Shown here one piece after another: positions 1-64,000 of a stretch of 64,000 nucleotides of DNA. Location of the stretch: contig NZ_FOXX01000001.1 in NCBI RefSeq assembly GCF_900115845.1, positions 792,334 through 856,333 on the forward strand, given 5' to 3'. Positions within the stretch are counted from its first letter, which is position 1. Every line of letters begins with the position of its first letter. The notes beneath the pieces were generated by a model. That model saw only the letters and a program-made list of their open reading frames with translations. It was not told where the DNA came from and did no database searches. This DNA comes from Priestia endophytica DSM 13796 (GTDB lineage Bacteria; Bacillota; Bacilli; Bacillales; Bacillaceae_H). The position numbers and the translations under genes were made by a program.

Positions 1-1
1 T

Positions 2-835
2 CGCGCAGGGGACAATATTTTTGAGCAATCAGATGTGCCTGCTGAAAAAATGAAAATCCAAGGCGATACAGTAGGCAAGAAAGTTCACCGTGAAATTCGT
101 GTACCAAAAACAAAATGGGTTGTTTTACGCTATCCTACAGAATCAATGGCTCAGCTTTCAAAAATGAGTAAGGAAGCTTTTGAGGATTTCTATTTCAATG
201 TTTGTAATCTTGACTATGGCAAAATGAATAAAGCAATGGATGCTCTTGTAGAACTTATGAATAAAACAGATAAAGTTCAGCTTATTGGAAAAGATACAAA
301 CTTAACATTCTCTATTAAAGACATCCCTGCTGTGAAATGTGCAGGTGAAATGAACATTCCTGATGGAGAGGTTTTTACAGCTCCTGTTCGGGATTCTGTG
401 AACGGGGTTATCACTTACAATACACCATCTCCATACCAAGGATTCACATTTGAAAATGTAAAATTAACGTTTGAAAATGGAAAAATTATTGATGCAACAG
501 CAAACGATACTGAACGTATCAATCATATTTTTGATACTGATGAAGGAGCTCGCTTTGTTGGGGAGTTTGCAATTGGGGTAAACCCATACATTCAACATCC
601 AATGCAAGACATCTTGTTTGATGAAAAAATTGACGGTAGCTTCCACTTTACTCCTGGAGAATGTTATGAAGAAGCCTATAACGGCAACCATTCTAACATT
701 CATTGGGATATGGTAATGATCCAACGCCCTGAATATGGTGGAGGAGAAATTTACTTTGACGATGTCCTGATCCGTAAAGATGGTCGCTTCGCTATTAAAG
801 AATTAGAAGCTTTAAATCCAGAAAACCTAAAATAA
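2..835 (+). CDS. ampS: M29 family aminopeptidase (C-terminal part)
   Basis: The reading frame is open from the window edge, so the 5' part of the gene is missing; the GTG at 35 is internal. The visible 277 residues match the C-terminal two thirds of cytosolic M29 metallo-aminopeptidases (AmpS/AmpT/PepS), which are about 410 residues and release N-terminal amino acids using two metal ions. Family-typical segments are GEVFTAPVRDSVNG (the metal-binding Glu region), the motif around EFAIGVNP, and the late NHSNIHWDMV stretch with metal-ligand histidine and aspartate. The gene ends at an intrinsic terminator shared with convergent murC. The family call is secure; the exact substrate range is not readable. 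Confidence 0.9.
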   Translation, partial: RAGDNIFEQSDVPAEKMKIQGDTVGKKVHREIRVPKTKWVVLRYPTESMAQLSKMSKEAFEDFYFNVCNLDYGKMNKAMDALVELMNKTDKVQLIGKDTNLTFSIKDIPAVKCAGEMNIPDGEVFTAPVRDSVNGVITYNTPSPYQGFTFENVKLTFENGKIIDATANDTERINHIFDTDEGARFVGEFAIGVNPYIQHPMQDILFDEKIDGSFHFTPGECYEEAYNGNHSNIHWDMVMIQRPEYGGGEIYFDDVLIRKDGRFAIKELEALNPENLK

Positions 836-863
836 AAAAGGTTCCCATTAGGGAACCTTTTTT
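834..863. terminator. Bidirectional terminator between the M29 peptidase and murC
   Basis: AAAAAAGGTTCCC, a 4-nt loop ATTA, then GGGAACCTTTTTT. The A and T runs on both sides let it serve both converging genes; its right edge touches the murC stop codon. Confidence 0.9.
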
Positions 864-2160
864 ATACGAGCGTTTTTTGGTATAATTCTTCAAACTTTTG
901 AATGTCTCCTGCTCCCATGAAAATTAAGACACCTTTTTCATGTTTGCTAAGCTTTTCAATGCTTTCTTCGCTAATAAGCTCTGCACCTTCAATTTTAGAA
1001 CGTAAATCCTCAATTGATAAGTTTCCTTGTTTTTCACGAGCAGATCCAAAAATATCGCAAAGATAAACTTTGTCAGCACTTTGAAGAGATTCCGCGAACT
1101 CCCCTAAAAACGTTTGCGTACGTGTAAACGTATGTGGCTGGAATACAGCAATAATTTCACGATCAGGGTATTTTTGACGAGCTGCACTAATTGTTGCTTG
1201 AATTTCAGTTGGATGATGTGCATAATCATCAATAATTACTTGAGAACCTAACACTTTCTCACTGAAGCGACGCTTTACTCCTTCATAGGATTTAAAACGC
1301 TCTTGAATGATTTCGGAATCAATTTGCTCATAGTGACAAAGAGCAATAACAGAAAGAGCATTCAAAATGTTATGGTCTCCATAACCTGGAATATAGAATG
1401 TTGCATAAAATGTATTGCGTACGAACACATCAAATGTTGTTCCTTCTGTTGTTTTCTCTACGTTGCGAGCTTGAAAGTCGTTTCCTTCTCGGAACCCGTA
1501 GTAGAGAACAGGTACTTTAGCTTGAATTTTTTGCAGATGTTCATCATCTCCGCAAGCGATAATTCCTTTTTGCACTTGAAGAGCCATCTCCTGAAACGCA
1601 CTGAATACATCATCTACGTTAGCAAAATAGTCAGGGTGATCAAAGTCAATGTTTGTCATAATCGCATAATCAGGATGGTAAGAAAGGAAATGACGACGAT
1701 ATTCACATGCTTCAAATGCAAAGTATTGGCTATCTGCCGTTCCCTTTCCTGTTCCGTCACCAATTAAATATGACGTAGGACGCGCACCTTGAATAACATG
1801 AGAAAGCATGCCTGTTGTGGACGTTTTCCCATGCGCTCCTGTAACAGCAACGCTTGTATACTGTTTCATAAAGTCTCCTAAAAAACGGTGGTAGCGAATG
1901 ACTTCTAAACCTTGCTCTTTCGCTGCTTCAATTTCTTCATGCGTATCTGGAAATGCGTTGCCCGCAATAATCGTTAATCCTTCGTGGATATTATCTTTGG
2001 AAAATGGATGAATTGGTATGTTCCGATCTTCTAACGCTTTTTGAGTAAAAATCTTTTTCTCAATATCAGAGCCTTGTACTTGAAAGTCCATATCATGTAA
2101 AATCTGCGCTAGTGCACTCATGCCAGTTCCTTTAATTCCAACAAAATGGTAAACAGTCAT
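862..2160 (-). CDS. murC: UDP-N-acetylmuramate--L-alanine ligase
   Basis: MurC adds L-alanine to UDP-MurNAc with ATP, the first amino-acid step of cytoplasmic peptidoglycan precursor synthesis. The 432-residue protein has the expected full length and three Mur-ligase domains: an N-terminal Rossmann domain ([11 protein letters not shown], residues 8-18), the central ATPase domain with P-loop GAHGKTS (108-114) and the [10 protein letters not shown] segment, and a C-terminal domain with [10 protein letters not shown]. The start follows a strong GGAGG ribosome site. As in B. subtilis it lies downstream of sftA on the same strand, but about 530 bases separate them, so it probably has its own promoter. 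Confidence 0.97.
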
Positions 2161-2690
2161 AGAAAAGAACCTCCAAAATACGTCTATCTGTAAGACAGTA
2201 TATGACGTTTAGCTTAATTTGGTTATAAATACTTGTAATCTTACTCTTATTGCTTGCATAAAATTAAATTTTCAATCATAAATCTTGAGCTTTTGACAGT
2301 AGAAAGAGGCCTTGCCTCAGGGTGCTAACGAGCTTAAAAAAGAATAAAGAACCTACTTTATGTACAGCTTTTCACTGTAACAGTTCATCATTATACCATT
2401 TCTTTAGATAATAAACCATTAAGTTTGAGGATAAGTTTCTGTATGTTTTTCCTTTTTTTCCATATTTAGCTTTCCCTTTTTTCTACTTCTCTCATTCATA
2501 AAAATAGCTTTTTTCTTTCAATTTCTGTACTTCTTCATTTTTGACATACTATTTGGCGTGAAGTCAGAGCACTTTTTAGAACAAAATGTGCTTTTTAGCT
2601 ATAAAACAATGGTGTCTTTTCATATAGTAAAACATTTTTTGTCTCTCGACAACGTTAAGTTTTATTCTTCACATATATGCCGTTCTTTTA
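2161..2690. other. Long AT-rich intergenic region between sftA and murC
   Basis: No open reading frame with a ribosome site was found on either strand. On the minus strand a short GAGGC-AAG-GCCTC hairpin followed by TTTCT (about 2308-2322) could be a weak terminator for sftA. On the plus strand a longer imperfect hairpin (AGCACTTTT ... AAAATGTGCT followed by TTTTT, about 2567-2598) has no gene to serve. I could not pick a convincing murC promoter. Confidence 0.4.
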
Positions 2691-5495
2691 TTAAAATGTA
2701 CTTGTTCCTTGAAGCTCCATAAGCTCATCCTCACTCATTAACACATCACGAGGCTTACTGCCTCTTGATCCTGAAATAACGCCTTGTTCCTCCATCATAT
2801 CAATGAGACGTGCTGCACGGTTATACCCTACTCGAAAGCGACGCTGAACGCTTGATGTTGAAGCACCGCCTTGATTGATTACAAACTCACAAGCCTCATA
2901 AAAAAGCTCGTCTTCATCGCTCGCAAAGCTATCATTCTTTTGAAGAAGCTGCTCTTGATTAAATAAATAGTTCGGCTTCATTTGGTCTCTTACATGCTGA
3001 ACAACTTCATCAATTTCCTCATCTGACACAAAGTTCCCTTGAATCCGTACTGATTTTGACGAACCATTTGCAAGCAGAAGCATATCTCCTTTTCCGAGTA
3101 GCTTCTCTGCTCCCGCTGTATCAATAATTGTTCTTGAATCTACTTGTGAAGATACAGAAAAGGCAATACGTGTCGGAACGTTTGCTTTGATCAGGCCTGT
3201 AATCACGTCTACGGATGGACGTTGTGTAGCAAGAAGCAGATGAATACCACATGCCCGGGCTTTTTGTGCAATTCGACAGATTGCCTCTTCAACTTCCCCT
3301 GGAGATACCATCATAAGATCAGCAAGCTCATCAATAATAATAACAAGGTAAGGAAGCTCCTGCCCTTTCTCTCCTTTTTTCTCAACAAGCTCATTATACT
3401 TTTTAATATCACGTACTCCTGTATGAGCAAAGAGTTCGTATCTTCTTTCCATTTCCTCCACAGCCCACTTCAAAGCAGAAGTAGCAGCTTTTGCATCTGT
3501 AATAACTGGGCTTACGAGATGAGGAATATGGTTATATGGCGCAAGTTCTACCATTTTGGGATCAATAAGCATCAATTTCACTTCATGTGGCGCTGCTTTA
3601 TAAAGAAGACTTACAATAATTGTATTAATACAAACACTTTTCCCTGAACCCGTTGCTCCTGCAATAAGACCATGCGGCATTTTGTTTAAGTCCATTACAA
3701 TAGGCTCACCTGAAATATCTAGCCCTAAAGCAACAGAAAGCGGTGACGCGCTTTGTTGAAATTCATTACTTTCTAGAATTTCTTTTAAAAGAACAGGTTT
3801 GCTATTTCGGTTTGGAAGCTCAATACCAATTGCATTCTTGCCTGGAATAGGGGCTTCCATTCGAATATCTTGAGCCGCCATACTTAACTTAATGTCATCA
3901 GTTAAGTTTGTTACTTTGCTTACTTTTACACCTGGTTCTGGCTGTACCTCAAAGCGAGTTACTGTTGGTCCTTGCGTAACATTTACAACGCTTGCTCGAA
4001 CATTAAAGTTAAAAAGAGTTGTGTTCAAGAGCTCGCTTTGACTTTGCATCCACTCTTCATCATCCCCTTCCGTTCTTGGGGGATCTGTCAAAAGAGCTAG
4101 CTCAGGAAACTGATAATATTCTCTATTAACCTCTTCTTCTAATTCTCTATCACTGCTACTATCACGTTCATTCATCTCTTCGTTAGTTGGAAGAATCGTC
4201 TCTTTTTCTACTTTTTTTTTTAATTCCTGTCGATCTTTTTTAAGCATCATAACATTGAAAGGCACATGCCGTTTTCGTTTCTCTTCCCTGTCGTCAGATG
4301 ACATTTTTCTTTGCTCATGAGCTTCCTCAACAGGAGCTTCAGTCTGCTTCTCTTCAGTAGGCCCGGGTTCTTTTATCTCGTATTCTTTCATTCTTTCATC
4401 TTCTACTGAAGCTGAGCTTGTCTCCTCTTCTTTTCTCTCTTCTTCTATCTCTTGAATAGGAGACAAAGAGACAGAATTCTGTGTTGCTTGTTCATCTTCG
4501 ATTTCGTTCTTAAAAGAGGGAGCAGGAGCTTCCTCTTCTTCGTATAAAGAAGGCTCTTCTGTAGCTGACACTTCTTCTTTTGCTTCATGTGTATACATAG
4601 AAGGTACTTCTTCAAGCTGCTCCGTCTCTTCGTAAGAAACAATCTTCTCCTTTTGAAGTGGCTCACTTTCATTCATCATATAAATCTCTTCTTCTTGTGT
4701 CGGTGGTAAATGCTCTTCAAAAGTAGGGAATGCACGATAAGCTGATTCATCTTTCTTCTCTATTTCACGTCGTTCTCTAATTGGCGAAGATGAAGGAAGC
4801 TCAAATTCAATAATGTCGTCGTCATAAACTTCCTCGGGTTCCTCCTTTTTATCTGGACGCTGATTAAATCCATAAATAGGAGAAGGTATTTCAGTTGGGC
4901 GAAACGGTCTTGTTCTTAACTTTTCTTCTTCTACCTTTGGTTTTAGGTGATCAGAAGACGTTCTTTCACTACTTTCTTGCTGCTCTCTCCATTGTTTTGG
5001 CGTTCTTCTTCTCTCTTTGGACGGGATAGAGCTTTCTCCATTAGAAACAGGCTGTTCTTCATATTCTTCCTTCCATCGCGCTGATGGGCGGACCTCGTGA
5101 TTTCTTCTCCTATTAGATGGTCTACTAGACGGACGTTTTGGTTGTTCTTCTTCTCTGTAACGATGAGCTGCGTTTTCTTCTTCTTTCCAACGCGCTGACG
5201 GACGCACTTCACGCTCTTCTTCTCTCTCTTGTCGAGGCTGTCTAACGTCTGCATTATCATCAATAAGAGGGAAACGAAATTTTCCTTTTGGATATTGATA
5301 AGCGACTCTCGTTTCCAAATCAGACTGCGGTGTTTTCACTCCGTTTGGCCCACTCGGTTTTACGATTGGATGTTTTGGTTGCTTTTTAGGACTTTGCTGC
5401 TGTTTCTTTTTCTCTTCTTGAGCAGGCTCTTCTACAATAATCTCCTTCACTTCATATCCTAACAAGTAATCCACAAATTTTCGGATAAAACCCAT
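2691..5495 (-). CDS. sftA: FtsK/SpoIIIE-type DNA translocase SftA
   Basis: SftA is the soluble FtsK-like motor that clears chromosome DNA from the closing septum. The C-terminal half holds the RecA-like motor with Walker A GATGSGKS and Walker B IIIDELADLMM, then a winged-helix DNA-reading gamma domain at the end (residues about 870-930). There are no membrane segments, unlike SpoIIIE. A long, highly charged, Glu/Arg-rich linker fills residues about 25-490 and contains a duplicated 11-residue unit, EVRPSARWKEE. The GTG and ATG codons at 5504 and 5501 overlap the GGAG ribosome site; the ATG at 5495 sits 8 nt behind it and is the likelier start (934 residues). A terminator lies upstream, so it is separated from ytpR. 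Confidence 0.93.
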   Translation of the reverse strand: MGFIRKFVDYLLGYEVKEIIVEEPAQEEKKKQQQSPKKQPKHPIVKPSGPNGVKTPQSDLETRVAYQYPKGKFRFPLIDDNADVRQPRQEREEEREVRPSARWKEEENAAHRYREEEQPKRPSSRPSNRRRNHEVRPSARWKEEYEEQPVSNGESSIPSKERRRTPKQWREQQESSERTSSDHLKPKVEEEKLRTRPFRPTEIPSPIYGFNQRPDKKEEPEEVYDDDIIEFELPSSSPIRERREIEKKDESAYRAFPTFEEHLPPTQEEEIYMMNESEPLQKEKIVSYEETEQLEEVPSMYTHEAKEEVSATEEPSLYEEEEAPAPSFKNEIEDEQATQNSVSLSPIQEIEEERKEEETSSASVEDERMKEYEIKEPGPTEEKQTEAPVEEAHEQRKMSSDDREEKRKRHVPFNVMMLKKDRQELKKKVEKETILPTNEEMNERDSSSDRELEEEVNREYYQFPELALLTDPPRTEGDDEEWMQSQSELLNTTLFNFNVRASVVNVTQGPTVTRFEVQPEPGVKVSKVTNLTDDIKLSMAAQDIRMEAPIPGKNAIGIELPNRNSKPVLLKEILESNEFQQSASPLSVALGLDISGEPIVMDLNKMPHGLIAGATGSGKSVCINTIIVSLLYKAAPHEVKLMLIDPKMVELAPYNHIPHLVSPVITDAKAATSALKWAVEEMERRYELFAHTGVRDIKKYNELVEKKGEKGQELPYLVIIIDELADLMMVSPGEVEEAICRIAQKARACGIHLLLATQRPSVDVITGLIKANVPTRIAFSVSSQVDSRTIIDTAGAEKLLGKGDMLLLANGSSKSVRIQGNFVSDEEIDEVVQHVRDQMKPNYLFNQEQLLQKNDSFASDEDELFYEACEFVINQGGASTSSVQRRFRVGYNRAARLIDMMEEQGVISGSRGSKPRDVLMSEDELMELQGTSTF

Positions 5496-5632
5496 TTTCA
5501 TCACTCCAACGTTTTACTTTATCTATTCAAATTTCGGCTTAAATTTTTCACAAAGGAATTCTTTTCATTTTCACATACATTTTACCACGTTTTTAAGATT
5601 TTCTATCCTCTTCTTCATATTTTTACAAATAA

Positions 5633-5660
5633 AGACCACTAGTGTATACACTAGTGGTCT
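5633..5660. terminator. Terminator after ytpR (perfect 12-bp palindromic stem)
   Basis: AGACCACTAGTG, loop TATA, CACTAGTGGTCT: 12 perfect base pairs. Read on the minus strand it is followed by TTTATTTGT, fitting termination of the ytpP-ytpQ-ytpR transcript before sftA. Confidence 0.85.
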
Positions 5661-5765
5661 GTAATTTTATCAAATATAAAAAAGAGCTTTCAACGATTTT
5701 TAAACATTTGTAATGTCTGAAAGAAAAATGTAGTATTTGTCTCTAGACTCTCTTCTATTTGTTAT

Positions 5766-6371
5766 TTATTTGTCAAAAAAAGGTTTTCCAACTTCTGCAT
5801 TATCTTCTAAAACAAGAATACCTTTTTCCTTCGGTGCATCCGGAAGTGCTAATTCTTTTGCTGAACAGATCATTCCAGAAGAAGCAATGCCTCGAAGCTC
5901 TGCATCTTTAATTTCTATTCCGCTTGGCATAACAGCTCCAACCTTGGCCACAACAACCTTTTGACCTTGATCAACGTTCGGTGCTCCACACACAATTTGA
6001 AGTGTTTCACTTCCTACGTTTACTTGACATACATTTAATTTATCTGCATCTGGGTGCTTTTCTTTTGATTCTACATATCCAACAACAAACTTCGGTGATA
6101 AATCAACATCTACTTTTTCAAAACCTCTTTTTTCAATTGTTTCATTGATTTTCTCTGCTAACTCTTCTGTTAGATCAACTAAGCCGTTTGCTGACACTGT
6201 AAAATATGTAGAAGCATTAAAAATATTGTATCCTGCTGTTTCGTTTGTTTTATTGTGATATACGCGTGCTACATCACCATTGCGCTCAACAGCTCGGTCT
6301 TGAAGCTCAAGTTCATTTATTTTTACGATGAGTGTATCACCGATTCCTTCTCGATTGTAAAATGCGTTCAT
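5766..6371 (-). CDS. ytpR: YtpR, tRNA-binding-domain protein
   Basis: A 201-residue protein of the YtpR family: an N-terminal DUF4479-like part (residues 1-90) followed by an OB-fold tRNA-binding domain like the N-terminal insertion of phenylalanyl-tRNA synthetase beta (EMAP-II/TRBD type, residues about 95-200). Typical TRBD segments are [36 protein letters not shown] and [13 protein letters not shown]. Its role is unknown; proposed roles of the fold are binding of tRNA or RNA. Its ATG overlaps the ytpQ stop codon (ATGA), so the two are translationally coupled in the ytpP-Q-R operon. Confidence 0.93.
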
Positions 6372-7183
6372 GATTTTTTACCGTCCTTTTTTCTATTTTT
6401 AGCTAAAATGAAAATTGGCTCTAATCCACCGTTCTCATAAAGGAAAGAGAGTGCTGTAATGGGCACATGACCATCAGCAAAAAAGCTCATTGTAATCTGT
6501 GCAAGCACGTCATAACCTGTATCGTTTTTAATATCAGCAATAATTAAAACGTCTTGATGTGGAACAGCCACTGCCATTGTACCATGAATTTCGGCTGAGA
6601 ATTTCTTTAAAATTGACTCGTTTAAAATGCGACTAGCATCATAACCGTCTTTGTTGTTAACAAAGTAGAATGTATTTCCTGCTACAGTATCTTCTCGATA
6701 TGAAAGTGGCAACGAACGAAGGTTGAAACGAGCCATCTCACGAACTTTCAGTAAATCCCATCCTTCTTTTTTCAAAAGGCGTTCATCAATAAGACGATAC
6801 GTCGTCCCAAGGTCAAGGGCATAGTAAATACGTGTCTCTGCCGTATGGTCATCATATAAAAGCTTTGTACCATCGTTCGCTTCTGTTGGAAAAGAGGTTG
6901 AGCGAATAACAGGATAAACATTCCGTTCTTTGCCTGTTAATTCTTGTTCCTCGGACATTACTTTCAATGCTTCTTCTATATAGTAAACCATCTCATCAAT
7001 GGCTTTTTCTTTCCTTACTTCCCATTTTGCAATAAGGCCTGGTAAAGAAACTGTTGTTCCCTTTTTTGTCTCTTTATCTTCAATGCGCAACGTGTCTTTT
7101 TCACGATCAAAAGAAAATGTCCAATGATCATTTTTCAATCGTTCTTTTAAAAGATCACGCATCTTCAAGCTTGTCATTTTCAA
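6368..7183 (-). CDS. ytpQ: YtpQ, DUF1444 family protein
   Basis: A 271-residue cytosolic protein of the DUF1444/YtpQ family, function unknown and conserved in Bacillaceae. No signal peptide or membrane segment is seen. The first codon is TTG at 7183, 9 nt behind GGAG; an ATG two codons later (7177) is the alternative. It lies 13 bases after ytpP and overlaps ytpR by 4 bases. The constant ytpP-ytpQ-ytpR order suggests a shared role of a thioredoxin-like protein, this protein and a tRNA-binding protein, but nothing in the sequence shows what it is. Confidence 0.9.
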
Positions 7184-7196
7184 CTGCTCTCACTCC

Positions 7197-7520
7197 TTAA
7201 GAATTAGAGGGTAGTCCTTCGATAAACTGCTCAATTTCTTCCTGTGTTTTTCTATCTTTGCTTACAAATCGACCAATCTCTTCCCCATTGCTAAATGCAA
7301 TAAAACTTGGAATACCAAAGATATTAAGTTCTTGGCATAACTCAATAAAGTCATCACGATCTACATAGAAGAATTTATATTGATTATATTTCTCCATAAC
7401 TTCTGGTAAAATGGGCTCAATTACACGACAGTCCGGACACCAGTCTGCTGAAAACATGAAAATGACAGCTTCGTTCCCAGCTAATTCTCTATATTGTTCA
7501 ATTGTTGATAATTTTTCCAT
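7197..7520 (-). CDS. ytpP: YtpP, thioredoxin-like protein
   Basis: A 107-residue single thioredoxin fold with active site WCPDC (Cys28 and Cys31) and the cis-proline region FGIPSF. The CPDC dipeptide differs from the CGPC of classical thioredoxin, which shifts the redox potential, so it probably reduces or protects specific disulfides rather than serving as bulk thioredoxin. The ribosome site AGGAGG is 8 nt before the ATG. First gene of the ytpP-ytpQ-ytpR operon. Confidence 0.93.
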   Translation of the reverse strand: MEKLSTIEQYRELAGNEAVIFMFSADWCPDCRVIEPILPEVMEKYNQYKFFYVDRDDFIELCQELNIFGIPSFIAFSNGEEIGRFVSKDRKTQEEIEQFIEGLPSNS

Positions 7521-7615
7521 TCTCTTTTCCTCCTAGATTATATAGGTAAAATATAATATCTTTTTGATGTTAACAAATGAAGAGATTCACCGCAATGAAA
7601 GTATACTAACAACAT

Positions 7616-8122
7616 TTATCGGCAACTTTTTAATTGCTTATACTGCCCAACAAGAGCTTTTACAATATCTGTAAAAACTTGCTCTCTTGAAATATATCCT
7701 CCTGTTAAAATGCCAATAGCTCCTTCATTTTGTCTAACATTCTCTTTTTTGGCATATTCATCAATGATTTCCCCAAGCTCTCGACCACTTTTTAAAGGGG
7801 TAACAAATTCCTCTGGAAGTGGGATACGCAATCCTCCTGCTATAACAGGCTCACAGTCTGAAGCAAGAAGTGCTCCCCAGTTGCATAAAAGCAACCCCCT
7901 ATCAGTCTCAACAACGCCCCCTTCTAACCCAATTCCGATTGCGACGTTTGCTTCAACCTTTGCGTTTCGAGCTCTGTTAATAGCCCCTTCAACAGTTTCC
8001 TCATCTGAAAAAGGCTGAGCAGAGACTTCGCTTGATACCGATAAAGCTTTAATTTCTGTTGTCGTAAAGACAGCTTGTACAGCTCTTACTTTTGCAGGAT
8101 TTGTCGTACCGAGCGCAATCAT
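7616..8122 (-). CDS. DUF84 family (YjjX-like) non-canonical NTP phosphatase
   Basis: Similar to the DUF84 / inosine-xanthosine triphosphatase (YjjX) family, which hydrolyses ITP and XTP and so cleans the nucleotide pool. Family segments are LGTTNPAKVRAV near the N-terminus (substrate-binding SxNPxK type), the SDEETVEGAINRARNA stretch, IGLEGGV, and NEGAIGILTGG near the C-terminus. An in-frame ATG at 8140 overlaps the ribosome site; AAAGGAG lies 8 nt before the ATG at 8122, giving 168 residues. It is preceded by a strong terminator, so how it is transcribed is unclear. Family call good, substrate inferred. Confidence 0.85.
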   Translation of the reverse strand: MIALGTTNPAKVRAVQAVFTTTEIKALSVSSEVSAQPFSDEETVEGAINRARNAKVEANVAIGIGLEGGVVETDRGLLLCNWGALLASDCEPVIAGGLRIPLPEEFVTPLKSGRELGEIIDEYAKKENVRQNEGAIGILTGGYISREQVFTDIVKALVGQYKQLKSCR

Positions 8123-8140
8123 ATTCTCTTCTCCTTTCAT

Positions 8141-8183
8141 AAAAAGGTTCGGTAGCGCAGCATACGCTTGACCGAACCTTTTT
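8141..8183. terminator. Terminator after ytoP, just before the DUF84 gene
   Basis: AAAAAGGTTCGGT and ACCGAACCTTTTT form a 13-bp stem, extended by AGCG/CGCT inside the loop. It lies only a few bases ahead of the ribosome site of the next gene. Confidence 0.88.
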
Positions 8184-8186
8184 CTA

Positions 8187-9260
8187 TTAACCTTGCTCTA
8201 AAATCGTGTTTAGCGTTGTTTGATCTGAAGATTTTACAAGCTTGATAAGCAGTTCTTTTGCTGCCGCATAGTCATCAATATGAACCATTGATGCACTTGT
8301 ATGAACATAGCGTGAACAGATTCCAATTACCGTTGAAGGAACACCCTTATTTGATAAATGAACGCGTCCAGCATCTGTCCCACCTTGTGATACAAAATAT
8401 TGATATGGAATATTGTTTGTTTCTGCTGTATCAAGCACGAATTCTCTTACTCCTCGATGTGTGACCATCGTCCGGTCTAGAATACGGAGGAGCACTCCTT
8501 TTCCAAGCTGTCCGAACGCATTCTTGTCTCCAGAGGTATCATTTGCAGGACTTGCATCAAGAGCATAAAAGAGATCTGGATTAATCATATTTGCTGCAGA
8601 TTGAGCTCCTCTTAAGCCAATTTCTTCCTGCACTGTTGCACCTGAATAAAGCGTATTTGGGAGCTTTTCATCTTTAAGCTCTTTTAATAACTCAATTGCT
8701 AGGCCACAGCCATATCTATTGTCCCATGCTTTAGCTAAGATTTTTTTCTCATTTTTCATTGGTGTGAATGGACAGATAGGTACAATCTGATCTCCTTGCT
8801 TAATGCCCATTTCTTTTACTTCTTCTTTGCTATCTGCTCCAACATCAATAAGCATATTTTTAATGGCCATTGGGCGGTTGCGCTGACTCTCATCGAGAAG
8901 ATGTGGCGGAATGGACGCAATAACGCCTACTACAGGTCCATTTTTCGTTATAACTTCTACGCGTTGGGCAAGCAGTACTTGACTCCACCAGCCCCCAAGA
9001 GGTTGAAAACGAAGCATCCCTTTATCTGTTACAGATGTAACCATAAACCCTACTTCATCCATATGACCTGCAACCATTACTTTTGGACCGTTGCCGTTTC
9101 GAACTCCAAATGTACTGCCAAGACGATCTTGAATAATTTCATCAGAATATTTCGCAAGCTCTTCTTTCATAAATGCGCGAACAGCATGTTCATTGCCTGA
9201 TGCTCCAGGTAATTCTGTTAATGTTTTAAATAATGCTAAAGTTTCTTGATTCATCATCAT
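8187..9260 (-). CDS. ytoP: M42 family glutamyl/deblocking aminopeptidase YtoP
   Basis: A 357-residue M42 metallopeptidase, a family of self-assembling tetrahedral aminopeptidases that finish peptide breakdown in the cytosol. Two-metal site segments are seen: [11 protein letters not shown] (metal His), AWDNRYGCG (bridging Asp), [11 protein letters not shown] (catalytic and metal Glu), [10 protein letters not shown] (Asp) and [12 protein letters not shown] (His). The gene is transcribed alone and ends at the strong terminator before the DUF84 gene. YtoP is the closest named homologue by order and length. Confidence 0.93.
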
Positions 9261-9415
9261 GCCCCTTTAGATATGTATAGTTATTTCTTTATTTTATCGA
9301 AAACAATCATGAATTGCTACTGCAGAACGAATTCGCCCCTTTTTACTTAACAAACCACCTTTTGTTCTGTATACTTTCTTATAATGAAAGCTGTTACAGA
9401 AATGGAGTGGAAGAA

Positions 9416-9724
9416 ATGAATTGGAAAAGCTTAGCTATTGGACTTGCTGCAGGTGCAGCTGGAACTTATCTTCTTCAAAGAACGTGTGAACAAAAGATGG
9501 ATGCTGAAAAAGCTCTTGAAACTGTAAAACGCGTTTTCAAACAAAATGGAACAGTTAGCGGTTCTTGGATTGAAACAACTAAAAAGACGTTTCACAAAGA
9601 TGAATTATTTTTTGAAGGATATCAAGGTGGTATTACAAGAAGTAAAAATGGGCTACAGGAACACTATGAGTTTTTTGTTGATAGTGTGACAGGCTCACTT
9701 ATCGAATTCAAGAAAATTGGCTAG
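9416..9724 (+). CDS. ytzB: YtzB, small PepSY-domain protein
   Basis: A 102-residue protein starting MNWKSLAIGLAAGAAGTYLL, a membrane anchor or uncleaved signal, followed by a PepSY-like fold (residues about 30-102). The reading frame is open upstream to 9314, but the ATG at 9416 follows a GGAG site and matches YtzB length. A TATAAT at 9380-9385 may be its -10 box. Its stop codon overlaps that of convergent ytnP (CTAG), as compact as the arrangement in B. subtilis. Function unknown. Confidence 0.88.
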   Translation: MNWKSLAIGLAAGAAGTYLLQRTCEQKMDAEKALETVKRVFKQNGTVSGSWIETTKKTFHKDELFFEGYQGGITRSKNGLQEHYEFFVDSVTGSLIEFKKIG

Positions 9725-10566
9725 TCTCTTTGGATTTTTACTGAATCAATAATCACACCTTTATCGTTCCATTTTAGGGCACGATAATAATAATCATGAT
9801 AAAAAGTTAGCCAAGCCTTTTCATCAATGGCTTTTTTTAACCAACGCTCTTTTTGTAAAACAGATGTGACCGGATAATCATCATAAGCCATAACCCACAG
9901 TGGATTTTGATGGGCATGTGTACCAAGTAAATCACCAAGATGATAAGCAGCATGCCCATCACTTTCTAGTCGGATAATGGCATGGCCGTCGCTATGTCCT
10001 CCTGTTTTAACCATTTCTATTTCGCTTATTATACTTACTGACTCTTCAAAAGGAACGACTTGCTTGCTTATCGCTTCCCAATTTTGTTTCCAATATGTGT
10101 TTCGTGAGCGAAGGTTCGGACTTCTCATCTCATCCCATTCAGTTTTAGTGACGAATATTTCAGCATTTTGAAATGTGGATACAAACCGCCCCTCTTTTAC
10201 CCTTGTTAAACCACAAGCATGGTCAAAATGAAGATGTGTCATCAAAACAGCATCAATATTTCTTGGAGACACCCCTAACTCTTTAAGGGCAGGGATAAGG
10301 TTCGATTCTCTTGTTACGCCGAAATTACGCTTTTGCTTTTCTGTTAGTTTAGCAACCCCAAGCCCTGTATCAATAAGAAAGTTTTTGTTTTCTTTTTGAA
10401 TTAAAATAGGATCTGTACGAAGCGGAATTTGATTTTCTTCATTTCCTTCATACTTTTTTGACCATAAAGCCTTAGGAACTACACCAAACATTGCGCCACC
10501 GTCAAGATGATTGTCTCCTCCATCTAACCAAGTAAGCTTTAGCTCCCCTAATGATAACGTTTCCAA
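9721..10566 (-). CDS. ytnP: YtnP, quorum-quenching lactonase-like metallo-beta-lactamase-fold hydrolase
   Basis: A 281-residue metallo-beta-lactamase-fold enzyme with the zinc motif HLHFDH (residues 111-116), later metal ligands GGHSDGHA and HLGDLLGTHAH, and a terminal His near YHDYYY. In B. subtilis, YtnP degrades signalling lactones such as a Streptomyces signal and N-acyl homoserine lactones. The start is TTG, placed 7 nt behind a strong GGGAGG site; no ATG fits better. It lies just downstream of trmB on the same strand, behind a terminator. Confidence 0.92.
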   Translation of the reverse strand: METLSLGELKLTWLDGGDNHLDGGAMFGVVPKALWSKKYEGNEENQIPLRTDPILIQKENKNFLIDTGLGVAKLTEKQKRNFGVTRESNLIPALKELGVSPRNIDAVLMTHLHFDHACGLTRVKEGRFVSTFQNAEIFVTKTEWDEMRSPNLRSRNTYWKQNWEAISKQVVPFEESVSIISEIEMVKTGGHSDGHAIIRLESDGHAAYHLGDLLGTHAHQNPLWVMAYDDYPVTSVLQKERWLKKAIDEKAWLTFYHDYYYRALKWNDKGVIIDSVKIQRD

Positions 10567-10622
10567 AAAATAACCTCCCTTTTCTTTTCCTTTATTGTAT
10601 CACGCTCCATTTTTTTCGCATA

Positions 10623-10652
10623 CAAAAAATGCGCCGTCATTATACGGCGCAT
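10623..10652 (-). terminator. Terminator after trmB
   Basis: ATGCGCCGT, 6-nt loop, ACGGCGCAT (10629-10652), followed on the minus strand by TTTTTTG. It separates trmB from ytnP. Confidence 0.9.
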
Positions 10653-10657
10653 AAGTC

Positions 10658-11296
10658 TTATTTGAACTGCACTTCGCAGCGATAAATACGATTTCCTTTT
10701 TCAGAAAATTTCTCTTCATATTCTGTCATAATATTATTTTCATCCTCTAGCTTATGAAGGTCAAGGCTAACAAACGTCAGCAGCATACCATAAGCTGAAA
10801 AACTCTGAAGTGAATACTCAAATAATCCTTGATTATCTGTTTTAAAATGAATTTCTCCATTTTTAACGAGCACTTCTTCATATTGCTCTAGGAATGTTTT
10901 ATATGTGAGACGTCTTTTTTCATGTCGAGGCTTTGGCCATGGATCAGAAAAGTTCAAATACACACGGTCAATCTCGCCTTGAGCAAAATAGTCTGTTAAA
11001 TTTTCCGCGTTAACGTCAAGAAGCTTCAAATTTGGTAAATCTTCCTCAATAAGCTTTTCAAGAGCGCTAACAATAACACTTTGATATGCTTCAATCCCAA
11101 TGTAGTTAACATGAGGATTTTGTTTTGCCATTCCAATTAAGAACTGACCTTTCCCAGTTCCAACTTCAATATGGATTGGGTTATCATTTTGAAATACATC
11201 CTTCCAGTTCCCCTTACGTTTCTCTGGAGTTGGAATAATGTATTGTGGGTGGGCATCAATATAATCTTTTGCCCATGGCTTGTTTCGCAAACGCAT
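10658..11296 (-). CDS. trmB: tRNA (guanine-N7-)-methyltransferase
   Basis: TrmB methylates G46 of tRNA at N7 using S-adenosylmethionine. The 212-residue protein is the usual Bacillus length. Recognisable are the SAM-binding [11 protein letters not shown], the YIGIE acidic loop, the catalytic and RNA-binding LNFSDPWPK followed by RHEKRRLT, and IHFKTDN. The ATG at 11296 lies 6 nt behind GAGGTG and gives the canonical MRLRNKPWA start; the upstream in-frame ATG at 11305 lacks a site. Same order relative to ytnP and ytmP as in B. subtilis. Confidence 0.97.
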
Positions 11297-11448
11297 GTTA
11301 CACACCTCATCTATTTATGTTTTTCACTTCTTTCCTAATTGAGAGGAAAGGCTGTCTAGTTCAGTTAAATTTTTAGTTGTTGATATATCGCATAAATGTG
11401 TTGATAAAGATAAAACTAAAGGCACTACGTAAAGAAAAGGTGATACTT

Positions 11449-11727
11449 ATGCCATTGAATTATCAAAATCAGCTTAGTGTATTAAAAGATATTCTTTCAG
11501 AACATCAAAGTGACTGCTGTGGAACTGTTTCGGAATGTGAGCAAATGGAGCGTCTCGCTAAATCAATGCTAGCAAATGCGCAGACGAAGGAGGAAGTTAA
11601 AAAAACCTTAGAAAACATTTATTACTATTCACAGGCTGGGAAAGGAAGCAGCGAGCTTAATCAATATATCCAAACAAATCAAGCTAATTTAACCCAATGG
11701 ATGGACGAACTTCACACTTTATCATGA
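11449..11727 (+). CDS. ytzH: YtzH-like small protein
   Basis: A 92-residue soluble, mostly helical protein matching YtzH in length and position. It has a CC pair (SDCCGTVSEC) but no recognisable catalytic motif. The ATG at 11449 follows AAAGGTGAT; the frame extends upstream without a site. Its last 6 bases overlap the end of convergent ytmP. Function unknown. Confidence 0.85.
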   Translation: MPLNYQNQLSVLKDILSEHQSDCCGTVSECEQMERLAKSMLANAQTKEEVKKTLENIYYYSQAGKGSSELNQYIQTNQANLTQWMDELHTLS

Positions 11728-12498
11728 AACAAGCTCGCTGAGGTGATGATGTAATCTATTCATTTCTCGTTCATCTTGGCAGTCTTTATGTGACTGCATA
11801 AGAGAGATCATTTGGCTGATGGCATACCACTTCATTCGGTGTTCTAAGTCATCAGTCATTTCTGCTCCATATTCTTCGAGCCATTCTCCCCACTCTGATT
11901 TTGGAATATAGAGGTAAAAAAGTAATCCTAAATCAATAGCAGGATCTGCAATCATTGCTTCGTCCCAATCAATCAGGTACATCTGTCCATTTTCTCCTAA
12001 CAGCCAGTTGTTATGATGAACATCACAATGACAAACTCCATAACGAATCGTATGAATGTTTGGTAATTCACGCTGTAGATATCGAATACCTTCTTGAACT
12101 GCTGGAATTGCTAGTAGTTCATGATCGATATGCTGATATAAACTTTGTAAAAGTTCATCTGGACGCAACGGCGTTTTACCTAATCTTTTTAACATGTCTA
12201 ACAGTTCTTGAGAATAATGGATTTTACTGAGCAGTTTTGCCACTTTTGTTGAAACCATATCACTTGGTTTTAGTTCTCGACCATTCAACCAATGTTGCGC
12301 AGTAATAACATCTCCATTTTCCATTCTTCTTGTCCATACAAGTTTTGGAACAATTCCTTCTGCTGAAAGCATAGCTAAAAAAGGCGATGAATTTCGCTTT
12401 AAAAAAAGTTCCCGATCCTGAAACTTCGCAAAATAAGCATCTCCTGTTGAGCCGCCTGCTGGCGTTATCTTCCATTCACTTCCTAATATATGTTCCAA
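11722..12498 (-). CDS. ytmP: YtmP, APH-like phosphotransferase
   Basis: An aminoglycoside-phosphotransferase/choline-kinase-fold protein. The kinase core is visible: GGSTGDAYFAK (nucleotide loop), the catalytic CHCDVHHNNWL (Brenner-type HxDxxxxN) and metal-binding IDWDEA. YtmP is a likely small-molecule or sugar kinase of unknown substrate. The open frame reaches 12612, but the extension covers a terminator-like hairpin; GAAGGTG lies 6 nt before a TTG at 12498, which gives a start fitting YtmP homologues (about 258 residues). An ATG at 12528 is the alternative. Confidence 0.85.
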   Translation of the reverse strand: MEHILGSEWKITPAGGSTGDAYFAKFQDRELFLKRNSSPFLAMLSAEGIVPKLVWTRRMENGDVITAQHWLNGRELKPSDMVSTKVAKLLSKIHYSQELLDMLKRLGKTPLRPDELLQSLYQHIDHELLAIPAVQEGIRYLQRELPNIHTIRYGVCHCDVHHNNWLLGENGQMYLIDWDEAMIADPAIDLGLLFYLYIPKSEWGEWLEEYGAEMTDDLEHRMKWYAISQMISLMQSHKDCQDEREMNRLHHHLSELVS

Positions 12499-12539
12499 CC
12501 AGTTCACCTTCAATTTCAACACACACATTTCATTTAGAA

Positions 12540-12597
12540 GTTTAGAAATAAAAAAGACAGCTACCTGAGGATACACAGACAAGTAGCCATCCTTTTT
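12540..12597 (-). terminator. Possible terminator of the NERD-like gene
   Basis: On the minus strand GGCTAC and GTAGCT (with flanking GTC pieces) can pair around an 18-nt loop and are followed by TTTTTT. The stem is imperfect. Its place right behind the upstream gene and within the unneeded extension of the ytmP frame supports it. Confidence 0.45.
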
Positions 12598-12766
12598 TGA
12601 TTTTATCCTCAAATATCTTTTTTCGTCAAGTAAAACTGACAGATAAACAAGAATAGTTGCAGAAGTTTTCTCTTATTTTATGTTTCCACACGTAAATTAG
12701 GCCTTATCGTATCTCTATTAATGTAACCTGAACAAATATGAATTAAACGTAGCTTACAATAACGAT

Positions 12767-13714
12767 TTACTCTTCTTCTTTGGTAACAAGTGTATTTTGA
12801 GTGCTTGTTAGCAGTGCTTTGGCTGCCTTTAGCTGCCCATGCTTCAAAGGAGTTGTTAGCATTCTAAGTTGATCAAACCATTCTCCATAATTTCTCCGAT
12901 CAACAAGCATCGTATCATGGGGAACAATAGGACAGTCAAAATATCCTTTTCGATTTAATACCACTTTACGTACAGGAAAATCGCAGTTTGCTCGCTCATA
13001 AAGTTTTTGAACAATAAGACCTGTTCTATTTAAACTAATAAAAGGATTTACAATTTTCTTTTCGTCTTCTCCGTCTAAGTATTTCCAAAAGCGTCCTTGG
13101 TTATATTGAAAAATGCCATTTTCCTTTCCTTCAACAATAGAAATACAAATTGTTTCAAGTGGACTAATTAAAATAAGATCTGTTTCAATTGGCGCTTTTT
13201 TAAGCTTAAAAACAGGATTATATAAGAGTAAATAATTATCAGGAAAGCGTTGCAAAAAGTATTTCAAATGTTCGTTATAATATAAAGAATGAGGTATTGC
13301 TTGAGATGTTAGAACAGTTGAACTTGCCCACTGCGTTTGGAGTTGAAAAAGATTGTCTAAAAATAAAATTTTTAGATCCTCGATTGTTTTTGGTTCTGTT
13401 GTGAAATGACGAAGTGACTTTTCAAATATTTTCTCTTCTGTCATCACAGGCTCGTGTTGTTCTTCCACCATTACTTCTTCATTTTTTCGTTGAAATAATG
13501 TTTTTATATTATTTAAAAAAGAACTCTTTTCTTTTGCTTGGGCCTCTGCTTCTTCTGTAATCTCTTCCTCAGCAATTAAAGATTCTCCTTTATCAAATGC
13601 CGATCTTATTAACTCCCAGTTTCTTTTCTTCAATTGAATATAGTGACTAGGATATTGATAAATATCTTGCTCATAGCGTGATATATAGTCTTGTAGTTTA
13701 ATTAACTGTGCCAT
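12767..13714 (-). CDS. NERD-like (nuclease-related domain) protein, hypothetical
   Basis: A protein of about 315 residues. The N-terminal 110 residues are helical and charged; the C-terminal part (from about residue 125) has the layout of a NERD domain: an IETDLILISP segment, a Gly/Trp-containing GRFWKYLDG stretch, NPF, a helix, then VRKVVLNRKG. The catalytic-looking Glu/Asp/Lys set of true NERD nucleases is not clearly complete, so activity is uncertain. The frame begins at 13750; the ATG at 13714 follows GGGAG at 11 nt spacing and is my choice. It appears transcribed alone. Confidence 0.6.
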   Translation of the reverse strand: MAQLIKLQDYISRYEQDIYQYPSHYIQLKKRNWELIRSAFDKGESLIAEEEITEEAEAQAKEKSSFLNNIKTLFQRKNEEVMVEEQHEPVMTEEKIFEKSLRHFTTEPKTIEDLKILFLDNLFQLQTQWASSTVLTSQAIPHSLYYNEHLKYFLQRFPDNYLLLYNPVFKLKKAPIETDLILISPLETICISIVEGKENGIFQYNQGRFWKYLDGEDEKKIVNPFISLNRTGLIVQKLYERANCDFPVRKVVLNRKGYFDCPIVPHDTMLVDRRNYGEWFDQLRMLTTPLKHGQLKAAKALLTSTQNTLVTKEEE

Positions 13715-13851
13715 TTTGTTCTCGTCTCCCGAGCTGTTATATTTGGACATTTTGTTTCCATAATCATGTTAAATTACCCATTTTTATCATTTTACAAGTA
13801 CTTTTATTTTAATATTAAATACAGGGACGGAACAAGATTTATTTCGTTATG

Positions 13852-14544
13852 CTAAGCATTCAAAATAAATGAAATGGCTGCTGGACACAGAAGAACAGTA
13901 ACAACAGCACTCAACGTCATCGCAACAGAACTTATGGCTCCTTCCTCTTCTCCAAGTTCCAAAGCTTTTGCTGTTCCAATTCCATGGGCTCCTGTACCAA
14001 ATGCAGCTCCTATTCCAACAAAATGATTCACATGACAATATTTTAACAATATGTTTCCAAACACAGCTCCTGATATTCCTGCAATCATTACATAAACAGC
14101 TGCAAGCGATGGAGAACTCTTTGTCATCATTGCAACGTCCATAGCAACAGGAGAGGTGACAGACTTCGGGGCTAACGCTTTAATGAATGTCGAGTCAATA
14201 TGTAATAAAACACTTAAATATATGCCACTAAATATTCCTACAAGCGCGCCCCCAATAACACCTAAAGAAAGAGAAAAACCGTATTTCTTTAAAATATGCT
14301 TATTTTTAAATAATGGGTATGCTAGAGCAACAACGGCAGGACCTAACAGCTCTCCAATCCACTTCCCACCAACCATATACTGTTTGTAATCTATATGATA
14401 AAACAAGAGCAGCACAACAAGGATTAGTGTTGTAGTTGCTGTTGGAACAAGGAGTGGAAATCGATATTGCTCATAAACACGTTTCATAAGTACATAAATT
14501 ACTATTGTTGCTAAAATGATAACCGTTGCCCAGATCACATTCAT
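13852..14544 (-). CDS. lrgB: LrgB/CidB family membrane protein
   Basis: A 230-residue protein with six or seven hydrophobic segments and the LrgB family signature around PKSVTSPVAMD (residues about 125-136) and the conserved ATG/GTAKALELGEEEGA segment near the C-terminus. LrgAB-type pairs are known as holin/antiholin-like proteins; the B. subtilis YsbA-YsbB pair (PftAB) carries out facilitated pyruvate uptake. It overlaps lrgA by 4 bases and completes a thpR-lrgA-lrgB operon. Which of the LrgAB or CidAB subtypes it is cannot be decided. Confidence 0.9.
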   Translation of the reverse strand: MNVIWATVIILATIVIYVLMKRVYEQYRFPLLVPTATTTLILVVLLLFYHIDYKQYMVGGKWIGELLGPAVVALAYPLFKNKHILKKYGFSLSLGVIGGALVGIFSGIYLSVLLHIDSTFIKALAPKSVTSPVAMDVAMMTKSSPSLAAVYVMIAGISGAVFGNILLKYCHVNHFVGIGAAFGTGAHGIGTAKALELGEEEGAISSVAMTLSAVVTVLLCPAAISFILNA

Positions 14545-14936
14545 CTTGATACCTCTCTTTCCCCTGTTCTTGTTACCTTTTCTTGCTTTCTAGCAAAATA
14601 TTGAGTTAACAATCCTGCTGTCATCATAACGAGAAATGTACTGATAATAACGATAAAAATTGTAAGAATACCTTTTGAAGCAAAGAACGGTAAATAATCA
14701 ATAATCCCAACGGTTGCCGGAACGAATAAAAGGGAAAGATAAGAAAGCAACCAATTCGCTCCTTCACTTACCCATTTTGCTTGTAGTAGTTTGAACTGTA
14801 ACAACAAAAACAATATGAGCATCCCTACAATACTTCCTGGAACAGGAAGATGAAAAAACGAAGCTACAAATGTACCGGATTTATACAAAAAGTAGAGGAA
14901 CAAAATTTGAAGAGCTATCAAACTAAAATGTTTCAT
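14541..14936 (-). CDS. lrgA: LrgA/CidA family membrane protein
   Basis: A 131-residue protein with four transmembrane segments and the CidA/LrgA signature (PVPGSIVGMLILFLLL, residues about 31-46; FVPATVGI). It is the small partner of the LrgB-type protein encoded next, together forming the LrgAB carrier or holin-like complex. Coupled by 4-base overlaps to both thpR upstream and lrgB downstream. No LytTR-type regulator, the usual control of lrgAB, is nearby. Confidence 0.9.
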   Translation of the reverse strand: MKHFSLIALQILFLYFLYKSGTFVASFFHLPVPGSIVGMLILFLLLQFKLLQAKWVSEGANWLLSYLSLLFVPATVGIIDYLPFFASKGILTIFIVIISTFLVMMTAGLLTQYFARKQEKVTRTGEREVSR

Positions 14937-15505
14937 AGCTCTTCTCCCCTATTTAAGGAAAAATTTTGAATTATTTCGTATTTAGGAGTTCTAGATGGAT
15001 TAATTTTAATAAGCTGATATTCTGCTACATCCCATGATAAACCTTGGAGATCATTGTTTTTTATAAGTCTTTCTTCGATACCTTTATCTCCTTCATTAAA
15101 TCGTTTAGCTAATGTAATATGAGGACGATACGGTCTTGATTCAAGTTTTTTTCCACTTTCTTCACAACTAGTACGAACAACTTGTTCAAGCTGGAACAGA
15201 TTTTCCTCATGATGAACACCAAGCCAAAATACGCGAGGTTTTGATTCCGATCCAAAAACGCCTGTTTCAAATGTTACTAATTTAAAGGAGGAAACATTTT
15301 TACTGTTTTCTTCAAGCTGTTTAATTAATAACGCCAAGGTTTCATCACTTGTTCCCCCTAAAAAAGCAAGGGTAATATGATAATCTTCCTCATGAACAAA
15401 CTGTTTAAATGGAAGCTCTTTTTTATACTTTTGCACCCATGCCTTAACTTGTTCGTTAATTCCTTTAGGAAGTTTAATTCCAATAAAATAGTGAGAAGAT
15501 GACAT
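14933..15505 (-). CDS. thpR: RNA 2',3'-cyclic phosphodiesterase (YtlP)
   Basis: A 190-residue 2H phosphoesterase of the ThpR/LigT family, which opens 2',3'-cyclic phosphate ends of RNA. Both HxTx catalytic motifs are present: YHITLAFLGG (about residues 43-52) and PHITLAKR (about 128-135). The start follows AAAGGAG. First gene of an operon with lrgA and lrgB; the linkage to membrane proteins is probably only transcriptional. It corresponds to B. subtilis YtlP in the same neighbourhood. Confidence 0.92.
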   Translation of the reverse strand: MSSSHYFIGIKLPKGINEQVKAWVQKYKKELPFKQFVHEEDYHITLAFLGGTSDETLALLIKQLEENSKNVSSFKLVTFETGVFGSESKPRVFWLGVHHEENLFQLEQVVRTSCEESGKKLESRPYRPHITLAKRFNEGDKGIEERLIKNNDLQGLSWDVAEYQLIKINPSRTPKYEIIQNFSLNRGEEL

Positions 15506-15661
15506 TCCGCTTTTCTCCTTTTATAATGAATTAGTTTTTTTTACTTTACCGCAATTTATGAAAAGACTACAAGGTGGCTTTTCGTAAGAAATTAAAGATA
15601 TGTTATAGTAATATTATATTTAATAATCTTATTTACATACAAAGTGATTGAGGTGACAGTA

Positions 15662-16600
15662 GTGAAAGTAGCCAACAACATGGGAGAATTAATTGGAGAA
15701 ACTCCCCTTGTGAAGTTAAACCGCTTACAGCCAGCAAATGGAGCGTCTGTTTATCTAAAGTTAGAATTTATGAATCCAAGTAAAAGCGTAAAAGATCGGG
15801 CCGCTTATAATATGATTATTGAAGCAGAGAAAGCCGGATTGTTAACTGCTGATTCTGTTATTATTGAACCTACAAGTGGAAACACGGGGATTGGTTTAGC
15901 GATGAATGCTTCAGCAAGAGGCTATCGTTCTATTCTTGTGATGCCAGATACAATGAGCCAAGAGCGAATTAACTTATTAAAAGCATATGGTGCAGACGTT
16001 GTGCTTACGCCTGGTGAAGAAAAAATGCAGGGATCTATTCGAAAAGCAGAGGAGCTTGCTAAAACTATTCCAAACTCTTTTATCCCAATGCAATTTAAAA
16101 ACCAAGCAAATCCAGATGCCCATCGTAATACAACAGCACCTGAAATTATAAATGCGCTTGATTCTATTGGAAAAAAACTTACCGCCTTTGTTGCAACAGC
16201 AGGAACAGGTGGGACCATTACTGGTACAGGTGAAGCATTGAAAAAACATGATCCAAATATTACAGTTCATGTTGTAGAACCAGCTGGTTCCCCTGTTCTA
16301 TCAGGAGGTAAACCAGGACGTCACAAACTCGTTGGTACAAGCCCTGGTTTTATTCCTGAAACACTTCATCAAGATGTTTATGATGAAATTTTTAAAATTA
16401 AAGATGAACAAGCATATGAGATGGTACGTAGCCTTGCTTCTCAAGAAGGAATCCTTGTTGGTCCATCTTCTGGAGGAGCATGCTTTGCAGCAATTGAAGT
16501 TGCTAAACGTTTATCTCCTCAGGAAGTTGTTGTCTGTATTGCTTGTGATACAGGAGAACGTTATTTATCAACAGACTTATTTGATTTTGAAAATGAATAA
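15662..16600 (+). CDS. ytkP: Cysteine synthase-family PLP enzyme YtkP
   Basis: A 312-residue beta-family PLP enzyme close to O-acetylserine sulfhydrylases (CysK). It has the PLP-lysine motif NPSKSVKDRAA, the substrate loop EPTSGNTGIGLA, the phosphate-binding GTGGTITGTG and a late GPSSGGACFAA. YtkP is the CysK paralogue at this locus in B. subtilis and may make cysteine from O-acetylserine, though its physiological role is not established. The frame opens at 15644, but GAGGTG lies 6 nt before the GTG at 15662, which is the likely start. Confidence 0.9.
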   Translation: MKVANNMGELIGETPLVKLNRLQPANGASVYLKLEFMNPSKSVKDRAAYNMIIEAEKAGLLTADSVIIEPTSGNTGIGLAMNASARGYRSILVMPDTMSQERINLLKAYGADVVLTPGEEKMQGSIRKAEELAKTIPNSFIPMQFKNQANPDAHRNTTAPEIINALDSIGKKLTAFVATAGTGGTITGTGEALKKHDPNITVHVVEPAGSPVLSGGKPGRHKLVGTSPGFIPETLHQDVYDEIFKIKDEQAYEMVRSLASQEGILVGPSSGGACFAAIEVAKRLSPQEVVVCIACDTGERYLSTDLFDFENE

Positions 16601-16601
16601 T

Positions 16602-16635
16602 AAAAAAGATAGAAGAGCATTCTTCTATCTTTTTT
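16602..16635. terminator. Bidirectional terminator between ytkP and pepV
   Basis: AAAAAAGATAGAAGA, loop GCAT, TCTTCTATCTTTTTT: a 15-bp perfect stem with A and T runs on both sides, between two converging genes. Confidence 0.93.
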
Positions 16636-16651
16636 ATTTTGTTATAATTTT

Positions 16652-18028
16652 TCACTTTGCTAATTCATATAGTGCTTGAGCATAAATGGCTGTTGCTTTT
16701 AGTAAATCTTCTATATCCATATATTCATCTTTTTTATGTGCAACATCTTCTCGTCCTTGAAATAAAGGCCCAAAGGCAACGCCAGCTTTCAGTGCCCGTG
16801 CATATGTACCTCCTCCAATAGCTAAGAGCGTTGCCTCTTCTCCTGTGCGTTCTTCATAAACGCGTTGCAGTGTTTGAATAAGTTGATGATCTTTTTCAAC
16901 ATGATGTGGAGGTGAATCATCAATATTTTCAATTGAGAATGTTTTTTGATCAATTCCTTCAATAATGGTGCTTGATTGTTGTGTAACAGGATAACGAATG
17001 TTGAGGCCAAATTTCCCTTCTTCATCTTCCTTATAGCGAATAAGACCAATATTTACGGTTAACGGACCGCTTACTTCATCCTTATATGCGATTCCTAGCT
17101 TTTCTCCGTAATAATCCCCACAGAACATCTGCGCTCCATACTGAACAAATTCATTTGCTTTCTCATCTAATGTAAGAGTTGAAAGAAATTCGCACATTTT
17201 AATCCCTGCGTTAATCCCTTGTTCAGGCATGCTCCCATGTGCTGAAATCCCTTCAATTGTCAAAAGCACTTCTTCTCCCTTTATCGTTACGTGACCACTT
17301 AAATTTTCGCCCTCTAAAAAGGTATGAAAAGATTCTTCTTCAAAGTTTTCTAGAGCTAACAAGGCTTCTGCATAATCAGGAACCATATTATAACGCTGCC
17401 CTGATGTCAGAGACTTTAGCACTTTGTCTCCCTTCTCATCTTTTTTCTGGATAAGATCAAAATCCATAATACCCTTCTCAGCATGGATAATAGGGAAATC
17501 GGCATCTGGAGCAAACCCAATCCCTGGCATCTCTTCATGAGAAAAGTAGTGATCAACACAGCGCCAGTTACTTTCTTCATCAGTTCCAATAATCATTCGA
17601 ATTCGCTTTGACAAAGGTAGCTCAAGCTCTTTTAAAATTTTGATTGCGTAGTAGGCTGCCATTGTTGGACCCTTATCATCAATTGCTCCTCTCGCATAAA
17701 TTCGACCATCCTTCACAACTGCTCCAAACGGTGGAACAGACCATCCATCTCCTTCAGGAACCACATCAATATGACAAAGAACGCCAATTAATTCTTCTCC
17801 TGAACCGTGCTCAATATGACCTGCATATCCATCAACGTTCTTTGTAACAAATCCGTCTTTATTTCCAGTTTCTAATAAAAAGTGTAGTGCTTCTGCTATT
17901 CCTTCTCCAAACGGCGCTTTCTCCGTTCCTTCTTCTAATACACTTTTTATTTTTAATAGCTCTCTTGTATCTTCAATAAGTTCATTTTTTCTACTCTCTA
18001 CTTCTTGAACCCAATCAATATTTTTCAC
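16652..18028 (-). CDS. pepV: M20 family dipeptidase PepV (YtjP)
   Basis: PepV is a zinc dipeptidase releasing N-terminal residues from dipeptides, including beta-Ala and D-Ala types. The 458-residue protein has the M20 pattern: CHIDVVPEGDGW (first metal His-Asp), ARGAIDDKGPT, GTDEESNWRC (catalytic Glu), DADFPIIHAEKG, and a lid/dimer domain in the middle, ending with GGGTYARAL and the metal His-Gly segment. The open frame runs to 18118, but AAAGGA lies before the GTG at 18028, giving MKNIDWVQEVE, which fits YtjP. Monocistronic between two terminators or intergenic regions. Confidence 0.93.
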   Translation of the reverse strand: MKNIDWVQEVESRKNELIEDTRELLKIKSVLEEGTEKAPFGEGIAEALHFLLETGNKDGFVTKNVDGYAGHIEHGSGEELIGVLCHIDVVPEGDGWSVPPFGAVVKDGRIYARGAIDDKGPTMAAYYAIKILKELELPLSKRIRMIIGTDEESNWRCVDHYFSHEEMPGIGFAPDADFPIIHAEKGIMDFDLIQKKDEKGDKVLKSLTSGQRYNMVPDYAEALLALENFEEESFHTFLEGENLSGHVTIKGEEVLLTIEGISAHGSMPEQGINAGIKMCEFLSTLTLDEKANEFVQYGAQMFCGDYYGEKLGIAYKDEVSGPLTVNIGLIRYKEDEEGKFGLNIRYPVTQQSSTIIEGIDQKTFSIENIDDSPPHHVEKDHQLIQTLQRVYEERTGEEATLLAIGGGTYARALKAGVAFGPLFQGREDVAHKKDEYMDIEDLLKATAIYAQALYELAK

Positions 18029-18336
18029 TTTTTTCAGTCCTTTCCTATGTAAATCTTCCCTTTCATTATACCTTTTTATAAAAAAGAAATTAAAATAAAG
18101 CGTTTTAGAAGATTCCACTCATATATTTCAGAAAATTCATTATAATTAAAAATAAGAAATGAAAATGGAGGTGACTTCCTTCAATATTACATAATTGTTA
18201 CGCAATTTTGTAAATGTTGTGTTAATTTATGCCTTTTGCTTTTCAAATGTTTGTGTGTTTGTGTACAATAGAAGTGTAGTGGCATTATCCAATCAGCAAA
18301 GCGTACCATGTTAAAATCTGATAAGGAAGTGGTTGT
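18029..18336. other. Intergenic region between pepV and ytzE
   Basis: Divergent promoters are expected here. A TACAAT hexamer at 18264-18269 is a possible ytzE -10 box but its -35 partner is poor. No other structure was recognised. Confidence 0.4.
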
Positions 18337-18558
18337 TTGAAACCTGCAACGAATCGAATGCTAACTCGCATCAAATCAGTTTACATGTTCATTAGTCAAA
18401 AAGGTACAGTAACGACTCAGGAGCTAGTAGACGAATTTGGGATTACTCCACGGACTGTCCAGCGAGATTTGAATGTATTGGCATATAATGATTTAGTTCG
18501 CAGTCCTGGTAGAGGAAAATGGACGGCTACAGAAAAGAAAGTACGAGCATCATCTTAA
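18337..18558 (+). CDS. ytzE: YtzE, short DeoR-type HTH regulator
   Basis: A 73-residue protein that is only the DeoR-type winged helix-turn-helix domain (RMLTRIKSVYMFISQKG, TTQELVDEFGITPRTVQRDLNVL), with no ligand-binding domain. Full DeoR regulators are about 250 residues; this short form is the normal YtzE. The start is TTG at 18337, preceded by AAGGAAG. Target unknown. Confidence 0.88.
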   Translation: MKPATNRMLTRIKSVYMFISQKGTVTTQELVDEFGITPRTVQRDLNVLAYNDLVRSPGRGKWTATEKKVRASS

Positions 18559-18619
18559 CTACAAAAATAAAAATAACGAAGAAGCATGATATTGAAAAAA
18601 ACAGCATACGTTTTTTTCT

Positions 18620-18670
18620 GCTTGTAGACCACTGCCTTCTGGATAAAGAATGGCACTACAAGCTTTTTTT
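18620..18670 (+). terminator. Terminator after ytzE
   Basis: GCTTGTAG pairs with CTACAAGC, extended by TGCC/GGCA inside, followed by TTTTTTT. Confidence 0.85.
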
Positions 18671-18698
18671 ATGCGCCCTTTCATATAAAAATCCTTTT

Positions 18699-19538
18699 TT
18701 ACTTCCACTCTATATTTAATCCTACCCCAACTTCTTTAACAATCCCTGTCCTAGCAAGTGCTATTTTAGATTGAAGATCTGTACAATGACATGGATATAA
18801 TGACTGAAGTTCTAGCTTTTCTAAATAACTTACTGTTTTCTCAATTCTGTTTTCAGATGGATTTAGAAGATGAAACCCTCCGATTACACTTATAACTCGT
18901 TCTTCTTCACACACCATTTTTGCTTGTTCAATAATATTGCAAAGTCCAGAATGAGCACAACCAACAATTACAACAAGGCCCTCTTTCGCTTTATACACAA
19001 GGGCTGTGTCATCTACTACATAATCATCTTCATACTGCTCCTCAATGATTACACTCCCAATTGGTTCATCTTCTTCGAAGTCAAACTTTCTGTCAATTTC
19101 TCCTAAGAACACAAGCTTCTCTGTTAACCAAAAAGGCTCTCTTGATAGATGCACAGGAAAATGATAATTCACCTTTTCCTCTGATAAGAGACTGCCGATT
19201 TCACCTTCTGAAGGAAAGAGCTTGCTATTAAAAACAAGAGGGTGTCCAATAACAGTTGGAATTGTATGATCTATTTTTTCTCCTTTTGCCTCCATAAACA
19301 ACCTCACAAGATCTGTTAATCCCCACGTATGATCAATATGACCGTGTGATAATGCAATATAGTGTAACTTTCTAAGGTTAATTCTCATTTTTTCAGCATT
19401 ATGAATAAATGCATGTGAATAACCTGTATCAAATAATATTCTTTTTTCTCTATCTTCTATAAAAAAAGATAGGGCAGGTTCTCCTATAAAATAACGATCA
19501 ATGTATGTATTATTATCAACTAGTACCCTTAAGTTCAT
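18699..19538 (-). CDS. Metallo-beta-lactamase-fold hydrolase (DHPS-like subfamily)
   Basis: A 279-residue metallo-beta-lactamase-fold protein with zinc motif SHGHIDH (about residues 64-70), GCAHSGL (metal His) and GGFHLL near the end. It resembles the subfamily that includes archaeal proteins described as dihydropterin ribofuranosyl-aminobenzene phosphate synthase homologues; in bacteria the substrate is unknown. No partner gene adjoins it: ytzE is convergent, and copA lies upstream on the same strand with about 65 bases between. The reaction cannot be read from sequence. Confidence 0.8.
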   Translation of the reverse strand: MNLRVLVDNNTYIDRYFIGEPALSFFIEDREKRILFDTGYSHAFIHNAEKMRINLRKLHYIALSHGHIDHTWGLTDLVRLFMEAKGEKIDHTIPTVIGHPLVFNSKLFPSEGEIGSLLSEEKVNYHFPVHLSREPFWLTEKLVFLGEIDRKFDFEEDEPIGSVIIEEQYEDDYVVDDTALVYKAKEGLVVIVGCAHSGLCNIIEQAKMVCEEERVISVIGGFHLLNPSENRIEKTVSYLEKLELQSLYPCHCTDLQSKIALARTGIVKEVGVGLNIEWK

Positions 19539-19602
19539 TACTTCTCACCCTTTTTTACTTTATTATACAAAAAAAAGAGGAGTAAAAAGCACTCCTCTTC
19601 CT

Positions 19603-22005
19603 TTATAATTTCAACCTTTGTAATCTTAGAGCATTAATTACAACAGATACAGAGCTAAACGCCATTGCAGCTCCTGCTACCCATGGAGCTAGTAATCCAG
19701 CTGCTGCAATTGGAATTCCTAATGTGTTGTATCCAAACGCCCAGAATAAGTTTTGTTTAATATTTTTAATTGTTTTGTCACTAATAAATAAAGCATCTCC
19801 TATGCTATTTAAATCTCCTCGCATAAGGGTAATATCTGCGGCTTCCAGCGCAACATCTGTCCCTGTTCCAATCGCCATCCCGACATCAGCAAGGGCAAGA
19901 GCAGGAGCATCATTGATTCCATCTCCTACCATGGCTACAAAATGTCCTTTTTCTTTCAGCTTTTGTACTTCCTTGGCCTTTTCTTCTGGAAGTACTCCTG
20001 CAATAACATGTTGGATTCCAACTTGCGCTGCAATTGCTCTAGCCGTTCTTTCGTTGTCACCTGTTATCATAAAAACGTGTAATCCTTGATCTATAAGACG
20101 CTGTACAGCTTCTTTTGACGTCTCTTTTACTGTATCTGCCACAGCAATAATTCCTTCATATACTCCATCAATGGCTACAAGCATCGCTGTTTTTCCTTCT
20201 TCCTCAAGCTTGCTCATATGCTCTTCAGCTACTTCAATGTGAATACCATGTTGAAGCATAAGCTTACGAGTACCAACAAGAACTTTTCTTCCTTCTACAG
20301 TTGCAGTAATCCCAAACCCTGAGAGAGATTCGAATTGTGAAACAGAACAGAGCTCAATTTTTCTTCCTTCTACTTCTTCTACGATAGCCCCTGCAAGCGG
20401 ATGTTCAGATTGTTTTTCAGCTGATCCTGCTATCCGTAGAAGTTCTGTAACTTTCATTTTTCCACGTACTAAAACATCCGTTACTTTTGGTGTTCCATTT
20501 GTAATTGTACCTGTTTTATCAAGAATAACTGTATCAATTTTATGGGCTGTTTCTAAATATTCGCCACCCTTAAATAAAATACCGTATTCTGCTGCACGTC
20601 CAGATCCTGCCATAATTGAAGTTGGCGTTGCTAATCCAAGAGCACAAGGACAAGCAATCACAAGAACAGCAATCAGCGCTTCTAAAGACGGTGCAAACTG
20701 TCCTGGTTCAACCCAGATATACCAAATCAAAAAGGTTACGATTGCAATACCGACAACAATAGGTACAAAAACTCCTGAAATTTTATCAGCTAAGCGCTGA
20801 ATAGGAGCTTTCGAACCTTGAGCTTCTTCAACAACTTGGATAATTTGAGCTAGCGCTGTTTCTTTTCCAACTCTAGTTGCTTCTACTTTTAAAAAACCAT
20901 TTTTATTAATTGTGGCTCCAATCACTTTGTCGCCAACTTTTTTATCCACTGGGACGCTTTCCCCTGTAAGCATTCCTTCGTCTATGCTTGACTCTCCAGC
21001 AATAACTTCCCCATCAACAGGAATTTTCTCTCCTGGTTTAATATATAAGATATCCCCTTTTCTTACGTCATCAATAGATATTTCTATTTCTTTCCCATCG
21101 CGAAAAATAGTGGCTGTTTTTGCTTTAAGACTCATCATTTTCTTGATTGCTTCTGAGGAACGTCCTTTTGCTTTTGCCTCAAAAAGTTTTCCTAATAAAA
21201 TGAGCGTAAGTAAAACCGCACTTGTTTCATAATAAAGCTCAATGTGATGACTTCCTGATGAACGGAGAGTCATATATAGAGAATAAAAATAAGCAGCACT
21301 TGTTCCTAAAGCAACAAGCACATCCATATTTGCACTCTTATTTTTTAATGCTTTAAAAGCGCCAATATAGAACTGCCCGCCAATAATAAATTGCACAGGC
21401 GTTGCTAATGCAAACTGAAACCATGGATTCATAAATAAATCTGGCACAGGAAGAAAAGAAGTAAAAGAAAAATGGCCGACCATCGTCCATAAAAGTGGCA
21501 AACTTAATATAAGCGAACCCCAAAACTTCATCTGCTGTCTTTTTAAAATTTTTTCACGATAATCCACATTTTCCGTTTCTTCTTTGACTTTAGCATCATA
21601 ACCAAGTTTTCTTACTTTTTCAGTCATATCTGATGGTGATAGAGTATTTTTGTTATAAACGACTGTTGCCGTTTCAAGTGCAAAGTTTACAGTAGCGTCT
21701 TCTACGCCTTCTAGTTTGTTCAACCCTTTCTCAATCCGGTTTGCGCATGCTGCGCATGTCATTCCCATTAGTACAAGCTCTGTTTTTTCTTTTACAACCT
21801 CATAACCAAGCTTATTCACTTTTTCTTCAATTTGATTTTCGTTTATTTCATCTTTATTATACTTTACTGTACACAACTCTAACGCAAAGTTTACATTTGC
21901 TTCCTCTACCCCTTCTAACTTTTTTAATCCTCTCTCAATCCGATTTGCACATGCTGCACATGTCATTCCGCTAATAGACAAGGAAGCTTCTTTATACGTT
22001 GTCAT
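19603..22005 (-). CDS. copA: Copper-exporting P1B-type ATPase
   Basis: CopA pumps Cu(I) out of the cytosol. The 800-residue protein starts with two heavy-metal-binding domains, each with GMTCAAC (residues 13-19 and 81-87), then eight membrane segments with the copper-site CPC ([11 protein letters not shown]), the phosphatase TGES, the phosphorylation motif DKTGT, an HP dipeptide (SEHPLAGA) and [10 protein letters not shown]. An in-frame GTG/ATG lies upstream, but GGGGGG stands 5 nt before the ATG at 22005. A CsoR-type operator overlaps this leader, and a terminator separates it from copZ, so copA appears to have its own copper-controlled promoter. Confidence 0.96.
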
Positions 22006-22018
22006 ATTATCCCCCCAC

Positions 22019-22035
22019 ATACCCACGTAGGGTAT
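22019..22035. promoter_or_regulatory. CsoR-type copper operator before copA
   Basis: ATACCC-ACGTA-GGGTAT, a perfect 6+5+6 inverted repeat 14 bases upstream of the copA start. It fits the ATACCC/GGGTAT core bound by Bacillus CsoR. Copper would release the repressor. Confidence 0.75.
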
Positions 22036-22049
22036 ATACTTTTTAAGAA

Positions 22050-22079
22050 AAATAGCGCACGAGATTTCGTACGCTATTT
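22050..22079 (-). terminator. Terminator after copZ
   Basis: AAATAGCG-T-ACGA, loop AATC, TCGT-G-CGCTATTT on the minus strand, followed by TTC TT. It directly follows the copZ stop codon and precedes the copA operator. Confidence 0.7.
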
Positions 22080-22081
22080 AT

Positions 22082-22288
22082 TTATTTTACATCATAGCCT
22101 TGGTCGTCAATTGTTTCTTTAATTTCATCAAGAGTTGCTTTATCTTCATCAAATTCAACTGTTACAGATTTTGCATTCAAGTTCACGTCTACTTTTTCTA
22201 CTCCATTAAGTTCTCCAACGCTACCTTCAATTGCTTTTACACAGTGGTTACATGACATACCTTCAACATTTAAAGTTACTTTTCCCAT
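22082..22288 (-). CDS. copZ: Copper chaperone CopZ
   Basis: A 68-residue single heavy-metal-associated domain with GMSCNHC (metal cysteines) and the beta-alpha-beta-beta-alpha-beta length typical of CopZ, which carries Cu(I) to CopA. The ATG at 22288 is 9 nt behind AAAGGAG; the ATG at 22297 abuts the site and is less likely. It lies 14 bases after csoR, in one transcript with it. Confidence 0.95.
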   Translation of the reverse strand: MGKVTLNVEGMSCNHCVKAIEGSVGELNGVEKVDVNLNAKSVTVEFDEDKATLDEIKETIDDQGYDVK

Positions 22289-22302
22289 GTTCTCCATCTC
22301 CT

Positions 22303-22629
22303 TTATTTCATTAATCTCTTCATTGTTGTTAATAGCTCATCAATAATTTCTGGATCATCATTTTTAACACGTTCTACCACGCAATGTTTTAAATGACCTT
22401 CAAGCAATATTTTACTAACACTATTTAAAGCTGATTGAGCAGCTGCGATTTGTGTAATTACGTCATCACAATACGTATCTTTATCAATCAATCCTTTAAT
22501 GCCACGAATTTGGCCTTCAACGCGATTTAAGCGACTTGTTAAATTCTTTTTTACTTCTTCAGAATGATGACTTCTTCGCTCAGTTGAAGTATGACAAAGA
22601 TTTTCTTCTACAATTTTCTCTTCTTTCAA
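22303..22629 (-). CDS. csoR: Copper-sensing transcriptional repressor CsoR
   Basis: A 108-residue CsoR/RcnR-family repressor. The three Cu(I) ligands are all present: Cys54, His79 and Cys83 (Cys, 25 residues, His, 4, Cys, as in B. subtilis CsoR). The N-terminal 25 residues are a His- and Glu-rich tail. The start is TTG, 5 nt behind GGGGGAG. It heads the csoR-copZ transcript and should repress this and copA until copper binds. Confidence 0.94.
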   Translation of the reverse strand: MKEEKIVEENLCHTSTERRSHHSEEVKKNLTSRLNRVEGQIRGIKGLIDKDTYCDDVITQIAAAQSALNSVSKILLEGHLKHCVVERVKNDDPEIIDELLTTMKRLMK

Positions 22630-22658
22630 TTATTCTCCCCCTTTCTATTTCGAGATTA

Positions 22659-22679
22659 ACATACCCCCCCTCCCTATGT
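22659..22679. promoter_or_regulatory. Candidate CsoR site before csoR
   Basis: ACATA, a C-rich core of eleven bases, TATGT. CsoR sites are GC tracts flanked by an AT-rich inverted repeat; this fits less well than the copA site. It lies about 30 bases upstream of the csoR start. Confidence 0.45.
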
Positions 22680-22777
22680 AAAGGATAAAGCTTCTATTTT
22701 TTTATCTTCCCTTTTCTACACCTTTTTATCTATAAAAACAAAAAATAAGAGCTTTAGCGCTCTTATTTTAAGCTATC

Positions 22778-22969
22778 TTATTTAAATTTCACTTCTTTTA
22801 ACTTTCCTGTTTGTTGTTTCTTTTGTAGAGGAAAACGCTGCTTTTCTAATCTGTCAATTTGAGTAATTTGTGAATCATGAACAACAATCTCCACCGAACC
22901 ATATTCAATGCCTTGAAGTGATTGTACAATACGATCAATCCACTGTTGGTCAATTTGCTTTTCTCCCAT
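22778..22969 (-). CDS. yezD: YezD family (DUF2292) small protein
   Basis: A 63-residue protein of the YezD/DUF2292 family: a short N-terminal helix (QWIDRIVQSLQGI) followed by a beta hairpin (GSVEIVVHDSQITQID) and a basic tail. The family has no known function and tends to occur with sulfur-assimilation genes, as here. The ATG at 22969 is 8 nt behind GGAGG; the upstream TTG overlaps the site. A long structured leader precedes it, with the repeated hairpin-terminator element and a second hairpin (22992-23010) ending close to the ribosome site. A role in reading that leader is only speculation. Confidence 0.85.
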   Translation of the reverse strand: MGEKQIDQQWIDRIVQSLQGIEYGSVEIVVHDSQITQIDRLEKQRFPLQKKQQTGKLKEVKFK

Positions 22970-22991
22970 AGAAAATCCCTCCAATTTTAAT

Positions 22992-23010
22992 CTCGACTAT
23001 TTCAGTCGAG
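22992..23010 (-). promoter_or_regulatory. Hairpin adjacent to the yezD ribosome site
   Basis: CTCGAC, 7-nt loop, GTCGAG, ending about 8 bases before GGAGG. It could affect yezD translation or mRNA stability; it lacks a T run on the coding strand. Confidence 0.5.
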
Positions 23011-23018
23011 TTTTAATT

Positions 23019-23091
23019 AAAAAAGACTCCTTTCATCTACATACCATTAATTGGAATTAGATAAGAAGGAGCCTTTAGTTGTCTAATCGGC
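23019..23091 (-). ncRNA. Leader element A: conserved hairpin overlapping a terminator, before yezD
   Basis: On the minus strand a 21-nt hairpin (23091-23071) reads GCC-GA-TTAG-ACAA-CTAA-A-GGC: an outer 3-bp stem, a GA/A internal loop, a 4-bp stem and a 4-nt A-rich loop. Its last GGC is also the start of the 5' arm (GGCTCCTT) of a terminator closed by AAGGAGTC and TTTTTT (down to 23019). Only one of the two can form fully. The same design occurs at leaders B, C and D. No T-box or SAM-riboswitch core is present. Confidence 0.6.
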
Positions 23092-23150
23092 ATCTTTTAG
23101 TATGTAGTTTTATAACTTAGTAATTCAATTGGTTTTGTATGATTAATTGG

Positions 23151-23179
23151 ATTATAGCCTATTCATGAAATGATGTCTA
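23151..23179 (-). promoter_or_regulatory. Promoter of the yezD leader
   Basis: Minus-strand TAGACA (23179-23174), 17-bp spacer, TATAAT (23156-23151). Just downstream is an ACCAATTGAATTAC segment resembling the GGAATTA boxes near other sulfur genes. Confidence 0.7.
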
Positions 23180-23210
23180 CCTGTTTTCTAAAAAAAGACA
23201 AAATTTGTAG

Positions 23211-23636
23211 TTAATTTAATTGTATAGGTTTTAAATTTCCTTTTAATAGATCATCAAGCGTAGTTTGTTCAAGTACATATGCAATTGTGTCTCGAACAAG
23301 AGTCCAAAGTGGCTTTAATAAGCAGGTCTTTTCAAGTGCACATGGTTCATAAGCTGTTACACTAGCACAGCTCATTGGAGAAAGAGGTCCTTCTATTTTT
23401 CGAATGACTTCACCAATGTTAATGTCTTCAGGCTGTTGACTTAAGAAGTAACCTCCGTGTATACCACGTTTACTCTCTACATATCCTAGTTTCTTAAGGG
23501 TAAGTAAAATTTTTTCTAGATATTTTACTGTAACAAGTGTTGCATCAGAAATATCGCTGATAGACATAAGTTCTTTCTTCTGCCCAAGAACAATAAGAGC
23601 ACGTAGTGCATACTCACCTTTACTGGAGACTTTCAT
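23211..23636 (-). CDS. Rrf2 family transcriptional regulator with a cysteine triad
   Basis: A 141-residue Rrf2 winged-helix regulator: HTH around ISDISDATLVTVKYLEKIL, wing RGIHGGYFL. It carries Cys90, Cys99 and Cys105, close to the spacing used for [2Fe-2S] ligation in IscR/RsrR-type members. CymR, the Bacillus cysteine regulator, is the same family but lacks these cysteines, so this is a different member, perhaps sensing redox, iron-sulfur or sulfur status. A GGAATTA-containing box overlaps its own upstream region, suggesting autoregulation. It lies between the ssuE-type gene and yezD in the sulfur island. Confidence 0.85.
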   Translation of the reverse strand: MKVSSKGEYALRALIVLGQKKELMSISDISDATLVTVKYLEKILLTLKKLGYVESKRGIHGGYFLSQQPEDINIGEVIRKIEGPLSPMSCASVTAYEPCALEKTCLLKPLWTLVRDTIAYVLEQTTLDDLLKGNLKPIQLN

Positions 23637-23658
23637 ATTCCCACCCCTAAAACTTACT

Positions 23659-23678
23659 ATACCTATCGGAATTAGTAT
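23659..23678. promoter_or_regulatory. Rrf2/CymR-like box before the Rrf2 gene
   Basis: ATACCTAT-CGGA-ATTAGTAT, an imperfect dyad (6 of 8 positions pair) containing TATCGGAATTA, about 25 bases upstream of the Rrf2 start. The same TATCGGAAT core occurs at 29601-29621. Confidence 0.5.
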
Positions 23679-23730
23679 AATTATATCTATTTTCTGATTT
23701 ATTGTCTACCTAAAATAAAGCTCTAAATGT

Positions 23731-23763
23731 AAAAAAGTCGTTAAGAATTTCATCTTAACGACT
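23731..23763 (-). terminator. Terminator after the FMN-reductase gene
   Basis: AGTCGTTAAGA, 6-nt loop, TCTTAACGACT, followed on the minus strand by TTTTT. It ends the ribR-ORF-reductase transcript. Confidence 0.92.
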
Positions 23764-23815
23764 AAAGAAGAACATCTCGTTTTCATATGACGTGTATAAA
23801 ATAAAGCACACTTTA

Positions 23816-24361
23816 TTAATTTACAGGAATGGTACGTTTTGCTTCATTAATAGATAACGCTAATAACTTATCAATACGTTCTCTTATCTCATCTTCAATA
23901 GTATAGTGTTCATTGCTTATTTGCTCCACTTGTGTGTCTATAACATAGGCTCCGCTTAAAATATTTGTTGCTCCAAGGGCTGATAATACAGGCTTTAATG
24001 CATAATCAATAGAAAGTAGGTGTCCAAAAGAACCTCCTAGTACAAGTGGAACGACCGTTTTTCCCTCTAGTCCTTTCTGTGGTAACAAATCTAAATAAGT
24101 TTTTAAAATACCTGTATAAGCAGATTTATAAACAGGTGTCAGTACAACAACAATGTGAGCATTTGCTACCTTTTCGTTAGCCTTTATAATTTCTTGGCTA
24201 TGAAAATTAGCTGAAATCAAATCCTCCGCAGGTAAGTCTGAAACAAAAACTGTTTCAGTTGAAACATTCTCTTTCTTAAAATACTGCTCTGCTTTATCGA
24301 ATAATCCTTTTAAACGTGATTTCTTACTGTTTCCTCCATAGATGATCACTGCATTTGTCAT
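23816..24361 (-). CDS. ssuE: NAD(P)H-dependent FMN reductase (SsuE-like)
   Basis: A 181-residue flavodoxin-fold reductase of the SsuE/NADPH-dependent FMN reductase family, with YGGNSKKSR (FMN phosphate loop), VLTPVYKSAYTGILKTYLD and PLVLGGSFGHLLSID. It would supply FMNH2 to the two-component monooxygenases of the island (SsuD, CmoJ, CmoO), none of which has its own reductase. It lies 17 bases after the small ORF and ends at a strong terminator. Naming it SsuE is by role and similarity. Confidence 0.87.
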   Translation of the reverse strand: MTNAVIIYGGNSKKSRLKGLFDKAEQYFKKENVSTETVFVSDLPAEDLISANFHSQEIIKANEKVANAHIVVVLTPVYKSAYTGILKTYLDLLPQKGLEGKTVVPLVLGGSFGHLLSIDYALKPVLSALGATNILSGAYVIDTQVEQISNEHYTIEDEIRERIDKLLALSINEAKRTIPVN

Positions 24362-24378
24362 ATTATTATCTCCTTTCT

Positions 24379-24705
24379 TTAATACTTGCTTAATGGATTT
24401 TCTTCAAGGATATTTAAAAAATCATGAAACTTTCTTGCTAACCCTCCTTGCCCAAATTTCAAATACTTTGTACTTCCTTTTTTTATCCCTTTTTCTTCAA
24501 GATAATTTAAAAATGCTAATAAATAAATACGACGAGAAAGAATATTAATAACACCGTGATTATAAAGCCAGTCTTCAATTGTATTAAATGTACCTCGATT
24601 AAGACCGTACCTTTGATAGCACCAATTATAAAAATGTACATTCGGTAAGTTAAGATATTCGCTTGTTTTGATCGACACTTTTGCTTCTGAAGACAGCTCC
24701 TGCAT
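24379..24705 (-). CDS. Unrecognised protein overlapping ribR; possibly the RibR C-terminal domain
   Basis: A 108-residue basic protein with aromatic-rich NVHFYNWCYQRYGLNRG and a final LKFGQGGLARKFHDFL. It starts inside the ribR frame (56-base overlap, +1 relative frame) behind a perfect AAAGGAGG at 9 nt. RibR of B. subtilis is about 230 residues, a flavokinase domain plus a C-terminal domain; kinase part and this ORF together would give about that size. So it may be the RibR C-terminal domain made as a separate chain, or the result of a one-base frameshift. No catalytic motif seen. Confidence 0.6.
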   Translation of the reverse strand: MQELSSEAKVSIKTSEYLNLPNVHFYNWCYQRYGLNRGTFNTIEDWLYNHGVINILSRRIYLLAFLNYLEEKGIKKGSTKYLKFGQGGLARKFHDFLNILEENPLSKY

Positions 24706-25078
24706 ATTCTTTATCCTCCTTTATTTGTGTAAGAAGTGAGTGAAGTGAAGTGAATTTTTGTTCAGCGCGGATGTAAAAAAGAGGAATGCATTTTAAATGT
24801 TGACCATATAAGTCTCCTTCAAAATTTAGGAGGTGAATTTCAATTGTATGTTTAAGGTCAAAGCCTATCGTTGGTTTGAATCCTATGTTCATAATACCTT
24901 CGTACTTTTTGGAATTTAAATGAACTTGCACACCGTAAACCCCATTTTGAAGCGAGGGAGATGAAGAAGCTACATTAGCTGTGGGAAATCCAAGCTTTCT
25001 TCCAATCTTCATACCATGAATTACTTCTCCACCAAACTCTTGTTTATTAATCCACTGTACATTTTTCTTAATTTCCAT
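24650..25078 (-). CDS. ribR: RibR-like riboflavin kinase (flavokinase domain only)
   Basis: A 142-residue riboflavin kinase domain without the FAD synthetase domain of RibF. Family motifs are GRKLGFPTANV (ATP/Mg loop), GVYGVQV, MNIGFKPTIG and TIEIHLLNFEGDLYG (catalytic Glu region). RibR converts riboflavin to FMN and in B. subtilis belongs to the ytmI sulfur operon, where it also interferes with FMN-riboswitch control. Here FMN supply fits the FMN-dependent monooxygenases nearby. The ATG at 25078 follows a GGAAAGGGTGAT stretch. Leader B and a promoter of its own precede it. Confidence 0.87.
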   Translation of the reverse strand: MEIKKNVQWINKQEFGGEVIHGMKIGRKLGFPTANVASSSPSLQNGVYGVQVHLNSKKYEGIMNIGFKPTIGFDLKHTIEIHLLNFEGDLYGQHLKCIPLFYIRAEQKFTSLHSLLTQIKEDKEYAGAVFRSKSVDQNKRIS

Positions 25079-25103
25079 CCTTATCACCCTTTCCTTTGAA
25101 ATA

Positions 25104-25162
25104 AGAAAAGGCCTTTGATGCGTAGTATCTACACACCAAAGGCCTCTAGTTTTCTAGCCGGC
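25104..25162 (-). ncRNA. Leader element B: conserved hairpin overlapping a terminator, before ribR
   Basis: Minus strand 25162-25142 reads GCC-GG-CTAG-AAAA-CTAG-A-GGC, the same fold as leader A with three changed base pairs kept complementary. Its final AGGC opens the terminator 5' arm AGGCCTTTGGTGTG, closed by GCATCAAAGGCCT and a TTTTCTT tail (to 25104). The terminator also lies behind sndA and could end that operon's transcript; the conserved first hairpin argues for a regulatory role. Confidence 0.6.
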
Positions 25163-25180
25163 AAATATTAGATTACGTTT

Positions 25181-25209
25181 ATATTAAAACAATTATTCCT
25201 ATTTGTAAA
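25181..25209 (-). promoter_or_regulatory. Promoter of the ribR leader
   Basis: Minus-strand TTTACA (25209-25204), 17-bp spacer, TAATAT (25186-25181). The spacer contains AAATAGGAATAATT, like the GGAATTA boxes elsewhere in the island; a repressor there would block RNA polymerase. Confidence 0.6.
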
Positions 25210-25285
25210 GTAGGATTTAAATTTTCACTTCTTTTTTCTTTTTATAAATTCTTCTCTTCTCATTAGGTTTTTTTATACATTATTG

Positions 25286-26437
25286 TTAGATTTTCAATAC
25301 ATCATGCTGTTGTTGCAAAAGGTATTTAGCACTGCTATACAAGAAATAAGCTCCTTTTATTAATGCTTTTTCGTTTATTGTAAAAGAAGGATGATGCCAA
25401 TCTTCTGTTCCACTTGTTCCTAAAAATGCAAAAGCCCCCGGTACTTTCTCTAGATAATGAGCAAAGTCTTCTCCTGCTGTTGAAAGCTCTGGTTCAATAG
25501 TTTCTAGCCCAGCACTTTTGGCTCCAGACTCTATTGCTTCAATTATGCTGCAGTGATTAATCAGCGATGGCGGCCCTTCATACCATTTGATATCTCCCTC
25601 CATTAAAAATGTATTAAATATATTTTCTAAGATTGTATAGAAACGTTCTTTGACATGTGCACGCACTTCTTTATCGAATGTTCTCACTGTTCCCTCAATC
25701 GTAACCGAGCTCGGAATAACATTCCATGTGTTTCCTCCCTCAATTCTTGTTACACTCACAACCGCATTTTTTAGCGGAGAAACATTTCGGCTTACAATGG
25801 TTTGTAAAGCTGTAATTATGTGAGCTGATGCTACAATTGGATCGTTTCCATTATGAGGAAGAGCTGCATGCGCTCCTTTTCCATTGATCACAACTTTAAA
25901 ACGATCAACAGCCGCCATTAATGGGCCACCCTTAATTCCTATTGTTCCAACTTGTAGGTCAGGCTTGTTATGAAGGCCAACAATAGCCTCTACATCTTCC
26001 AAATGGCCTGCTTTAATAACTTTTTCTGCTCCAGCTCCGTATTCTTCAGCAGGCTGAAATAAGAGGCGAATGCTGCCTTGAAGTTGTTCTTCTTCTTTTT
26101 TTAATAAATAGGCTGCTCCAATAGCAGTTGCTGTATGAAAATCATGACCACATGCATGCATTTTTCCACGTATTTTTGAGGCATATGGAAGATCTGTTTT
26201 CTCTTGAATGGGTAGAGCGTCAATATCTGCTCTAATGGCAACAACAGGGCCCTCATTATTACCGATGTTTGCCACAACTCCCGTTTTTAAAATTGTCTCT
26301 TCCAAGCGAATATCTTCGTCTATTAGCCATTCTTTAATTCTACTCGTTGTTTCAAATTCTTCGTGAGAAAGTTCAGGGTATTGATGTAAATGCCTATAAA
26401 TATGAATTAGACGTTCCTCAAGAACTTTGGCATTCAT
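25286..26437 (-). CDS. sndA: M20 family N-acyl amino acid deacylase (SndA-like)
   Basis: A 383-residue M20D amidohydrolase with metal motifs RADIDALP, HACGHDFHTA and PAEEYGAGA, STAGEDFAHYLEK and a final HHPSF. In the B. subtilis S-(2-succino)cysteine route, SndA (YtnL) removes an N-acetyl group after oxidation. The start at 26437 follows AAAGGAGGAG; the longer frame to 26464 is unsupported. It overlaps the upstream GNAT gene by 20 bases, so is co-expressed. Substrate assignment is by operon context and could be another acylated sulfur amino acid. Confidence 0.85.
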   Translation of the reverse strand: MNAKVLEERLIHIYRHLHQYPELSHEEFETTSRIKEWLIDEDIRLEETILKTGVVANIGNNEGPVVAIRADIDALPIQEKTDLPYASKIRGKMHACGHDFHTATAIGAAYLLKKEEEQLQGSIRLLFQPAEEYGAGAEKVIKAGHLEDVEAIVGLHNKPDLQVGTIGIKGGPLMAAVDRFKVVINGKGAHAALPHNGNDPIVASAHIITALQTIVSRNVSPLKNAVVSVTRIEGGNTWNVIPSSVTIEGTVRTFDKEVRAHVKERFYTILENIFNTFLMEGDIKWYEGPPSLINHCSIIEAIESGAKSAGLETIEPELSTAGEDFAHYLEKVPGAFAFLGTSGTEDWHHPSFTINEKALIKGAYFLYSSAKYLLQQQHDVLKI

Positions 26438-26978
26438 TTTCCTCTCCTCCTTTATATAAATCATAGCGACAACATTTCACAAGGATGTCTTGATTTGAAA
26501 ACTCTTTTGAATAATCTCTCTTAAATCCTAACCGTTCATATAGTGAAATTGCCTCTTTCATCATCTCTCCAGAATGCAAATATAAGCACCTTGCTCCTTT
26601 AGTCTTTGCATAAAGCAGACTTTCTTTTAAAAGAGCCTTTGCCACTCCCCTCCCTCTTGCTTTTGGATGAACAGCTAGTAAGCGTACAATAGGATCAAAA
26701 ATTTCAAGTTCTAGTTTGTTATAAGCCGTTTTCCCATTACAAAAGAGCTGAAGAGTTCCAACTATCTCTTTTCCTTGTTTAGCAACTAAAATTTGCTCAA
26801 CCTCTTGTTTTTCTAGTGAGCTACTTATGTTTGCTTTATACTCTTCCCATACACTTTTATCTTCATAATCTTTCTCATACTGTTTGTAGCTTGCTATTAA
26901 AAGAGCTCTTGTTTCCTCTTTTTCGAGCTCGCTCAACTTTGAAATAATAAGACGAGAACTTACATCTACCTTCTTCAT
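26418..26978 (-). CDS. GNAT family N-acetyltransferase
   Basis: A 186-residue GNAT acetyltransferase with the acetyl-CoA motif HPKARGRGVAKALL (R/Q-x-x-G-x-G/A) and a following YLHSGEMMKEAISLYERLGF. It starts directly after the stop of the interrupted ssuB copy (TAA then ATG) and overlaps sndA. It is a second acetyltransferase besides SnaA; B. subtilis likewise has SnaA and SnaB for succinylated cysteines, so an N-acetylation role on a sulfur compound is plausible but unproven. Confidence 0.82.
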   Translation of the reverse strand: MKKVDVSSRLIISKLSELEKEETRALLIASYKQYEKDYEDKSVWEEYKANISSSLEKQEVEQILVAKQGKEIVGTLQLFCNGKTAYNKLELEIFDPIVRLLAVHPKARGRGVAKALLKESLLYAKTKGARCLYLHSGEMMKEAISLYERLGFKRDYSKEFSNQDILVKCCRYDLYKGGEENECQSS

Positions 26979-27749
26979 TTATATCGAGTACTCCACATCT
27001 CGCTGCTCGCTTTTTATACTTTCTTCTCTTCCCATCACCCGATCTAAAATTTTCTTCTCGAAGTAAATAAAGTCATTATCTCTTGGCCTCGGTCTTGCTA
27101 ATGGGATTTCAATATCCATTTCGATTCGTCCTTCTTCAATAAGAAGAACGCGATCTGCCAAAGCAACAGCTTCGCTCACATCATGTGTCACTAAAATGGC
27201 TGTAAAAGCTTTTTCAAATCATAATTGTTCAATTAGATTTTGCATCTCAATACGCGTTAGCGCATCAAGTGCTCCTAGTGGTTCATCGAGAAGAAGAAGA
27301 TTAGGGTCTGCGGCAAGCGCCCTGGCTAGTGATACACGCTGTTTTTGCCCCCCCGATAAAACCCGAGGCCATTTATTGTGCTTATCACCTAGTTTTACAG
27401 CTTGAAGAGCTTCGAAAGCTGTTTCTTCTTCTTTATCCACTGAGCAAATTCTTACGTTTTCAATTACTTTCTTCCAAGGAAGTAGCCGAGGCTCTTGAAA
27501 AAGCACTCGAGTTTGCTCATTATATCCTTTTACTTCTTTACCATTTGCTTGCAAGTTTCCAGCTGACGGTTGCTCTAACCCTGCGATTAACCGTAGAAGC
27601 GTACTTTTGCCACACCCACTCTTTCCAACAATGGCAATAAACTCTCCTTTTTGAATTTCTAAATTAATATCGTGCAAAACTGCTACTTCTCCAAATCGTT
27701 TTGATAGGTTTTGAATAGAAAGGTTCATTCCATTTGAAATGTTCTTCAT
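26979..27749 (-). pseudogene. ssuB: Second SsuB-like sulfonate ABC ATPase, interrupted by an in-frame TGA
   Basis: The frame encodes a nitrate/sulfonate/taurine-type ABC ATPase: Walker A GKSGCGKST, Q-loop LFQEPRLLPW, signature LSGGQKQR and Walker B LLLLDEP are intact. At 27221-27219 the Trp codon expected in LIEQLWFEK is TGA; the frame continues without shift into FTAILVTHDVSEAV and the normal C-terminus to 26979. A single base change explains it. Without readthrough, the H-loop histidine and about 77 residues are lost. The start at 27749 follows GGGGG. Sequencing error, recent inactivation or UGA readthrough are all possible. Confidence 0.88.
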
Positions 27750-27762
27750 AAAATATCCCCCT

Positions 27763-28539
27763 TTAATCTTTTGCAAAGTTCGGATGCCACTTAAGCCAGC
27801 TCCTTTCCATCCATTTTGCAACTGTATCTGATAACTTCCCCAAAAATGCATAAATTAGGATACTAAGTACAATCACATCCATTTGCATAAACTCTCTTCC
27901 GTTCATCGCCATAAAACCAATTCCAGAGTCTGCTGCAACGGTTTCAGCAACAATAAGAGTAAGCCACATCACACCGAGAGAATAACGAACTCCTACTAGA
28001 ATAGAAGGAAGGGATCCTGGCAAAATAACATGCCAGAAAAGAGCCCTTTTATTTAAATTGTAGACTCTCCCCATCTCAGTTAAAGTAGGGTCAATGGAGC
28101 GAATACCGTGAAAAGCATTTAAATATATCGGGAAAAAAACACCGAGAGAAATTAAAACAAGCTTGGCTGGTTCTGCAATCCCAAACCACAGAATCACAAG
28201 CGGAATTAGTGCTAGATGGGGAATATTTCGTACCATCTGGATTGAAGAATCTAACAATTTTTCCGATGTAGTACTCAATCCATTTATCATGCCTAATGCT
28301 AACCCTAATCCTCCTCCAATCAAAAAACCAGTGAATGCTCGCTTTGCACTATCTCCAATATATTGAGTAAGTTCCCCTGTTTGTAAAAGGGTGAGTAACG
28401 TATCCAACACTTTTAACGGCTGTGGAAACGTTTGTGCTCCGATAATGCCTTTTGTTGTCACAACATGCCATGTTACTAATAGAAAGAGTGGCAAAACCCA
28501 AGGCATAATATAGTGAAAAAAGAATCTTTTTTGTCTCAT
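27763..28539 (-). CDS. ssuC: Sulfonate-type ABC transporter permease (second copy)
   Basis: A 258-residue membrane protein with six segments and the BPD permease EAA loop (EMGRVYNLNKRALFWHVILPGSLPSIL). It groups with SsuC/TauC/NrtB permeases. It is encoded between the SsuA-like binding protein and the interrupted ATPase gene, so it belongs to an aliphatic sulfonate or similar sulfur-compound importer. If its ATPase is dead, the ssuB of the first cluster might serve both. Confidence 0.9.
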   Translation of the reverse strand: MRQKRFFFHYIMPWVLPLFLLVTWHVVTTKGIIGAQTFPQPLKVLDTLLTLLQTGELTQYIGDSAKRAFTGFLIGGGLGLALGMINGLSTTSEKLLDSSIQMVRNIPHLALIPLVILWFGIAEPAKLVLISLGVFFPIYLNAFHGIRSIDPTLTEMGRVYNLNKRALFWHVILPGSLPSILVGVRYSLGVMWLTLIVAETVAADSGIGFMAMNGREFMQMDVIVLSILIYAFLGKLSDTVAKWMERSWLKWHPNFAKD

Positions 28540-28551
28540 TAACTCCCCTCC

Positions 28552-29571
28552 CTATTTCTTTAATACTTTGGCTAATTCTTTATCAAACTTATCGCTCCAA
28601 AATGTTTTAGCATCTAAACTTTTCTCAATAATTCCAACATCTTTAAATGTTTCAATAATATCTTGCTGTGAATCTACTGTAACCTCAGAATTTGGAATAA
28701 TTTTAGTGGGTTTCTGAGCTTCTCCTTCTTCTAGAGTCTGCAGTGCCTGTTTAACAGGCTGTTTTGTATTTGCAGCAACAATTTTAGCCCATTCTTCTTT
28801 ATGTTGACGTTGCCACTCATACGCTTTATTAATGCGTGAGATATAGTCTACAATTGCTTTATGTTTTTTAGGATCTTCAATTGCTGCTGTTGAAGCATTG
28901 AGTTGAAAATTTCCTGAGAGAATATCCTTGGCGCTGGCAACTGTCACAGCATCGTTTTCATGTGCTGATAAAATAGCATTCCCATAGCTTGCTAGTGCAT
29001 CGACCTTTCCACCAACTAATGCTGTAAGGCCGTCAGATGTTGTAAGTTGAACTGGCTTAATATCTTCCCAAGAAAGACCAGCATCTTCTAACATTTTAAT
29101 AAGAAAATAGTGTGACGTTGTATTATTTACGTACGCTACTTTCTTTCCTTTTAAATCTTCAACTTTCTTAATTTTTGACCCTTTAGGTACGACTAGCTCT
29201 TGTTGAAGCGTGTTGGATTGTTGGGTAGCAATAACTTTGGAGTTCTCTCCCTTTTGAGATAAAGCAGAGAAAATAGGAGGAATCTCACTTGTTGCTCCAA
29301 AATCAACATGTCCAGCCGTCATAGCTTCTAAAATAAGATTGCCACCTTGAAATACGCTGTACTCCACCTTATACGGCGTATCATCTAATTCAGCCGCTTT
29401 TAGCGCTTCTTCATAAGATCCCCATCCTGTTTGAGCAACTTTTATGGTGACACCATCTAGATCTGAATCTTTTTTAGACTCCGATGCATTACTTCCTTGA
29501 CTTGAACAGCCGCTCAAAATCAAAACGGCTAACAAACCCAATGCTATCAAAATGTTCACTCTACTTTTCAC
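28552..29571 (-). CDS. ssuA: Sulfonate-type ABC substrate-binding lipoprotein (second copy)
   Basis: A 339-residue lipoprotein: signal peptide with lipobox LSGC (Cys about residue 22), then a periplasmic-type binding fold of the SsuA/NMT1 family (KVAQTGWGSYEEAL, GATSEIPPIFSAL, GKKVAYVNNTTSHYFL). It probably binds sulfonates or related organosulfur compounds outside the membrane. GAG-rich ribosome site precedes it; a TATCGGAAT box and small dyad lie about 30-50 bases upstream, so it may have its own regulated promoter within the long operon. Confidence 0.88.
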   Translation of the reverse strand: MKSRVNILIALGLLAVLILSGCSSQGSNASESKKDSDLDGVTIKVAQTGWGSYEEALKAAELDDTPYKVEYSVFQGGNLILEAMTAGHVDFGATSEIPPIFSALSQKGENSKVIATQQSNTLQQELVVPKGSKIKKVEDLKGKKVAYVNNTTSHYFLIKMLEDAGLSWEDIKPVQLTTSDGLTALVGGKVDALASYGNAILSAHENDAVTVASAKDILSGNFQLNASTAAIEDPKKHKAIVDYISRINKAYEWQRQHKEEWAKIVAANTKQPVKQALQTLEEGEAQKPTKIIPNSEVTVDSQQDIIETFKDVGIIEKSLDAKTFWSDKFDKELAKVLKK

Positions 29572-29600
29572 TTTATTTTGTCTCCTTTTCTTAAACTTTG

Positions 29601-29621
29601 TATTCCGATAAGTTTACTTAT
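29601..29621. promoter_or_regulatory. TATCGGAAT box and dyad before the second ssuA
   Basis: Minus strand reads ATAAGT-AA-ACTTAT followed by CGGAATA. The core matches the box before the Rrf2 gene, hinting at the same regulator. Confidence 0.4.
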
Positions 29622-29639
29622 TATGAAACAGTAGTGAAC

Positions 29640-30728
29640 TTATAAACTTTCTATTTTTTTCGTCTTTCCTATTTTTTCTGCTTTTTTTACTGCTTTTATA
29701 AAGCTTTGTTGATCAACAATAAATGTTAGCTGATCCAATGCTTGTTTTCTTAGTTTGACTTCATTGATAATCTGTTTTATCTCTTCACTCGTATCTTTTA
29801 ATCCAAGTTCATCTAAAGTTACAGGTGCTCCCCATTCGGCAATTCTTTCTGACAGCTGTTTAGCTTCAGCTTCTTTTCCTTCCAAGAAAAGCTGAACAAT
29901 TAATCCATAACCAACAAGCTCCCCATGAAGTGACTGATGTGCCCTCTTAAATTGAGTTAAACCATTATGAAGAGAGTGAGCAAGAACAGCACGCGGTGCG
30001 CCATTCGTAATGCTTCCTACTAATCCAGCAAGTTCAATAATACTATCAACAACGGTTTCAAAAGAAGCATTCACTTCCCTTTGTTCATTAGCCAAAATAG
30101 CTTTTTCAGCATGTTGTACAATGAGTTCTAAAGCTAGTTTAGAAGTGGAAAGAGAAATATGAAAGGCTACTGATTCACGTTCATACTCTTCATGTGGTTT
30201 TAGTTCATACCATTTAGCTAAAGTATCAATGATACCAGCAATCAAAAATCGCTTTGGTGCCTGGGCTAAAAGTGCTAAATCAGCTAACACTAATGCTGGT
30301 GCCTGTTTTAAAAGCTGGTGCCCGGTAGCCCTCCCGTCCTTATCATAAAAAACGGACAAGGCAGACCAAGCAGCACATGTAGCTGCAACCGTTGGCACCG
30401 TTATAACGGTTTTGTTCCCATCATCTCCAGCTGCTTTTGCGGCATCTAAAACACTTCCTCCTCCAACTCCAATAATGATTTCTGCATTTTTAGCATGTTG
30501 TTTGATTTTATCGATATTCTCTTCTGTGCAGTATCCTTTAAAAATACTAATCTCTGTTTTTACACCTGCTTCATCTAAACTTTTCATAAAAGAATCCTGT
30601 ACTTCTCGAATCGCTTTTTCTCCTCCAACAACTAAAGCGTTTTTACTAATTGCTGCTACCACTTCTCCTGCTGATTGTAGGATTCCAGCTCCACTAATAT
30701 AATTTTTGGGCGTTTTAAATACTGGCAT
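29640..30728 (-). CDS. Iron-containing alcohol dehydrogenase family oxidoreductase (GldA/HcxA-like)
   Basis: A 362-residue group III Fe-ADH protein resembling glycerol dehydrogenase and E. coli HcxA (YbdH), a hydroxycarboxylate dehydrogenase. Seen are the NAD motif GVGGGSVLDAAK, PTVAATCAAWSA, and the metal ligand region DTLAKWYE ... AHSLHNGL ... HGELVGYG (two His, one Asp). GGAG is 8 nt before the ATG at 30728. It overlaps the preceding aminotransferase gene by 14 bases, suggesting that it reduces the 2-oxo acid made by that enzyme. This pair is not in the B. subtilis ytmI operon. Confidence 0.82.
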   Translation of the reverse strand: MPVFKTPKNYISGAGILQSAGEVVAAISKNALVVGGEKAIREVQDSFMKSLDEAGVKTEISIFKGYCTEENIDKIKQHAKNAEIIIGVGGGSVLDAAKAAGDDGNKTVITVPTVAATCAAWSALSVFYDKDGRATGHQLLKQAPALVLADLALLAQAPKRFLIAGIIDTLAKWYELKPHEEYERESVAFHISLSTSKLALELIVQHAEKAILANEQREVNASFETVVDSIIELAGLVGSITNGAPRAVLAHSLHNGLTQFKRAHQSLHGELVGYGLIVQLFLEGKEAEAKQLSERIAEWGAPVTLDELGLKDTSEEIKQIINEVKLRKQALDQLTFIVDQQSFIKAVKKAEKIGKTKKIESL

Positions 30729-31842
30729 CTTCCACACTCCTATTATGTTTGAATTTTCTTATAATTTCTTTTAGAGATCTTACTACAAATTGATTTTCAG
30801 CTTCTCTTCCAATTGTAATTCGAATCCAATCATCCATTCCAAAGTCTGCACCAGGCCTTATGGATATCCCTCTCTTCAGTAGTTCTTCAACTACTTTTTT
30901 GGCATCATAATGAACGTTCATCGTAATAAAGTTTGTTTTAGAAGGAATATACTCCCACCCTTCCTCCCTGCATTGCTGTTCATAAAAGGCTAATCCTTCT
31001 GCATTGTTCTCTAAACAATTTCTCTTAAACTCCTCATCTTGTAAACTAGCGTATGCCGCAACTTGTGCAAGTTTATTAATATTAACAGGAATTCGAACTT
31101 TATCTAGCATACTAATCATTTCCTGATTGCCTATCCCATAACCAATGCGCAAAGACGCTAAGCCATATACTTTTGAAAAAGTTCTTAAAATAATTACATT
31201 AGAGTATTTTTGGATAATATCTACTGAGTTTGGGTAATCTCCTCCAGCCGCGTATTCATAATAAGCTTCATCCAAAACAACAACGATGTCTTTTCGGATG
31301 TTGTTTAAAAAGTTTTCCAATTCTTCATGTGAAAAGTGTGTTCCTGTTGGATTATTTGGGTTGCATAACCAAATCACTTTTGTTCTAGGTGTAATCGCTT
31401 CTTTTATATCTAACAAGGCAACTTTATGGTGAGCTAACGGTATGAAAAGCGGAGTACCACCTGAAGTTAATGTAACGTTTTTGTACCACCCAAAGCTTGG
31501 AGATGGAATTAATGACACGTCTCCTTCTTCAATGAAGGTTTGACCAATGAGAGTAATCAGTTCAAAAGATCCGTTTCCAAAAATAAGCTGATTCTCTTGG
31601 ACATTATAAAGATTGCTTAGCGCCTCTCTTAAAAGTTGACATTTTGCATCTGGATATAGAAACAGTTCATTTTCCGCACTTTTAATCGCTTCTTTTACAA
31701 GCGGTGAAACCCCCATTGTATTCTCATTTCCTGCTAGCTTTAATACTTTCTCTTGTTTATACTCTTGCTTGATTTGCTCAATTGTTTTTGCTTGTTGATA
31801 TGTTGAGACTTTTTCAAGCTTTTCCCTCTGTTTATAAAGCAT
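30715..31842 (-). CDS. HisC-like class I/II PLP aminotransferase
   Basis: A 375-residue fold-type I aminotransferase of the histidinol-phosphate aminotransferase group: NPNNPTG substrate loop, LDEAYYEY, and PLP lysine in [25 protein letters not shown] lies 9 nt before the ATG at 31842, inside the tcyN end (11-base overlap). No other his genes are present, so histidine synthesis is unlikely. Context suggests transamination of an imported sulfur amino acid, with the next gene's dehydrogenase reducing the product; E. coli ybdL-ybdH offers a parallel. Substrate is inference. Confidence 0.83.
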
Positions 31843-32620
31843 GTTGATGTACTCCTTTTCCAGCGTGATTTTGGTTATCGTAGTCATCACCTTCAAGTCG
31901 TTTTAAAAAGCGTTTCGTTCTTTCTTCTTTTGGATTATAAAATATTTGCTCTGGTACTCCTTCTTCAACAATGATGCCTTCGTCCATAAACAGAACATAG
32001 TCAGCTACTTCTCTTGCAAAGGTCATCTCGTGCGTGACAATAATCATTGTAATTCCTTCCTTAGCAATTTCCTTAATAACGGAAAGCACTTCTCCGACTA
32101 ATTCAGGATCAAGGGCAGATGTAGGTTCATCAAATAAAATAACTTTGGGGTTAAGAGCAAGAGCCCTTGCAATTCCTACTCGTTGTTGTTGCCCACCGGA
32201 AAGCTGGCTTGGATAGTGGTGAAGTTTATCTTCTAGTCCTACTTTAGCAAGCATTTTTTTGCTTTGCTCTCTAGCGATTGATTTTTTCATTTTATGAACA
32301 ACAACAAGCCCTTCCATGACGTTTTGAAGTACAGTTTTATGGGAAAATAAGTTGTAATGTTGAAAAACCATTGCAGATTGTCTGCGTATCGCAATAACCT
32401 CCTTTTTCCGAACGCTGTGAGCATCTAAACTTATCTCTCCAACAGATACAGTGCCTTCATCTGGTTTTTCAAGATAATTCAAGCACCGTAGCAACGTCGT
32501 TTTGCCAGATCCGCTCGGTCCTAGGATTGCCACAACTTCCCCATGCTCCACATTAAGACTAATATCTTTCAATATCTCTTGATCTCCAAACGACTTTTTA
32601 ATTCCAGCTAATTTAATCAC
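31832..32620 (-). CDS. tcyN: Cystine-type amino acid ABC transporter ATPase
   Basis: A 262-residue polar amino acid ABC ATPase: Walker [11 protein letters not shown]-loop VFQHYNLF, signature LSGGQQQR, Walker B VILFDEP and H-loop IIVTHEM. In the matching B. subtilis operon TcyN energises uptake of cystine and related sulfur compounds including S-(2-succino)cysteine. It overlaps tcyM upstream by 4 bases and the aminotransferase gene downstream by 11. Confidence 0.92.
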
Positions 32621-33327
32621 CGAATTCCTCCTTTTGCATATGAATACACCCTTTTTTCAATCCAAGATGACAACACTTCTATAAGAATAGTTAATCCCCA
32701 GTAAATCATCCCTGCTGCAATAAAAGCCTCTAGAAACTTTAAATTGGTAGATGCCACGATATTTGCTGCTCCTGTTATCTCTTTTTGAGAGACGATAAAA
32801 GCAATTGATGATGTATGCAAAAAGCCAACAAAAACATTGGTAAAGTTAGGAATAGACCCAGCAAAAGCCTGTGGTAAGACGATACGTCTCATCACTTGAA
32901 AAGTTGTCATGCCTGTTGCATAAGCAGCTTCTACTTGGCCTTTCGGAAGACTGACAATACCCGAGCGGATTGTTTCCGATAAGTAGGCCCCTGCGCTCAG
33001 TGACAAAGCAAAAAGGACAAATAAAGAAACAGGAATAGCATTTGTCTGTACGTTCATGTCCATTTCTCTCACTACTTTATCAATAAGAAGAGGAAGACCA
33101 AAGTAAATCAGCATAACATGCATAATAATAGGTGTTCCCCTTAAAAAAGAAACATACATTTCCGCAAATGGGGCTAATATCTTCACCTTATAAATGCGAA
33201 TAATAGCTAAAATTAATCCGAGAAGAAAGCCTGCACATAAAGGAATAAGCGTTAGCATTAGGGTAATCGGAAGTGCCTTAATAATCTCCGTTAATGCTGT
33301 CCAAATAAATGGGATATCAATTGTCAT
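32617..33327 (-). CDS. tcyM: Cystine-type amino acid ABC transporter permease
   Basis: A 236-residue HisM-type permease with five or six membrane segments and the EAA motif region [22 protein letters not shown]. Second of two permeases in the tcy set (with TcyL), together forming the membrane channel for TcyN and the binding lipoprotein. Coupled by overlap to tcyN. Confidence 0.9.
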
Positions 33328-33349
33328 TTTCTTCTTCCCTTTCTGCTTT

Positions 33350-34054
33350 TTAAGCTGATTTCATGACGATTGGTTTATATCGATTTGCTCGTTTTTCCAA
33401 TAATTGAAAACCTCTTTCCATAATCCATACAATCCCGTAATAAATAATAGAAAGAGCGATATATACTTCTAGAGTGTGCATAGAAGATGCAACCAATGCT
33501 TCTCCTCGTCCAACCATATCCATTACACCAATTGTGAAAGCAAGGGATGTATCTTTTAAGGATCCAATCACTGTGTTCGCCATGTTAGGAAGTGCTATTC
33601 CTAATGCTTGGGGAATTACAATTCGTATAAAATTTTGTGTATCGCTCATTCCAATAGATAAAGCAGCTTCTGTCTGTCCTCTGTCAACAGCTCTAATTGC
33701 ACTCCGGAAAATCTCAGAAAACACAGCTCCATTACTAAGAGAATAAGTTATCATCACAAAGTACATCGGATTAACTCTTGAGACATCCCATCCAAATAAC
33801 AATATGAAAGCCGGAATTCCATAGAATACTAGAAATAGCTGAATTAAAATGGGTGTTCCTCGCACAAAAGAAGCATAGAGTACAACGAGCTGAGAAAGGA
33901 AAGGAATCTTAAAAATTCTAGGGATGGCGGCTACCACCCCTATTATCATTCCAGCAATTGTTGAAAAGGCTACAATTTCAAGCGTAACGTATAGATAGGG
34001 AATAAGCTGTGATAGAAAGGTCCAAATTAAAGTGAAATCAAATGCTTTACCCAC
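33350..34054 (-). CDS. tcyL: Cystine-type amino acid ABC transporter permease
   Basis: A 234-residue HisM-type permease, with FVRGTPILIQLFLVFYG and the EAA loop EAALSIGMSDTQNFIRIVIPQA. Paired with TcyM; located 16 bases after the binding-protein gene in the operon order of B. subtilis. Confidence 0.9.
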   Translation of the reverse strand: MGKAFDFTLIWTFLSQLIPYLYVTLEIVAFSTIAGMIIGVVAAIPRIFKIPFLSQLVVLYASFVRGTPILIQLFLVFYGIPAFILLFGWDVSRVNPMYFVMITYSLSNGAVFSEIFRSAIRAVDRGQTEAALSIGMSDTQNFIRIVIPQALGIALPNMANTVIGSLKDTSLAFTIGVMDMVGRGEALVASSMHTLEVYIALSIIYYGIVWIMERGFQLLEKRANRYKPIVMKSA

Positions 34055-34070
34055 TTTGCTTTCCTCCTCG

Positions 34071-34883
34071 CTAGAATTCTACTGTGTAATCTTCACCAAG
34101 CCATTTCTTGCTTAATTTGCCCACTTCTCCTTCTTTCTTTAGTTCAGCTACCGCTTCATCAATTCGTTTCTGAAGCTTTGTTTCATCTTTTCGTAACATA
34201 AAATACACTTTAGAATTTTGAACAGGATCTCCCACTACTTTTAATCCTGCATTAGCCTGTTCATTCTGCAATTTCACTCCAAATGGGGTATGAATGGTTG
34301 CATCTGCACGCCCTGTACGAATTTGGTTAATCGTATCGTCAGATCCTTGGCCAGAATAAACAATATTAATTCCTGCATTATGCTCTTTATTGTACTTTTC
34401 GATGAAAACAGCTGAGTTACTTGTTGCACTCACGATGACTTTTTTCCCTTTCAAATCTTTAATAGACTGGATGTCTTTATTCTTCTCATTCACTGCTACT
34501 TGTAGCGGGAAGATATTATAAGGCTCTTTGCTAAAGAGAAACTTTTCCTCACGTTCTTTATTCACTTCCATTTGATGTGCAATAAAATCAATCTTATTGG
34601 TTTCTAAACTTAACAAAAGATTAGAAAAATCCATTGTTTTAAACTCAAATTCATATTCAGGTAGTTTTTTATCAATCTCGCGCACAAGCTCCACATCATA
34701 GCCTGTAAGTTTCCCATTGTCCTCGATGAAGCATACGTTTGGAAACTGCGTTCCTGTTCCAACAATAATTTTTTGAACCTTTTCCTTGCTTTCTTCATCA
34801 GAGCTTACTTTCTCAACTTGCGAGCATGCTGTTGTGAGTAAAGTAAATACAAGAGCTAAAAATAGACCCGCCTTTTTCTTCAT
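34071..34883 (-). CDS. tcyJ: Cystine-type amino acid-binding lipoprotein
   Basis: A 270-residue family 3 solute-binding lipoprotein: signal peptide ending in lipobox LTTAC (Cys20), then a two-lobe binding fold (GKLTGYDVELVREIDKKLP, DFIAHQMEVNKEREEKFLFSKEP). B. subtilis has two such proteins, TcyJ and TcyK; here there is only one, so the letter is arbitrary. Overlaps snaA by 4 bases. Confidence 0.88.
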   Translation of the reverse strand: MKKKAGLFLALVFTLLTTACSQVEKVSSDEESKEKVQKIIVGTGTQFPNVCFIEDNGKLTGYDVELVREIDKKLPEYEFEFKTMDFSNLLLSLETNKIDFIAHQMEVNKEREEKFLFSKEPYNIFPLQVAVNEKNKDIQSIKDLKGKKVIVSATSNSAVFIEKYNKEHNAGINIVYSGQGSDDTINQIRTGRADATIHTPFGVKLQNEQANAGLKVVGDPVQNSKVYFMLRKDETKLQKRIDEAVAELKKEGEVGKLSKKWLGEDYTVEF

Positions 34884-35416
34884 CTTTGTTCTCCTATTCC
34901 TACATGATTATCTAATAAGTTATAAAGGGACGGGTTTAGCACTTTCCGAAGAAAGACAATATCATCCCCTTCATGCACTTTTTCTTGAAAAGCTTGATAC
35001 CCCCGTCGTTCATAGATTCCCACAAGCCACGGGTGACGCTTAGCCGTAGCTAAATAAACAGCCGGTGCTTTGGCTTGCTCTCCGAGTATTTTCTCTTCTA
35101 CATAAGAAAGCAATTTAGAGCCAACACCTTTTCGTTTAAACTTTGGATGAACAGCAAACCACCAAATAAAAGGATATGGGGCAATGTGCTCGGGATGTGT
35201 CCAAGGATATTGAACAGTTACAGTTGCCGCAATTTCTCCATCCCTCTCTAGTACATAAGAGGCATTCCTTGTTATGTTCTCAACTACAAGATTTCTATCA
35301 GCCGTTGCTGCTGAAAACTTAATATTCAATTCTCGGATTGGTGCGTAAGCTTGTAATGTTAGAGCATGGACTTGATCTACATCCTCAATTCCTGCTAGAC
35401 GAATAACATCTTCCAT
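34880..35416 (-). CDS. snaA: N-acetyltransferase SnaA (YtmI)
   Basis: A 178-residue GNAT acetyltransferase with FAVHPKFKRKGVGSKLL (acetyl-CoA loop) and YLATAKRHPWLVGIYERRGYQ. In B. subtilis SnaA acetylates S-(2-succino)cysteine, the first step of its conversion to cysteine. The GGGGG site precedes GTG (35419) and ATG (35416); the latter has the better 7-nt spacing. Here the gene sits between cmoI and the transporter instead of at the operon start as in B. subtilis. Confidence 0.87.
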   Translation of the reverse strand: MEDVIRLAGIEDVDQVHALTLQAYAPIRELNIKFSAATADRNLVVENITRNASYVLERDGEIAATVTVQYPWTHPEHIAPYPFIWWFAVHPKFKRKGVGSKLLSYVEEKILGEQAKAPAVYLATAKRHPWLVGIYERRGYQAFQEKVHEGDDIVFLRKVLNPSLYNLLDNHVGIGEQR

Positions 35417-35460
35417 CACATTTCCCCCTTTATCTATTAAATCGATAAATTTAGTTGGTT

Positions 35461-35742
35461 TTAAGGCAATAAAGAATCTTCTTTTTTAATACGATCAATA
35501 GCTTCTTGCACATATTGAATACCAACTTTTGTAACAGCTTCATATACTTCACCATTTCCAATTTCAACAACTGGAACGTGACGCACTCCATATTTGATAT
35601 CTAAAATATCACGACGGTCATCAGCATTTGTTACATCAATATCCTGATAAGCTATGTTGTGGCTATTTAAGTATTCTTTCACCTCTGTGCAATAATGGCA
35701 CCCTTTCTTTGACCAAACAACCACTGAAAATGAATTTGACAT
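35461..35742 (-). CDS. cmoI: Glutaredoxin-like protein CmoI (YtnI)
   Basis: A 93-residue glutaredoxin-fold protein with active site CHYC (residues 15-18) and cis-proline region VRHVPVVEI. It matches CmoI of the S-(2-succino)cysteine operon, where it is thought to assist the monooxygenase step by thiol chemistry. It lies 17 bases after cmoJ with an AAAGGAGG-type site. Confidence 0.88.
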   Translation of the reverse strand: MSNSFSVVVWSKKGCHYCTEVKEYLNSHNIAYQDIDVTNADDRRDILDIKYGVRHVPVVEIGNGEVYEAVTKVGIQYVQEAIDRIKKEDSLLP

Positions 35743-35759
35743 GCTTATTTCCTCCTTTA

Positions 35760-37085
35760 TTAAACTTTTTGTTTTGTATATTGATTTTCCTTAAATGGAA
35801 GACCTAAATTTGTTCGTAACGTATGCCCTTCATATTGACGACTATAATATCCTTTGCTTTCTAGAATAGGAAGAACATGTTCTGTAAAATCGTCCAAACC
35901 ACTTGCAAGAACAGGTGAACCTAAAATAAAGCCATCAGCTCCGCCTTGTTCAACCCACGCAATTAGTTTTTCTGCTACTTCTTCATAAGTTCCAAACAAA
36001 GCACTTTTTGGGGTTGTTACTTCTAATGCTACTTCTCGTAATGTTTGATTTTTCTCGTGAGCTCGCTGCTTAATTTTGTCTGTTGTAGAACGAAAGCTAT
36101 TTTGACCAACGTCTCCGATGTCAGGAAATGGTTCATCTAATGGATACACGCTAAAATCAAAATGATCAAAGAAACGCCCTAAGTAGTTTAATGCTTCTTC
36201 AATTGAAACTAGGTTTTGAATCGCCCTATACTTCGCTTCTGCTTCTTCAACAGTAGCTCCAGCAATGGGATGGATACCTGGAAATACTTTAATGTCTTCT
36301 TCATCCCTACCAAACGTTTTTGCTTTGTTTTTTATATCTTGGTAATATGCTTGTGCTTCTTCTAAAGATCCTGCATTTGTAAACACAGCATCTGCTTCTT
36401 TTGCAGCTAAATTCTTTCCTCTTTCAGAAGCCCCTGCTTGAAAAATAACGGGCTGACCCTGCTCTGATCGTTCAATATTAAGAGGGCCTTTTACAGAGAA
36501 GAATTCCCCTTCATGATTTAAAGTGTGAAGCTTCGTTCGATTAAAAAATTCCCCTGTTTTACGATTCCTTACAAAAGCATCATCCTCCCAGGAATCCCAA
36601 AGTCCTTTTACCACTTTTAAATATTCATCAGCTATCTCATAACGTTTTTTATGAGAAGGATGCTCTCCTTTATTATAGTTTTCAGCAGACCCCTCTAACG
36701 GAGATGTCACAACGTTCCAACCGGCACGTCCTCCGCTAATTTTGTCAAGTGAAGCAAACTGTCTAGCAACTGTAAATGGCTCACTATAAGAAGTTGATAA
36801 TGTACCAACTAAGCCAATTTTTGAGGTTACAGCTGCAAGTGCCGAAAGAATCGTAATTGGTTCAAAACGGTTCAGAAAATGGGGAATTGATTTTTCATTA
36901 ATAAATAAGCCATCAGCTACAAAGGCAAATGTAAACCCTTCTTCCTCCGCTTTTTTTGTCATGGATTGATAATAATTTAAGTTCACACTCGCATTTGCTG
37001 GAACAGATGGATCTTTCCATGCATTCATATGCCCTCCTGGACCATGTAGCATAATGCCAAACTTTATTTGCTTTTTAGAAGACAT
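35760..37085 (-). CDS. cmoJ: FMN-dependent monooxygenase CmoJ (YtnJ, NtaA/SnaA/DszA family)
   Basis: A 441-residue two-component FMNH2-dependent monooxygenase of the NtaA/SnaA/DszA family (luciferase-like TIM barrel): [41 protein letters not shown] in pieces, [17 protein letters not shown] and [10 protein letters not shown]. It needs reduced FMN from a separate reductase, fitting the SsuE-like gene downstream. CmoJ oxidises the N-acetylated succinocysteine to release the thiol. It overlaps cmoO by 11 bases. Confidence 0.9.
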
Positions 37086-38091
37086 TTTCTTTCCTCTTTT
37101 CTTTGAGAGAATGTACAGAACTTAATAGGTGGAATGAATGCTTCCTCGCTTGTCGGTCTTCAATTGGAGTATGAAAAATAAATTCTTTCACACCATAATG
37201 CTCATGATAATACTTTAGAACACTATGAATATATTGAGGCGTTCCTGCTAGTGTTTGCAGTTTCTGCTTTCTTATCTCGTATTCTTGACCTGATTGGCTT
37301 CCAAATCCTTCAGCCTGTTCTAAAGAGTTAACGGTTACAATTCGACCACTTTCTAAAGCCACTTTATAAATCGTTTGATCGCTCACACGTTCCTCAGCTT
37401 CTTTTTGATGATCTGCAGCAAATACAGATATGGCCATCGCAAAGTGTCCATTTGGTGATAAGCTTCTGTATACCTCCGCTGCTTCTGTCCATGATGTAGG
37501 ATCGCTATTAATAAATTTAGCAAAAACAAAGTTCCAGCCGAACTTAGCAGCAATCTCAGCGCTTTTAGCACTCGCTCCTAACAAGTAATAGCGAGGATTT
37601 TCAGGAGGTTCTGGCGTTACATTCACTTCAGCTAGCGGATGATCTTGGGGGAGTTTTTTTTCTAATAGCTCATAAAGTGAACTTAATCGTTCTTCAAAAT
37701 CTTCCCCCTTATTCACTGTGCCAAATTGTAAAGCTTTTGTGGATAAAGGTAAGCCACCAGGGGCTTTGCCAATCCCTAAATCAACTCTTTTCGGAGCTAA
37801 AGCAGATAAAACACTGAAGTTCTCAGCCACTTTATATGGACTGTAATGCTGAAGCATAACACCTCCAGATCCAATCCGAATTTTATTCGTTTTTGCTAAT
37901 AAGTAAGCCATCAGCACTTCTGGTGACGATCCCGCTAGCTTTTCTGCATTATGATGTTCAGAAACCCAAAAGCGATGATATCCCCATTTTTCTGCTTCTT
38001 GTGCTAACTCGACTGTTTTCTGTAAAGCATGGAAAGCCGTTTCCCCTTCGTATATAGGGCTTTGGTCAAGTAAGCTTATTTTATATTCCAT
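37075..38091 (-). CDS. cmoO: Luciferase-like monooxygenase CmoO (YtmO)
   Basis: A 338-residue single-component luciferase-like flavin monooxygenase of the MsnO8/YtmO type: [44 protein letters not shown] and [10 protein letters not shown]. First gene of the long operon; a LysR-type dyad and a probable promoter lie upstream. In B. subtilis cmoO belongs to the ytmI operon and is needed with cmoJ or related enzymes for use of organosulfur compounds; its exact substrate is uncertain. Confidence 0.9.
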
Positions 38092-38127
38092 CTTTTCATC
38101 TCCCTAACCCAACTTTTTTTATAAGGA

Positions 38128-38161
38128 TAGTAAGTTTTTTCTAATTGACACTTATCCTACC
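38128..38161 (-). promoter_or_regulatory. Imperfect hairpin/dyad in the cmoO leader
   Basis: AGGATA and AGT on one arm, ACT and TATCCT on the other (minus strand), with a 3-nt bulge. It ends about 37 bases before cmoO. No T run follows, so it is not a usual terminator; operator or leader structure. Confidence 0.35.
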
Positions 38162-38208
38162 ATCTACATTTCATAAAATAAATGCTTTTGATGATAGAAA
38201 GATTTATT

Positions 38209-38231
38209 GTATTTATAGAAAAAATAAATAC
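38209..38231. promoter_or_regulatory. LysR-type operator candidate upstream of cmoO
   Basis: GTATTTAT, 7 bases, ATAAATAC: a perfect 8-bp inverted repeat with the T-N11-A form of LysR sites, lying just after the ytlI stop and about 120 bases before cmoO. YtlI is the obvious ligand. Confidence 0.6.
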
Positions 38232-38233
38232 AT

Positions 38234-39133
38234 TTATATAGCTTCTGCTTGCTTGCTTTTCTCTTCAAAAGATTCGATTACGTTCCAAAGATGATCCCAT
38301 AAATAAGGAGGATTTGCTCCATAGTACGTTCCATATACTTGCTGTTTTATATTTAAAATATGGTCTGTTTCAATCGTAACCAGCGTCCCTTTCTTCAGTT
38401 CTTCTTTTATACATAAGGAAGGTAAAAACCCAATCCCTTTATTCTGTTGAATAAGTGATTTAGCTACTTCTAAATGGCCAATTCGAAATTCAATGCGAGG
38501 ACTAACATTTGCCGCTTCAAACATTTTATGAATTCTATTCCAATCAAAAGCACCACATTCAAAGAAGACAAGAGGATCTTCGGATAAATCGTCCACATTA
38601 ATATTTGTCTTGTTCGCCAAAGGATGATTTGGATGACAAACAAGGCGAACGGAATTATCAAGTACAGGGCTTTGATAAATTGCATCACGGCTCATTTCTT
38701 TTAAGAAGGCAATGTGAATCTCTTTCCGAATGAGTTGATCCACAAGTATCTCATTTGTTGCCGTTATAAATGTAAAATGGACATCCGGAAGAGCTTCCTT
38801 CCATAAAGGTAAAATATGAGGAATAAAGTATTGAGAAGAAATAGGATTGGCTCCTATCACCACTTCTTTTTGGATATGCTCTTTACTAAGCTGTTTCTTC
38901 GCTTTTTCATATGTTTGCACAATTTGTTCAGCATATGAAAAAAATTCTCGCCCTTTTTCCGTTAGTTTAATTCCTCTTCCACTTCGTCTAAATAATGCCT
39001 GCCCAAGCTCTCGCTCAAGTGTCTTTATTCGGGCCGTTACCGTTGGTTGTGATAGAAATAAAGCATCTGCTGCTTTATGAATACTGTTTAAATGCACAGC
39101 GTAAATAAAGGCTTCTATGTGATCAATATTCAT
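38234..39133 (-). CDS. ytlI: LysR family regulator YtlI
   Basis: A 299-residue LysR regulator: N-terminal HTH (AFIYAVHLNSIHKAADALFLSQPTV region, residues about 8-35) and a two-lobe effector domain. In B. subtilis YtlI activates the ytmI operon when cysteine is scarce and is itself repressed by CymR. Here it lies immediately upstream of, and in the same direction as, cmoO, while in B. subtilis it is divergent. A palindromic site between the two genes suits it as activator. Assignment by context and length. Confidence 0.82.
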   Translation of the reverse strand: MNIDHIEAFIYAVHLNSIHKAADALFLSQPTVTARIKTLERELGQALFRRSGRGIKLTEKGREFFSYAEQIVQTYEKAKKQLSKEHIQKEVVIGANPISSQYFIPHILPLWKEALPDVHFTFITATNEILVDQLIRKEIHIAFLKEMSRDAIYQSPVLDNSVRLVCHPNHPLANKTNINVDDLSEDPLVFFECGAFDWNRIHKMFEAANVSPRIEFRIGHLEVAKSLIQQNKGIGFLPSLCIKEELKKGTLVTIETDHILNIKQQVYGTYYGANPPYLWDHLWNVIESFEEKSKQAEAI

Positions 39134-39150
39134 TTTCTTTCTCTCCTTTT

Positions 39151-39183
39151 AAAAAAGCGCCTGAATTTAATTATTCAGGCACT
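39151..39183 (-). terminator. Terminator after ssuBACD
   Basis: AGTGCCTGAAT, 6-nt loop, ATTCAGGCGCT on the minus strand, followed by TTTTTT. Separates ssuD from ytlI. Confidence 0.92.
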
Positions 39184-39200
39184 TTGTTGATCATTAGTTT

Positions 39201-40346
39201 TTAAATTAACTGTTTTTTAATATCTTTCGCTAAAATATCGTTTCCAATGGCTTCACCAATGTTTCCACGTGAACGTCCAATATCTTCGCCAACTCCAAAA
39301 GATAAGAGCGGAAAAACAAGCTCTGCAAAACGATAAGATTCTTCTAAATGCGGGTACCCTGAGAAAATAAAGCTTTCAATCCCTATTTCTTGGTACTCTC
39401 TAATTCTTGCAGCAACTGTCTCGGCATCTCCAACAAGAGCGGTACCTGCTCCCCCGCGCACGAGACCAATTCCAGCCCATAAGTTCGGACTAATCTCTAA
39501 GTCAGCTTCTTTTCCTTTCTTATGGAGATCAGCCATTCGAGTTTGGCCTGTAGAATCATGTCGACTTAACCGTTGCTGTGCTTGCTCGATAATCTCATCA
39601 TCTAAATATGAAATAAGCTTATTAGCAGCGGCCCATGCTTCTTCATTTGTTTCACGTACAATAACGTGAAGACGAATACCAAACTTTACTGTTCGCCCTT
39701 CCCTAGCCGCTTTTTCGCGAACGCTTTTTATCTTCTCTTTTACCTGTTCTGGCGGTTCTCCCCATGTTAAGTACACATCTGAATGCTCTGCTGCCACATT
39801 CTGCCCTGCTTCTGAGGATCCACCAAAGTAAACAGGTGGTGTTGGTTGTTGAACAGGTGGGAAGATAAGCTCTCCCCCTTTAGAAGAAATATGCTTGCCT
39901 TCAAAATGAACTTTATCTCCTTTTAAAAGACTGCGCCAAACTTTCAAAAATTCATCAGTTGCTTCATATCTTTCATCATGAGAAAGGAAAACACCATCAC
40001 CTGCAAGCTCAACCGGATCTCCCCCTGCTACAACGTTAATCAGTAAACGACCATTTGATATGCGATCAAGAGTAGATGTCATCCGAGCAGCAACAGATGG
40101 AAGCATAAGACCTGGTCTAACGGCTACTAAAAACTTTAGACGTTGCGTCTCAGCCGCAAGGGCCGCTGCTGTTAACCAAGGGTCTTCGCACGACTTTCCT
40201 GTTGGAATCAAAACGCCCGTATATCCTAATCTGTCCGCTGCTTGTGCAACTTGACGAAAATAAGTATGATCAGCTTCTCTTCCTCCAATTTGTGTTCCTA
40301 AATATCGACCATCACCATGCGTTGGAATAAACCATAAAATTTCCAT
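39201..40346 (-). CDS. ssuD: FMNH2-dependent alkanesulfonate monooxygenase
   Basis: SsuD cleaves alkanesulfonates to aldehyde and sulfite with FMNH2 and oxygen. The 381-residue protein is full length, with the luciferase-like fold and SsuD segments [48 protein letters not shown], and [12 protein letters not shown]. Last gene of ssuB-ssuA-ssuC-ssuD, the same order as in B. subtilis. The FMN reductase it needs is encoded some 15 kb away, not in this operon. Confidence 0.96.
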
Positions 40347-40369
40347 TTTTATCGCTCCTTTAAATTTTA

Positions 40370-41194
40370 TTAACCTTTGAAACTATCTCGCCATTTTAAT
40401 AGCCTTCGTTCAAATAAGCGCACAAGAGAGTCTGTTGCTTTCCCGACAACTGCAAAGATGATAATTCCCACGAACACTTTATCTGTTAGTGAATATAAGC
40501 GCGCATCCATAATCATGTAGCCAATTCCAGCGCTTGAACCCATAAGCTCAGCTACAACAAGGCCAAGCCAAGCAATTCCAAGTGATAAGCGCACACCTAG
40601 TAAAATATTAGGAAGGGCAGCAGGGAGAATCAGCTTTGTAATTTTATCTTTAAAACTAAATTCTAAAACTCTAGCAACATCAAACAGCTTAGTATCGACA
40701 CTTCTTATTCCAAGAAACGTATTAATATAGATTGGAAAGAACGCTCCAAGAGCAATTAATAAAACTTTGGAAATTTCATCAAATCCAAACCATAGAATAA
40801 AAAGCGGTGTTACAGCTAAATGTGGAACTGTGCGTAACATTTGAAGAGTTGGGTCAATATACGCCTCTGTTTTTTTAGAAAATCCTGTTAAGATTCCGAA
40901 AAGTAATCCAAGGCTACCGCCAAGTAGAAAACCAAGTGCTGCTCTTATGATACTGATTTTCATATTGCTAAAAAGCTCTCCAGATAACGTGAGTTCATAA
41001 AAGGAAGATAGGATAGCAACTGGTGTTGGTAAGATATTAGCAGAAACAAACCCCATACTCCCTATATACTGCCAAATAGCGAGAATAACAGCTGGCAAAG
41101 CGCATCCTTTTATCCATAACGGTATGCCTCTTTTTCCCTTTAGTTTTCTTGTTTTCCCTTCTCTTTGCACTTGAACGTAGGCTGCTGTTTTCAC
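40370..41194 (-). CDS. ssuC: Aliphatic sulfonate ABC transporter permease
   Basis: A 274-residue permease with six membrane segments and EAA loop [27 protein letters not shown]; SsuC/TauC group. Overlaps ssuA by 4 bases and precedes ssuD by 23 bases. Forms the sulfonate channel with SsuB and SsuA. Confidence 0.94.
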
Positions 41195-42171
41195 TTTTCA
41201 TCCTCCTTTCTTACTTTTTTCACGAAAGTATTATCAACTACTTTGGATACATCAATCTCTTTATTAATCGCGCCTATTTCATATTGGAAATCAGCCGTAT
41301 CTTGCTGATCTTTAATAATTTCTTTTGAAATAGGAACATTAAATTGTTTTGTATTTTTTAAGACATTCGCCACTACTTTTTCATCTAAGTTTTTCGTCTT
41401 CGCATAAATTGCAACAGCTTCTTCATTATGAGCGTTTTGCCATTTTACAGTTTTGTCGTACACTTTCATAAAGGTTTCCAATTCTTTTGGATGGTCTTTA
41501 ATAAATTGTTCTCTAGCAATTGCAAAACTAGGAGAGTATGTACCAACCGTTTCTCCATCTGCTAGTATTTTAGCGTCGTGTTCAATTGTTTGAAGTGAAA
41601 TAAATGGTTCCCAGATTGACCAAGCATCCACAGATCCATTTTGAAAAGCAGGCATCGCTTCATCTGGCTGAAGTTGAATAATTTCTACCTCTTTAGGAGA
41701 AATCCCAGCTTTCTTTAATGTTTTGTGAAGGAAGTCAAACCCACTGCTTCCTTTTGCAACTGCAATTTTCTTTCCTTTTAAATCTTTGAGTGACTTAATA
41801 CTGCTGTCTTTATTGACTAAAATAGCGTTACCTTTCACTCCATCTGACGTCATTGCAATTTCTTTAAATGGGACGCCACCAGCCTGCCCTCCAATAACAG
41901 GTGAATTTCCTACTAGTGTCACATCCAATTTTCCACCTGCAATCCCTTCAAATTGAGGCGGCCCACTTTGGAACTCTGTCCATTTCACTTTAATTCCTTC
42001 TTTTTCAAACTCTTCTTCAAACCATTTCTTTTCTTTTGCAATCCATAGCGGTGTTAGGCTTTGTTGAATGCCAATATTAATTTCTTTTAATTTTCCTGGT
42101 TCTGCTGAACTTTTAGCAGAGCAAGCTGTTAACAACAGTGCAGCTGCTATTACTAACAACCATTTCTTCAT
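41191..42171 (-). CDS. ssuA: Aliphatic sulfonate-binding lipoprotein
   Basis: A 326-residue lipoprotein: signal peptide with lipobox LLTAC (Cys about 17), then the SsuA binding fold (INIGIQQSLTPLWIAKEKKWFEEE, GGKLDVTLVGNSPVIGGQAGG, LKGKKIAVAKGSSGFDFLHK in parts, DAWSIWEPF). Captures alkanesulfonates outside the cell for SsuBC. It lies 11 bases after ssuB. Confidence 0.94.
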   Translation of the reverse strand: MKKWLLVIAAALLLTACSAKSSAEPGKLKEINIGIQQSLTPLWIAKEKKWFEEEFEKEGIKVKWTEFQSGPPQFEGIAGGKLDVTLVGNSPVIGGQAGGVPFKEIAMTSDGVKGNAILVNKDSSIKSLKDLKGKKIAVAKGSSGFDFLHKTLKKAGISPKEVEIIQLQPDEAMPAFQNGSVDAWSIWEPFISLQTIEHDAKILADGETVGTYSPSFAIAREQFIKDHPKELETFMKVYDKTVKWQNAHNEEAVAIYAKTKNLDEKVVANVLKNTKQFNVPISKEIIKDQQDTADFQYEIGAINKEIDVSKVVDNTFVKKVRKEDEK

Positions 42172-42182
42172 TAAAATCCCTC

Positions 42183-42950
42183 CTAAATTCCTGATCCTTG
42201 TTCATAGACCACTTCTTTTGTTTTTTCAAACTCTTTTAACACTTCCTGACGGAGATACTGGAAAGATGAATCAGTTCGATCTCTTGGAAAAGAAAGCTTA
42301 ATAGGCATCACTTTCTGAAGGGCACCTGGCTTTGCTCTTAAAATCGCAAGCTTTGTGCCTAAATAAATTGACTCATCAATATCATGGGTAACTAAAATCA
42401 TCGTAATTTTTTTCTTCTGCCAAATTTGAAGCAAAACATCTTGAAGGTGCTTTCTCGTGAACGCATCAAGCGCTCCAAATGGTTCATCAAGCAGTAATAC
42501 TTCTGGTTCCCGAATAAGTGCGCGAGCAATAGCTACACGCTGAGACATTCCTCCTGACAGTGCTGATGGATATGCTTTTTCATAACCATCTAAGCGAACA
42601 ATTTGAATAATCTCTGCTACTTTTTGCTTCACTTTTGGATCTCGTAAATTCAAATCTGCTGCAATGTTCTGTTCGACGGTTAACCATGGAAACAACCTGT
42701 GTTCTTGAAAAATAAATCCTTGATTGATTCCAGGCTCTACAATCCTTTTGTTTTCAATATGAACTTTTCCAACATAGTCAGTATCGAGACCAGCTATAAT
42801 TTTTAATAGTGTGCTTTTTCCACATCCGCTTGGGCCAATAATAGTTAAAAACTCACCTTGTTTAATTTCTAAGCTAATATCGTCAATTACTACAGTGCGC
42901 TTTTCATCACTTATAAATGCTTTTTCATTTACAACAATTGAAACTGCCAC
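42183..42950 (-). CDS. ssuB: Aliphatic sulfonate ABC transporter ATPase
   Basis: A 255-residue intact ABC ATPase of the nitrate/sulfonate/taurine group: Walker [11 protein letters not shown]-loop [10 protein letters not shown], signature LSGGMSQR, Walker [16 protein letters not shown] and H-loop LVTHDIDE. First gene of ssuBACD, directly behind the tandem leader elements C and D. It keeps the Trp in LLQIWQKK that is TGA in the second copy. Confidence 0.95.
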
Positions 42951-42969
42951 TTTTCCTCTCCTCCTTATG

Positions 42970-43021
42970 AAAAAACTCCCTATCTAAATAAGATAGAGAG
43001 CTTTCGGTTGTTCCGATCAGC
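42970..43021 (-). ncRNA. Leader element C: conserved hairpin overlapping a terminator, before ssuB
   Basis: Minus strand 43021-43000 reads GCT-GA-TCGG-AACAA-CCGA-A-AGC. The AGC opens the terminator arm AGCTCTCTATCT, closed after TATTT by AGATAGGGAG and TTTTTT (to 42970). It lies about 20 bases before the ssuB start, right before its ribosome site. Second of two tandem copies. Confidence 0.62.
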
Positions 43022-43078
43022 CTTTTTCAATATGTGTTTACAGTCATTCACAAAAGCATCAACTCCTTTAGTAGCAAC

Positions 43079-43133
43079 AAAAAAAGCACACGCTTCTTTA
43101 AAAGAAACATGTGCTTTCGGTGTTCCGATCAGC
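43079..43133 (-). ncRNA. Leader element D: conserved hairpin overlapping a terminator, first of the tandem
   Basis: Minus strand 43133-43113 reads GCT-GA-TCGG-AACA-CCGA-A-AGC. The AAAGC then starts a long terminator stem (AAAGCACATGTTTCTT with AAGAAGCGTGTGCTTT, 16 pairs allowing G-T) followed by TTTT (to 43079). The ssu transcript must pass D and then C, giving two checkpoints in series. Confidence 0.62.
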
Positions 43134-43154
43134 TATATGAAATATATAATTTTA

Positions 43155-43207
43155 TATCCAATTAATTCTATAGGGATTATAATATATAAATTTTCTTTCT
43201 TCGTCAA
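43155..43207 (-). promoter_or_regulatory. ssuBACD promoter with CymR-like box
   Basis: Minus-strand TTGACG (43207-43202), 17-bp spacer, TATTAT (43184-43179), then CCTATAGAATTAATTGG just downstream. The latter resembles the GGAATTA boxes near the other sulfur leaders and would sit at the transcription start. Confidence 0.65.
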
Positions 43208-43233
43208 TCCTTTTTTAAAAAAAATTTAAATCT

Positions 43234-43265
43234 AAAAAGCCCTTAAATTGTTTAAGGGCTTTTTT
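43234..43265. terminator. Terminator after rsuA-type gene
   Basis: AAAAAGCCCTTAAA, loop TTG, TTTAAGGGCTTTTT. On the minus strand it follows the pseudouridine synthase gene and lies just before the ssu promoter. Confidence 0.92.
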
Positions 43266-43271
43266 CATCTT

Positions 43272-43982
43272 TTATTCTCCTTTTAACAATGCCACTTCTT
43301 CATCCGTTAACTCGCGATACTGTCCAAGCTCGAGCTCTTCATCAAGTTTTAGTTCTCCCATTGAGAGGCGTTTGAGATAGATCACTTTTTTCCCTACGGA
43401 TTCAAACATTCTCTTAACTTGATGAAACTTTCCTTCTGTAATTGTTAAGTGAATAACAGACGTTTCTCCACTCTCAATAATCTCTAGCACCCCTGGTTTC
43501 GTAACATATCCATCATCAAGTGTTACGCCGTTTTTAAAAGCTTCCACATCTTCTTCAGTCACTTCTGAATTAATGTGAGCTAAATACGTTTTCGGGACGT
43601 GCTTTTTTGGCGAAAGAAGCTGGTGAGACAGCTTGCCATCGTTTGTTAATAAAAGAAGGCCTTCTGTATCCTTATCAAGCCTACCCACTGGAAAAGGTTC
43701 AAAAACAGCATCTTCCGGTTCTAATAAATCAACAACAGTTGGTTGAGACACATCTTCCGTTGCTGAAATAAGTCCTTGTGGTTTATGTAGCATAAGATAA
43801 ATAAATTCTCGATATACAACTTCTTCGTTGTAAACCGTAACCTCTTGTTCACCAGGATTTACATGTTGTTTCGCATCTTTTACAGGTGCTCCATCAACTT
43901 TAACAGCTCCTGATTTCAATAATGATTTTACTTCTTTCCGACTACCATATCCAATATTCGCTAAAAGCTTGTCAATTCTCAT
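43272..43982 (-). CDS. ytzG: 16S rRNA pseudouridine synthase, RsuA family (YtzG)
   Basis: A 236-residue RsuA/RluB/E/F-family enzyme with an N-terminal S4 RNA-binding domain (MRIDKLLANIGYGSRKEV, residues 1-60) and the catalytic domain with FPVGRLDKDTEGLLLLTNDG, where Asp is the catalytic residue, then KTYLAHI and KFHQVKRMF. RsuA converts U516 of 16S rRNA; the B. subtilis counterpart at this locus is YtzG. Start follows AGGAGG. Confidence 0.93.
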   Translation of the reverse strand: MRIDKLLANIGYGSRKEVKSLLKSGAVKVDGAPVKDAKQHVNPGEQEVTVYNEEVVYREFIYLMLHKPQGLISATEDVSQPTVVDLLEPEDAVFEPFPVGRLDKDTEGLLLLTNDGKLSHQLLSPKKHVPKTYLAHINSEVTEEDVEAFKNGVTLDDGYVTKPGVLEIIESGETSVIHLTITEGKFHQVKRMFESVGKKVIYLKRLSMGELKLDEELELGQYRELTDEEVALLKGE

Positions 43983-44084
43983 GACAAATACCTCCTATTC
44001 TTCTTAAAGTTTGGGCTTCTGCCTATACATCCTGTAGATAACTTTCATACTTTATGGTGAACTCAATTAGAGAGGAGAACTTTC

Positions 44085-44285
44085 ATGTACCCTTATTCTT
44101 ATTATCGCCAACAGCCCCAAGGATTCTTCCCTGGCTCTACTATTTCAAACATCAATCGCCGTCTTGATCGCATTGAAAATCGTTTAAATGATCACGATCG
44201 TAAACTTCGTCAACTTAATCGACGCCTTCGTCGTGTTGAACGTCAAATCGGTTTTTCAGTCTTTGGTACAGACGAAGACTTCTAA
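44085..44285 (+). CDS. Small hypothetical protein with basic coiled coil
   Basis: A 66-residue protein: a Tyr/Pro/Gln-rich N-terminus (MYPYSYYRQQPQG) then a heptad-like basic helix (INRRLDRIENRLNDHDRKLRQL region) and an acidic end. GAGAGGAG precedes the ATG, and a strong terminator follows. The Tyr/Gln-rich start recalls small spore-coat proteins, but that is only impression. I do not recognise a named family. Confidence 0.7.
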   Translation: MYPYSYYRQQPQGFFPGSTISNINRRLDRIENRLNDHDRKLRQLNRRLRRVERQIGFSVFGTDEDF

Positions 44286-44294
44286 AATGACAAT

Positions 44295-44322
44295 AAAATG
44301 GCGCTAAGATTAGCGCCATTTT
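44295..44322. terminator. Terminator between the small protein gene and murJ
   Basis: AAAATGGCGCTAA, GA, TTAGCGCCATTTT: a 13-bp perfect stem serving both converging genes. Confidence 0.9.
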
Positions 44323-44327
44323 ACTTT

Positions 44328-45965
44328 CTATTGTTCTCTTACTTTATTACGTTTAAAACGACGGGTAATTTTATTCACAAATCCATCTCCAAACACAATG
44401 TTTAGTAAACGAGATTGGTAAGCAAGTCCTAAATATAGGGCTCCGCCAATGCCAACTCCGGCAAATGAAATCAGTCCAGCGGCAATTCTTCCGTCTTTGT
44501 AAGATACGAAAGAAGACAAGCCAAGCTGTACAAGCCATACAGCAAGAGCCATAATAGCCACAAATAAAATAATTAAAATGGATCGTTTTACAAAGAGCGT
44601 AAATTTATATGCTGCGTGTTTTTGAATCATATAGAATGTGTAAGCAATAGCTACAAAATAGCCAAGTGCTGTTGCAAGAATAGAACCTGTTGCTTGCAAA
44701 TAATACGTAAGCGGAAAGTTAAACACAATCTTTACTAGCAAACCAAGCACTAAACTAATAACAGCATAACGTTGCTTGTTAATGCCTTGTAAGATAGCTG
44801 CATTGACTGTAAAGAATGAGAAGAACAGAGCAAGCGGTGCATACGTTGCTAACATCTGACCTCCTAAGTCACTTGTGCTATACATAAGAGCATAAATAGG
44901 ATACGCAAGAACGCACATCCCGATAACTGCTGGTAATACTAAAAACATAATAGTTTGATATGTTTGATCAATTTGGTTTTTTAATGTTCTGCGTTTTCCG
45001 TTAACATAGGAATCCGTAATTGTTGGAACAAGTGTTAATCCGAACGCTGTTGCAATAGACACAGGAATCATGACAAGCTTTGGCACCCATCCAAATGTGA
45101 TACCAAAAAGCGTTTCAGCCGTGTCTTTATGTCCTGCTGCAACCATTGCTCTATTAAACATAAATTGATCAACGTATTGGAACAAAGGAATAGCTAGTCC
45201 TACAAACACAAATGGACCTGCATAAGAAAATAGCTCTTTAAACATATCTCGCGTTGAAATGTTAGCAGGCTCAACGCTTTGTTCGAGCAATTTATCAAAG
45301 TGTTTCTTACGTTTTTTCCAATACCAATAAAGAACAGCTAATCCACCAAGTGCACCAATAAAGGCTGCAAATGTAGCAAATCCAACAGCTGTTGCAATGC
45401 TTCCATTTAACATCTTAATAATAATGTAGCTTGACGCTAATAAGAAAACAACACGTGCGATCTGCTCGATAACTTGTGAAACGGCTGTCGGTCCCATTGA
45501 ACCATTTCCTTGGAAAAACCCCCGGATAAGACTCATTGTTGGAACTACAATGATGGCTACGCTAACCATCCGAATAACCATGACAACATCGTCAAGTGAG
45601 TTATCAAGGCCATTTCCCCCCAGCATTAATTCTGCAATGACTGGTGAGAGAAAAAATAGAGCTGCAAAAACGGTAACTCCCATAATCATGGTGAACTTCA
45701 TTCCACTTTTGAACATCCGCATACTTGTATGATAATCTCCAAGTGCGTTATATTTAGAAACGAACTTAGAAACCGCTAGCGGAACTCCCGCTGTTGCGAT
45801 ACTCAAATAAATTGTATACTGTCCATAGCCATATTGAAAAAGGGCTCCCCCTTTATTTCCAACAAGACTTTCAAATGGAAAAACGTAAATCATCCCGAGT
45901 ACTCGCGCAATGTATGTACCGAGTGTTAAAATAAGTGTTCCTTGCAATAGTTTTGAATTAGACAT
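44328..45965 (-). CDS. murJ: Lipid II flippase MurJ (YtgP)
   Basis: A 545-residue MOP/MATE-superfamily membrane protein with 14 predicted hydrophobic segments, N-terminal SNSKLLQGTLILTLGTYIARVLGMIYVFPF and internal basic loops (GKRRTLKNQID; KKRKKHFDKL). B. subtilis YtgP is the MurJ-type lipid II flippase, moving the cell-wall precursor across the membrane; at this locus it lies next to ytfP, as here. Monocistronic. Confidence 0.93.
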   Translation of the reverse strand: MSNSKLLQGTLILTLGTYIARVLGMIYVFPFESLVGNKGGALFQYGYGQYTIYLSIATAGVPLAVSKFVSKYNALGDYHTSMRMFKSGMKFTMIMGVTVFAALFFLSPVIAELMLGGNGLDNSLDDVVMVIRMVSVAIIVVPTMSLIRGFFQGNGSMGPTAVSQVIEQIARVVFLLASSYIIIKMLNGSIATAVGFATFAAFIGALGGLAVLYWYWKKRKKHFDKLLEQSVEPANISTRDMFKELFSYAGPFVFVGLAIPLFQYVDQFMFNRAMVAAGHKDTAETLFGITFGWVPKLVMIPVSIATAFGLTLVPTITDSYVNGKRRTLKNQIDQTYQTIMFLVLPAVIGMCVLAYPIYALMYSTSDLGGQMLATYAPLALFFSFFTVNAAILQGINKQRYAVISLVLGLLVKIVFNFPLTYYLQATGSILATALGYFVAIAYTFYMIQKHAAYKFTLFVKRSILIILFVAIMALAVWLVQLGLSSFVSYKDGRIAAGLISFAGVGIGGALYLGLAYQSRLLNIVFGDGFVNKITRRFKRNKVREQ

Positions 45966-46059
45966 ATTGGTGCCTCCAAAAAAAGCTGACTCAACTATTG
46001 ATAATAGAGATATCTTTGCATTTACGCAAGTGATTATATTAAGTAGGCTGGTGAAATAA

Positions 46060-47334
46060 TTGTTAAATTATGATGTCATTGTCATTGGTGGTGGGCCATC
46101 AGGCTTGATGGCTGCTATCTCTGCAGCAGAAGAAGGAGCAAAAGTGTTGCTCGTTGATAAAGGAAATAAATTAGGTCGTAAATTAGCAATATCAGGTGGC
46201 GGACGCTGTAATGTCACAAACCGACTTCCTGTTGATGAAATTATTAAGCACATTCCAGGAAATGGCCGCTTTTTATATAGCGCCTTTTCAGTATTCAACA
46301 ATGAAAACATTATTGAATTTTTTGAAGGACTTGGAGTGAAGCTGAAGGAAGAAGACCATGGGCGCATGTTTCCCGTTTCTAACAAAGCTCAATCAGTTGT
46401 TGAAGCACTATTAAATCATTTAAGAAGACTTGGTGTAAAAACACAAACGAATACATCTGTCAAGAAAGTGCTGTATGAAAATGGAGCTGTAAAAGGAGTT
46501 CTATTTGAAAATGGAGAAGAAATTTTAAGTAAGAGTGTTGTCATTGCCGTTGGAGGCAAATCTGTTCCACATACAGGCTCAACTGGTGATGGATATGCAT
46601 GGGCAAAAGCGGCTGGGCATACGATTACAGACTTATACCCAACAGAAGTTCCGCTTACATCAAATGAACCATTCATTAAACAAAAGACGCTTCAAGGACT
46701 TGCCCTTCGTGATGTAGCTCTTAGCGTATTGAATAAAAAAGGAAAAGCAGTCATCACTCATAAAATGGACATGCTTTTTACTCATTTCGGAGTTTCAGGT
46801 CCTGCAGTTCTACGTTGTAGCCAATATGTTGTAAAAGAGCAAAAGAAACGAAAAAACGAACCAATCACATTAACAATTGATAGCTTCTCAGAAAAAAATA
46901 AAGAAGAGCTCTTCCAATCCATCGTAAAAATGATGAAAGAAGAGTCGAAAAAAGCGATTAAAAATGTATTAAAAGGGCTTGTCCCAGAGCGCTTCCTTCT
47001 TTTCCTTTTAGAAAGAGTAGGAATCTCTGAACAAGAAGCTTGTGGACAAATTCCTCACGAAAAAGTACGTTCACTTGTTGAAAGTTTTAAACAGTTCTCG
47101 TTTACTGTTAATGGTACACTTTCAATTGAAAAAGCTTTTGTAACAGGTGGCGGCGTCTCTACAAAAGAAATTCATCCAAAAGAAATGTCCTCAAAATTAA
47201 TGGATGGTCTTCACTTCTGTGGGGAAATTTTAGATATCCATGGCTATACTGGAGGATACAACATTACAGCTGCTTTTGTAACAGGTCGCCTTGCAGGACA
47301 TAGTGCAGCAGTTCATTCATCACAAACAACATAA
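46060..47334 (+). CDS. ytfP: NAD(P)/FAD-dependent oxidoreductase YtfP (HI0933 family)
   Basis: A 424-residue flavoprotein of the HI0933-like family: N-terminal dinucleotide fold [22 protein letters not shown], then [16 protein letters not shown], a family hallmark, and a C-terminal [21 protein letters not shown] that binds flavin. The reaction is not established. The start is TTG at 46060 behind GGTGA; no ATG upstream fits. Divergent from murJ. Confidence 0.92.
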
Positions 47335-47340
47335 GTTAAC

Positions 47341-47370
47341 AGGCTGGCGCATAATACGTCAGCCTTTTTT
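47341..47370. terminator. Terminator after ytfP
   Basis: AGGCTGGCG, 7-nt loop, CGTCAGCCT then TTTTTT on the plus strand (one G-T pair). The stem overlaps the end of the convergent cse60. Confidence 0.82.
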
Positions 47371-47538
47371 GTACATAACAAGAGCAGAGAAACAGTAGAC
47401 TTGATCTTTTTCTGTCATCGCTGTTGCTACATTGTATTTGATATCAATAATTTGTTCATCTGATAGTGTTTTTAAAAAACGATTTATCGCTTCTTCTAAA
47501 TCCCCTTCATGTTCTTTATCAAAAAGTTTTACTTTCAT
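47359..47538 (-). CDS. cse60: Cse60-like small sporulation protein
   Basis: A 59-residue protein, MKVKLFDKEHEGDLEEAIN then RFLKTLSDEQIIDIKYNV and a C-terminal YCFSALVMYKKG. It matches the Cse60 family (DUF2758): acidic proteins of about 60 residues, produced under sigma-E in the B. subtilis mother cell, with no known activity. GAGGAGG stands 8 nt before the ATG. It is short enough to be missed by length cut-offs. The stop codon lies inside the ytfP terminator stem. Confidence 0.85.
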   Translation of the reverse strand: MKVKLFDKEHEGDLEEAINRFLKTLSDEQIIDIKYNVATAMTEKDQVYCFSALVMYKKG

Positions 47539-47621
47539 TTCTCTTCCTCCTCTACTATCTCTTTTTTATAATTACGAGAAAAGAGAGCAAATTATGATAG
47601 AAAGAAAACAACCTTAAAGAT

Positions 47622-47660
47622 TTGACTTATTAGTTGAGAAAGATTATCATTATATTATCT
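47622..47660 (+). promoter_or_regulatory. Fur-type iron-regulated promoter
   Basis: TTGACT (47622-47627), 17-bp spacer, TATCAT (47645-47650), overlapped by GATTATCATTATATTATC (47642-47659), which matches most of the GATAAT-based Fur box. Iron-loaded Fur would block the promoter of the following gene. Confidence 0.7.
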
Positions 47661-47697
47661 TACTGGATAAGATAATTTCTTAGAGGAGGATTTAATA

Positions 47698-48015
47698 ATG
47701 TTTGTTATGAATGCAAGTTTTGAAATAGATAAAGAACATGAAGATCGCTTAGCTCATAAAGCAAAGAAAAATAAACAGGAAATTCTAGAAGCTGATGGTG
47801 TAGTTTCATTTGAATGCTGGCGTAAAGAGCATCGAGAAACGGTTGAATATGTGTTTGTTTCAAAATGGGAAAAGCAAGAGGACTTTAAAGCTTGGATTTC
47901 TCGTGAAGAGCATGTTGAAGAACATAAGGAAATGAACAAGAAGAAAAAAGTGGAAGAACCTGCTGTAAAAATTAAAAAGACGCTTCGTTCATTTGATTTG
48001 TTTGAAATAGAATAA
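47698..48015 (+). CDS. Heme-degrading monooxygenase-like protein (ABM fold)
   Basis: A 105-residue protein of the antibiotic-biosynthesis-monooxygenase fold, similar to the HmoA/IsdG-type heme oxygenases: GVVSFECWRKEHRETVEYVFVSKWEKQEDFKAW in parts, then SREEHVEEHKEM, where a His is the usual heme ligand. It probably frees iron from heme. The Fur-type promoter directly upstream supports iron control. AGAGGAGG precedes the ATG. The C-terminal Lys-rich tail is an addition. Confidence 0.8.
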   Translation: MFVMNASFEIDKEHEDRLAHKAKKNKQEILEADGVVSFECWRKEHRETVEYVFVSKWEKQEDFKAWISREEHVEEHKEMNKKKKVEEPAVKIKKTLRSFDLFEIE

Positions 48016-48023
48016 ATATGAAA

Positions 48024-48056
48024 AAAGACGAATGTATAAAAAACATTCGTCTTTCT
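48024..48056. terminator. Terminator after the heme-oxygenase-like gene
   Basis: AAAGACGAATGT, 7-nt A-rich loop, ACATTCGTCTTT then CTCTT; A run on the left allows use by the converging MFS operon too. Confidence 0.85.
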
Positions 48057-48063
48057 CTTGGTA

Positions 48064-48077
48064 TGTGGTATGCCACA
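48064..48077. promoter_or_regulatory. GntR-type operator-like palindrome at the operon end
   Basis: TGTGG-TATG-CCACA, directly beside the stop codon of the MFS gene. Its reverse shares 12 bases (TGTGGCATACCA) with the site before the GntR gene at 51622. Confidence 0.5.
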
Positions 48078-48078
48078 A

Positions 48079-49383
48079 TTAATACTCCTTAATAAGGATT
48101 CGATCTGGTCTAATAAAAAACCATAAAATGATAGTAACAAAGATTGGCAATATACTTACTAGTAAAGCTCCTTCCCAACCGATTGTTTGAGCAAGCCATC
48201 CACAAAGAATAGGAGACAGAAAAGCTCCGATGTTCCCCCATAAATTCATCCACGCCGAAACAGATCCTGCAAATTCGTTCCCAACGTCAACTGCTGTAGC
48301 CCAAGATGTAACAACAGGAAATCCTAAAGCTCCTAGCGCGAGTGTTAACCCTAAGATATTTATCCAAGGTGTTGTTGCATAAGCGGCAAAGTACATACAT
48401 ACTGCAAAAACTAACAATCCCCCAATAGCTAGGGAACCTCTAGCTATCATCTTACTTTTTCCTTTCTTTACTAAATAATCAGAAATGGCCCCTCCCGTCA
48501 TTACAGTAATAAAGATACAAAGCCAAGGTAAACTTGCAGCAAATCCCATGCTACTTAACGTAAATTGCCTAGCTTCTAAAAGATACGTAGGAAGCCAAAC
48601 CAAAAAGAAAGTAACAATGTATAGAACAACAAAGTACTGAATACCTAGTGCCCAAAAACGTCCGTTCTTCAAGAACTTTTTCCAAGGAGCTACTTTTTTT
48701 TCTTTTGCTTGTACTGTACGGTTAGACAAAATTAAATTCAGTTCTTCTTTACTAATCCAAGAATGTTCTTCAGGCTTGTCTCTTCCCATCACATACCAAA
48801 TTCCTGCAATTACTATCCCAATCAGACCAAATATATAAAAGACAGCTTCCCATCCTAACCACTGATAAATAGCTACGGTTACGATAGGGGCGATAACAGG
48901 TCCAAAGTAGGAACCAGCGAGCAAGGCACTAGCAGCTCTTCCTTTTTCTTGTTTCTGAAACCAATAAGTATTAAAAACTGCATTGCCAGGGTACATTGGT
49001 CCTTCTCCCACTCCAAAAAGGAATCGAATCAGTCCCATTAGTCCATGTGATTTTACAAGAGCCGTCAACCCTGTGAATATAGACCACCATATTAAAGCGT
49101 AGAAAACAATTTTACGTGCTCCAAATTTCTCAGCTAGCATTCCAGCTGGAATTTGGGATAAAGCATATCCTAATGAAAAAAGAGAAGCAAGCATTCCAAA
49201 CTGAACTTTATTCATATTAAGATCTTCCATCATAGGTGCAGCAATAATAGAAATATTAGAACGATCCATGTAGGCCACTAAACCAATTATAAAAAAGAGA
49301 AATGCTAACCACCAACGTAATTTGGGGATTGTTCTCGTTTTTGTTTTGATTTCCAGATTTGAACTGACCTCTATCTTATCCAT
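48079..49383 (-). CDS. MFS transporter, anion:cation symporter family
   Basis: A 434-residue major facilitator with 12 hydrophobic segments; ACS-family features are YMDRSNISIIAAPMM in segment 1 and FGARKIVFYALIWW at loop 2-3. ACS members import organic anions such as hexuronates, phthalate or allantoate. It is the last gene of an operon with a nitrilase-type amidase, a DUF2848 protein and a GntR regulator, so it likely brings in the compound those enzymes degrade. Substrate unknown. Confidence 0.87.
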   Translation of the reverse strand: MDKIEVSSNLEIKTKTRTIPKLRWWLAFLFFIIGLVAYMDRSNISIIAAPMMEDLNMNKVQFGMLASLFSLGYALSQIPAGMLAEKFGARKIVFYALIWWSIFTGLTALVKSHGLMGLIRFLFGVGEGPMYPGNAVFNTYWFQKQEKGRAASALLAGSYFGPVIAPIVTVAIYQWLGWEAVFYIFGLIGIVIAGIWYVMGRDKPEEHSWISKEELNLILSNRTVQAKEKKVAPWKKFLKNGRFWALGIQYFVVLYIVTFFLVWLPTYLLEARQFTLSSMGFAASLPWLCIFITVMTGGAISDYLVKKGKSKMIARGSLAIGGLLVFAVCMYFAAYATTPWINILGLTLALGALGFPVVTSWATAVDVGNEFAGSVSAWMNLWGNIGAFLSPILCGWLAQTIGWEGALLVSILPIFVTIILWFFIRPDRILIKEY

Positions 49384-49452
49384 AACTCTACTCCCTCCAA
49401 TTTAAAAGAATATTCAGTTTTTTATAGTCAAAAGAGGAGCTTATCCCCTTTT

Positions 49453-50235
49453 TCAATATAAATCTAAGCGTTGGTCTGTAATAACTGGAATGTGGCCTCT
49501 CACTTCATTTACATCATCAATATTAATATCTATATGATAAATTTCTTCATTTTTATTTCCTTCTAATACTATTTTCCCTAAAGGATCAATAACCATTGAG
49601 TGCCCTGGAAAATCAGTATCTCCACTCTTTCCGCAGCGATTAACTGCTACTACGAAAGATTGATTTTCTATTGCTCTAGCAATGAGCAAATGCTTCCAAT
49701 GATCAACTCGTGCAGTAGGCCATTGAGCTACATTAACTAACAACTTTGCTCCATCGTTCACAAGTTTACGAGATAATTGTGGGAAGCGAAGATCGTAACA
49801 AATCATTAAACCAATCTTTATTTCCTCCCACTCTATTAATCCTATTTTATTTCCTGCTTTTAAAAATTTGTGTTCATCCATTAGACGAAATAGATGAATT
49901 TTGTCATAGCTTAATAGTTCCTCTCCTGTTCTACTAAAAACAAACATAGTGTTCGTCACATCTTCACTTTCAGAATGAAGAGTAAGTATACTTCCACCAA
50001 TGACCATTACACAATGCTTTTTAGCAAATGAAGAAAGCATGTCTTTTGTACGTTTTCCGTCTTCATCAGCTATTTCATTAGCGCGCTCTAAATCGTATCC
50101 AGTATTCCACATCTCCGGCAGAATCATTACATCTGGTTTGTTCTCCATTGCTTGATTCATAAGAGATTCTGCATGTTTAAAATTAAATTCGGGATCCCCA
50201 AATTTGACATCCATCTGAATAAGAGCTATTTTCAT
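49453..50235 (-). CDS. Carbon-nitrogen hydrolase (nitrilase superfamily)
   Basis: A 260-residue nitrilase-superfamily amidase with the Glu-Lys-Cys catalytic set: LPEMWNTGY (Glu), YDKIHLFRLMDEH (Lys) and LMICYDLRFP (Cys). The size and WNTGYDL segment resemble omega-amidases and YafV-type enzymes, which hydrolyse small amides. It overlaps DUF2848 by 4 bases. Together with an organic-anion MFS it suggests breakdown of an amide-containing acid. Confidence 0.87.
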   Translation of the reverse strand: MKIALIQMDVKFGDPEFNFKHAESLMNQAMENKPDVMILPEMWNTGYDLERANEIADEDGKRTKDMLSSFAKKHCVMVIGGSILTLHSESEDVTNTMFVFSRTGEELLSYDKIHLFRLMDEHKFLKAGNKIGLIEWEEIKIGLMICYDLRFPQLSRKLVNDGAKLLVNVAQWPTARVDHWKHLLIARAIENQSFVVAVNRCGKSGDTDFPGHSMVIDPLGKIVLEGNKNEEIYHIDINIDDVNEVRGHIPVITDQRLDLY

Positions 50236-50924
50236 TTTTGTCCCTCCATTACTTTAATGCAATAAGCGCTTTCAATACGTCTATTTAATTTTGCATCTGC
50301 CAACTCATATTGAAACTTTTCTCCATATACAAAACCTTCTAATGTCGGAACCGTGCCTGAGAAGATAACTGTATTAGAAAGGTCTCTATACCCAAACTCT
50401 TTCAATTTCTCCAATAATGTTTCTACAGGTAGAAGAGAGTGAAGACTATCTTCCTGATACTTTCTTTTCCCTTTTTCATCTTTAATCCACGAGCGTAAAT
50501 AAAGTTCATCCCAATGATCTTTAATATCTTCTAAACGCCAGAAAACATCAGCTAGCGGCTTCGGACATGCTTGTTTAGATTTTAGAATATCTTTTGTTTC
50601 AAGAAATCGATCTGTATGATCACTTCCTAATGTTACTAGCCACTCTTCTCCATTATGAAACAAAACATATTCAGCTTCCCCTGATGTTTCTTTTCCTTCA
50701 ACATCGATTTTATCTCCCAAATTGATTGAAGAAACATCCTGAGGATAAATGGCTGGAATTGTTTCAGGAGGAGCTACTCCAATCTCAGCTAACTCTGCAA
50801 TATGCTCTTCAACTTTCTCTATATCTCTTCCGCCATATCCAACAACAATAACTTGCTTAACCGTAATAACCTCTTCATATTGCCCTTTTTCTAACGTGTC
50901 AACGCTAATTGTAAATTCCCTCAT
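50232..50924 (-). CDS. DUF2848 family protein
   Basis: A 230-residue protein of the DUF2848 family, with VVGYGGRD near residue 30, a central VTLGSDHTDR and GTVPTLEGFVYG near the C-terminus. The fold is thought related to fumarylacetoacetate-hydrolase-like enzymes, which cleave C-C bonds or hydrate, but no activity is known. Overlaps both neighbours by 4 bases, so is tightly co-expressed with the amidase. Confidence 0.85.
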   Translation of the reverse strand: MREFTISVDTLEKGQYEEVITVKQVIVVGYGGRDIEKVEEHIAELAEIGVAPPETIPAIYPQDVSSINLGDKIDVEGKETSGEAEYVLFHNGEEWLVTLGSDHTDRFLETKDILKSKQACPKPLADVFWRLEDIKDHWDELYLRSWIKDEKGKRKYQEDSLHSLLPVETLLEKLKEFGYRDLSNTVIFSGTVPTLEGFVYGEKFQYELADAKLNRRIESAYCIKVMEGQK

Positions 50925-51592
50925 CTTCCATCCTCCTCATTTTCTTTCAATGTGCTCATTACAGCTTCTCTTGTACACTCAATATGTTCCAATACTGCCT
51001 TCTTAGCTCTTTCACTATCTCTTTCCTTTAAGCATTGAATGATGAGTTGATGCTCTGTTAACGTTTGTTTTATTCGATTCGGAGAATTGAGCGCGCTTAC
51101 TCCAAACCAGCGCATTTGATCGCTTACCGTTTTCATTAGATTGGTTAGCCGTTTATTCCCACTAAATTCAGCAAGTAACATATGAAAATCGTGGTCAACC
51201 GAAATAAAGCGCTTATTCTCTTGTTGTTCATTCAGCTGGCTATCGTATATGCCTTCTAAATGCTTAATCTGTTCGTCCGAAATAATAGGGACAAGCACTT
51301 CGATAACAAGCACTTCCAATCCACGGCGAATTTGAATAACTTCTTCCACATCTTGTTTCGTAATTTTACTGACAAATGTTCCTTTTCGTGGTACAGATGT
51401 TACCCAACCTTCTAACTCTAACAGGGGAATAGATTCACGAATCGGAGTTCTACTGATTCCTAATTGTTCACTTAATGCACGCTCGTATAGTACTTCACCT
51501 GGAGCGATAGATTGGTCAATAATAGCATTCTTAATTCCTTGATATGCTTGCTGTTTTAATGAAACAGGCTTTGCTAGCTTTGGCAAATTCAT
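50921..51592 (-). CDS. GntR family regulator, FadR/FCD type
   Basis: A 223-residue GntR regulator: N-terminal winged HTH (PGEVLYERALSEQLGISRTPIRESI) and an all-helical FCD ligand domain with metal-type histidines (VDHDFHMLLAE; TEHQLII; LEHI). GAGGAG is 9 nt before the ATG at 51592; the longer frame to 51622 includes the operator. First gene of the operon, probably autoregulating through the palindrome just upstream and sensing the operon's substrate. Confidence 0.88.
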   Translation of the reverse strand: MNLPKLAKPVSLKQQAYQGIKNAIIDQSIAPGEVLYERALSEQLGISRTPIRESIPLLELEGWVTSVPRKGTFVSKITKQDVEEVIQIRRGLEVLVIEVLVPIISDEQIKHLEGIYDSQLNEQQENKRFISVDHDFHMLLAEFSGNKRLTNLMKTVSDQMRWFGVSALNSPNRIKQTLTEHQLIIQCLKERDSERAKKAVLEHIECTREAVMSTLKENEEDGR

Positions 51593-51621
51593 AAAAGTTA
51601 GCTCCTCACATTTTATTGGCA

Positions 51622-51635
51622 TGTGGCATACCAGT
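51622..51635. promoter_or_regulatory. GntR-type operator-like site before the GntR gene
   Basis: TGTGG-CATA-CCAGT, an imperfect palindrome about 30 bases upstream of the regulator's start, sharing TGTGGCATACCA with the copy at the far end of the operon. Confidence 0.5.
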
Positions 51636-51711
51636 TTTAATTTTCTTAATATTTAGTATAGTCAGTTTAGCGTTTTTTGGCAAATTTTTAGTTAGCACTT
51701 CTTACGCAATA

Positions 51712-51741
51712 AAAAAAACGCACAATTAAGTGCGCTTTTTT
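51712..51741 (-). terminator. Terminator after ytwF
   Basis: GCGCAC ... GTGCG stem, 6-nt loop, followed by TTTTTTT on the minus strand; directly behind the ytwF stop. Confidence 0.85.
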
Positions 51742-52043
51742 TATTGTTTCACTTCACCATTCCACTCTAACATGCCTCCAACCATATTACGGGCTTGATA
51801 GCCATGGTCTTCTAAAAAGAAGCATACATTTTCACTGCGACGTCCTGAACGACAAATAAAGATATACTCTTTGTCTGTATCAAGTTGATCCATTTTTTGA
51901 GGAATCTCGCCCATTGGGATATGAACTGCTCCAGGAATCATTCCTTCTGCAACTTCCTCATTTTCACGTACGTCAATAAGGTGAAGAGATTCACCGTTCT
52001 CTAACTTTTTCTGAAGCTCTTCTGTCGTAATTTCTTTTACCAT
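51741..52043 (-). CDS. ytwF: Rhodanese-like protein YtwF
   Basis: A 100-residue single rhodanese domain with active-site CRSGRRS (Cys about residue 72), DVRENEEV and HIPMGEI. It probably carries a persulfide sulfur or acts in thiol metabolism. It lies 75 bases after leuS, as in B. subtilis, with a start behind GAGGGTG. It might share the leuS transcript partially; a weak hairpin lies between. Confidence 0.9.
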   Translation of the reverse strand: MVKEITTEELQKKLENGESLHLIDVRENEEVAEGMIPGAVHIPMGEIPQKMDQLDTDKEYIFICRSGRRSENVCFFLEDHGYQARNMVGGMLEWNGEVKQ

Positions 52044-52082
52044 AGTAATACACCCTCAACCTTTCCTAGCTTTATTTTGTTA

Positions 52083-52114
52083 GAAAGGGCTCTCTACAAA
52101 AAGAACCCTCTACA
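52083..52114 (-). terminator. Weak terminator-like hairpin after leuS
   Basis: Minus strand AGAGGGTTCT ... AGAGAGCCCTTTCT; stem interrupted, short T run. May partly end the leuS transcript. Confidence 0.4.
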
Positions 52115-52118
52115 TTTC

Positions 52119-54533
52119 TTAGTTAGCTACGATATTTACAAGTTTGCCAGGTACTGCAATCACTTTACGAACGGTTTTTCCTTCAATTTGCTCTTGTACT
52201 TTGCTGTCTTCCATTGCAAGATCTTGAAGACCTTCACGCGTTGTTTCAGCAGGTACTTTTAGTTTAGCACGAACTTTACCGTTAATTTGAACAACGATTT
52301 CAATTTCATCATCAACAAGTTTGCTCTCATCATAAGCAGGCCATGCTTCATATGAAACTGTTCCACTTCCGCCAAGCTTACTCCATAATTCTTCTGCAAT
52401 ATGCGGAGTAATTGGAGCAATTAGTTTTAAGAACCCTTGCATATACTCTTTTGGTAAAACGTCTGTTTTATAGCACTCATTAATGAATACCATAAGCTGA
52501 GAAATTGCCGTATTGAAACGAAGTCCTTCTAGGTCTTCTGTTACTTTTTTCACTGTTTCATGGTAAATGCGTTCAAGTGCTTCATTGTCTTGGTCTTTAA
52601 TCTTTTCCACAACTGCACCTTCATCAGTTACCATAAGACGCCAAATACGATCGATAAAGCGGCGAGCTCCATCTAATCCATTTGTAGACCATGCAACAGA
52701 AGCTTCTAATGGACCCATGAACATTTCATACAAGCGAAGTGTGTCAGCACCATGTGATGCAACAATCTCATCTGGGTTAACGACATTCCCTTTTGATTTA
52801 CTCATCTTCTCGTTGTTTTCACCAAGAATCATTCCTTGGTTAAATAGCTTTTGGAATGGCTCTTTTGTTGGAACTACTCCGATATCATAAAGGAATTTGT
52901 GCCAGAAACGAGCATAGAGAAGGTGAAGTACCGCATGCTCTGCTCCTCCAATATAAATATCAACTGGAAGCCATTGTTTTAATTTTTCTTCGTCCGCTAA
53001 TTTCTCACTGTTATGTGGGTCAATATAGCGTAGGAAGTACCAGCAGCTTCCTGCCCATTGTGGCATTGTATTTGTTTCACGACGGCCTTTTTTGCCCGTT
53101 TTTTCATCTACAACGTTTACCCACTCTTCAACGTTTGCAAGTGGTGACTCACCTGTACCAGATGGTTTAATTTCATCTGTTTTCGGAAGCATAAGCGGTA
53201 GCTCGCTTTCATCAACAGCTGTTGTTGTACCATCTTCCCAATGAATGATTGGAATTGGCTCTCCCCAATAACGTTGACGGCTGAATAACCAGTCGCGAAG
53301 ACGATATGTTACTTTCTTTTCACCTTTTTTGTTCTCTTCTAGCCATGAAATCATTTTCTCAATTGCTTCTTCTTTATCTAAACCGTTAAGGAAGTCAGAG
53401 TTCACATGTGCTCCGTTTCCTGTGTACGCTTCTTTCGTAACGTCTCCACCTGAAACAACTTCTTTAATTGGTAGATCAAATGCTTGAGCAAACTCATAGT
53501 CACGCTCATCGTGAGCAGGAACGGCCATAATTGCCCCTGTTCCATATGTTGCTAGAACATAGTCTGCAATCCAAATTGGCATTTTCTCGCCGCTTACAGG
53601 ATTAATTGCATAAGCCCCTGTGAAAGCACCTGTTTTTTCTTTAGCCAAATCTGTGCGCTCAAGATCACTTTTTGTTTTCACTTTATCAATATAAGACGTA
53701 ACTTCTTCTTTTTGTTCTGCTGTTGTAATTTTCTCAACAAGACTGTGCTCTGGTGCTAGTACTGCATATGTTGCACCGAAAAGTGTATCAGGACGCGTTG
53801 TAAATGCTATGAAGCTTTCATCTGTTCCCTCAATTTCAAATTGAACGTGAGCTCCTTCAGAACGTCCGATCCAGTTGCGTTGCATATCTTTAATACTCTC
53901 AGGCCAGTCAAGCTCTTCAAGGTCATCTAACAAACGATCAGCGTATTCTGTGATTTTCAAAATCCACTGTTTCATTGGACGACGCTCAACAGGGTGTCCA
54001 CCGCGCTCACTTTTTCCATCGATTACTTCTTCATTCGCAAGTACTGTACCAAGTGCAGGGCACCAGTTTACAGGGATTTCATCAACATAAGCAAGCCCTT
54101 TTTCATAAAGCTTTAAGAAAATCCATTGTGTCCACTTATAATAATGAGGATCTGTTGTGTTAATTTCACGATCCCAATCGTAAGAGAACCCTAATGATTG
54201 AATTTGACGACGGAAGTTATCAATGTTTTGCTTTGTAAAGATCGCTGGATCATTTCCTGTATCAAGCGCATATTGCTCCGCAGGCAATCCGAAAGCATCC
54301 CATCCCATTGGATGAAGAACGTTATAACCTTGCATGCGTTTTAGACGAGAAAGGATATCTGTTGCCGTATATCCTTCAGGGTGTCCAACATGAAGACCTG
54401 CTCCTGATGGATATGGGAACATATCAAGCGCATAAAACTTTGGCTTGTCTTTGTCTTCCCCTGTTTTAAATGTTTTATTGTCTAACCAATAATTTTGCCA
54501 CTTCTTTTCAATTTCTTGATGATTATAAGCCAT
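52119..54533 (-). CDS. leuS: Leucyl-tRNA synthetase
   Basis: Class I synthetase charging tRNA-Leu. The 804-residue protein is full length, with HIGH-type HVGHPEG (about residues 46-52), the CP1 editing domain ([21 protein letters not shown]), KMSKS (MSKSKGN) and a C-terminal anticodon domain ending in [17 protein letters not shown]. Expression is controlled by the leucine T-box leader directly upstream. Confidence 0.98.
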
Positions 54534-54569
54534 TGTGTTTCCTCCTTAAAGCCAATATATTCCAGTAAA

Positions 54570-54800
54570 AATAAAAAAACTCCCCTCCCACAAAGGGACG
54601 AGAGATGCTTTCCCGCGGTACCACCCAAATTAGCGCTTAAAACGCTCAGCTTTACGTCCGTAACGTGGACTAACGACAAATGCTACTGCTTTCGTTCACA
54701 TTTATAGCTCAAAGGCGAGTTCACAAACATGCCTCTACTGACTCACACCAACCGTCAGCTCTCTTAAAGACTCATGTTTCCTACTACTCCTTATCAAAGC
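54570..54800 (-). promoter_or_regulatory. T-box leader (leucine) of leuS
   Basis: Classic T-box riboswitch on the minus strand. The T-box core TGGGTGGTACCGCG lies at 54627-54614; its TGGT bulge pairs with a tRNA ending ACCA (discriminator A, as in tRNA-Leu). In stem I, GTGAA-CTC puts CTC (Leu) as specifier at 54719-54717. A terminator follows (CTC...CGTCCC with GGGAGGGGAG and TTTTTTT, about 54604-54573). Uncharged tRNA-Leu would favour antitermination and leuS expression. Confidence 0.93.
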
Positions 54801-54801
54801 A

Positions 54802-54831
54802 AATATAGTGTTCGTTACTATGTATTGTAAA
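54802..54831 (-). promoter_or_regulatory. leuS promoter
   Basis: Minus-strand TTTACA (54831-54826), 18-bp spacer, TATATT (54807-54802), a few bases ahead of the T-box leader. Confidence 0.7.
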
Positions 54832-54929
54832 TAATCTAGAATAAAACTGCAAGCAATGAAAAAGCGCTTTTTCCTATTATCGCCCGCTAAAAGTCATTAT
54901 AAACGAAAAATTCCGCCTATATGGCTAAA

Positions 54930-54965
54930 AAAAGAAGAAAGAGCGGATTCTTTTCCGCTCTCTTT
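54930..54965 (-). terminator. Terminator after the 59-residue protein gene
   Basis: AGAGCGGA, 6-nt loop, TCCGCTCT, with TTTCTTC TTTTTT following on the minus strand. Confidence 0.85.
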
Positions 54966-54972
54966 GTTAGTA

Positions 54973-55152
54973 TTACAATTTTCCTTCGTTTTCCTTAGAA
55001 GGTTTTGATTTAATCGGCTGACCGCCGCTCTCTTCGTAACGTTTTTTTGACTCTTTAATAGGATCGAAATCTTTTCCAACTTCCATATCATTGCTGTTGA
55101 AGCCATTACGTGTTTTTTGTTCAGGGTTATTTTTCTTTGAACGTTTTTTCAT
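54973..55152 (-). CDS. Small basic hypothetical protein
   Basis: A 59-residue hydrophilic protein, MKKRSKKNNPEQKT then GFNSNDMEVGKDFDPIKES and a Ser/Lys/Glu-rich tail. GGGAG lies 8 nt before the ATG, and a terminator follows. Similar Bacillus proteins exist, sometimes mislabelled as glycogen proteins; the composition recalls minor small acid-soluble spore proteins. I cannot assign a function. It lies 18 bases after ytzC, probably in the same transcript. Confidence 0.75.
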   Translation of the reverse strand: MKKRSKKNNPEQKTRNGFNSNDMEVGKDFDPIKESKKRYEESGGQPIKSKPSKENEGKL

Positions 55153-55170
55153 CAGAAACTCTCCCTATTT

Positions 55171-55434
55171 TTAATAATCTGTTAAGATCATTTCATTTTG
55201 AAGCTGTTGAATTTGTAGACGCATACGGTAAAGCTGTTCACGTTGCTGATCGTTTGCACTGTGTGCCATTTCTTCTAGGTTCATGTAAGACTGTTCAAGC
55301 ATTTCCTGTGCTTTCGTATACTCTGTTGCATTGTAATGTTCTTGTTTCATTCCTTCACTAAGTTGACCTTTTGCATAGCGAAGTGAGTCTTCACACTGTT
55401 GAAGAAGATTGTCAATAGATTGACGTGTTGCCAT
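55171..55434 (-). CDS. ytzC: YtzC, DUF2524 family protein
   Basis: An 87-residue, nearly all-helical protein of the YtzC/DUF2524 family: RQSIDNLLQQCEDSLRYAKGQL, then NATEYTKAQEMLEQSYMNLEEM and a final QIQQLQNEMI, forming antiparallel helices. Function unknown. Same place next to ytqA as in B. subtilis. Start follows GGAGGG. Confidence 0.87.
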   Translation of the reverse strand: MATRQSIDNLLQQCEDSLRYAKGQLSEGMKQEHYNATEYTKAQEMLEQSYMNLEEMAHSANDQQREQLYRMRLQIQQLQNEMILTDY

Positions 55435-55600
55435 ATTAATCCCTCCATTTTCATTAACTTATAGCATATCAACGTTATTTTTTACGACTTTCCTCTCTTT
55501 TATGTAGCTTCTCCTTTAACACCTCTTATTGGAGAAAAGGAGTCATTCTGTTAAAATGGTCTATGATTTATGATGAAAAAAGGAAGGAGAAATTCTCCGA

Positions 55601-56563
55601 ATGAAAGAAACTAATCCATTTCTGTTTGCAAGCGATCATAAACGCTACCATACATGGAATTATCATTTACGAAATACTTTTGGGCACAAGGTGTTTAAAG
55701 TAGCTCTTGACGGGGGTTTTGACTGTCCGAATAGAGACGGCACTGTTGCTCATGGAGGCTGTACATTTTGTAGTGCAGCTGGCTCAGGTGACTTTGCTGG
55801 AAACCGATCTGAAGATTTAATTACCCAATTTAATGATATTAAAAGCAAAATGCACAACAAGTGGAAAAATGGAAAGTACATGGCTTACTTCCAAGCATTC
55901 ACAAATACACATGCCCCACTTGCAGAACTAAAAGAAAAATATGAAACAGTTCTAAACCTTGAAGGTGTTGTAGGACTTTCCATTGGAACACGTCCTGATT
56001 GTCTTCCAGATGATGTTGTTGATTATTTAGCAGAACTAAATGAAAGAACATACCTGTGGGTTGAACTTGGTCTTCAAACTGTTCATGAACGTACAGCTCT
56101 CTTAATTAATAGAGCTCATGACTATGAATGTTATGTTGAAGGAGTTAATAAGCTACGAGCGCGAGGTATTCGCGTTTGTTCCCATATTATTAATGGTCTG
56201 CCTCTTGAAGATTATGACATGATGATGAAAACGGCTCATGAGGTGGCAAAATTAGATGTCCAAGGCATTAAGATCCACCTTCTTCACCTCTTAAAGAAAA
56301 CACCAATGGTCAAACAATATGAAAAAGGACAGCTTGAATTTTTAGCTTTTGATGATTACATCAACCTTGTCTGTGACCAACTTGAAGTGCTTCCTCCTGA
56401 AATGGTTGTTCACCGTTTAACAGGAGACGGTCCAATTAACCTTATGATTGGTCCAATGTGGAGCGTTGATAAGTGGAGTGTTTTAAATGCAATCGATGAT
56501 GAATTAAAAAAACGAAATAGCTACCAAGGACGACTTTTTGAACGAAAGGAAGTAAAAGCGTAA
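55601..56563 (+). CDS. mnmL: Radical SAM protein YtqA (MnmL), tRNA wobble-uridine modification
   Basis: A 320-residue radical SAM protein of the TIGR01212 family, with the cluster cysteines Cys42, Cys54 and Cys57 (CX11CX2C, ending CTFC), GLSIGTRPDCLPD and YLWVELGLQT. YtqA has recently been linked to converting carboxymethylaminomethyl-uridine to aminomethyl-uridine at tRNA position 34, upstream of the methyltransferase MnmM. The pair overlaps here (TAATG), in keeping with consecutive steps. AAAGGAAGGAG precedes the start. Confidence 0.9.
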   Translation: MKETNPFLFASDHKRYHTWNYHLRNTFGHKVFKVALDGGFDCPNRDGTVAHGGCTFCSAAGSGDFAGNRSEDLITQFNDIKSKMHNKWKNGKYMAYFQAFTNTHAPLAELKEKYETVLNLEGVVGLSIGTRPDCLPDDVVDYLAELNERTYLWVELGLQTVHERTALLINRAHDYECYVEGVNKLRARGIRVCSHIINGLPLEDYDMMMKTAHEVAKLDVQGIKIHLLHLLKKTPMVKQYEKGQLEFLAFDDYINLVCDQLEVLPPEMVVHRLTGDGPINLMIGPMWSVDKWSVLNAIDDELKKRNSYQGRLFERKEVKA

Positions 56564-57141
56564 TGAATATTGAACGCGTATTAACTTTCTCCAAAACGCT
56601 TCTTGAAAAAGTAACAGAGGACGGAGATTTTGCTGTTGACGCAACAGCAGGAAACGGTCATGACACTCTTTTCCTAGCAAATCTTGTTGGAGAGAAAGGG
56701 CACATTTATAGCTTTGATATTCAACAAAGTGCAATTGAGGAAACATATAATCGCTTGAATCAGGCAAAAAAAATTGAAAATGTCACACTTGTTCATGATG
56801 GTCACCACCATTTCCACCAACACCTCCCTCTCGAATTAAAAGGACAGCTAAGCAGTGCTATATTCAATCTTGGCTATTTACCTGGTGGAGACAAAAAGAT
56901 TGTCACAACCCCTGACACAACTATCGAAGCTGTAAAAGGACTTCTACAATGGTTGAAAAAGGGAGGAATTATTGTTCTCGTTGTCTATCATGGTCATGAA
57001 GAAGGAGCAGTTGAACGAGATGCCCTTATGCAGTATGTAGCAACACTAGACCAAAAAAATGCACGCGTATTGAAATACGAGTTTTTAAATCAAAAAAACA
57101 ATCCTCCTTTTATTATTGCCATTGAAAAAAGTACTCCTTAA
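56563..57141 (+). CDS. mnmM: tRNA (mnm5s2U34)-methyltransferase YtqB (MnmM)
   Basis: A 192-residue class I SAM methyltransferase: AVDATAGNGHDTLFLA (motif I), YSFDIQ (motif II), FNLGYLPGGDK (NPPY-like NLGY, hallmark of the family) and VVYHGHEEG. YtqB/MnmM adds the methyl group of mnm5(s2)U34 in tRNA in bacteria lacking MnmC. Starts within the mnmL stop. Its end overlaps convergent ytpB by 4 bases. Confidence 0.93.
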   Translation: MNIERVLTFSKTLLEKVTEDGDFAVDATAGNGHDTLFLANLVGEKGHIYSFDIQQSAIEETYNRLNQAKKIENVTLVHDGHHHFHQHLPLELKGQLSSAIFNLGYLPGGDKKIVTTPDTTIEAVKGLLQWLKKGGIIVLVVYHGHEEGAVERDALMQYVATLDQKNARVLKYEFLNQKNNPPFIIAIEKSTP

Positions 57142-58217
57142 TGTGGAGTACTTTTTTGTAGTATGCGGTATAAACGTCCATTCCAATAAAAAAATCGGCT
57201 TATCTTTCCTCCAAGCTTAATAATCTTTTTAGCCTGCTTATGAACATTTCGTTGTTTTTTTACTTTTCGATCTGAAAGATACAACCCCAGAAGTCCTCTA
57301 TTAATAAAATGGTGAAAATGCTCATGTGGAAGACCTTTAATTTTTTTGTCTGCTTCACTCACAAAATGGTGAAAGCGTTTCATCATTTCCTCTTGTTCAG
57401 GATAATAAAAACAAAAGTTCAAATCTCCCTCTTCTTCATCTTCTTCTTGATCAATAAAATAGTCTAATAAAATGTGAAGTCCTTGAATATATGGGAAATA
57501 TCCTGACATAATTTGCATTGCTTGCTGTTTAGTGAAAGCACGTTGAAAACTATAAGAAACAAGACAAAAAATTCCAAGGGTTGAACCTGCACAGGCCGAA
57601 AATTCATACCAAGTCATGTTTGGAAATTTCTCCTGATGCTCGTGAAACCACGTTTCTAGACGGTGAACGCGCTCCTCTTCTCTCACATGTTTATGTATTT
57701 GCAAATCACAATAATAGCGGCAAAGCTCTAATAAATGGCTTTTAATGAGTGGATAATGTTCAATACTTGCTAGCACTTCCTGACATGTTTGAACAAGAGC
57801 GTGCAAATACCCCCCATCGTTTTGATCCTCTCGATAACGATAATATTCTCCGAGCGTCGCATGTGGTGTAAGGGCATGCGGCATTGATTCATGAAGAGCC
57901 GCAAAGTCAAGCGGATCAAGCGAAGTACTTCGATCACACAAGTTATCAAGATAGTCACTGATCGTTTGGTAAGCGACAATAAAACGGATGGCTTTTTTAA
58001 ACTCCCCACATGCAAGCAACCCCATAATTGATCCACCTTCACAGTGAAAGGTTTTATCATTTATGCTTGCTAATGCTTGAGTTCGCAGTTCTTCATTTGG
58101 AATATTACTGGCTTTTTTCTTCCACTTCAACAATTCTTCATGAACAATCGGCATTACTTCTTTATAGACTTTTCTCATTAACATAAAAGGGTGTTTTGGT
58201 ATCTCCACATTGCTCAC
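57138..58217 (-). CDS. ytpB: Tetraprenyl-beta-curcumene synthase YtpB
   Basis: A 359-residue protein of the YtpB (DUF2600) family of terpene synthases, which cyclise tetraprenyl diphosphate to tetraprenyl-beta-curcumene, a C35 precursor of Bacillus sesquarterpenes. The Asp-rich metal motif DYLDNLCDR (about residues 88-96) is visible and a second acidic segment DQEEDEEEGD lies later; there is no signal peptide. Encoded next to ytpA on the same strand, as in B. subtilis. Confidence 0.9.
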   Translation of the reverse strand: MSNVEIPKHPFMLMRKVYKEVMPIVHEELLKWKKKASNIPNEELRTQALASINDKTFHCEGGSIMGLLACGEFKKAIRFIVAYQTISDYLDNLCDRSTSLDPLDFAALHESMPHALTPHATLGEYYRYREDQNDGGYLHALVQTCQEVLASIEHYPLIKSHLLELCRYYCDLQIHKHVREEERVHRLETWFHEHQEKFPNMTWYEFSACAGSTLGIFCLVSYSFQRAFTKQQAMQIMSGYFPYIQGLHILLDYFIDQEEDEEEGDLNFCFYYPEQEEMMKRFHHFVSEADKKIKGLPHEHFHHFINRGLLGLYLSDRKVKKQRNVHKQAKKIIKLGGKISRFFYWNGRLYRILQKSTPH

Positions 58218-58243
58218 CTCGAGATTGTTACGGCTTTTTCCCG

Positions 58244-59020
58244 TTATACATGTAAATGAACGAAGCTTTTCGCATAAGCAAACACTTGGTCCTGTTCAGG
58301 CTCATTGAATACTTCATGATAAAGTCCTGTCCATTCCTTATAAATCTTTTCACTTAAACTCATATCATCAAACCATTGTCTTACAATAAATTTCTCAATA
58401 ACCTTATCTTCCCCAGCTTGAAGAATTAATAACGGTACATCTGGAAATTTATCCATATCTTTAAAAGCTAAATTCATAGCTTCCACAAACTGACGGTACC
58501 AGCGTACAGACACTTTTTTCACATACAGCTTATCTTCTTTATGCTCTCTCCAAAGACGCTGATTTCTTGTGACATTTTCAATCACAAGTGGAGACTGAAC
58601 AAGTTTACCAGGCATGAGCTTATTTAAACCTTTTGAAAGGACATCTTTAAAGGCTGGGGGTTGTTCTTTTAATCCTAAAGCAGGTGATGATAAGATAACT
58701 CCCCATACAGGCAAACTGCGAAGCTGAAGCGCTCGTATAGCCGTCAATGCCCCCATACTGTGTCCTAGTAGAAAAATGGGTAAGTCATATGTTTGTGCTT
58801 CTTCAATCCATTCTTCAATTGCTTCAATATACTCATTAAAAGAGCGAATATGTCCTCTTCTTCTCGTTGTCACTCCTTGGCCTGGGAGATCTCCCATGAT
58901 AACGTGAAACCCTTCTTCATTCCATCTTTCTCTCAGCCATTCATAGCGTCCGTGATGCTCTCCTGCTCCATGGATGATGACCATGACTCCCTTTGCATTC
59001 TCTACTTCCCATGTCCACAT
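58244..59020 (-). CDS. ytpA: Alpha/beta-hydrolase YtpA, lysophospholipase-like
   Basis: A 258-residue alpha/beta hydrolase of the monoacylglycerol lipase/lysophospholipase group: HGAGEHHGRYEW (oxyanion region), nucleophile GHSMGAL, acid in AGEDKVIE, and His in YHEVFNEP. In B. subtilis YtpA makes the phospholipid antibiotic bacilysocin. The open frame runs to 59158, but that would overlap divergent ytoA; GAAGGGAAG precedes the ATG at 59020, giving MWTWEVEN. Confidence 0.9.
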   Translation of the reverse strand: MWTWEVENAKGVMVIIHGAGEHHGRYEWLRERWNEEGFHVIMGDLPGQGVTTRRRGHIRSFNEYIEAIEEWIEEAQTYDLPIFLLGHSMGALTAIRALQLRSLPVWGVILSSPALGLKEQPPAFKDVLSKGLNKLMPGKLVQSPLVIENVTRNQRLWREHKEDKLYVKKVSVRWYRQFVEAMNLAFKDMDKFPDVPLLILQAGEDKVIEKFIVRQWFDDMSLSEKIYKEWTGLYHEVFNEPEQDQVFAYAKSFVHLHV

Positions 59021-59127
59021 ATTATGTACTTCCCTTCTTTTTATATTTACCGATGCAAAAAAAGTTTGTACACTTACATTAGAAGATTCTTTGTTTTTTT
59101 GCAACTCATAACATGGAGGGATAATAA

Positions 59128-59646
59128 ATGTTATACGCTTACAAAGGAAAAGAACCACGCATTTCAGATACCGCTTTCATTGCTGACTATGTAACAATTA
59201 CAGGAGATGTTGAAATTGGAGATGAAAGCAGCATTTGGTTTAATACCGTTATCCGCGGTGATGTTGCCCCAACCATTATTGGTCGTCGAGTGAACATCCA
59301 AGATCAATCAACACTTCATCAGAGTCCTAATCATCCTCTTGTAATTGAAGATGATGTAACAGTTGGTCATGCCGTTATTTTACATAGCTCAATCATTCGT
59401 AAAAAAGCATTAGTTGGAATGGGGTCCACAATTTTAGACGGAGCAGAAATTGGCGAAGGAGCTTTTATTGGGGCAGGAAGTCTTGTTCCTCCTGGTAAAA
59501 AAATCCCTCCAAACTCTCTTGCTTTTGGACGGCCAGCTAAAGTTATTCGAATGCTAACAGAAGAAGACCTAAAAGAAATGGAACGCATCCGTACAGGCTA
59601 TGTAGAAAAAGGACAATATTATAAGAAGCTGTCTCCTCTTGAATAA
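59128..59646 (+). CDS. ytoA: Gamma-carbonic-anhydrase-like hexapeptide protein YtoA
   Basis: A 172-residue left-handed beta-helix protein of the gamma-carbonic anhydrase family: repeats of hexapeptide type (VTITGDVEIGDESSIWFNTVIRGD in pieces), metal-type histidines in LHQSPNHPL and VGHAVILHSS. Activity as carbonic anhydrase is not shown for YtoA. GGAGGG is 7 nt before the ATG. A terminator follows. Confidence 0.92.
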   Translation: MLYAYKGKEPRISDTAFIADYVTITGDVEIGDESSIWFNTVIRGDVAPTIIGRRVNIQDQSTLHQSPNHPLVIEDDVTVGHAVILHSSIIRKKALVGMGSTILDGAEIGEGAFIGAGSLVPPGKKIPPNSLAFGRPAKVIRMLTEEDLKEMERIRTGYVEKGQYYKKLSPLE

Positions 59647-59654
59647 CAGAATTT

Positions 59655-59682
59655 ACACACCGCATAAGCGGTGTGTTTTTTT
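59655..59682 (+). terminator. Terminator after ytoA
   Basis: ACACACCGC, loop ATAA, GCGGTGTGT, then TTTTTTT. Confidence 0.93.
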
Positions 59683-59784
59683 GTAAAGAAAAGCTACACG
59701 ATAATTTTACAAATTCTTAGCACTAACTCTAAAATTTCTTTCTACAATAGAAGTAAGGGCTGTAAAAAGGAGATGAAGAACGAA

Positions 59785-60312
59785 ATGGAAAGATGGCTAA
59801 AAAGAGCCTATATATTTGAATGCTTTTTATTCCGTTCACTTAACAACCAATTTCACCGCAAATGGTTGAACGGGTATTTTCGTTTTATTACACATCTAGG
59901 AGGAGCGGCTGTCTCCATCAGCGTTTGTCTTTTACTTCTTTTCTTGCCTTTTGAAACATTGAAGGCAGCAAGTTTGGCGAGTGCTTTAGCGCTAGCTTTA
60001 AGTCATATTCCAGTTGCTCTTTTAAAAAAACTTTATCCACGAAAACGACCTTATCTTCAAATTATAAACAGCTATGTTTTACAGAATCCGTTGCGTGATC
60101 ATTCTTTTCCATCTGGTCATACGACAGCTATTTTTGCTATCTCAACACCTTTTATTATTTCATTTTCTACTCTTTCTCTTTTGCTTCTTCCACTTTCATT
60201 AAGCGTCGCACTGTCAAGAATTTATCTTGGTCTTCATTACCCAAGCGATGTTGCAGCTGGTATGCTTATTGGCAGTTCATTTGGCTATGGATGTTTTTCT
60301 TTTTTTCTATAG
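59785..60312 (+). CDS. PAP2 family membrane phosphatase
   Basis: A protein of about 175 residues with five or six membrane segments and all three PAP2 motifs: KKLYPRKRP, PSGHTT and SRIYLGLHYPSD. Such enzymes remove phosphate from lipids, for example undecaprenyl pyrophosphate or phosphatidylglycerol phosphate. The ATG at 59773 abuts AAGGAG, so the ATG at 59785 is preferred; the frame is open to 59671. A glycosyltransferase of lipid or cell-surface type follows 28 bases later, so they may cooperate in envelope lipid synthesis. Confidence 0.85.
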   Translation: MERWLKRAYIFECFLFRSLNNQFHRKWLNGYFRFITHLGGAAVSISVCLLLLFLPFETLKAASLASALALALSHIPVALLKKLYPRKRPYLQIINSYVLQNPLRDHSFPSGHTTAIFAISTPFIISFSTLSLLLLPLSLSVALSRIYLGLHYPSDVAAGMLIGSSFGYGCFSFFL

Positions 60313-60340
60313 ATCATGATTTTTCATTGGAGGGATTGAA

Positions 60341-61486
60341 ATGAAAATTGCCATCTTCACAGATACCTTTACACCTGATGTTAACGGGGTTGCGAAAACA
60401 TTGAAAAGACTCACGGAGCATTTGCGCAATGAACATATTTCATTCCAACTTTTTGCTCCTGATAGTACGGGAGAAAAGCCATATTCGCTCAATGTTCATC
60501 GATTTATGAGCTTACCGTTTTTTCTTTATCCACAATGTCGGCTCGCCCTTCCCAACATGCTCAAAATTCGGCAACAGCTTCAATCTTTCAAACCAGATAT
60601 TATTCATGTAGCGACTCCCTTCAATGTAGGACTTTGTGGAATTCACTATGCTAAAAAATTCAACGTCCCTCTCGTTGGTTCTTATCATACTGATTTTGAT
60701 CAATATCTTTCTTACTATGATTTAGAATTTCTTTCTCCTCTTGTCTGGAAGTATATGCGATGGTTTCACCGCTCAATGAAAACTATTTTTGTACCTTCTC
60801 AAGATACAAAAGAAACGCTTATGCGGCACGGTTTTTCTAATCTTTCCATTTGGTCTCGTGGCGTTGATCATCGCCTTTTTCATCCTCACTACCCTAAAAA
60901 AAATGTTCGGGATGCTTACCATATTAAAGAACCCTACGTTATTACATATGTTGGGCGTCTTGCTCCTGAAAAAAATTTAGAACTTCTAATGAATGTGGCT
61001 CAGTCCCTTCCTTCCAAGCTGCGAGATAAGATCCATTGGCTCATTATTGGAGATGGACCCATGAAAAAACAACTTGAACAAAAGGCTCCTAGAAATATGT
61101 CTTTCACAGGATTTCTAAAAAGCAAAGAAATTGCATCTTTATACGCAGCCTCTGATTTGTTTTTTTTCCCTTCTACAACTGAAACGTTTGGAAATGTTGT
61201 TCTTGAAGCTGCCGCTTCAGGAATCCCCACAGTTGCAGCAAATGCTGGAGGAGTAAAATCGATTGTGAAAGATAGAAAAACAGGTTTCTTATGTGACCCT
61301 ACTAACCCTGATGAGTTTATTAAAGCTGTGACCTATCTTTTAACACAGCATCATGATCGACTGCAAATGGGACATGAAGCTCGTCATTACGCTCTTACTC
61401 AAACATGGGATAAGATTTTTACCAACCTTCTTACTCAGTATGAAGAAACAATTTCAGTTGCTTCTACAACAAGTAAGCTTGCTTAA
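60341..61486 (+). CDS. GT4 family glycosyltransferase
   Basis: A 381-residue GT-B fold glycosyltransferase: N-terminal DTFTPDVNGVAKTLKRL, donor-site YVGRLAPEKNLELL and the E-x7-E motif in TETFGNVVLEAAASG. It resembles GDP-mannose-dependent alpha-mannosyltransferases and diacylglycerol glycosyltransferases. The donor and acceptor are not determined. GGAGGG precedes the ATG, and it shares a transcript with the PAP2 phosphatase gene; a strong terminator follows. Confidence 0.87.
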   Translation: MKIAIFTDTFTPDVNGVAKTLKRLTEHLRNEHISFQLFAPDSTGEKPYSLNVHRFMSLPFFLYPQCRLALPNMLKIRQQLQSFKPDIIHVATPFNVGLCGIHYAKKFNVPLVGSYHTDFDQYLSYYDLEFLSPLVWKYMRWFHRSMKTIFVPSQDTKETLMRHGFSNLSIWSRGVDHRLFHPHYPKKNVRDAYHIKEPYVITYVGRLAPEKNLELLMNVAQSLPSKLRDKIHWLIIGDGPMKKQLEQKAPRNMSFTGFLKSKEIASLYAASDLFFFPSTTETFGNVVLEAAASGIPTVAANAGGVKSIVKDRKTGFLCDPTNPDEFIKAVTYLLTQHHDRLQMGHEARHYALTQTWDKIFTNLLTQYEETISVASTTSKLA

Positions 61487-61522
61487 AAAAGAGATCCTCG
61501 TTATTAACGAGGATCTCTTTTT
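61487..61522 (+). terminator. Terminator after the glycosyltransferase gene
   Basis: AAAAGAGATCCTCGTTA directly followed by TTAACGAGGATCTCTTTT; near-perfect long stem with T run. Confidence 0.92.
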
Positions 61523-61544
61523 ACATTTCCTGCTGAAAAAAGTA

Positions 61545-61599
61545 TTGACTTTCTCTCTTCTTCAACATACAGTATTAACTGTACTACTTATGTTAATAC
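61545..61599 (+). promoter_or_regulatory. Promoter with strong dyad before the ABC transporter
   Basis: TTGACT (61545-61550), 17-bp spacer, TACAGT (61568-61573). GTATTAAC, 12 bases, GTTAATAC (61572-61599) is a perfect 8-bp inverted repeat covering the start of transcription; a smaller palindrome TACAGT-ATTA-ACTGTA overlaps it. Likely bound by a repressor encoded elsewhere. Confidence 0.7.
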
Positions 61600-61643
61600 A
61601 CACACAACGATTTAATTTTATAAAATGAAAGAGAGGAAAAAGC

Positions 61644-62342
61644 ATGATTAGCATAAAAAACATTTCTCATTCTTTTAAAATTGGAAAAAAAGGAACAGAA
61701 GAGACTGTTCCTGTCTTAAAAGATGTTTCTATGGACATTCCTAAAGGTGAAATTACCTGTATTGTTGGAAAAAGTGGTTCTGGTAAATCAACGCTTCTTA
61801 ACTTAATTTCCGGCTACATTGCTCCAGCAGAAGGAACCATTGAAATCAATAATCAAACTGTCACAAACTTCAATGAAAAGGAATGGGCTCAGTTTCGTCT
61901 TGAGCATTTTGGGTTCATCTTTCAAAACTTTCAACTTATCCCTAGTCTTACTACATATGAAAATGTGGAACTACCGCTTACTTTAAAAGGTATGCGCAAG
62001 TCTGAACGAAAACAAAAGGTTCTGGAAATTCTACAAACAGTTGGATTAGAGAACCATCGTAACTATTATCCTAATGAGCTTTCAGGCGGACAGCAGCAGC
62101 GTGTCAGTATCGCAAGAGCACTTGTTTTGAACCCTTCTATTATTCTCGCAGATGAACCAACAGGAAGCTTAGATTCAGAGACTGAGAGAGTTATTCTTTC
62201 TTTCATTCAAACGTTAAATAAGCAATATGGAATTACATTTGTCATGATTACTCACGATGAAGAAGTATCCTCTATTGCACATCATAAGCTTCACTTACAC
62301 GATGGGGTACTACGTAAAGAAGGTGTAAAAAATGAATTTTAA
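61644..62342 (+). CDS. MacB/LolD-type ABC transporter ATPase
   Basis: A 232-residue ABC ATPase: Walker [11 protein letters not shown]-loop [10 protein letters not shown], signature LSGGQQQR, Walker [15 protein letters not shown] (the LADEPTG form marks the MacB/LolD/FtsE group) and H-loop MITHDEE. It partners with the permease encoded next (11-base overlap). Such pairs work as mechanotransmitters or exporters, often for peptides or antibiotic response; no two-component system adjoins it. GAGAGG precedes the ATG. Confidence 0.93.
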
Positions 62343-63660
62343 AGATCAAGTTAGTTTTATTAAACGAAATATGAAGAAAAACCGTCTCCGTGTCTTTATG
62401 ACCGTTCTTGCAACAGCTATGTCGTGTGCATTTCTTGTTGTTCTTGCTTCAATTGGTTTTGGAATGCAAAAGACGGTTACAGACGAAATACTCTCACAGC
62501 AAATTGTCACAAAGATTCCTATTTACGGTAGTGACAAGAATACAAAAGATTTAAGCGGTGACTTAAAAAAAGACTTAAAAGACAACGAAAATGTCAAAGC
62601 TATTGTTGAACGTAAAACAGTTAGCGAACCTATTCAAACAATGCTTGGTGAACGATCTAGCGAGAACTCTTCTCTCATTTTTACGAATATGAAACAAGAA
62701 ACAAACGCAGGAATGAGTCTTTCAAAAGGACGGATGCCAACTTCGTCACATGAAGTTGTCGTTGGCTATAATTTTGCAAGTCAGCTTTGGTCTAAGAAAG
62801 AGCAGGAAAAGTTTGAACAAGAACTAAAAAAATCCGAACAAAATGCAAATTATGATATAAAACCACCTAAAGGGTTTCAAGGAAATGTTTTAAATAAAAA
62901 TATTACTCTAAAGGTGTCTAATACAGACGAAGAGAATGGAAAAGTAAAGGAGGAGAAATCTTATACTTTTAAAATTGTAGGTATTGCAAAAGAAAACCCA
63001 AAAGATTGGGTTGTTGATTCTAACATCTTTATTAGCCATTCATTTCTAAGTGATTTCTCAAATGTTCTCGGAGTTGAGCAGGAGAGCTTTCCAACAGACT
63101 TATCTGTTTTTGCAGATAAATTTGAGCATGTAGAGCAATTAACAAAAGTGCTTTTAGATAAAGGGTATCAAGCAGACTCTGTTACACAGCAGCTTGATAA
63201 TATTAACAAGTTTTTTATAGCTTTCAAAATTGGACTTGTATTTGTTGGAACCATCGCTGTAATTATTTCAGCTATCGGTATTTTTAATACGATGACAATG
63301 GCTGTCACAGAACGAACTCAAGAGATTGGTATTATGAAGGCGATTGGGGCACAACCAAAAGTCATTCAAAAAATCTTCTTAATGGAAAGTGCCTTTATTG
63401 GAGTTTTAGGGTCTATTATTGGGATTATTGTGTCCTATATTGTAAGCTTTGGGGCGAATGCTATCCTACCAATGATTCTTACTTCTGTATTAAGTGAAGG
63501 AACGGATGATTCGTTCCATGTCACTTATTCTTATATTCCGCTTTCACTCATTATTATCGCCGTAATTATTAGTGCTGGCGTTGCGGTTCTTTCAGGATTA
63601 AGACCCGCTCGTAAAGCAACGAAAACAAATGTCCTTTCTGCTCTGAGAAGAGAGATATAA
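62332..63660 (+). CDS. MacB/FtsX-type ABC transporter permease
   Basis: A 442-residue permease with MacB topology: one N-terminal membrane segment (residues about 18-40), a large extracytoplasmic domain (about 45-290) and three C-terminal segments forming the FtsX domain (ITERTQEIGIMKAIGA-type region TERTQEIGIMKAIGAQPK). The external domain has no recognisable substrate motif. Forms a dimeric transporter with the preceding ATPase. Confidence 0.9.
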   Translation: MNFKDQVSFIKRNMKKNRLRVFMTVLATAMSCAFLVVLASIGFGMQKTVTDEILSQQIVTKIPIYGSDKNTKDLSGDLKKDLKDNENVKAIVERKTVSEPIQTMLGERSSENSSLIFTNMKQETNAGMSLSKGRMPTSSHEVVVGYNFASQLWSKKEQEKFEQELKKSEQNANYDIKPPKGFQGNVLNKNITLKVSNTDEENGKVKEEKSYTFKIVGIAKENPKDWVVDSNIFISHSFLSDFSNVLGVEQESFPTDLSVFADKFEHVEQLTKVLLDKGYQADSVTQQLDNINKFFIAFKIGLVFVGTIAVIISAIGIFNTMTMAVTERTQEIGIMKAIGAQPKVIQKIFLMESAFIGVLGSIIGIIVSYIVSFGANAILPMILTSVLSEGTDDSFHVTYSYIPLSLIIIAVIISAGVAVLSGLRPARKATKTNVLSALRREI

Positions 63661-63666
63661 AAAAAG

Positions 63667-63723
63667 CTTGTCACTAAATTAGGGAACTGCCCCCCGTTTT
63701 TGAGACAGGGATCAAAACACCAT
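63667..63723. mobile_element. Putative left end of an IS3-family element
   Basis: The unique sequence after the permease gene changes to TGTCACTAAATTAGGG and a C-rich ACTGCCCCCC stretch ahead of the transposase stop, as at many IS3-type ends. The exact end and target duplication cannot be fixed because the other end is outside the window. Confidence 0.45.
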
Positions 63724-64000
63724 CTAAATAGCCAGTTTTCGGTATTGGACCGGAGACTGGTTATTTAGTTTCGTTTGGATACGGATATTGTTATAATAAG
63801 TGATGTAGTCTTCGACAATCTGTTTTACGATGGCGGTCGTAGTACAGGTTAAGTTGTCGAGGTAGAAGGTTTCAGTCTTTAGAGAAGAGTGAAACGATTC
63901 AATGGAGGCATTGTCTGCGGGCGTCCCTTTTCGGGACATACTCATAGTCATGCCTCTTTCTTTGACTTGTTTTTGATAAGCATAAGTAGTATACACAGAT
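63724..64000 (-). CDS. IS3 family transposase OrfB, C-terminal part
   Basis: The frame is open to the window edge, so the N-terminal part is missing. The visible 92 residues are the end of an IS3-family integrase-type transposase: YAYQKQVKERG, SMSRKGTPADNASIESFHSSLKTE with the catalytic-site Glu of the DDE triad in the NASIESFH segment, and YITYYNNIRIQTKL before the final SPVQYR. Whether the element is intact cannot be told. Confidence 0.88.
   Translation of the reverse strand, partial: SVYTTYAYQKQVKERGMTMSMSRKGTPADNASIESFHSSLKTETFYLDNLTCTTTAIVKQIVEDYITYYNNIRIQTKLNNQSPVQYRKLAI

Follow-up and report, generated by a model that had tools for sequence, protein, structure and literature searches.

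The leader of the ssu genes in the window, the whole 64-kb stretch of DNA that was analyzed, carries two small hairpins in series, each overlapping a strong terminator. The best explanation for this arrangement, which comparison of sequences leads us to regard as probable, is that the small protein YezD binds and holds both hairpins, which is predicted to keep the terminator from forming and would let transcription continue into the sulfur genes. The explanation is based on the mutual exclusion of hairpin and terminator, the covariation of the helices, the strong conservation of the GA/A loop, the co-occurrence of YezD with the element, and the position of copies ahead of sulfur genes. The original prediction described the RNA; beyond it, the analysis points to YezD as the likely protein partner, and the module extends beyond sulfur, to cobalamin-riboswitch loci and phage satellites.

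Hairpins and terminators in the window

Both hairpins predicted before ssuB were located and folded on the minus strand. Downstream of a promoter-like site (TTGACG, 17 nt, TATTAT; 43179-43207, minus strand), which matched the consensus at 10 of 12 positions and is not by itself proof of function, pattern and fold place the first antiterminator-type hairpin, GCTGATCGGAACACCGAAAGC (GCT-GA-TCGG-AACA-CCGA-A-AGC), at 43133-43113 and the second, GCTGATCGGAACAACCGAAAGC (GCT-GA-TCGG-AACAA-CCGA-A-AGC), at 43021-43000. Their stems are identical, with 3 bp, a 2x1 internal loop (GA/A), and 4 bp within 21-22 nt, and folded alone they reach -6.5 kcal/mol (first) and -6.4 kcal/mol (second). When downstream bases were added to the fold, both copies lost the lower stem and the 3' arm was captured by the terminator. 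The first intrinsic terminator, detected by a terminator scan (43084-43116, minus strand; whole fold -23.2 kcal/mol, z -6.35), has its 5' arm in common with the first hairpin, and the second (42973-43003, minus strand; whole fold -20.3 kcal/mol, z -4.96) lies directly ahead of ssuB. The genes that follow on the minus strand are ssuB (42183-42950, a sulfonate-type ABC ATPase by family match), ssuA (41191-42171, sulfonate substrate-binding protein; TIGR01728, 3.6e-92), ssuC (40370-41194, permease; NF008470, 3.6e-75, below its curated cut-off), and ssuD (39201-40346, FMNH2-dependent alkanesulfonate monooxygenase; TIGR03565, 7.1e-189).

Two further copies had been proposed at ribR and yezD. They are real and adopt the same fold, but their stem sequences have diverged from those of the ssu leader. 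On the minus strand, the third copy (GCC-GG-CTAG-AAAA-CTAG-A-GGC; 25142-25162) was identified by its fold and scored 50.3 bits with covariance model R1, whose training set includes it; its terminator (25109-25145; whole fold -29.7 kcal/mol) precedes a ribR-like riboflavin kinase (flavokinase) gene (24650-25087; PF01687, 4.2e-36). Similarly, the fourth copy (GCC-GA-TTAG-ACAA-CTAA-A-GGC; 23071-23091, minus strand), identified by its fold and scoring 54.7 bits from outside the R1 training set, and its terminator (23023-23074; script fold -20.8 kcal/mol) stand ahead of yezD (22778-22969, minus strand). The latter encodes a 63-aa DUF2292 protein (PF10055, 1.3e-17), proposed here as the antiterminator on the basis of its co-occurrence with the element. 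Between the ribR-like and FMN-reductase genes lies a 108-aa ORF (24379-24705, minus strand) without a Pfam match. In a second sulfonate-type transporter cluster, an SsuB-like gene (26979-27851, minus strand) is interrupted by a frameshift or sequencing error; its two ORFs, 27219-27851 and 26979-27191, each match PRK11247.

The exact pattern of the ssu-leader hairpin matched twice in the window, against 0.00 expected from 100 shuffles. The hairpin design followed by a terminator below -12 kcal/mol occurred at exactly four places, and the same scan of 40 dinucleotide-shuffled windows averaged 0.05 places (never more than 1) if any lower stem was allowed and found none if the lower stem had to be GCY. 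A fifth place at 19663-19685, with a CAT lower stem and found in a looser scan (terminator below -9 kcal/mol), and a weak R1 match at 26051-26105 on the plus strand (E 0.0063) were taken as chance. Folded alone, the four hairpins reach -5.8 to -7.4 kcal/mol, and the terminated folds reach -20.3 to -29.7 kcal/mol. Because the terminated fold is thus more stable by about 14-22 kcal/mol, termination should be the default, and a stabilizer of the hairpin seems to be needed.

No known RNA family covers the element, as had been predicted. Rfam 15 at the gathering score returned no family over it, either in the window or in 41 related loci, and five of those loci searched also at E<=1 gave none. The Rfam scan of the whole window returned a single T-box leader (54591-54806, minus strand, 149.7 bits), which is unrelated to the hairpin family; at the ssu leader it found neither a T-box nor a SAM riboswitch, ruling out a T-box, S-box, or other Rfam element as the identity of that leader. 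Our literature search found no account of this hairpin element or of any YezD function.

We further compared 78 distinct copies from Bacilli, Clostridia, and viral contigs. Their consensus, NNY-GA-NNNG-loop-CNNN-A-RNN, consists of a lower stem of 3 bp, an internal loop of GA/A that reads GG in the ribR copy, and an upper stem of 4 bp with nearly always a G-C closure. The script that listed these copies demanded this very design, and the internal loop is therefore constant among them by construction; among 52 R1 matches that were read, six deviate from GA (AA in most) and one (L200) lacks the design. In the 78-copy alignment, one row of which (L334) is misaligned by one base, 99.5% of 546 cells are paired, a percentage biased upward because the copies were picked by structure-aware searches. 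Two-sided changes occur at six of the seven pairs, and the covariation score was 0.607, compared with 0.334 for shuffles and at most 0.189 when the strands were slid. Compensating changes include GCT/GGC, GTT/GAC, and ACT/GGT in the lower stem and TCGG/CCGA, CTAG/CTAG, and GCAG/CTGC in the upper stem. It is these changes, rather than the pairing percentage, that support the structure, and a separate alignment of 46 full elements, partly chosen by R1, gave the same picture. The attenuator reading of the original prediction, in which hairpin and terminator exclude each other, thereby gained both folds and covarying helices in its favor; the covariance-model search of related genomes that it had proposed yielded this base-pair covariation together with matches ahead of sulfur genes.

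Genomic settings of the element

At 80 named yezD loci, the script found the element with a GC lower stem in 67; two Clostridium copies with compensating changes and six recognized by eye, whose terminators are longer or which have one mismatch, were added, and the remaining five showed no recognizable element by script or eye. Most of these elements lie a short way 3' of yezD, and the interval between yezD and cysH is a recurrent site. Among 26 downstream genes that we chose for annotation, 16 are sulfur genes, which bears out the proposed link to sulfur. CysH lies directly 3' of the element at four loci (L004, L027, L030, L046) and a sulfate-binding protein at L014; the others encode a sulfate-binding protein, a sulfonate-type permease, MetQ, and OAH sulfhydrylase in C. 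tyrobutyricum, and three sulfate-binding proteins, OAH sulfhydrylase, SsuD, SsuE, and MetN in other Bacilli. The ten non-sulfur genes encode NifH, NifB, three nitrogenase-alpha-like proteins, and a glycerol dehydrogenase-like protein in C. tyrobutyricum, and elsewhere threonine synthase, a glutamate-symporter-like protein, one protein without assignment, and an EAL-domain-like protein.

C. tyrobutyricum gave 20 R1 matches at E<=0.01, some of them weak, in the 11 stretches examined. Priestia megaterium (G307) gave five at E<=0.1. Its elements ahead of NifB, NifH, and the three nitrogenase-alpha-like genes (L190, L191, L198) hint at a sulfur-controlled nitrogenase-like system; by analogy, these genes may presumably encode sulfur-salvage reductases. 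Tandem copies ahead of one gene were also found in L201, L207, and L217. In the last of these (genome G224), a single gene cluster contains six R1 matches in about 10 kb, and among the genes preceded by a copy are a ribR-like gene and a yezD, both named by eye. Copies also occur more than 100 kb from any listed yezD or on another contig, ahead of genes for sulfate-binding proteins (L213, L219), SsuD (L202, L220), OAH sulfhydrylase (L218), MetN (L212), and MetQ (L197).

Riboswitches frequently precede yezD itself. Of 41 distinct loci scanned, 17 (two of them in one genome) have a SAM riboswitch upstream of the gene and on its strand. A cobalamin riboswitch precedes a divergent DUF2292 gene in three loci of Clostridia-class genomes (L228, L229, L230), and L228 continues with the hairpin and a DUF4430 protein. 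The hairpin stands ahead of a long ORF in L228 (by script) and L229 (by eye). For yezD in the window, the Rfam scan found no riboswitch, and the gene has only its own hairpin. Among the loci checked, the order riboswitch-yezD-element-cysH was found in L004, L030, and L046, and this gene order favors a positive role for YezD. The sequence data are silent on direction, and TRAP and PyrR are proteins that promote termination; YezD might likewise block the hairpin, promote termination, and act as a brake. We consider this improbable, since with such an order sulfur starvation would induce a repressor of its own operon, and what is conserved is the terminator's competitor, the hairpin. A riboswitch table in PMC4342826 gives B. 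methanolicus leaders of ssu and metNPQ genes as SAM then PyrR; within that table, the PyrR label ahead of sulfur genes looks odd.

Outside bacterial chromosomes, a pattern scan of viral contigs returned 20 stretches, 12 of which have hairpin and terminator, several of them on near-identical contigs; the other eight showed no hairpin-terminator by script and were dropped as chance. Eleven of the 12 have an ORF of 62-69 aa whose end is no more than 11 nt from the hairpin; the twelfth stretch (L305) starts just ahead of its hairpin, and the same contig has a YezD-like match (L324). Four of the viral proteins were compared with Pfam, and all match XtrA (PF17356) weakly, below the cut-off (best L307, 8.9e-7). 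Three also match DUF2292, one above the cut-off: against PF10055 (cut-off 22 bits), L300 scored 25.6, L306 20.9, and L298 15.9, with no match for L307. An alignment of ten viral proteins matched the YezD profile in hhalign (96.5%, E 8.7e-10); YezD alignment A2 found no match in the viral contigs, and tblastn of the L227 and L307 proteins found none in phage records.

Further tblastn searches with the viral YezD-like proteins returned 49 and 67 records, all from Streptococcus by first word, and the 40 matches listed are satellite phages. Of 12 satellite regions, 11 have the hairpin-terminator directly 3' of the YezD-like gene (10 by script and L333 on rereading); L335 has a plain terminator only. 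The gene behind the satellite hairpin is annotated as minor capsid (L327, L338) or major capsid (L332), and the rest as hypothetical. Eight other viral loci have DUF2292-like genes, with the hairpin about 0.3-0.9 kb farther on in L288-L291 and none found by script in L292-L295.

Co-occurrence of YezD with the element

YezD of the window scores 63.5 bits against PF10055 (cut-off 22) and matches no other Pfam family at E<=0.001. Its predicted secondary structure consists of a helix (8-18) and two strands (24-31 and 34-42), consistent with a predicted fold made up of one helix plus a hairpin of two strands (core pLDDT >90, pTM 0.52; a first model from a shallow alignment reached pLDDT 62), and it has a conserved E-K-x-R end. 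Neither sequence search nor Foldseek found a relative in the PDB, so that structural comparison lends no support to RNA binding. The family comprises 4077 database proteins at E<=0.001. B. subtilis, among the control rows, also matches PF10055, which opens YezD to study in a standard strain.

We investigated the distribution of protein and element in 299 genomes of the order. PF10055 was present in 135 genomes and the element (R1, E<=1e-4) in 118, all 118 of which have YezD; none of the 164 YezD-less genomes had the element at that threshold. The training copies of R1 came mostly from the neighborhood of yezD, which biases the model toward YezD-linked forms. At looser R1 cut-offs, five YezD-less genomes matched at E<=1e-3 and 28 at E<=0.01. 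The five (G044, G122, G132, G142, G302; E 1.4e-4 to 9.6e-4) had no match to model R2 at E<=0.1 and were treated as false positives; this recheck covered those five of the 28, the other 23 having R1 E between 1e-3 and 0.01. Of the YezD-bearing genomes, 17 had no R1 match at E<=1e-4, and R2 at E<=0.1 recovered six of them, some weakly.

Sulfur metabolism alone does not account for this co-occurrence. Among the 216 genomes with cysH (TIGR00434), 114 have both YezD and the element, none has the element only, 15 have YezD only, and 87 have neither, so that a simple linkage of the element with cysH was rejected. Within 12 genera that include cysH-bearing members with and without YezD, the element was found in 13 of 18 YezD-bearing genomes and in none of 21 others.

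The size class of the hairpin and its overlap with a terminator are also those of RAT targets, and the RNA-binding domain of the proteins that bind them, CAT_RBD, occurs widely in the order, in 255 of the 299 genomes. The hairpin might therefore be a target of LicT/SacY or another known antiterminator class, with YezD merely a member of the same regulon. This is very unlikely in our judgment: CAT_RBD is missing from 7 of the 118 element-bearing genomes (G022, G031, G074, G145, G187, G220, G247), each of which has YezD, and present in 144 of the 181 without the element, and the satellites have a YezD-like gene directly before the element. As CAT_RBD does not follow the distribution of the element, a CAT-domain protein was rejected as the cognate factor, although, on the absence of CAT_RBD alone, some other protein might serve in those seven genomes. 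That the hairpin senses a ligand or acts with RNA polymerase alone, YezD co-occurring through shared sulfur physiology, would suit a hairpin and terminator that exclude each other in the fold without protein, but there is little to recommend it given the 87 genomes with cysH and without YezD that lack the element at E<=1e-4, the elements beside YezD-like genes away from sulfur genes (satellites, DUF4430 locus), and the fact that we know of no riboswitch aptamer as small as this hairpin.

In the class of C. tyrobutyricum, 10 of the 177 genomes have YezD. The element (R2, E<=0.01) was found in six genomes, five of which have YezD; one of these five is G305, on which R2 was partly trained. In three more YezD-bearing genomes of this class, the script (L226, L228) or inspection by eye (L229) located a hairpin no farther than 1.5 kb from the gene. 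The exception is G405, with an element at 2.7e-6 and no detectable YezD; by eye, its good-looking element (L232) lies about 0.3 kb ahead of a sigma-factor-like ORF, in a stretch with no sulfur gene. Of the factors tested (DUF2292, cysH, and CAT_RBD), YezD is the one whose presence follows that of the element, both in chromosomes and in satellites.

Proposed mechanism and known antitermination systems

YezD is likely to be a one-domain RNA-binding antiterminator. Without it, the far more stable terminator would win. When sulfur (SAM) is scarce, YezD would be made, in many relatives by way of the SAM riboswitch ahead of its gene, which would then permit transcription, and the protein would act in trans on every copy of the hairpin. 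As the placements suggest, riboswitch-controlled YezD could thus relay a SAM or B12 signal to distant operons. The hairpin ahead of yezD in the window would provide positive feedback, and two serial copies before ssuB might give tighter shut-off and a steeper response.

A broader generalization seems to us somewhat better than an even bet. YezD, XtrA, and their relatives may form a superfamily of one-domain antiterminators with a common hairpin target; with a riboswitch placed before the protein gene, a SAM or B12 sensor that acts in cis would come to govern a regulon in trans, and satellites would use the protein-hairpin cassette as a timing gate before capsid-type genes. PMC4374763 places XtrA in the Xre regulon of PBSX, and the passage concerned gives no function for it. 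The four viral YezD-like proteins match the PBSX XtrA family, all with scores under the Pfam cut-off.

If correct, the proposal would in one step supply a likely function for both a protein family whose role is unknown and its RNA target, would add a layer of sulfur control in Bacillota, and would show how a riboswitch could govern distant operons through a minimal antiterminator. At about 50 aa plus a 21-nt hairpin, the module is tiny, and it recurs in phage satellites, thereby linking metabolism and mobile elements.

Several known systems resemble parts of this one. Regulation of B. subtilis ssu was reportedly described by van der Ploeg and others in 2001, judging from their title, as acting at transcription initiation and termination, and termination control would fit an attenuator there; our literature search found no paper on that regulation naming a hairpin or a factor. 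The S-box (SAM-I) riboswitch serves the same physiology, and it is the element found upstream of yezD in the relatives; however, the ssu leader has no SAM aptamer, and the riboswitch would act at a distance through the protein. In the EutV/ANTAR system, a B12-riboswitch-controlled sRNA sequesters an antiterminator protein, so that a riboswitch signal likewise reaches distant terminators through a trans-acting antiterminator. On that description the two are set apart, because here the riboswitch would control the antiterminator gene itself and not a sequestering RNA.

The closest parallel is LicT/SacY/BglG with the RAT target, and the likeness to protein-bound antiterminator targets of this type, with a differing sequence, held as originally predicted. 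In both, a short hairpin with an unpaired internal loop overlaps the 5' arm of a terminator, as found in the four window copies, and a small RNA-binding domain stabilizes the hairpin, as proposed here for YezD. The RAT target, however, is roughly 30 nt long with two asymmetric internal loops, whereas the folds of the four window copies have 21-22 nt and one 2x1 GA/A loop. YezD has no match to CAT (PF03123), its family being DUF2292, and the input of its system appears to be the amount of protein, in contrast to PTS phosphorylation for LicT/SacY. Because two defining features of LicT/SacY, the two-loop target of about 30 nt and the CAT protein, are lacking, we do not file the system in that class and judge it to be a new class within protein-dependent antitermination, one that would work like LicT/SacY.
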